A stretch of 12,388 nt of DNA from Granulicella sp. GTDB lineage: Bacteria > Acidobacteriota > Terriglobia > Terriglobales > Acidobacteriaceae. The notes below the pieces were generated by a model that was not told the origin of the DNA, made no database searches, and worked only from the letters and a program-made list of their open reading frames with translations. The DNA is taken from the NCBI GenBank assembly GCA_003133205.1, contig PKWK01000387.1, positions 7,452 through 19,839 of the forward strand, written 5' to 3'. The translations under genes and the position numbers were made by a program. Shown here in pieces: positions 1 to 12,388 of this stretch; the first letter of the stretch is position 1, and each line of letters starts with the position of its first letter.

Positions 1-296
1 AGCGAGGCGTGCGAGACGGTGGTGAGCGAGAGGCCGGAGAACTGGATGAGAAACTGGAGCGGGATTCCGAGAAAGGCGCAGAGCAGGAGGGTGCTCCACT
101 CGCGGCGGTTGAGGCCGGGCTTGTGGGTGAGGAGCAGAGGGATGAAGGCGAGCGTGGCAAAGAGGAAGCGGTAGAGGACCATCGCGCCGACGCCCATTTC
201 GGTGAGTGCGATTTTTCCGAAGAAGAAGCCGCAGCCCCAGAGGGAACTGGCGATGGCGCAGGATGCGAAGCCGAGGGTGCGATTTTTGGTGGGCAC
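1..296 (-). CDS. EamA/DMT-family membrane transporter, N-terminal part (cut by window edge)
   Basis: Reading the minus strand from a GTG at 296 gives 98 residues open to the window edge. Three hydrophobic segments lie at about residues 9-27, 37-57 and 70-88. The short loops and phrases such as SSLWGCGFFFGKIAL, MVLYRFLFA and GLSLTTVSHAS are typical of the first EamA repeat of drug/metabolite-superfamily inner-membrane permeases. The family usually has about 300 residues and ten TM helices, so roughly two thirds is missing. The substrate cannot be told. The start is uncertain: GTG at 296 has no clear Shine-Dalgarno, and a second in-frame GTG at 365 would add 23 polar residues encoded across a long hairpin, which makes it less likely. 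It follows the M13 peptidase on the same strand after a gap of about 90 bases, so co-transcription is possible. Confidence 0.8.
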   Translation of the reverse strand, partial: MPTKNRTLGFASCAIASSLWGCGFFFGKIALTEMGVGAMVLYRFLFATLAFIPLLLTHKPGLNRREWSTLLLCAFLGIPLQFLIQFSGLSLTTVSHAS

Positions 297-328
297 GAGA
301 GCTATGGAAAGGGTATCAGCGTAGCGCT

Positions 329-361
329 CCCACTCATCGCGATACAGCCGCGATGAATGGG
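329..361 (-). other. Long stem-loop between M13 peptidase and EamA genes
   Basis: Arms 329-341 and 349-361 form a 13-bp stem with a 7-base loop. Twelve pairs are Watson-Crick. The pair 333/357 is a C/A mismatch in plus-strand RNA but a G-U wobble in minus-strand RNA, so the fold is best formed in the transcript of the two minus-strand genes. No T-run follows on the minus strand, so it is not a classic intrinsic terminator. A 3'-end stabiliser, a Rho-dependent end or a dispersed palindromic repeat are alternatives. Confidence 0.6.
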
Positions 362-386
362 GCACCCGAATCTGTGGCGAGTGCGA

Positions 387-2516
387 CTACCAGATGCGGC
401 AACTGTTGGTGGGGGCCATGGGGGTGCCTTGCTTGCAGTTGAAGGCGGGTGCGAAGCCGGGCTGGTTGACGACGACGCCGTTGACGCGGGACGGGTCTGG
501 CGAGTGGGGGTCAGTGAGCGCCTGGGAACGGATGGCCTCGGGGTGTGTGTTTTCGCAGTAGTTTTGCGCGTAGGCGATGTAGAAGCGCTGCGGGCCGGTG
601 AAGCCGTCCTTCTTCCCACTGATGTCGACGTGGTCCTCTTTGGCGCGCTGCATGTAGGCCATGAAGGCGAGCAGGAGGCCGCCATTGTCGGCGGTGTTCT
701 CGCCGAGGGTTAGCTTGCCGTCGATCTTGACATCGTCGACTGCGGTGAACGAGCCGTATTCCTTGACCAGGCAATCGGTGCGGGCTTCGAACTTCTTCAG
801 GTCTTCGGGGGTCCACCAGTCGCTGAGATTGCCTTTGGCGTCGAACTTGCGGCCTTCGTCATCGAAGCCGTGGGTGAGTTCGTGGCCGATGACGCCGCCG
901 ATGTGGCCATAGTTCACGGCGTCGTCCTGAGTGTGGTCGTAGAACGGGGATTGCAGGATACCGGCGGGAAAGTTGATGTCGTTCATGCTGGGGTTGTAGT
1001 AGGCGTTGACGGTAGGCGGGCTCATTTCCCATTCGGCGTGGTCGACGGGTTTGCCTATTTTGCCGAGTTGGCGGTCGTTCTCGAACTCTTCGGCGCGAAG
1101 CTGATTGCCGAGCGGTGTGTCCGGCTTGATGTCGAGTTTGGAGTAGTCGCGCCATTTGTCGGGGTAGCCGATCTTGTTGGCGACGGCAGCGAGTTTCTCG
1201 TGGGCGCGCACCTTGGTTGCAGGCGACATCCAGTCGATCTGGTCGATGTCGCGGCTCATTGAGGCTTCAATGTCATGGACCATCTGGAGCATCTTGGCCT
1301 TGCTATCTCCCGCGAAGTAGTGTTCGACATAGACCTTGCCAAGGGCTTCGCCGAGAGCCGAGTCGGTATTGGTTGAGCAACGCTTCCAACGCGGGCGCTG
1401 CTCCGCCTGGCCGTAGAGGATGCGGGCGTAGAAGTCGAAATTCTCGTCGTCGAATTGTTTCGGAAGATTGCGCGCGACGGCGGTGAGCAGGTGGTAGCGA
1501 AGATAGGCCTTGACGGTTGCGATGTCGGCCGTCTGCATCTGCTTGATCATCTCGGGCCAGAACTGCGGGGTAGAGTTGTTGATCTCGGTGACGTGGGGCG
1601 AGTGGATGGCGTCTTCGAAGGCGGTGAAGTTGAAGCCGGGCAGGCTGGCGGTGAAGGTGGCGATGGGCTGGAGGTGATAGGTCTTCTCGGGTTCGCGCAT
1701 GTCGACGACACCGAGCGAAGCCTTGGCGAGCGCCGTCTCCATGGCCAGGATATTTTGCGCGTCTTTGAGCGCCTGCTCAGGGCGGCTGCCGGCGAAGGTG
1801 AGCATTTTAGTGACGTGGGCTACGTAGTCTGCGCGGAGCTTTACATCTTTTTCTCCGGTGCGGAGGTAGTAGTCCTTCTCGGGCATGCCGAGGCCGCCCT
1901 GCGCGATCTCCGCGATCTGTTTGGTGGCGTCCTTGAAGTCCTGCTGCTCGCCGAATCCGAAGAAGACGTCTACGCTATCGCGCTGGAGTTCTCCGACAAG
2001 GGTGGCGAGTTTGGCCCGGCCGGCTGGGCCGTCGGCGAGGGCGTCGATCTTGTCGAGCAGAGGCTTGAGCTGGGTGAGGTCTTCGGACTGGATGAGGGGA
2101 GTGTTCATGCAGGCTTTGAAGTAGTCGCCGATCTTCTGCTCGTCGGGCGAGCGGGCGGGGCCGCCGGCTTGCGCCTTCTCGAGGATGGTGTTGAGTTCCT
2201 GGGTGTTGACGTTGTAGAGAACGTAGAACGGGTCAACGCTGGGCTGGTCTGGCGGGATGGGGTGGTTCGCGTTGAACTTGCCGCAGGCGTACTTGTACAT
2301 GTCGACGCAGGGGTCGGCGGAAAGATCCATGGACGAGAGATCGAGGCCGGGGAGGGGCGTCACCGCGACGGGTGGCGCGGGCGTTTGCTGGGCGGCACAC
2401 GAGGTGTTGATCGCCAGCATGAGTGCGGAGAATGCGAAGGCTACGGTCGCCAGGTGAGACAGGGTGCGGGCGGGATTGGCGGGCGTCGGGGCGATTCTTG
2501 CGGATGTTTCAGTCAT
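387..2516 (-). CDS. Secreted M13 (neprilysin/PepO-type) zinc metallopeptidase
   Basis: The product has 709 residues, normal length for bacterial M13 enzymes, which cleave oligopeptides as single-zinc proteases. An N-terminal hydrophobic stretch at about residues 22-42 ending near SCAAQ looks like a signal peptide, so the enzyme should act in the periplasm or outside. The N-terminal M13 domain begins at about residue 57 (LDLSSMDLSADPC, then YKYACG). Catalytic features are HELTH at 545-549, with two zinc histidines and the catalytic Glu, and ENTAD at 606-610, supplying the third zinc ligand. NAYYN lies upstream of HELTH, and the C-terminus carries the expected Cys pattern ending CRIW. The open frame extends to 2579, but the ATG at 2516 has GGAGAA seven to eight bases upstream and sits just before the signal peptide. 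No specific substrate can be inferred. Confidence 0.95.
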   Translation of the reverse strand: MTETSARIAPTPANPARTLSHLATVAFAFSALMLAINTSCAAQQTPAPPVAVTPLPGLDLSSMDLSADPCVDMYKYACGKFNANHPIPPDQPSVDPFYVLYNVNTQELNTILEKAQAGGPARSPDEQKIGDYFKACMNTPLIQSEDLTQLKPLLDKIDALADGPAGRAKLATLVGELQRDSVDVFFGFGEQQDFKDATKQIAEIAQGGLGMPEKDYYLRTGEKDVKLRADYVAHVTKMLTFAGSRPEQALKDAQNILAMETALAKASLGVVDMREPEKTYHLQPIATFTASLPGFNFTAFEDAIHSPHVTEINNSTPQFWPEMIKQMQTADIATVKAYLRYHLLTAVARNLPKQFDDENFDFYARILYGQAEQRPRWKRCSTNTDSALGEALGKVYVEHYFAGDSKAKMLQMVHDIEASMSRDIDQIDWMSPATKVRAHEKLAAVANKIGYPDKWRDYSKLDIKPDTPLGNQLRAEEFENDRQLGKIGKPVDHAEWEMSPPTVNAYYNPSMNDINFPAGILQSPFYDHTQDDAVNYGHIGGVIGHELTHGFDDEGRKFDAKGNLSDWWTPEDLKKFEARTDCLVKEYGSFTAVDDVKIDGKLTLGENTADNGGLLLAFMAYMQRAKEDHVDISGKKDGFTGPQRFYIAYAQNYCENTHPEAIRSQALTDPHSPDPSRVNGVVVNQPGFAPAFNCKQGTPMAPTNSCRIW

Positions 2517-2732
2517 GCAGGGTTCTCCGTGGATGCAGATGATTCGTATGCGGCAAAGCCTGGACCTTGAGGCTTGCAAGGGACGCTTACAAATTGGTCG
2601 GCGACACAGTCTCTAGTATCACTCCGCGGAGTTCGGACGGAGAAGTCGGCTGAACGGCAAGACTTAGCGCGGAGGGGAGCTTGGCGAGGCTCGCGCGTCT
2701 GTGAAAGAGTAAGGATTCGAGACACTGTCGCC
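2517..2732. other. Divergent intergenic region with short inverted repeats
   Basis: This gap separates the divergent peptidase and secreted-protein genes. I found no convincing -35/-10 pair on either strand. It holds a perfect 12-bp palindrome, ACTCCGCGGAGT (2621-2632). It also has an imperfect inverted pair, GGCGACACAGTCTC at 2600-2613 and GAGACACTGTCGCC at 2719-2732, whose outer five bases on each side match exactly. These could be regulator sites, but nothing identifies a regulator. Confidence 0.3.
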
Positions 2733-4460
2733 ATGATGGTACTCCCTACAGCCCGAGCGATCGAGGACGCGGGTCCAAGCGCCGCCTGCGCTGGCGGCGT
2801 GCGCGAGGGTGCGCGGAGGAGTTGGCGCGGGGTGGGGATGGCGATGCTGGCGGCGTGGACGGTTCTGTTGGCGTTGTCGGCGGGCGCGGCGACGGCGCGG
2901 GATTCCGAGGCCCCGGTGCGCATTCCGCTGGCACCGATGGGATATCAGGCGCTCACGCCCGAGTTTCTGCTTTCAGGCAGTTCGGCTCTGACGGTTCACT
3001 TCGTCGATCAGGACCATCTGTTGATCACTTTCGGCGTGCGCCGCCTGATGAAGCGCGAGGCTGGAGAGCCTGCGGACGACGAGGATCGGACGATTGGGGC
3101 ATTTCTCGTCGAGCTACCCTCGGGCAAGGTGCTGGCGCGGACGGAGTGGCGGCTTCACGACCGCTCGCGATACCTGTGGAGCCTGGGCCATGGCCGATTT
3201 CTGCTGCGGGTGCGCGATCGCCTGACGACGTTTGCGCCGATGGGGTCTGGCGATCCCGACGATGCATTTCACGAGGTTCCGCTGCTGCGGCTCGATCGGC
3301 ACATCGTGGCGATCCTGGTTTCGTCCGACGAGGACCTGCTGACGGTGGAGACTACGAAGTGGGCGATGGGAACGGGAGAGGCCAGCGAGGGGTTCTCGAC
3401 CGATCCGGCTCCGGTGCAGATCAATTTCTATCGGCTGACGAATATCGATTCGTCGCTGGACGGCTTGCGAGTGACCTCGGCGGGCGTGGTTCGCACACGG
3501 ACGGCGGTGGCGCTGCCGATGACAGCGGCCGGATCTCTCGAAGTGCTAGAGGGCGGTAAGGATCGCTGGCTGTTCAACTTCGACGAGCATGCGGGCAAGG
3601 TGCACGAGCTGGCGGAGTGGGACACGTCCTGCTTTCCGCGTCCGACGTTTGTCGGGCACGGCGAGTTTGTCGCGTTTGGGTGTCGCGGCAGCGTGGATAG
3701 GCAGGACTTCGCGGGGTTCAACCTGAAGGGCGAAGAGATGTGGCAGCAGAACTTCTTCGACGCTCATGTGGGCCCGACGTTTGCGTTCGCCCCGGCGGCG
3801 GGGCGGTTTGCACTGGGCCGGACGATCGTGAGCAGCGCCGTTGAGCAGGATGCTTTTCTGGCGGCGAGCCTGGTGACCGGGCAGGAGGTTCGCGTCTACC
3901 AGAGCTACGACGGCAAGCAACTGTTCAAGATCGATTGCACGCCGGTGGAGCGCGCGGGGCAGAACTTCGCGCTGTCCGCGGATGGAATGCGGCTTGCCGT
4001 GGTGCGCGAGACGATGGTGCGGCACCCGGCCACCAAGGTCAGCGACGCGTACACGGACCGCGAGGCCGCGGTGGAGGTGTATGCGCTTCCCACGCTTTCG
4101 AAGGAGGACATGGCAGCCGTGAAGGAGGCGGAGGCGACGGCTCCGGAAGATAGCGGGGCGAGGATTGACGAGGCACTGGCGCGGACTTCTTCGGCTGCCG
4201 CGGCGGATAAGAAGGCAGCGCTTGCGGGAGCGAGTTCCGCTGCGCAGGTGGAACCGCAGGATGTACCGGCTCCGACTCCGGCAGCAGCGACTGAGCCTGG
4301 GACGCAGGCTGGGGCGGGGACGCAGGCTGAGGCTGGGGCTGGCAATGGGGCTGGGAGGAGTGCGCCTGCGGCCGTGGCAGAGCCGGCGCCGGCTGCCCCG
4401 CGGACGCCGCCGACGCTGTATGGTCCGGACGAGAAGCAGCCGAAGAAGTCGCCTCAGTAA
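2733..4460 (+). CDS. Secreted protein of unknown function, possible beta-propeller, low-complexity C-terminal tail
   Basis: From the ATG at 2733 this is 575 residues. A strong hydrophobic stretch, MAMLAAWTVLLALSAGAATA at residues 36-55, follows an Arg-rich segment (ARRSWRG) and looks like a signal peptide, so export is likely. The middle (about 60-430) is rich in short beta-type segments with repeated Gly/Asp turns, for example FDEHAGKVHELAEW and FALSADGMRLAVVRE. That suggests a WD40/PQQ-like propeller, though no repeat is clear enough to assign a family. Residues from about 450 form an Ala/Pro/Glu/Gly-rich tail ending in a basic KQPKKSPQ. The start is unsettled: 2733 lacks a good Shine-Dalgarno; GTG 2799 gives the best signal peptide; ATG 2838 lacks the basic n-region. 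The frame is open upstream to 2574. Function unknown. Confidence 0.75.
   Translation: MMVLPTARAIEDAGPSAACAGGVREGARRSWRGVGMAMLAAWTVLLALSAGAATARDSEAPVRIPLAPMGYQALTPEFLLSGSSALTVHFVDQDHLLITFGVRRLMKREAGEPADDEDRTIGAFLVELPSGKVLARTEWRLHDRSRYLWSLGHGRFLLRVRDRLTTFAPMGSGDPDDAFHEVPLLRLDRHIVAILVSSDEDLLTVETTKWAMGTGEASEGFSTDPAPVQINFYRLTNIDSSLDGLRVTSAGVVRTRTAVALPMTAAGSLEVLEGGKDRWLFNFDEHAGKVHELAEWDTSCFPRPTFVGHGEFVAFGCRGSVDRQDFAGFNLKGEEMWQQNFFDAHVGPTFAFAPAAGRFALGRTIVSSAVEQDAFLAASLVTGQEVRVYQSYDGKQLFKIDCTPVERAGQNFALSADGMRLAVVRETMVRHPATKVSDAYTDREAAVEVYALPTLSKEDMAAVKEAEATAPEDSGARIDEALARTSSAAAADKKAALAGASSAAQVEPQDVPAPTPAAATEPGTQAGAGTQAEAGAGNGAGRSAPAAVAEPAPAAPRTPPTLYGPDEKQPKKSPQ
4308..4350 (+). repeat. Degenerate short tandem repeat in the secreted-protein tail
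   Basis: The unit GGGACGCAGGCTG occurs twice, 18 bases apart, followed by further GAGGCTGGGGCTGG units. It encodes the Gly/Ala/Gln/Glu stretch of the tail (GTQAGAGTQAEAGAG). Such a stretch is prone to slippage and may vary in length between strains. Confidence 0.5.
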
Positions 4461-4479
4461 GACGTGCAGACGCAGCAAA

Positions 4480-4511
4480 GCCAGCCGCAGCCATTGGAAT
4501 GGCGGGCTGGC
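4480..4511. terminator. Hairpin between convergent genes, probable (bidirectional) terminator
   Basis: The outer stem is GCCAGCC (4480-4486) with GGCTGGC (4505-4511). The inner stem is GCCATT (4490-4495) with AATGGC (4498-4503) around a GG loop. It lies between the stops of the secreted-protein gene (4460, plus) and rpsT (4530, minus). On the minus strand the stem is followed by TTTGCTG, a weak T-run. On the plus strand no T-run is adjacent. Its position between converging genes supports a terminator role. Confidence 0.6.
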
Positions 4512-4529
4512 TGTGCGGCAAAAGGTATT

Positions 4530-4811
4530 TTAGGCTGCCTTGGTGGCGGTGGCGACGGCCTTGACGCGGGCGTTCAGGCGCGCCTTGTAGCGGCTGGCGG
4601 TGTTCTTGTGCAGGACACCCTTCTGGACGCTCTTGTCGAGGACGGAGACAGTCTCCGAGTAGGTGGCGGCGATGGTCTTCTTGTCGCCGGCGGCGATGGC
4701 CTCGCGCAGGACGCGCAGGGTACCGCGGAGTTTGCTCTTGTTGGCGCGGTTGACCGCGGTCTTGGTTTCGGTCTGACGTGCGCGCTTCAGGGATGAGACA
4801 TGATTTGCCAT
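4530..4811 (-). CDS. rpsT: 30S ribosomal protein S20 (bS20)
   Basis: The 93-residue product is highly basic and begins [15 protein letters not shown], then [13 protein letters not shown]. This matches the bS20 N-terminus, which enters 16S rRNA helices. The C-terminal half has the expected [17 protein letters not shown] segment. bS20 is a primary binder of 16S rRNA in 30S assembly. The open frame extends to 4889, but ATG 4811 gives the family N-terminus and has the purine-rich AGAAAAGAG upstream. The gene is monocistronic: it has its own promoter and a leader of about 78 nt. It converges on the secreted-protein gene across a hairpin at 4480-4511. bS20 is autoregulated in E. coli; here a CCCGC/GCGGG hairpin in the leader is the only visible candidate element. 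Confidence 0.97.
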
Positions 4812-4832
4812 AGATCTAAACTCTTTTCTGGA

Positions 4833-4846
4833 CCCGCGATGGCGGG
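4833..4846 (-). promoter_or_regulatory. Small hairpin in rpsT leader
   Basis: CCCGC-CATC-GCGGG (minus strand) folds into a 5-bp stem with a 4-base loop, just upstream of the rpsT ribosome-binding region. It could affect translation initiation, but there is no direct evidence that it binds bS20. Confidence 0.3.
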
Positions 4847-4895
4847 AAAATGGGATGCAGGTGGACGTTGACACACCGCATCCCTCCAACTACTT

Positions 4896-4924
4896 AGTGT
4901 ACGGGAGGCGGGGGGCTGGGTCAA
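4896..4924 (-). promoter_or_regulatory. rpsT promoter (sigma70-type)
   Basis: On the minus strand, TTGACC (4924-4919) and TACACT (4901-4896) are separated by exactly 17 bases. Transcription would begin near 4889, giving a 5' leader of about 78 nt before the rpsT ATG. The -35 box matches consensus at 5 of 6 positions and the -10 box has the key TA...T. Confidence 0.75.
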
Positions 4925-4996
4925 CCGGATTTGACGCTCCTGAATCCTTTTCTCCCCCTTTCCCAGCATCTAACTTGAGTGGAGGTGGAGAATCCT

Positions 4997-5317
4997 ATGG
5001 TTGTTTCTCGCATGATCGCTCTAGTCACCCTCACCAGCGTCCTCGCTCTTCCTCTATCCGCAAGTGCCCAGGAGACATCGGCTCAACGCCGACACCGGAT
5101 CGCTTCCGAACAGCAGAAGGCGAGCGACCACCGGCACCACACCGGCGCAAAGATCGTGGGCGGCTCGGCCGTTGGCGGAGCGGTCGTCGGCGGCCTGATG
5201 GGAGGCGGCAAAGGCGCGCTCATTGGCGGTGCCGTCGGCGCAGGCGGGGGTGCTATCGCGAACAAAGCTCGGACTCACCACGAGATCAAGAAACGCGAAG
5301 CCCGCGAGCCCATGTAG
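4997..5317 (+). CDS. Small exported glycine-zipper protein
   Basis: The 106-residue product starts with a clear signal peptide (MVVSRMIALVTLTSVLALPLSASA, cleavage about residue 24). A short polar His/Arg/Gln segment follows (QRRHRIASEQQKASDHRHH). Then comes a glycine-zipper stretch at about 55-87 with GG and GxxxG repeats (VGGAVVGGLMGGGKGALIGG) and a basic tail. Glycine-zipper segments pack as membrane-inserting or oligomerising helices in many small envelope proteins, so an envelope location is likely. No lipobox is seen. The ATG at 4997 was chosen because GGAG lies six bases upstream; a GTG at 4979 in the same frame would put extra residues before the signal peptide. It is divergent from rpsT and convergent with the TIGR03435 gene. 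The precise role is unknown. Confidence 0.85.
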   Translation: MVVSRMIALVTLTSVLALPLSASAQETSAQRRHRIASEQQKASDHRHHTGAKIVGGSAVGGAVVGGLMGGGKGALIGGAVGAGGGAIANKARTHHEIKKREAREPM

Positions 5318-5370
5318 ATTGGTCCGGCTTAGCACGGAGCGGAAAAATGGCTGGTTTCGTATAGCCGGTG

Positions 5371-7038
5371 TCAGTCGTCGGTGGGCTTTTCTTCGATGTG
5401 GTCGATGACCAGGACGGGGGAAGGGCGGCGTTGCTTCTCGAGCTTCACGCCGAGTTGCTTGTTGATGGCGTCGGGGAGCGAGAGGCCGCCGCTTGGGTCC
5501 GCGACCGCAGGTGCGTTTGGATCGCTGTTGGGCGGCGGTGGTGGAACGCTGCGGAGCTGACCGGCGGTGCTGAAGCTGAGGGTGAAGTCGTAGGCGTCCT
5601 TTAGGCCGGTGGCATCCAGGACCGGGGTGAAGACGTATCCGCTCGCGAGGGAGGGGAGCATATCGGCCAATTGCGCCATGGTCATGTTCTGGCAGTAGAG
5701 CAGGCGGCCGAGGATGGGATCTGCGATGCGGGGGTCCTTTCCGTCGGGCCCCGGGCCTTCCTTGCATCCGGTACGGTTGAGCGGGTCAGCCTTCTTCATC
5801 TTCGGGTTGGTGGCGACGAGGGTGAACGCCTCGATGGGCCGGTCCTCGAAGTGGCTCTGCATCTTGAAGCGCTCCGCCAGCAGCGTCTGCACCATGTGTG
5901 GGAGGAGGTCGAAGTCGAACTGGGGTTTTCCGTCTGGGCCGATGGCCTGGGCTTCAGGTGCGGCCTTGGCGAGGAGGTCGTAGTGGTCCTGGTTGAGGAA
6001 CTTGGGGGCGTTCTGGATGAGTTCGTCGTCATTCGGGTTGAGGTTCCAGGCGTAGGCGATCAGGAACTTCAGGGTGAGGCCGGTTGCGGTGATCTGGTTG
6101 CCTGTGATCCGCGCCTGGAGTGGTGCGTCAGGCTTGCTGGGAGTGAGGACGGCGACGTCGAACTCGGCTGGAGGCGGAGGCGGGAGGACCTTGTCCAGGC
6201 CGGGCACGTTGGGGGTGGGCTTCTCGTCGACCTTGTCGACGACGACGACGGGCGTGGGGTACGGCTCCAGGGCGAGTTTAAGTCCAAGCTGCTTGTTGAC
6301 GGCCTCGAAGATAGTGAGGCCATCAGGGCGGGGCTGCCAGGTCCAGTGGAGTTCGAAATCGTAGCCGCCCTTCAGATCGGTCGCGTCGACCACGGGCTTG
6401 GGGAGATACGCGGTGGCGAAGTCCATCAACATCTGTTTGAACTGCGCCATGGTCTGGTTGTGGCAGGTGACCGAATAGTAGGCCGGGACGCCGGGAGGGA
6501 GGTCGGTCGGGGTGTGGTGCTCGTCGATGTGGGAGGGTTCGCCTTCGTCGGCCTGCTTCAGCTTCGGGCCGCCTTTGTCGACGTGCAGGACGTAGGAGGG
6601 CCGGGGATGGGTGTCCTTGTGGAGGACGAGGTGGAAGCGGTCGGCGAGGAGGGCCTGGAGCATGAGCTTGATGTCGTCGGGCGAGGTGGTGCGGGGGGCG
6701 TGGGCGGAGACATCGAAGCGGTCGAGGTCGAGCCAGGCGGGACCGGAGAGGATGTTGTCGCCGTCCATGCCGTATGCGAGCGAGATCATGTCGACCATGG
6801 TGGCGTTGTGCAGGAGGTAGCGGTCGCCGTGCAGCCTGCCGCCGGTGAAGTACGGAGTGGTGGTCTTGGCGCTTAAGTGGACATCGGCAAGATCGAATGT
6901 GGGTGTGGTGGCGGTTGCGGCGTCTGAGGATGCGGTGGGAGCGGGCTCGCTGACCAGGGATTGGGCGAGTGCGGGGCCGGAGAGAAGGGCGAGGAGCAGC
7001 CCGCCCGCGAACGCTCGCTGTGCCATCAGAATCTTCAT
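5371..7038 (-). CDS. Double-domain TIGR03435 family secreted protein
   Basis: The 555-residue product has a signal peptide (MKILMAQRAFAGGLLLALLSGPALA, cleavage about 25). Two TIGR03435-like domains follow, at about 46-275 and 291-554, joined by a Pro-rich linker (VLPPPPPAEFDV). Both repeats share the same landmarks: MLQALLADRFHLVLH against MVQTLLAERFKMQSH; PVVDATDLKGGYDFELHW against PVLDATGLKDAYDFTLSF; and an ending of VVDKVDEKPT against VIDHIEEKPT. The family is usually one domain of about 230-250 residues and is expanded in soil acidobacteria; its biochemical role is unknown. The start at 7038 has AAGG eight bases upstream. The gene has its own promoter at 7189-7217. A single-domain paralogue lies directly upstream on the same strand. 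Confidence 0.88.
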   Translation of the reverse strand: MKILMAQRAFAGGLLLALLSGPALAQSLVSEPAPTASSDAATATTPTFDLADVHLSAKTTTPYFTGGRLHGDRYLLHNATMVDMISLAYGMDGDNILSGPAWLDLDRFDVSAHAPRTTSPDDIKLMLQALLADRFHLVLHKDTHPRPSYVLHVDKGGPKLKQADEGEPSHIDEHHTPTDLPPGVPAYYSVTCHNQTMAQFKQMLMDFATAYLPKPVVDATDLKGGYDFELHWTWQPRPDGLTIFEAVNKQLGLKLALEPYPTPVVVVDKVDEKPTPNVPGLDKVLPPPPPAEFDVAVLTPSKPDAPLQARITGNQITATGLTLKFLIAYAWNLNPNDDELIQNAPKFLNQDHYDLLAKAAPEAQAIGPDGKPQFDFDLLPHMVQTLLAERFKMQSHFEDRPIEAFTLVATNPKMKKADPLNRTGCKEGPGPDGKDPRIADPILGRLLYCQNMTMAQLADMLPSLASGYVFTPVLDATGLKDAYDFTLSFSTAGQLRSVPPPPPNSDPNAPAVADPSGGLSLPDAINKQLGVKLEKQRRPSPVLVIDHIEEKPTDD

Positions 7039-7188
7039 TCGAACCGCCTTGGGTGCAGAATGGGGAAACTCGGATGCAAGGCCGGGAAATGCTAGTTGGA
7101 TTAACGATTGTCTGGACGGATTCGTTCCACAAATGTCTGCCGGTTTTCGGCCGGAATTTCTGCGGTGCGGGCGCGAATCAACATTACC

Positions 7189-7217
7189 TATGTAGCAAAC
7201 TACTCTCAGTTTGTCAA
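7189..7217 (-). promoter_or_regulatory. Promoter of the double-domain TIGR03435 gene
   Basis: On the minus strand, a perfect TTGACA (7217-7212) is followed after 17 bases by TACATA (7194-7189). Transcription should start near 7182, giving a leader of about 145 nt. It sits just after the stop of the upstream single-domain gene, so the two TIGR03435 genes can be expressed separately. Confidence 0.75.
7192..7203. promoter_or_regulatory. Possible operator: inverted repeat overlapping the -10 box
   Basis: GTAG-CAAA-CTAC is a perfect 4+4 dyad that covers part of the -10 hexamer and the adjacent spacer of the 7189-7217 promoter. A protein bound here would block RNA polymerase, as expected for a repressor site. 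BlaI/MecI/CopY-type repressors use sites built from TACA/TGTA, and the overlapping TGTAG fits only partly. No regulator gene is present in the window. Confidence 0.4.
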
Positions 7218-7243
7218 GTGATTTGCTGCGGAGGAGTTAGGGG

Positions 7244-7987
7244 TCAGTTTTCGGTCGGAACTCTATCGACATGGTCGATGACGAGGAAGTCAACGGGGAC
7301 TTTTTCGGGCTGGAGTTTCAGGCCGAGTTGCTCCTGAACAGCGGTGAAGATGTCGGGCAGGCTGGGGTCGGGGTGGTCGGCGGTGGCGTAGTGGAGGTCG
7401 AAGGTATAGACGCCCTGGATGTTGGTCTTGTCGACGACCGGAGCGCCGATTGCTGCCGCGAGCGATCCGGCGAGGGCTTCCATATTGTTGCGTGACCCTC
7501 TGATCAGGTTCTGGAAGATATAGCCGAAGTACTTGTCGTCCGGCTTGCTGGGTTGGAGTTTCGGCTGGCTCTTCGTCACGACCAATGCGTAGCCGGAGAG
7601 CATTCGCGTCTCGTGGTGCACTACCAGGTGGAGGCGCTCTTTAAGCAGGTTCTGCAAGAGAGGTTCAATCTCTTTGCGCGAGAGTTGCTTATCGCCTTCC
7701 ACCTTCGCATCGACGACGTAGCACTGATCTTTCAGCCAGTCCGGGCCGGATATGTATGTGTTGTCGTGATGGAAGGCATCCGCAAGTACGATATCGAGGG
7801 TTTCGTTGTGGTAATAGACCCGGTTTGCCGGATAAGAACTCCAGGATTTGCGTTCATAGTCCTTCGGGCACAAGCGGACCGAGGCGACTTCGAACTCGGT
7901 TGGGTGCGCGGACGGGGGTGCAGTTTGCGCACGGGCCGGGAAGCACGACAGCACGGTGGCGAGGATCAGGAGTAGCGCCGTCTTCAT
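7244..7987 (-). CDS. Single-domain TIGR03435 family secreted protein
   Basis: The 247-residue product begins with a signal peptide (MKTALLLILATVLSCFPARA, cleavage about 20). One TIGR03435 domain follows from about residue 32 (EFEVASVRLCPKDY) to the C-terminus (FLVIDHVDRVPTEN). Landmarks include SGPDWLKDQCYVVDAKV, LLQNLLKERLHLVVHHETR, APVVDKTNIQGVYTFDLHY and VQEQLGLKLQPEKVPVDF, parallel to both halves of the 555-residue neighbour. The frame stays open to 8251, but ATG 7987 gives the signal peptide and overlaps the stop of the upstream membrane-protein gene as ATGA, which implies translational coupling. No independent Shine-Dalgarno is visible. Family function is unknown. Confidence 0.88.
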   Translation of the reverse strand: MKTALLLILATVLSCFPARAQTAPPSAHPTEFEVASVRLCPKDYERKSWSSYPANRVYYHNETLDIVLADAFHHDNTYISGPDWLKDQCYVVDAKVEGDKQLSRKEIEPLLQNLLKERLHLVVHHETRMLSGYALVVTKSQPKLQPSKPDDKYFGYIFQNLIRGSRNNMEALAGSLAAAIGAPVVDKTNIQGVYTFDLHYATADHPDPSLPDIFTAVQEQLGLKLQPEKVPVDFLVIDHVDRVPTEN

Positions 7988-8307
7988 CGTGGGCGGATGG
8001 ACAGCGCGGGGTCCGGGACATGCTTCTTCTTTTGCCGGGGGCCGCGCAGAACGAGAAACGGAATGCAGAGAACCATCGCGATGGGTGCGACCACCAACCA
8101 GGGAGAGGCCTGCCATATGTATATCAATGTGTGGGCGGGATATTGGTGGACGGTATAAAGCGCCACTCGAAAGCCAGCAACGATCTCGTAGGCCAGCGCG
8201 CCAAGGAGGATGCACCACGCAAGTCTCCGCAACACCGGCGGGGGCGTCCACAGGTTTCTATTTCGTTCTGCTTCCATTCGGCGGGCAATAGGCTGGAATG
8301 CGCGCAT
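7984..8307 (-). CDS. Small two-TM membrane protein, unknown function, coupled to TIGR03435 gene
   Basis: The product has 107 residues. Two hydrophobic segments, at about 29-50 (LAWCILLGALAYEIVAGFRVAL) and 69-88 (PWLVVAPIAMVLCIPFLVL), are separated by a polar loop. A basic cytoplasmic-type tail (RGPRQKKKH) follows. The ATG at 8307 has a near-perfect GGAGGAG seven bases upstream, strong support for a real gene. Its TGA overlaps the next ATG by four bases (ATGA), so it forms a two-gene operon with the secreted TIGR03435 protein, and the two products may act together at the membrane. I do not recognise a family. The upstream promoter was not identified. Confidence 0.75.
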   Translation of the reverse strand: MRAFQPIARRMEAERNRNLWTPPPVLRRLAWCILLGALAYEIVAGFRVALYTVHQYPAHTLIYIWQASPWLVVAPIAMVLCIPFLVLRGPRQKKKHVPDPALSIRPR

Positions 8308-8392
8308 CTTAGTCTCCTCCAGTTATGGGAAGTTTAGCAGCGGTTGGAGGGGGGTGCACCTTGGACGGTGCGAGAATCATCTAAAAATTGGC

Positions 8393-8421
8393 TTGACTGT
8401 GTGCGGGCGAAGTTCTAGTCT
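8393..8421 (+). promoter_or_regulatory. Promoter of the phoH-ybeY-corC cluster
   Basis: TTGACT (8393-8398) and TAGTCT (8416-8421) are spaced by 17 bases. The -35 matches consensus at 5 of 6 positions; the -10 keeps TA...T but is otherwise weak. Transcription would start around 8428, the first base of the long stem in the leader, leaving about 167 nt of untranslated RNA. Confidence 0.55.
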
Positions 8422-8427
8422 GTGCGC

Positions 8428-8522
8428 AACTTCGGCAAATTATTGGCAACCCTCGCCAATCCGGTTGCAGGCCCACAGACGACACCTCGTGCTGCGCGGA
8501 GCTTCAAAATCCTGCCGAAGTT
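8428..8522 (+). ncRNA. Structured 5' leader element of phoH, candidate cis-regulatory RNA
   Basis: AACTTCGGCA (8428-8437) and TGCCGAAGTT (8513-8522) are perfectly complementary over 10 bp and close a domain of about 95 nt. Inside it, ATTGGC (8442-8447) pairs with GCCAAT (8455-8460) around a 7-base loop. A second arm can form from ACGA (8480-8483) with TCGT (8488-8491), extended by GCAG/CTGC (8467-8470 with 8492-8495) and possibly CCG/CGG. The result would be a multibranched fold like a riboswitch or protein-binding leader. I compared it by memory with common riboswitch consensus sequences and could not assign it. No sequence conservation data are available. Confidence 0.5.
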
Positions 8523-8547
8523 CTCCCTTATCCACTGTGTTTCCTAT

Positions 8548-8560
8548 TTGGAGCATCCAA
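8548..8560 (+). other. Small hairpin in phoH leader
   Basis: TTGGA-GCA-TCCAA forms a perfect 5-bp stem with a triloop between the large leader domain and the ribosome-binding hairpin. No T-run follows, so it is not an obvious terminator. Confidence 0.4.
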
Positions 8561-8572
8561 CCCCTGCACGTC

Positions 8573-8586
8573 CTGACGGAGGTCAG
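8573..8586 (+). promoter_or_regulatory. phoH ribosome-binding site held in a hairpin loop
   Basis: CTGAC-GGAG-GTCAG folds into a 5-bp stem whose loop is the Shine-Dalgarno core GGAG. The start codon TTG at 8595 lies about 12 bases past GGAGG, rather far in linear distance. Presenting the site in a loop could either expose or restrict it, suggesting control of translation initiation. Confidence 0.5.
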
Positions 8587-8594
8587 AAAACTAC

Positions 8595-9647
<1,053 letters not shown>

Positions 9648-9676
9648 GTTGCGTGCGCAATAAGATAACATCGTCC

Positions 9677-9699
9677 ATAGAGGGCTTTACGCCCTCTAT
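9677..9699 (+). other. Stem-loop between phoH and ybeY
   Basis: ATAGAGGGC-TTTAC-GCCCTCTAT is a perfect 9-bp stem with a 5-base loop. TTGGCGTTT follows, not a clean T-run. It lies in the 76-base gap inside the cluster and may be a partial terminator/attenuator or an mRNA-processing site that sets the phoH to ybeY ratio. Confidence 0.6.
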
Positions 9700-9723
9700 T
9701 GGCGTTTAGCGGCACAGCATTTC

Positions 9724-10356
9724 ATGATCACCATCGAACTCCCACCGACAATCGCTGCTTCGCCTGACTTCGCCCTGTCGAAGGCGGGGCTGACGCGTTT
9801 TCTCAACCGGGCGCGCGTGGCGGTGGGACTCGACGGCGAAGTTCACGTGCTGCTGGCGGATGATGCGACGCTGCGCCGGCTAAACCGGAAGTTTCGCGGC
9901 AAAGATAAGGCGACGGATGTGTTGTCGTTTCCAGCGGGGGTGACTACGGTCTTTTTCGGTGATCCTGAAGGCCCGGAGTTTGCAGGGGATCTGGCGATTT
10001 CGCTGGAGACGGCGGCGAGGCAGGCGGCGCGATTTGGGCATTCGCTGCGGGATGAAGTGCGGGTGCTGCTGCTGCATGGGACGCTGCATCTTGCGGGCTT
10101 CGACCATGAGGTTGACCAAGGCGAGATGGCGGCGCGCGAGGCGGAGTTGCGGCGGGAGTTGGGGCTGCCGACAAGCTTGATCGCGCGGGTGGGTACGCCT
10201 GCGGTGAAGGTCAAGAACAAGCAAAGGCGAAATACGGGGGTTCTTCGCTCCGCTCAGAATGACAAGGGCAGAGGTGTGGCTCAGAAGGACAAACGTAAGG
10301 GTGGGGCTCAGAAGGACAAGCGTAAAGTTGTGGTTCGCAGGCGGGTGCGGACATGA
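9724..10356 (+). CDS. ybeY: Endoribonuclease/rRNA maturation factor YbeY with repeat-derived C-terminal tail
   Basis: YbeY is a zinc-dependent endoribonuclease family involved in 16S rRNA 3'-end maturation and ribosome quality control. The product has 210 residues, compared with about 150-165 usually. The core includes LNRKFRGKDKATDVLSFP (53-70), GDLAIS (88-93) and the metal-binding HGTLHLAGFDH (118-128) with all three histidines. The core ends near residue 160. From 165 the sequence becomes Lys/Arg-rich (VKVKNKQRRNTG) and runs through a dispersed repeat and three 9-residue tandem units (AQNDKGRGV, AQKDKRKGG, AQKDKRKVV). This tail looks like repeat insertion or read-through, not part of the fold. 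The stop overlaps the next ATG as ATGA. No strong Shine-Dalgarno is visible at 9724. Confidence 0.95.
   Translation: MITIELPPTIAASPDFALSKAGLTRFLNRARVAVGLDGEVHVLLADDATLRRLNRKFRGKDKATDVLSFPAGVTTVFFGDPEGPEFAGDLAISLETAARQAARFGHSLRDEVRVLLLHGTLHLAGFDHEVDQGEMAAREAELRRELGLPTSLIARVGTPAVKVKNKQRRNTGVLRSAQNDKGRGVAQKDKRKGGAQKDKRKVVVRRRVRT
10236..10267. repeat. Dispersed 'CHSERSEE/LRSAQNDK'-type repeat inside ybeY
   Basis: The stretch with TTCTTCGCTCCGCTCAGAAT and the following GACAAGG matches, from memory, a short repeat scattered through many bacterial genomes. Its reverse complement reads TGTCATTCTGAGCGGAGCGA, and it turns up in spurious ORFs as CHSERSEE or LRSAQND peptides. It contains the near-palindromic core TTCGCTCCGC. 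Here it is read in frame within ybeY. Confidence 0.6.
10252..10332 (+). repeat. Three 27-nt tandem units in the ybeY 3' end
   Basis: Units start at 10252, 10279 and 10306, each beginning GCTCAGAA and keeping GACAA. The exact 27-base period maintains the reading frame and encodes three copies of AQ(N/K)DK(G/R)(R/K)xx. The first unit overlaps the dispersed repeat, which suggests that the array grew from part of it. Confidence 0.75.
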
Positions 10357-11732
10357 GCGGAGTGTATGGTTTGTCGCTCGCTGTGTTGCTGGTGGTGTTG
10401 GCGCTGGCCGCTTACGTGGACCGCGTGTACAGCGAGATGGGCAAGTTTCTGGCGCGCGAATATCAGGACAACATCGACGCATGGACGCGCACGGTTGAGC
10501 CGAGGCTGCACCTTGGGCGCGAGTCGATTGCGCTGTCGGCGTCGGTGCTGCGGCAGCTTACGCTGGCGGCGATTGCGTTGATTGCCGGTCTGCGGTTGTA
10601 CGTGCATGTGAAGGCGATGCCGATGCTGGCGCGTGCGCCGAGCTTTGAGGAGATTGCGGTCACGGGATTCTTCCTGGTGCTGCTGATCCTCTTCTTCGAC
10701 CGGCTGATTCCGCAACTGGTGTTCACGCGGACGCGCGGCCTTTGGATTGTGCGCATACGGTTTCTGCTGGAGGCGCTGTTCTACCTGATTCTGCCAGTGA
10801 CGCTGACGCTTGGGCTGCTGCTGTCGATCGTGGCGCTGGCGGAGCCGGAGGACGCTGAAGAGGAGGAGCATCCGTCGGAGGCGATGGACGCGCTGCTGGA
10901 GGCGGGCGAGGAAGAGGGAATTCTGGAGGAGAGCGATCGCGAACTGGTGCGGTCTGCGGTGGAGTTTGGCGACAAGGTGGTGCGCGAGGTGATGACGCCG
11001 CGGCCGGAGATCTTTGCCGTGCCGGACACGCTGACGCTCAAGGATTTTCTGGAGAAACTGAAGGAGAATGCATTCTCGCGGGTACCGGTGTTTGCGGGAT
11101 CGCTCGACCATGTAACGGGGATTGTGTTCGCGCGCGACCTGCTACAGGTGCTGGATTCAGACGCAGCGCAGCGGACGGTGGCGCAGTTGCAGCGGCCGAC
11201 GGCGTTTGTGCCTGAGACCAAGAAGGTGGCCGAGTTGCTGCGCGAGATGCAGCAGGAGAAGCAGCACATGCGGATCGTCATCGACGAGTACGGCGGCGTG
11301 GCCGGGCTGGTGACGATCGAGGACCTGCTGGAGGCGATCGTCGGCAGCATCGCGGACGAGCACGACGAGGCCGAAGAGGTGAACGAGCCAGTGCGCGAGG
11401 CGGACGGGACGTTCGTGGTGCCGGGGAGTTTCGAAGTGTCGCGGCTGCGTGAGCTGTTCGCGGAAGCGGAAGAGCGAGCGGCGGAGGACTCCAAGACTGC
11501 GGACGATGACGAGGCGATGGAAGGCAGGGATGCTCAGCCGCGGTTGCCGTGGCTATTTCCGCAGCACTATGAAGCGACCACGATGGGCGGATTGGTGTCG
11601 GAGATTGCCGGGCACATTCCTCTGCCGGGCGAGGTGGTGGAGGGCAAACTGCTACGGCTCGAGGTGCTGGCTTCGACCGATCGCAAGGTGGAGCGGGTGC
11701 GGGTTGGATTGGTGGAGAAGGCGCTGGAGTAG
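10353..11732 (+). CDS. CNNM/CorC-family membrane protein with CBS pair (hemolysin C/YbeX-like)
   Basis: The product has 459 residues. The N-terminal CNNM/DUF21-type region (about 1-165) carries hydrophobic segments at about 5-21, 64-85, 101-124 and 138-162. An acidic linker (PEDAEEEEHPSEAMDALLEA) follows. A CBS pair lies at about 208-333, with the signatures REVMTPRPEIF, FSRVPVF and VIDEYGGVAGLVTIEDLLE. The CorC_HlyC domain is at about 345-455 (DGTFVVPGS, then TMGGLVSEIAGHIPLPGE). An acidic Ala/Glu-rich insert at about 370-393 interrupts that last domain. CorC/CNNM proteins are linked to Mg2+/Co2+ homeostasis, and YbeX is linked to ribosome metabolism. The ATG overlaps the ybeY stop (ATGA), so translation is probably coupled. 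Confidence 0.93.
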   Translation: MSGVYGLSLAVLLVVLALAAYVDRVYSEMGKFLAREYQDNIDAWTRTVEPRLHLGRESIALSASVLRQLTLAAIALIAGLRLYVHVKAMPMLARAPSFEEIAVTGFFLVLLILFFDRLIPQLVFTRTRGLWIVRIRFLLEALFYLILPVTLTLGLLLSIVALAEPEDAEEEEHPSEAMDALLEAGEEEGILEESDRELVRSAVEFGDKVVREVMTPRPEIFAVPDTLTLKDFLEKLKENAFSRVPVFAGSLDHVTGIVFARDLLQVLDSDAAQRTVAQLQRPTAFVPETKKVAELLREMQQEKQHMRIVIDEYGGVAGLVTIEDLLEAIVGSIADEHDEAEEVNEPVREADGTFVVPGSFEVSRLRELFAEAEERAAEDSKTADDDEAMEGRDAQPRLPWLFPQHYEATTMGGLVSEIAGHIPLPGEVVEGKLLRLEVLASTDRKVERVRVGLVEKALE

Positions 11733-11799
11733 GGGCCTTCTATCGAGAGGCCGGCGGTGTGTCCCTACGACTCGCTCTCAAATGCCTGGTCACCAATGA

Positions 11800-11813
11800 C
11801 ATGTGAGAACATG
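11800..11813. other. Short inverted repeat upstream of the lipid kinase gene
   Basis: CATGT-GAGA-ACATG is a perfect 5+5 dyad in the 130-base gap before the kinase gene. It may be a regulator site or a small hairpin. No clear promoter was found beside it. Confidence 0.25.
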
Positions 11814-11862
11814 GGGAAGCCTGCTGTGAATCGTTCACGAGCGGACCCAGGTGGCCCATCGG

Positions 11863-12388
11863 ATGCGTCGTGTTGCACTGATTTACAACCCAGCTTCGGG
11901 TCAGCGTCCTGAACGGCGGGCTGCGCAAATCGCGGAAGTGGTGGCAGTGCTCCGTGGTGCAGGGGTTGAAGTCAAAGTGATCGCAACCGAATCGTCGGCG
12001 AGCGCCGGAGCGCAGGCGCAAGAGGCCGTGCGCGAGGGGTGCGACACGATTCTCGCGTGTGGTGGCGATGGCACGGCTCATGAGGTTCTGCAGGGGCTAG
12101 TTGGAGGATCGGCGGCGCTGGGCGTGATTCCGATGGGCACAGCCAATGCTCTGGCTGCGGATCTGGGGCTGCCATCGTCCCCGGTGAAGGCTGCGAAGAT
12201 GCTGCTGGCCGCAACTCCGGTACGAATCTCCGTCGGCCAGATTTTCTATCACGATAGTGAGGGTAGATCGCGCGCGCGCTATTTCGTCGTCGCGGCGGGA
12301 GTAGGCGTGGATGCCTTCTTCTTCTCGAGGCTGGACTCTGGCCTCAAGCAGCGGTTCGGCTACGCCGCATACGTGGTGGAAGCCTTTC
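11863..12388 (+). CDS. DAGK/LCB5-type lipid kinase (YegS-like), N-terminal part (cut by window edge)
   Basis: The visible part is 175 residues starting MRRVALIYNPASG, the usual beta-strand and nucleotide-binding opening of the DAGK catalytic domain. It continues to TILACGGDGTAHEVLQGL with the GGDGT motif at 67-71, and then to GVIPMGTANALAADLGLP, equivalent to the GTgNdfA motif but with Ala in place of the usual Asp. The second domain begins with FVVAAGVGVDAFF. The family phosphorylates diacylglycerol or related lipids at the membrane. The ATG at 11863 has AGGTGG eight bases upstream; a GTG at 11851 is possible. It follows the corC-like gene on the same strand after about 130 bases, so co-transcription is uncertain. 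Confidence 0.93.
   Translation, partial: MRRVALIYNPASGQRPERRAAQIAEVVAVLRGAGVEVKVIATESSASAGAQAQEAVREGCDTILACGGDGTAHEVLQGLVGGSAALGVIPMGTANALAADLGLPSSPVKAAKMLLAATPVRISVGQIFYHDSEGRSRARYFVVAAGVGVDAFFFSRLDSGLKQRFGYAAYVVEAF

Follow-up and report, generated by a model that had tools for sequence, protein, structure and literature searches.

Among the described systems closest to the one reported here is uPPE2, an upstream open reading frame (uORF) of Mycobacterium tuberculosis that lies before ppe2 and overlaps it. Termination-reinitiation was shown for this uORF, ppe2 depends on it mainly through that process, the overlap is AUGA, and the uORF, which goes together with a B12 riboswitch, was experimentally tested (PMC11260477). 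In Escherichia coli, ribosomes are bound by uORFs at the 5' terminus, which can affect the gene that follows; ribosomes enter at the extreme 5' end, the main gene has a Shine-Dalgarno start, and in the rows examined of that dataset the uORFs have an ATG at the 5' end and 5–26 codons (PMC4965119, in part). Another example is mgtQ of Salmonella, described in the cited part of the source as a short leader ORF that aids translation of the next gene, with a folded start region and with acidic codons that destabilise the ribosome (PMC8092293). The ilvB-II motif of Corynebacterium was a candidate structured RNA that turned out to be a uORF, acting by attenuation with codons for the amino acids of the pathway (PMC10272879, cited sections). 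In addition, the average share of genes predicted to be leaderless was 13.3% across three genomes of Acidobacteria (PMC3160421).

Here we describe a leader upstream of phoH in Granulicella sp. that we interpret, with a probability of about 0.76, as a translationally coupled leader ORF with its start codon in a hairpin. The comparison of leaders reported below brings out a stop-free frame, the place where it ends, a covarying hairpin at its start site and a tie to phoH. The overlap with the main gene is TTGA instead of the AUGA of uPPE2. Unlike uPPE2, the phoH leader has no aptamer, has its start codon in a hairpin and is conserved over many species, and dependence of phoH on the ORF is something we infer. 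Like the E. coli uORFs it would be entered at the extreme 5' end ahead of a main gene with a Shine-Dalgarno start, and like mgtQ it would help translation of the next gene from a folded start region, although its peptide is unconserved. It shares with ilvB-II its history as a candidate structured RNA, but has no listed terminator-like site. In PMC4965119, neither the word "conserved" nor phoH occurs. Among the titles and abstracts searched (open PMC subset; subscription papers fall outside it), we noticed none that describes an ORF in the leader of phoH.

The phoH-ybeY locus and the leaders compared

The window, by which we mean the whole stretch of 12,388 nucleotides analysed, carries on its plus strand phoH (8595–9647, TTG start; PF02562, E = 1.3e-96) and ybeY (9724–10356; PF02130, E = 9.5e-29), with further genes assigned by domain that encode a CBS/CorC_HlyC-domain protein and a DAGK_cat protein. 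phoH and ybeY form a widely kept gene pair that is linked to ribosome maturation. In the part of the literature cited here, E. coli YbeY is tied to maturation of the 16S 3' end and binds the PhoH-like YbeZ in two-hybrid tests, and YbeZ was given in 2016 as a protein of unknown function (PMC5101352). The ybeY gene overlaps the next ORF (CBS/CorC_HlyC domains) by 4 nt (10353–10356), so coupling may continue down the operon. The C-terminus of YbeY is a repetitive basic tail with AQKDKRK repeats (window approximately 10180–10356). On the minus strand, the stretch 5371–8307 holds a DUF3738 protein divergent from phoH, and an ORF at 5371–7038, beyond that protein, looks similar by reading only. Reading of the ORF list also pointed to an S20-like ribosomal protein ORF at 4530–4889 (minus strand).

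The first phoH scan gave 80 loci, of which 70 were used and 66 were then kept along with the window; left out were L054 and L065, which begin within the gene, the distant L073–L080, and L068, L069, L070 and L072. The closest phoH relatives belonged to MAGs labelled Granulicella and other Acidobacteriaceae. Another 90 loci from genomes of one family brought the total to 157 leaders (144 distinct); 60 of the family leaders were taken from the top of an identity ranking and are not a random family sample. A wider sample consisted of 47 loci, 20 from the family and 27 from the class, with L233 and L241 dropped for want of a start and L236 as too short. The leaders share descent.

Promoter and predicted transcription start

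Upstream of phoH, we read from the sequence a putative promoter (8393–8421, plus strand) with TTGACT at 8393–8398 and TAGTCT at 8416–8421, separated by 17 nt. A similar promoter was present in 140 of the 144 distinct leaders according to our own pattern, and these form the 140-leader set used below, in which the predicted transcription start lies 109–263 nt from the gene start. The first-pass annotation had placed the transcription start on the first base of a 10-bp stem; the promoter indeed predicts a start at about 8428, which is that base, but a plain consensus promoter scan listed none in 8200–8800.

The closing stem

The arms of this stem, 8428–8437 and 8513–8522 (plus strand), form an exact inverted repeat in the window, as had been claimed, and were thought to close a 95-nt domain with at least two inner arms, an arrangement typical of riboswitches or autoregulatory protein sites. 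Such an untranslated structured RNA finds some support within the window. The 95-nt domain had a predicted energy of −33 kcal/mol (z −3.2, with 1 of 200 shuffles equally good), and when the downstream leader was shuffled 300 times it never paired as well with the 5' segment (p 0.003). For the 198-nt leader plus gene start, z was −1.38 and 22 of 200 shuffles were equally good.

Conservation of the stem was examined by comparing duplex energies with shuffles, swapped partners and two controls, and by counting pairs in the close clade. Perfect pairing of the 5' segment extends over at most 10 bp in the window, compared with 7, 7, 5, 5, 5 and 4 bp in six close relatives. Among seven close leaders, 52.9% of stem cells were paired, no pair was altered on both sides, and 346 of 500 shuffles paired equally well over the whole drawn structure. 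Across 94 leaders, the mRNA 5' end was complementary to the rest of the leader at p<0.05 in 14, compared with 13 for the reversed segment and 8 for the promoter segment; 67 leaders on their own gave 11. The closing stem was therefore rejected as a family feature: related leaders either do without it or offer no compensatory substitutions, and the inverted repeat, although exact in the window, does not mark a conserved unit. Combined over the 94 leaders, p was 5e-7 for the real 5' segment, below the 8e-4 of the reversed control and the 0.04 of the promoter control, and helices of 8–10 bp with different sequences occur in a few lineages (for example, L057, L060, L040 and L129); the lower combined p suggests that some lineages may have a pairing of their own. 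Given the controls, the close clade and the stop-free frame described below, we consider a structured RNA closed by the 10-bp stem very improbable.

Nothing in the window reached the gathering score of an Rfam family, and the stretch 8380–8620 had no match even at E<=5, in line with the earlier statement that the element could not be matched to a known class. Judged by the comparison of leaders, phoH is preceded by a conserved cis-acting region that matches no Rfam family. No intrinsic terminator (hairpin plus T run) was listed in 8200–8800 of the window.

A stop-free frame spans the leader

The region that had been proposed as a possible riboswitch or autoregulatory site is instead occupied by a frame that appears to be under selection. 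In the window, this leader ORF (8443–8598, plus strand) has a TTG start and 51 codons, and its TGA (8596–8598) overlaps the phoH start as TTGA. When stops were counted by frame in 105 leaders, omitting the first 21 and last 40 nt of the leader frame, only 3 of 3423 codons were stops in the leader frame versus 86/3406 and 65/3331 in the other two; this test covers phoH leaders only. The leader frame was open in 103 leaders and the others in 46 and 55. The same was seen in 71 divergent leaders that have little sequence in common, with 0/2362 stops versus 53/2350 and 47/2300 and with 71, 33 and 37 open leaders, respectively, and also when TTGG was the only anchor (4/3406 versus 86/3387 and 66/3313). 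In the same phase, stops amounted to 2–5% upstream of the predicted transcription start. Their count was 2/525 over the five codons preceding the TTG and 0/3675 over the 35 that begin with it.

The first codon differs from TTG in a few leaders (CTG in L005, L027 and L146; TCG in L030), and an upstream Shine-Dalgarno-like 4-mer was found in 12 of 105. By the usual rules, a TTG located 15 nt from the 5' end with no Shine-Dalgarno sequence is a poor start. Leaders L006 and L007 contain a palindromic repeat-like insert, GGCGGGACTGAAGTCCCGCC, through which the ORF stays open until 18 nt before phoH.

Openness versus peptide

GC content by codon position was flat in the leader ORF (0.599/0.572/0.593), as opposed to the coding-like pattern of phoH (0.651/0.372/0.786), and substitutions at positions 1, 2 and 3 numbered 72, 103 and 113 in 21 close pairs, which overlap. 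Moreover, frameshifts separate close relatives in which the tail is still open (L043, L045 and L050 versus L047; L015 and L021 versus L018). Flat composition and frameshifts together argue that openness, or the passage of ribosomes, rather than the peptide seems to be under selection.

A peptide that acts itself, by ribosome stalling or in trans, could be suggested by the beginning of the product, where most of the 105 leaders encode M-[A/V]-x-x-[A/T]-[N/I]-[P/S/T]. The remainder, however, differs between lineages, it shifts frame between close relatives, its GC is flat and it has no Pfam family, and we regard this possibility as improbable. Two leader peptides matched no database protein in a search that requires shared 5-residue words, a requirement that makes this weak evidence that such ORFs stay unannotated.

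The start-site hairpin

One of the inner arms of the original description proved to be both present and conserved. It is a hairpin at 8442–8460 (plus strand), A-TTGGC, a 7-nt loop (AACCCTC) and GCCAA-T, whose 5' arm includes the TTG start codon. The motif common to the leaders is TTGG[C/T]-N7-[G/A]CCA[A/T]-NN-CG. Of 140 leaders, 104 have a loose anchor, TTGG at 2–22 nt past the predicted transcription start, compared with 11 for a control window, and in most of the 104 the 3' arm and CG then follow. The patterned anchor demanded the stem GG and the last G of the site and favoured or demanded CG, so that agreement in 87/87 at patterned positions is by construction; with the TTGG-only anchor, 78 of 86 distinct sites carry the CG. 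Among the 105 sites, three (L071, L194 and L195) are mis-anchored or doubtful.

Variation was informative at the fifth pair, which was C-G in 41, U-G in 31, U-A in 8, other in 7 and C-A in none of 87 distinct sites; the outermost pair was U-U in 19. Three C-A cases that arose with the TTGG-only anchor (L039, L041 and L071) have a 12-nt loop insertion and an intact stem. In addition, the Ala codon whose third base is paired in the stem was GCC in 69 of 70 GCN codons, compared with 41% among phoH Ala codons, which suggests that this base is held beyond coding. As far as aligned sequences can tell, the inner hairpin is conserved and covarying.

The same sequence could be viewed as a DNA operator, since TTGGC-N7-GCCAA forms a palindrome at about +15, a position shortly after the promoter where a repressor might bind. 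A symmetric site should show both one-sided changes at the fifth pair, but U-G was seen 31 times and C-A never, which fits RNA. A DNA operator would also leave the stop-free frame unexplained, and there is one strong site per genome; we give it hardly any credence.

The junction with phoH

At its other end, the leader frame meets the start of phoH. Its end falls at 0 to +11 nt relative to the gene start in 83 of the 105 leaders and beyond that in 9; it stops up to 20 nt short of the gene start in 8 and farther away in 5. About 20 of the 105 gene starts, which were set by alignment to the window protein, are not ATG, GTG or TTG, so frame ends at these may be a few codons off. GGAG precedes phoH in 125 of 140 leaders. 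In the window, the Shine-Dalgarno sequence GGAGG (8578–8582) is surrounded by a hairpin, CTGAC-GGAG-GTCAG (8573–8586, plus strand), which was read from the sequence. This hairpin, CTGACGGAGGTCAG, is exact in 57 of 140 leaders and in no shuffle; the predicted fold of the window places it only partly.

These features bear on a Rho-dependent attenuator, in which translation of the leader ORF would shield C-rich RNA from Rho and failed translation would lead to a stop before phoH. Such a device would likewise require an open frame, and C exceeds G in the middle of 123 of 140 leaders while the two are about equal upstream of the promoter and in phoH. It has no need, however, for a frame that ends at the phoH start or for a Shine-Dalgarno hairpin. 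We consider a Rho attenuator possible although rather unlikely as the explanation, and it may operate alongside coupling.

The phase between leader ORF and phoH in the 71 divergent leaders was the overlapping one in 50 and the other two in 12 and 9. A programmed frameshift joining the two ORFs was rejected because the phase is inconstant. Between the start-site hairpin and the Shine-Dalgarno sequence, the window has GCATCCAA at 8553–8560; the corresponding GCATC[C/T]AA occurs in 44 of 140 leaders versus 0.7 in shuffles and seems to lie within a small hairpin in some relatives.

Distribution and specificity

In 130 of 140 leaders, compared with 55.8 in shuffles, an ORF reaches phoH from a start no more than 60 nt away from the predicted transcription start. 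Leaders without the TTGG site behaved similarly (31 of 35 versus 14.5 in shuffles), and in seven of them (L193, L196–L199, L202 and L203) the ORF is opened by an ATG located 1–2 nt from the predicted start. In the wider sample, an ATG ORF reaches phoH in 33 of 47 leaders (16.5 expected), 17 of which have it behind a promoter-like pattern; 14 of 47 had no ATG ORF reaching phoH, and 11 of these belong to the 27 class-level loci. The presence of ATG at the matching place in other leaders supports TTG as the start codon of the leader ORF. Several class-level leaders (L225, L227, L232, L235 and L242) have, upstream of phoH, an ATG that leads into a GC-rich stretch resembling CCTCCGCGCCAGCGGATGTCCGGCC, which may be a separate kind of hairpin near the start.

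A model of the 5' end was built from an alignment of 63 leaders that omits L004, L026, L032, L044 and others with odd hairpins, and it matches the site of the window at E 1.7e-13. In 18 genomes chosen via the sampled loci, its strong sites (E<1e-4) numbered 15 and were spread over 14 genomes, the remaining 4 having no strong match. By coordinates, 14 of the 15 are phoH leaders; the fifteenth, in genome G001, is at a contig end that opens another phoH (34 residues, 97% like that of the window), and this second phoH leader retains the 5' arm AACTTCGGCA without the 3' arm. A strong site once per genome, at phoH, is unlike a riboswitch serving several genes, while a single-gene element would still be compatible.

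Under stricter filters, 35 of 200 family genomes matched the model at E<=0.01, although 194 hold phoH, indicating that the exact hairpin is, on these searches, a trait of part of the family. Among 30 matches examined, 25 were at phoH and 5 weak ones were elsewhere (L102, L105, L106, L108 and L110); weak matches away from phoH, L112 and L113 also among them, were taken as chance.

Proposed mechanism and implications

In the coupled leader ORF that we favour, the mRNA would begin at about 8428, and a ribosome would initiate at the TTG at 8443, a codon that lies 15 nt behind the 5' end and lacks a Shine-Dalgarno sequence. The start codon would be held in the 5' arm of the hairpin at 8442–8460, which would set the frequency of entry into the leader. 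Having read through 51 codons of unconserved peptide, the ribosome would open the Shine-Dalgarno hairpin (8573–8586) in transit, terminate at the TGA (8596–8598) and restart at the overlapping TTGA by termination-reinitiation. Translation of the leader ORF, arrival at phoH by reinitiation and control of entry by the hairpin are what we infer from these patterns.

The 3' end of 16S rRNA is the part of the ribosome that reads Shine-Dalgarno sequences. A bolder idea, which we offer as an unlikely speculation, is that the leader ORF acts as a landing pad independent of Shine-Dalgarno sequences. Ribosomes whose 16S end is unfinished could then still make PhoH and YbeY, by entering the leader without a Shine-Dalgarno sequence and reinitiating, and ribosome maturation would have a built-in loop of rescue or feedback.

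The phoH leader may also serve as a warning that leaders assumed to be structured RNAs can be translated. An open leader whose peptide drifts over many species suggests that ribosome transit itself is selected, and the leader ORF would thus provide a direct handle on control of the phoH-ybeY operon.
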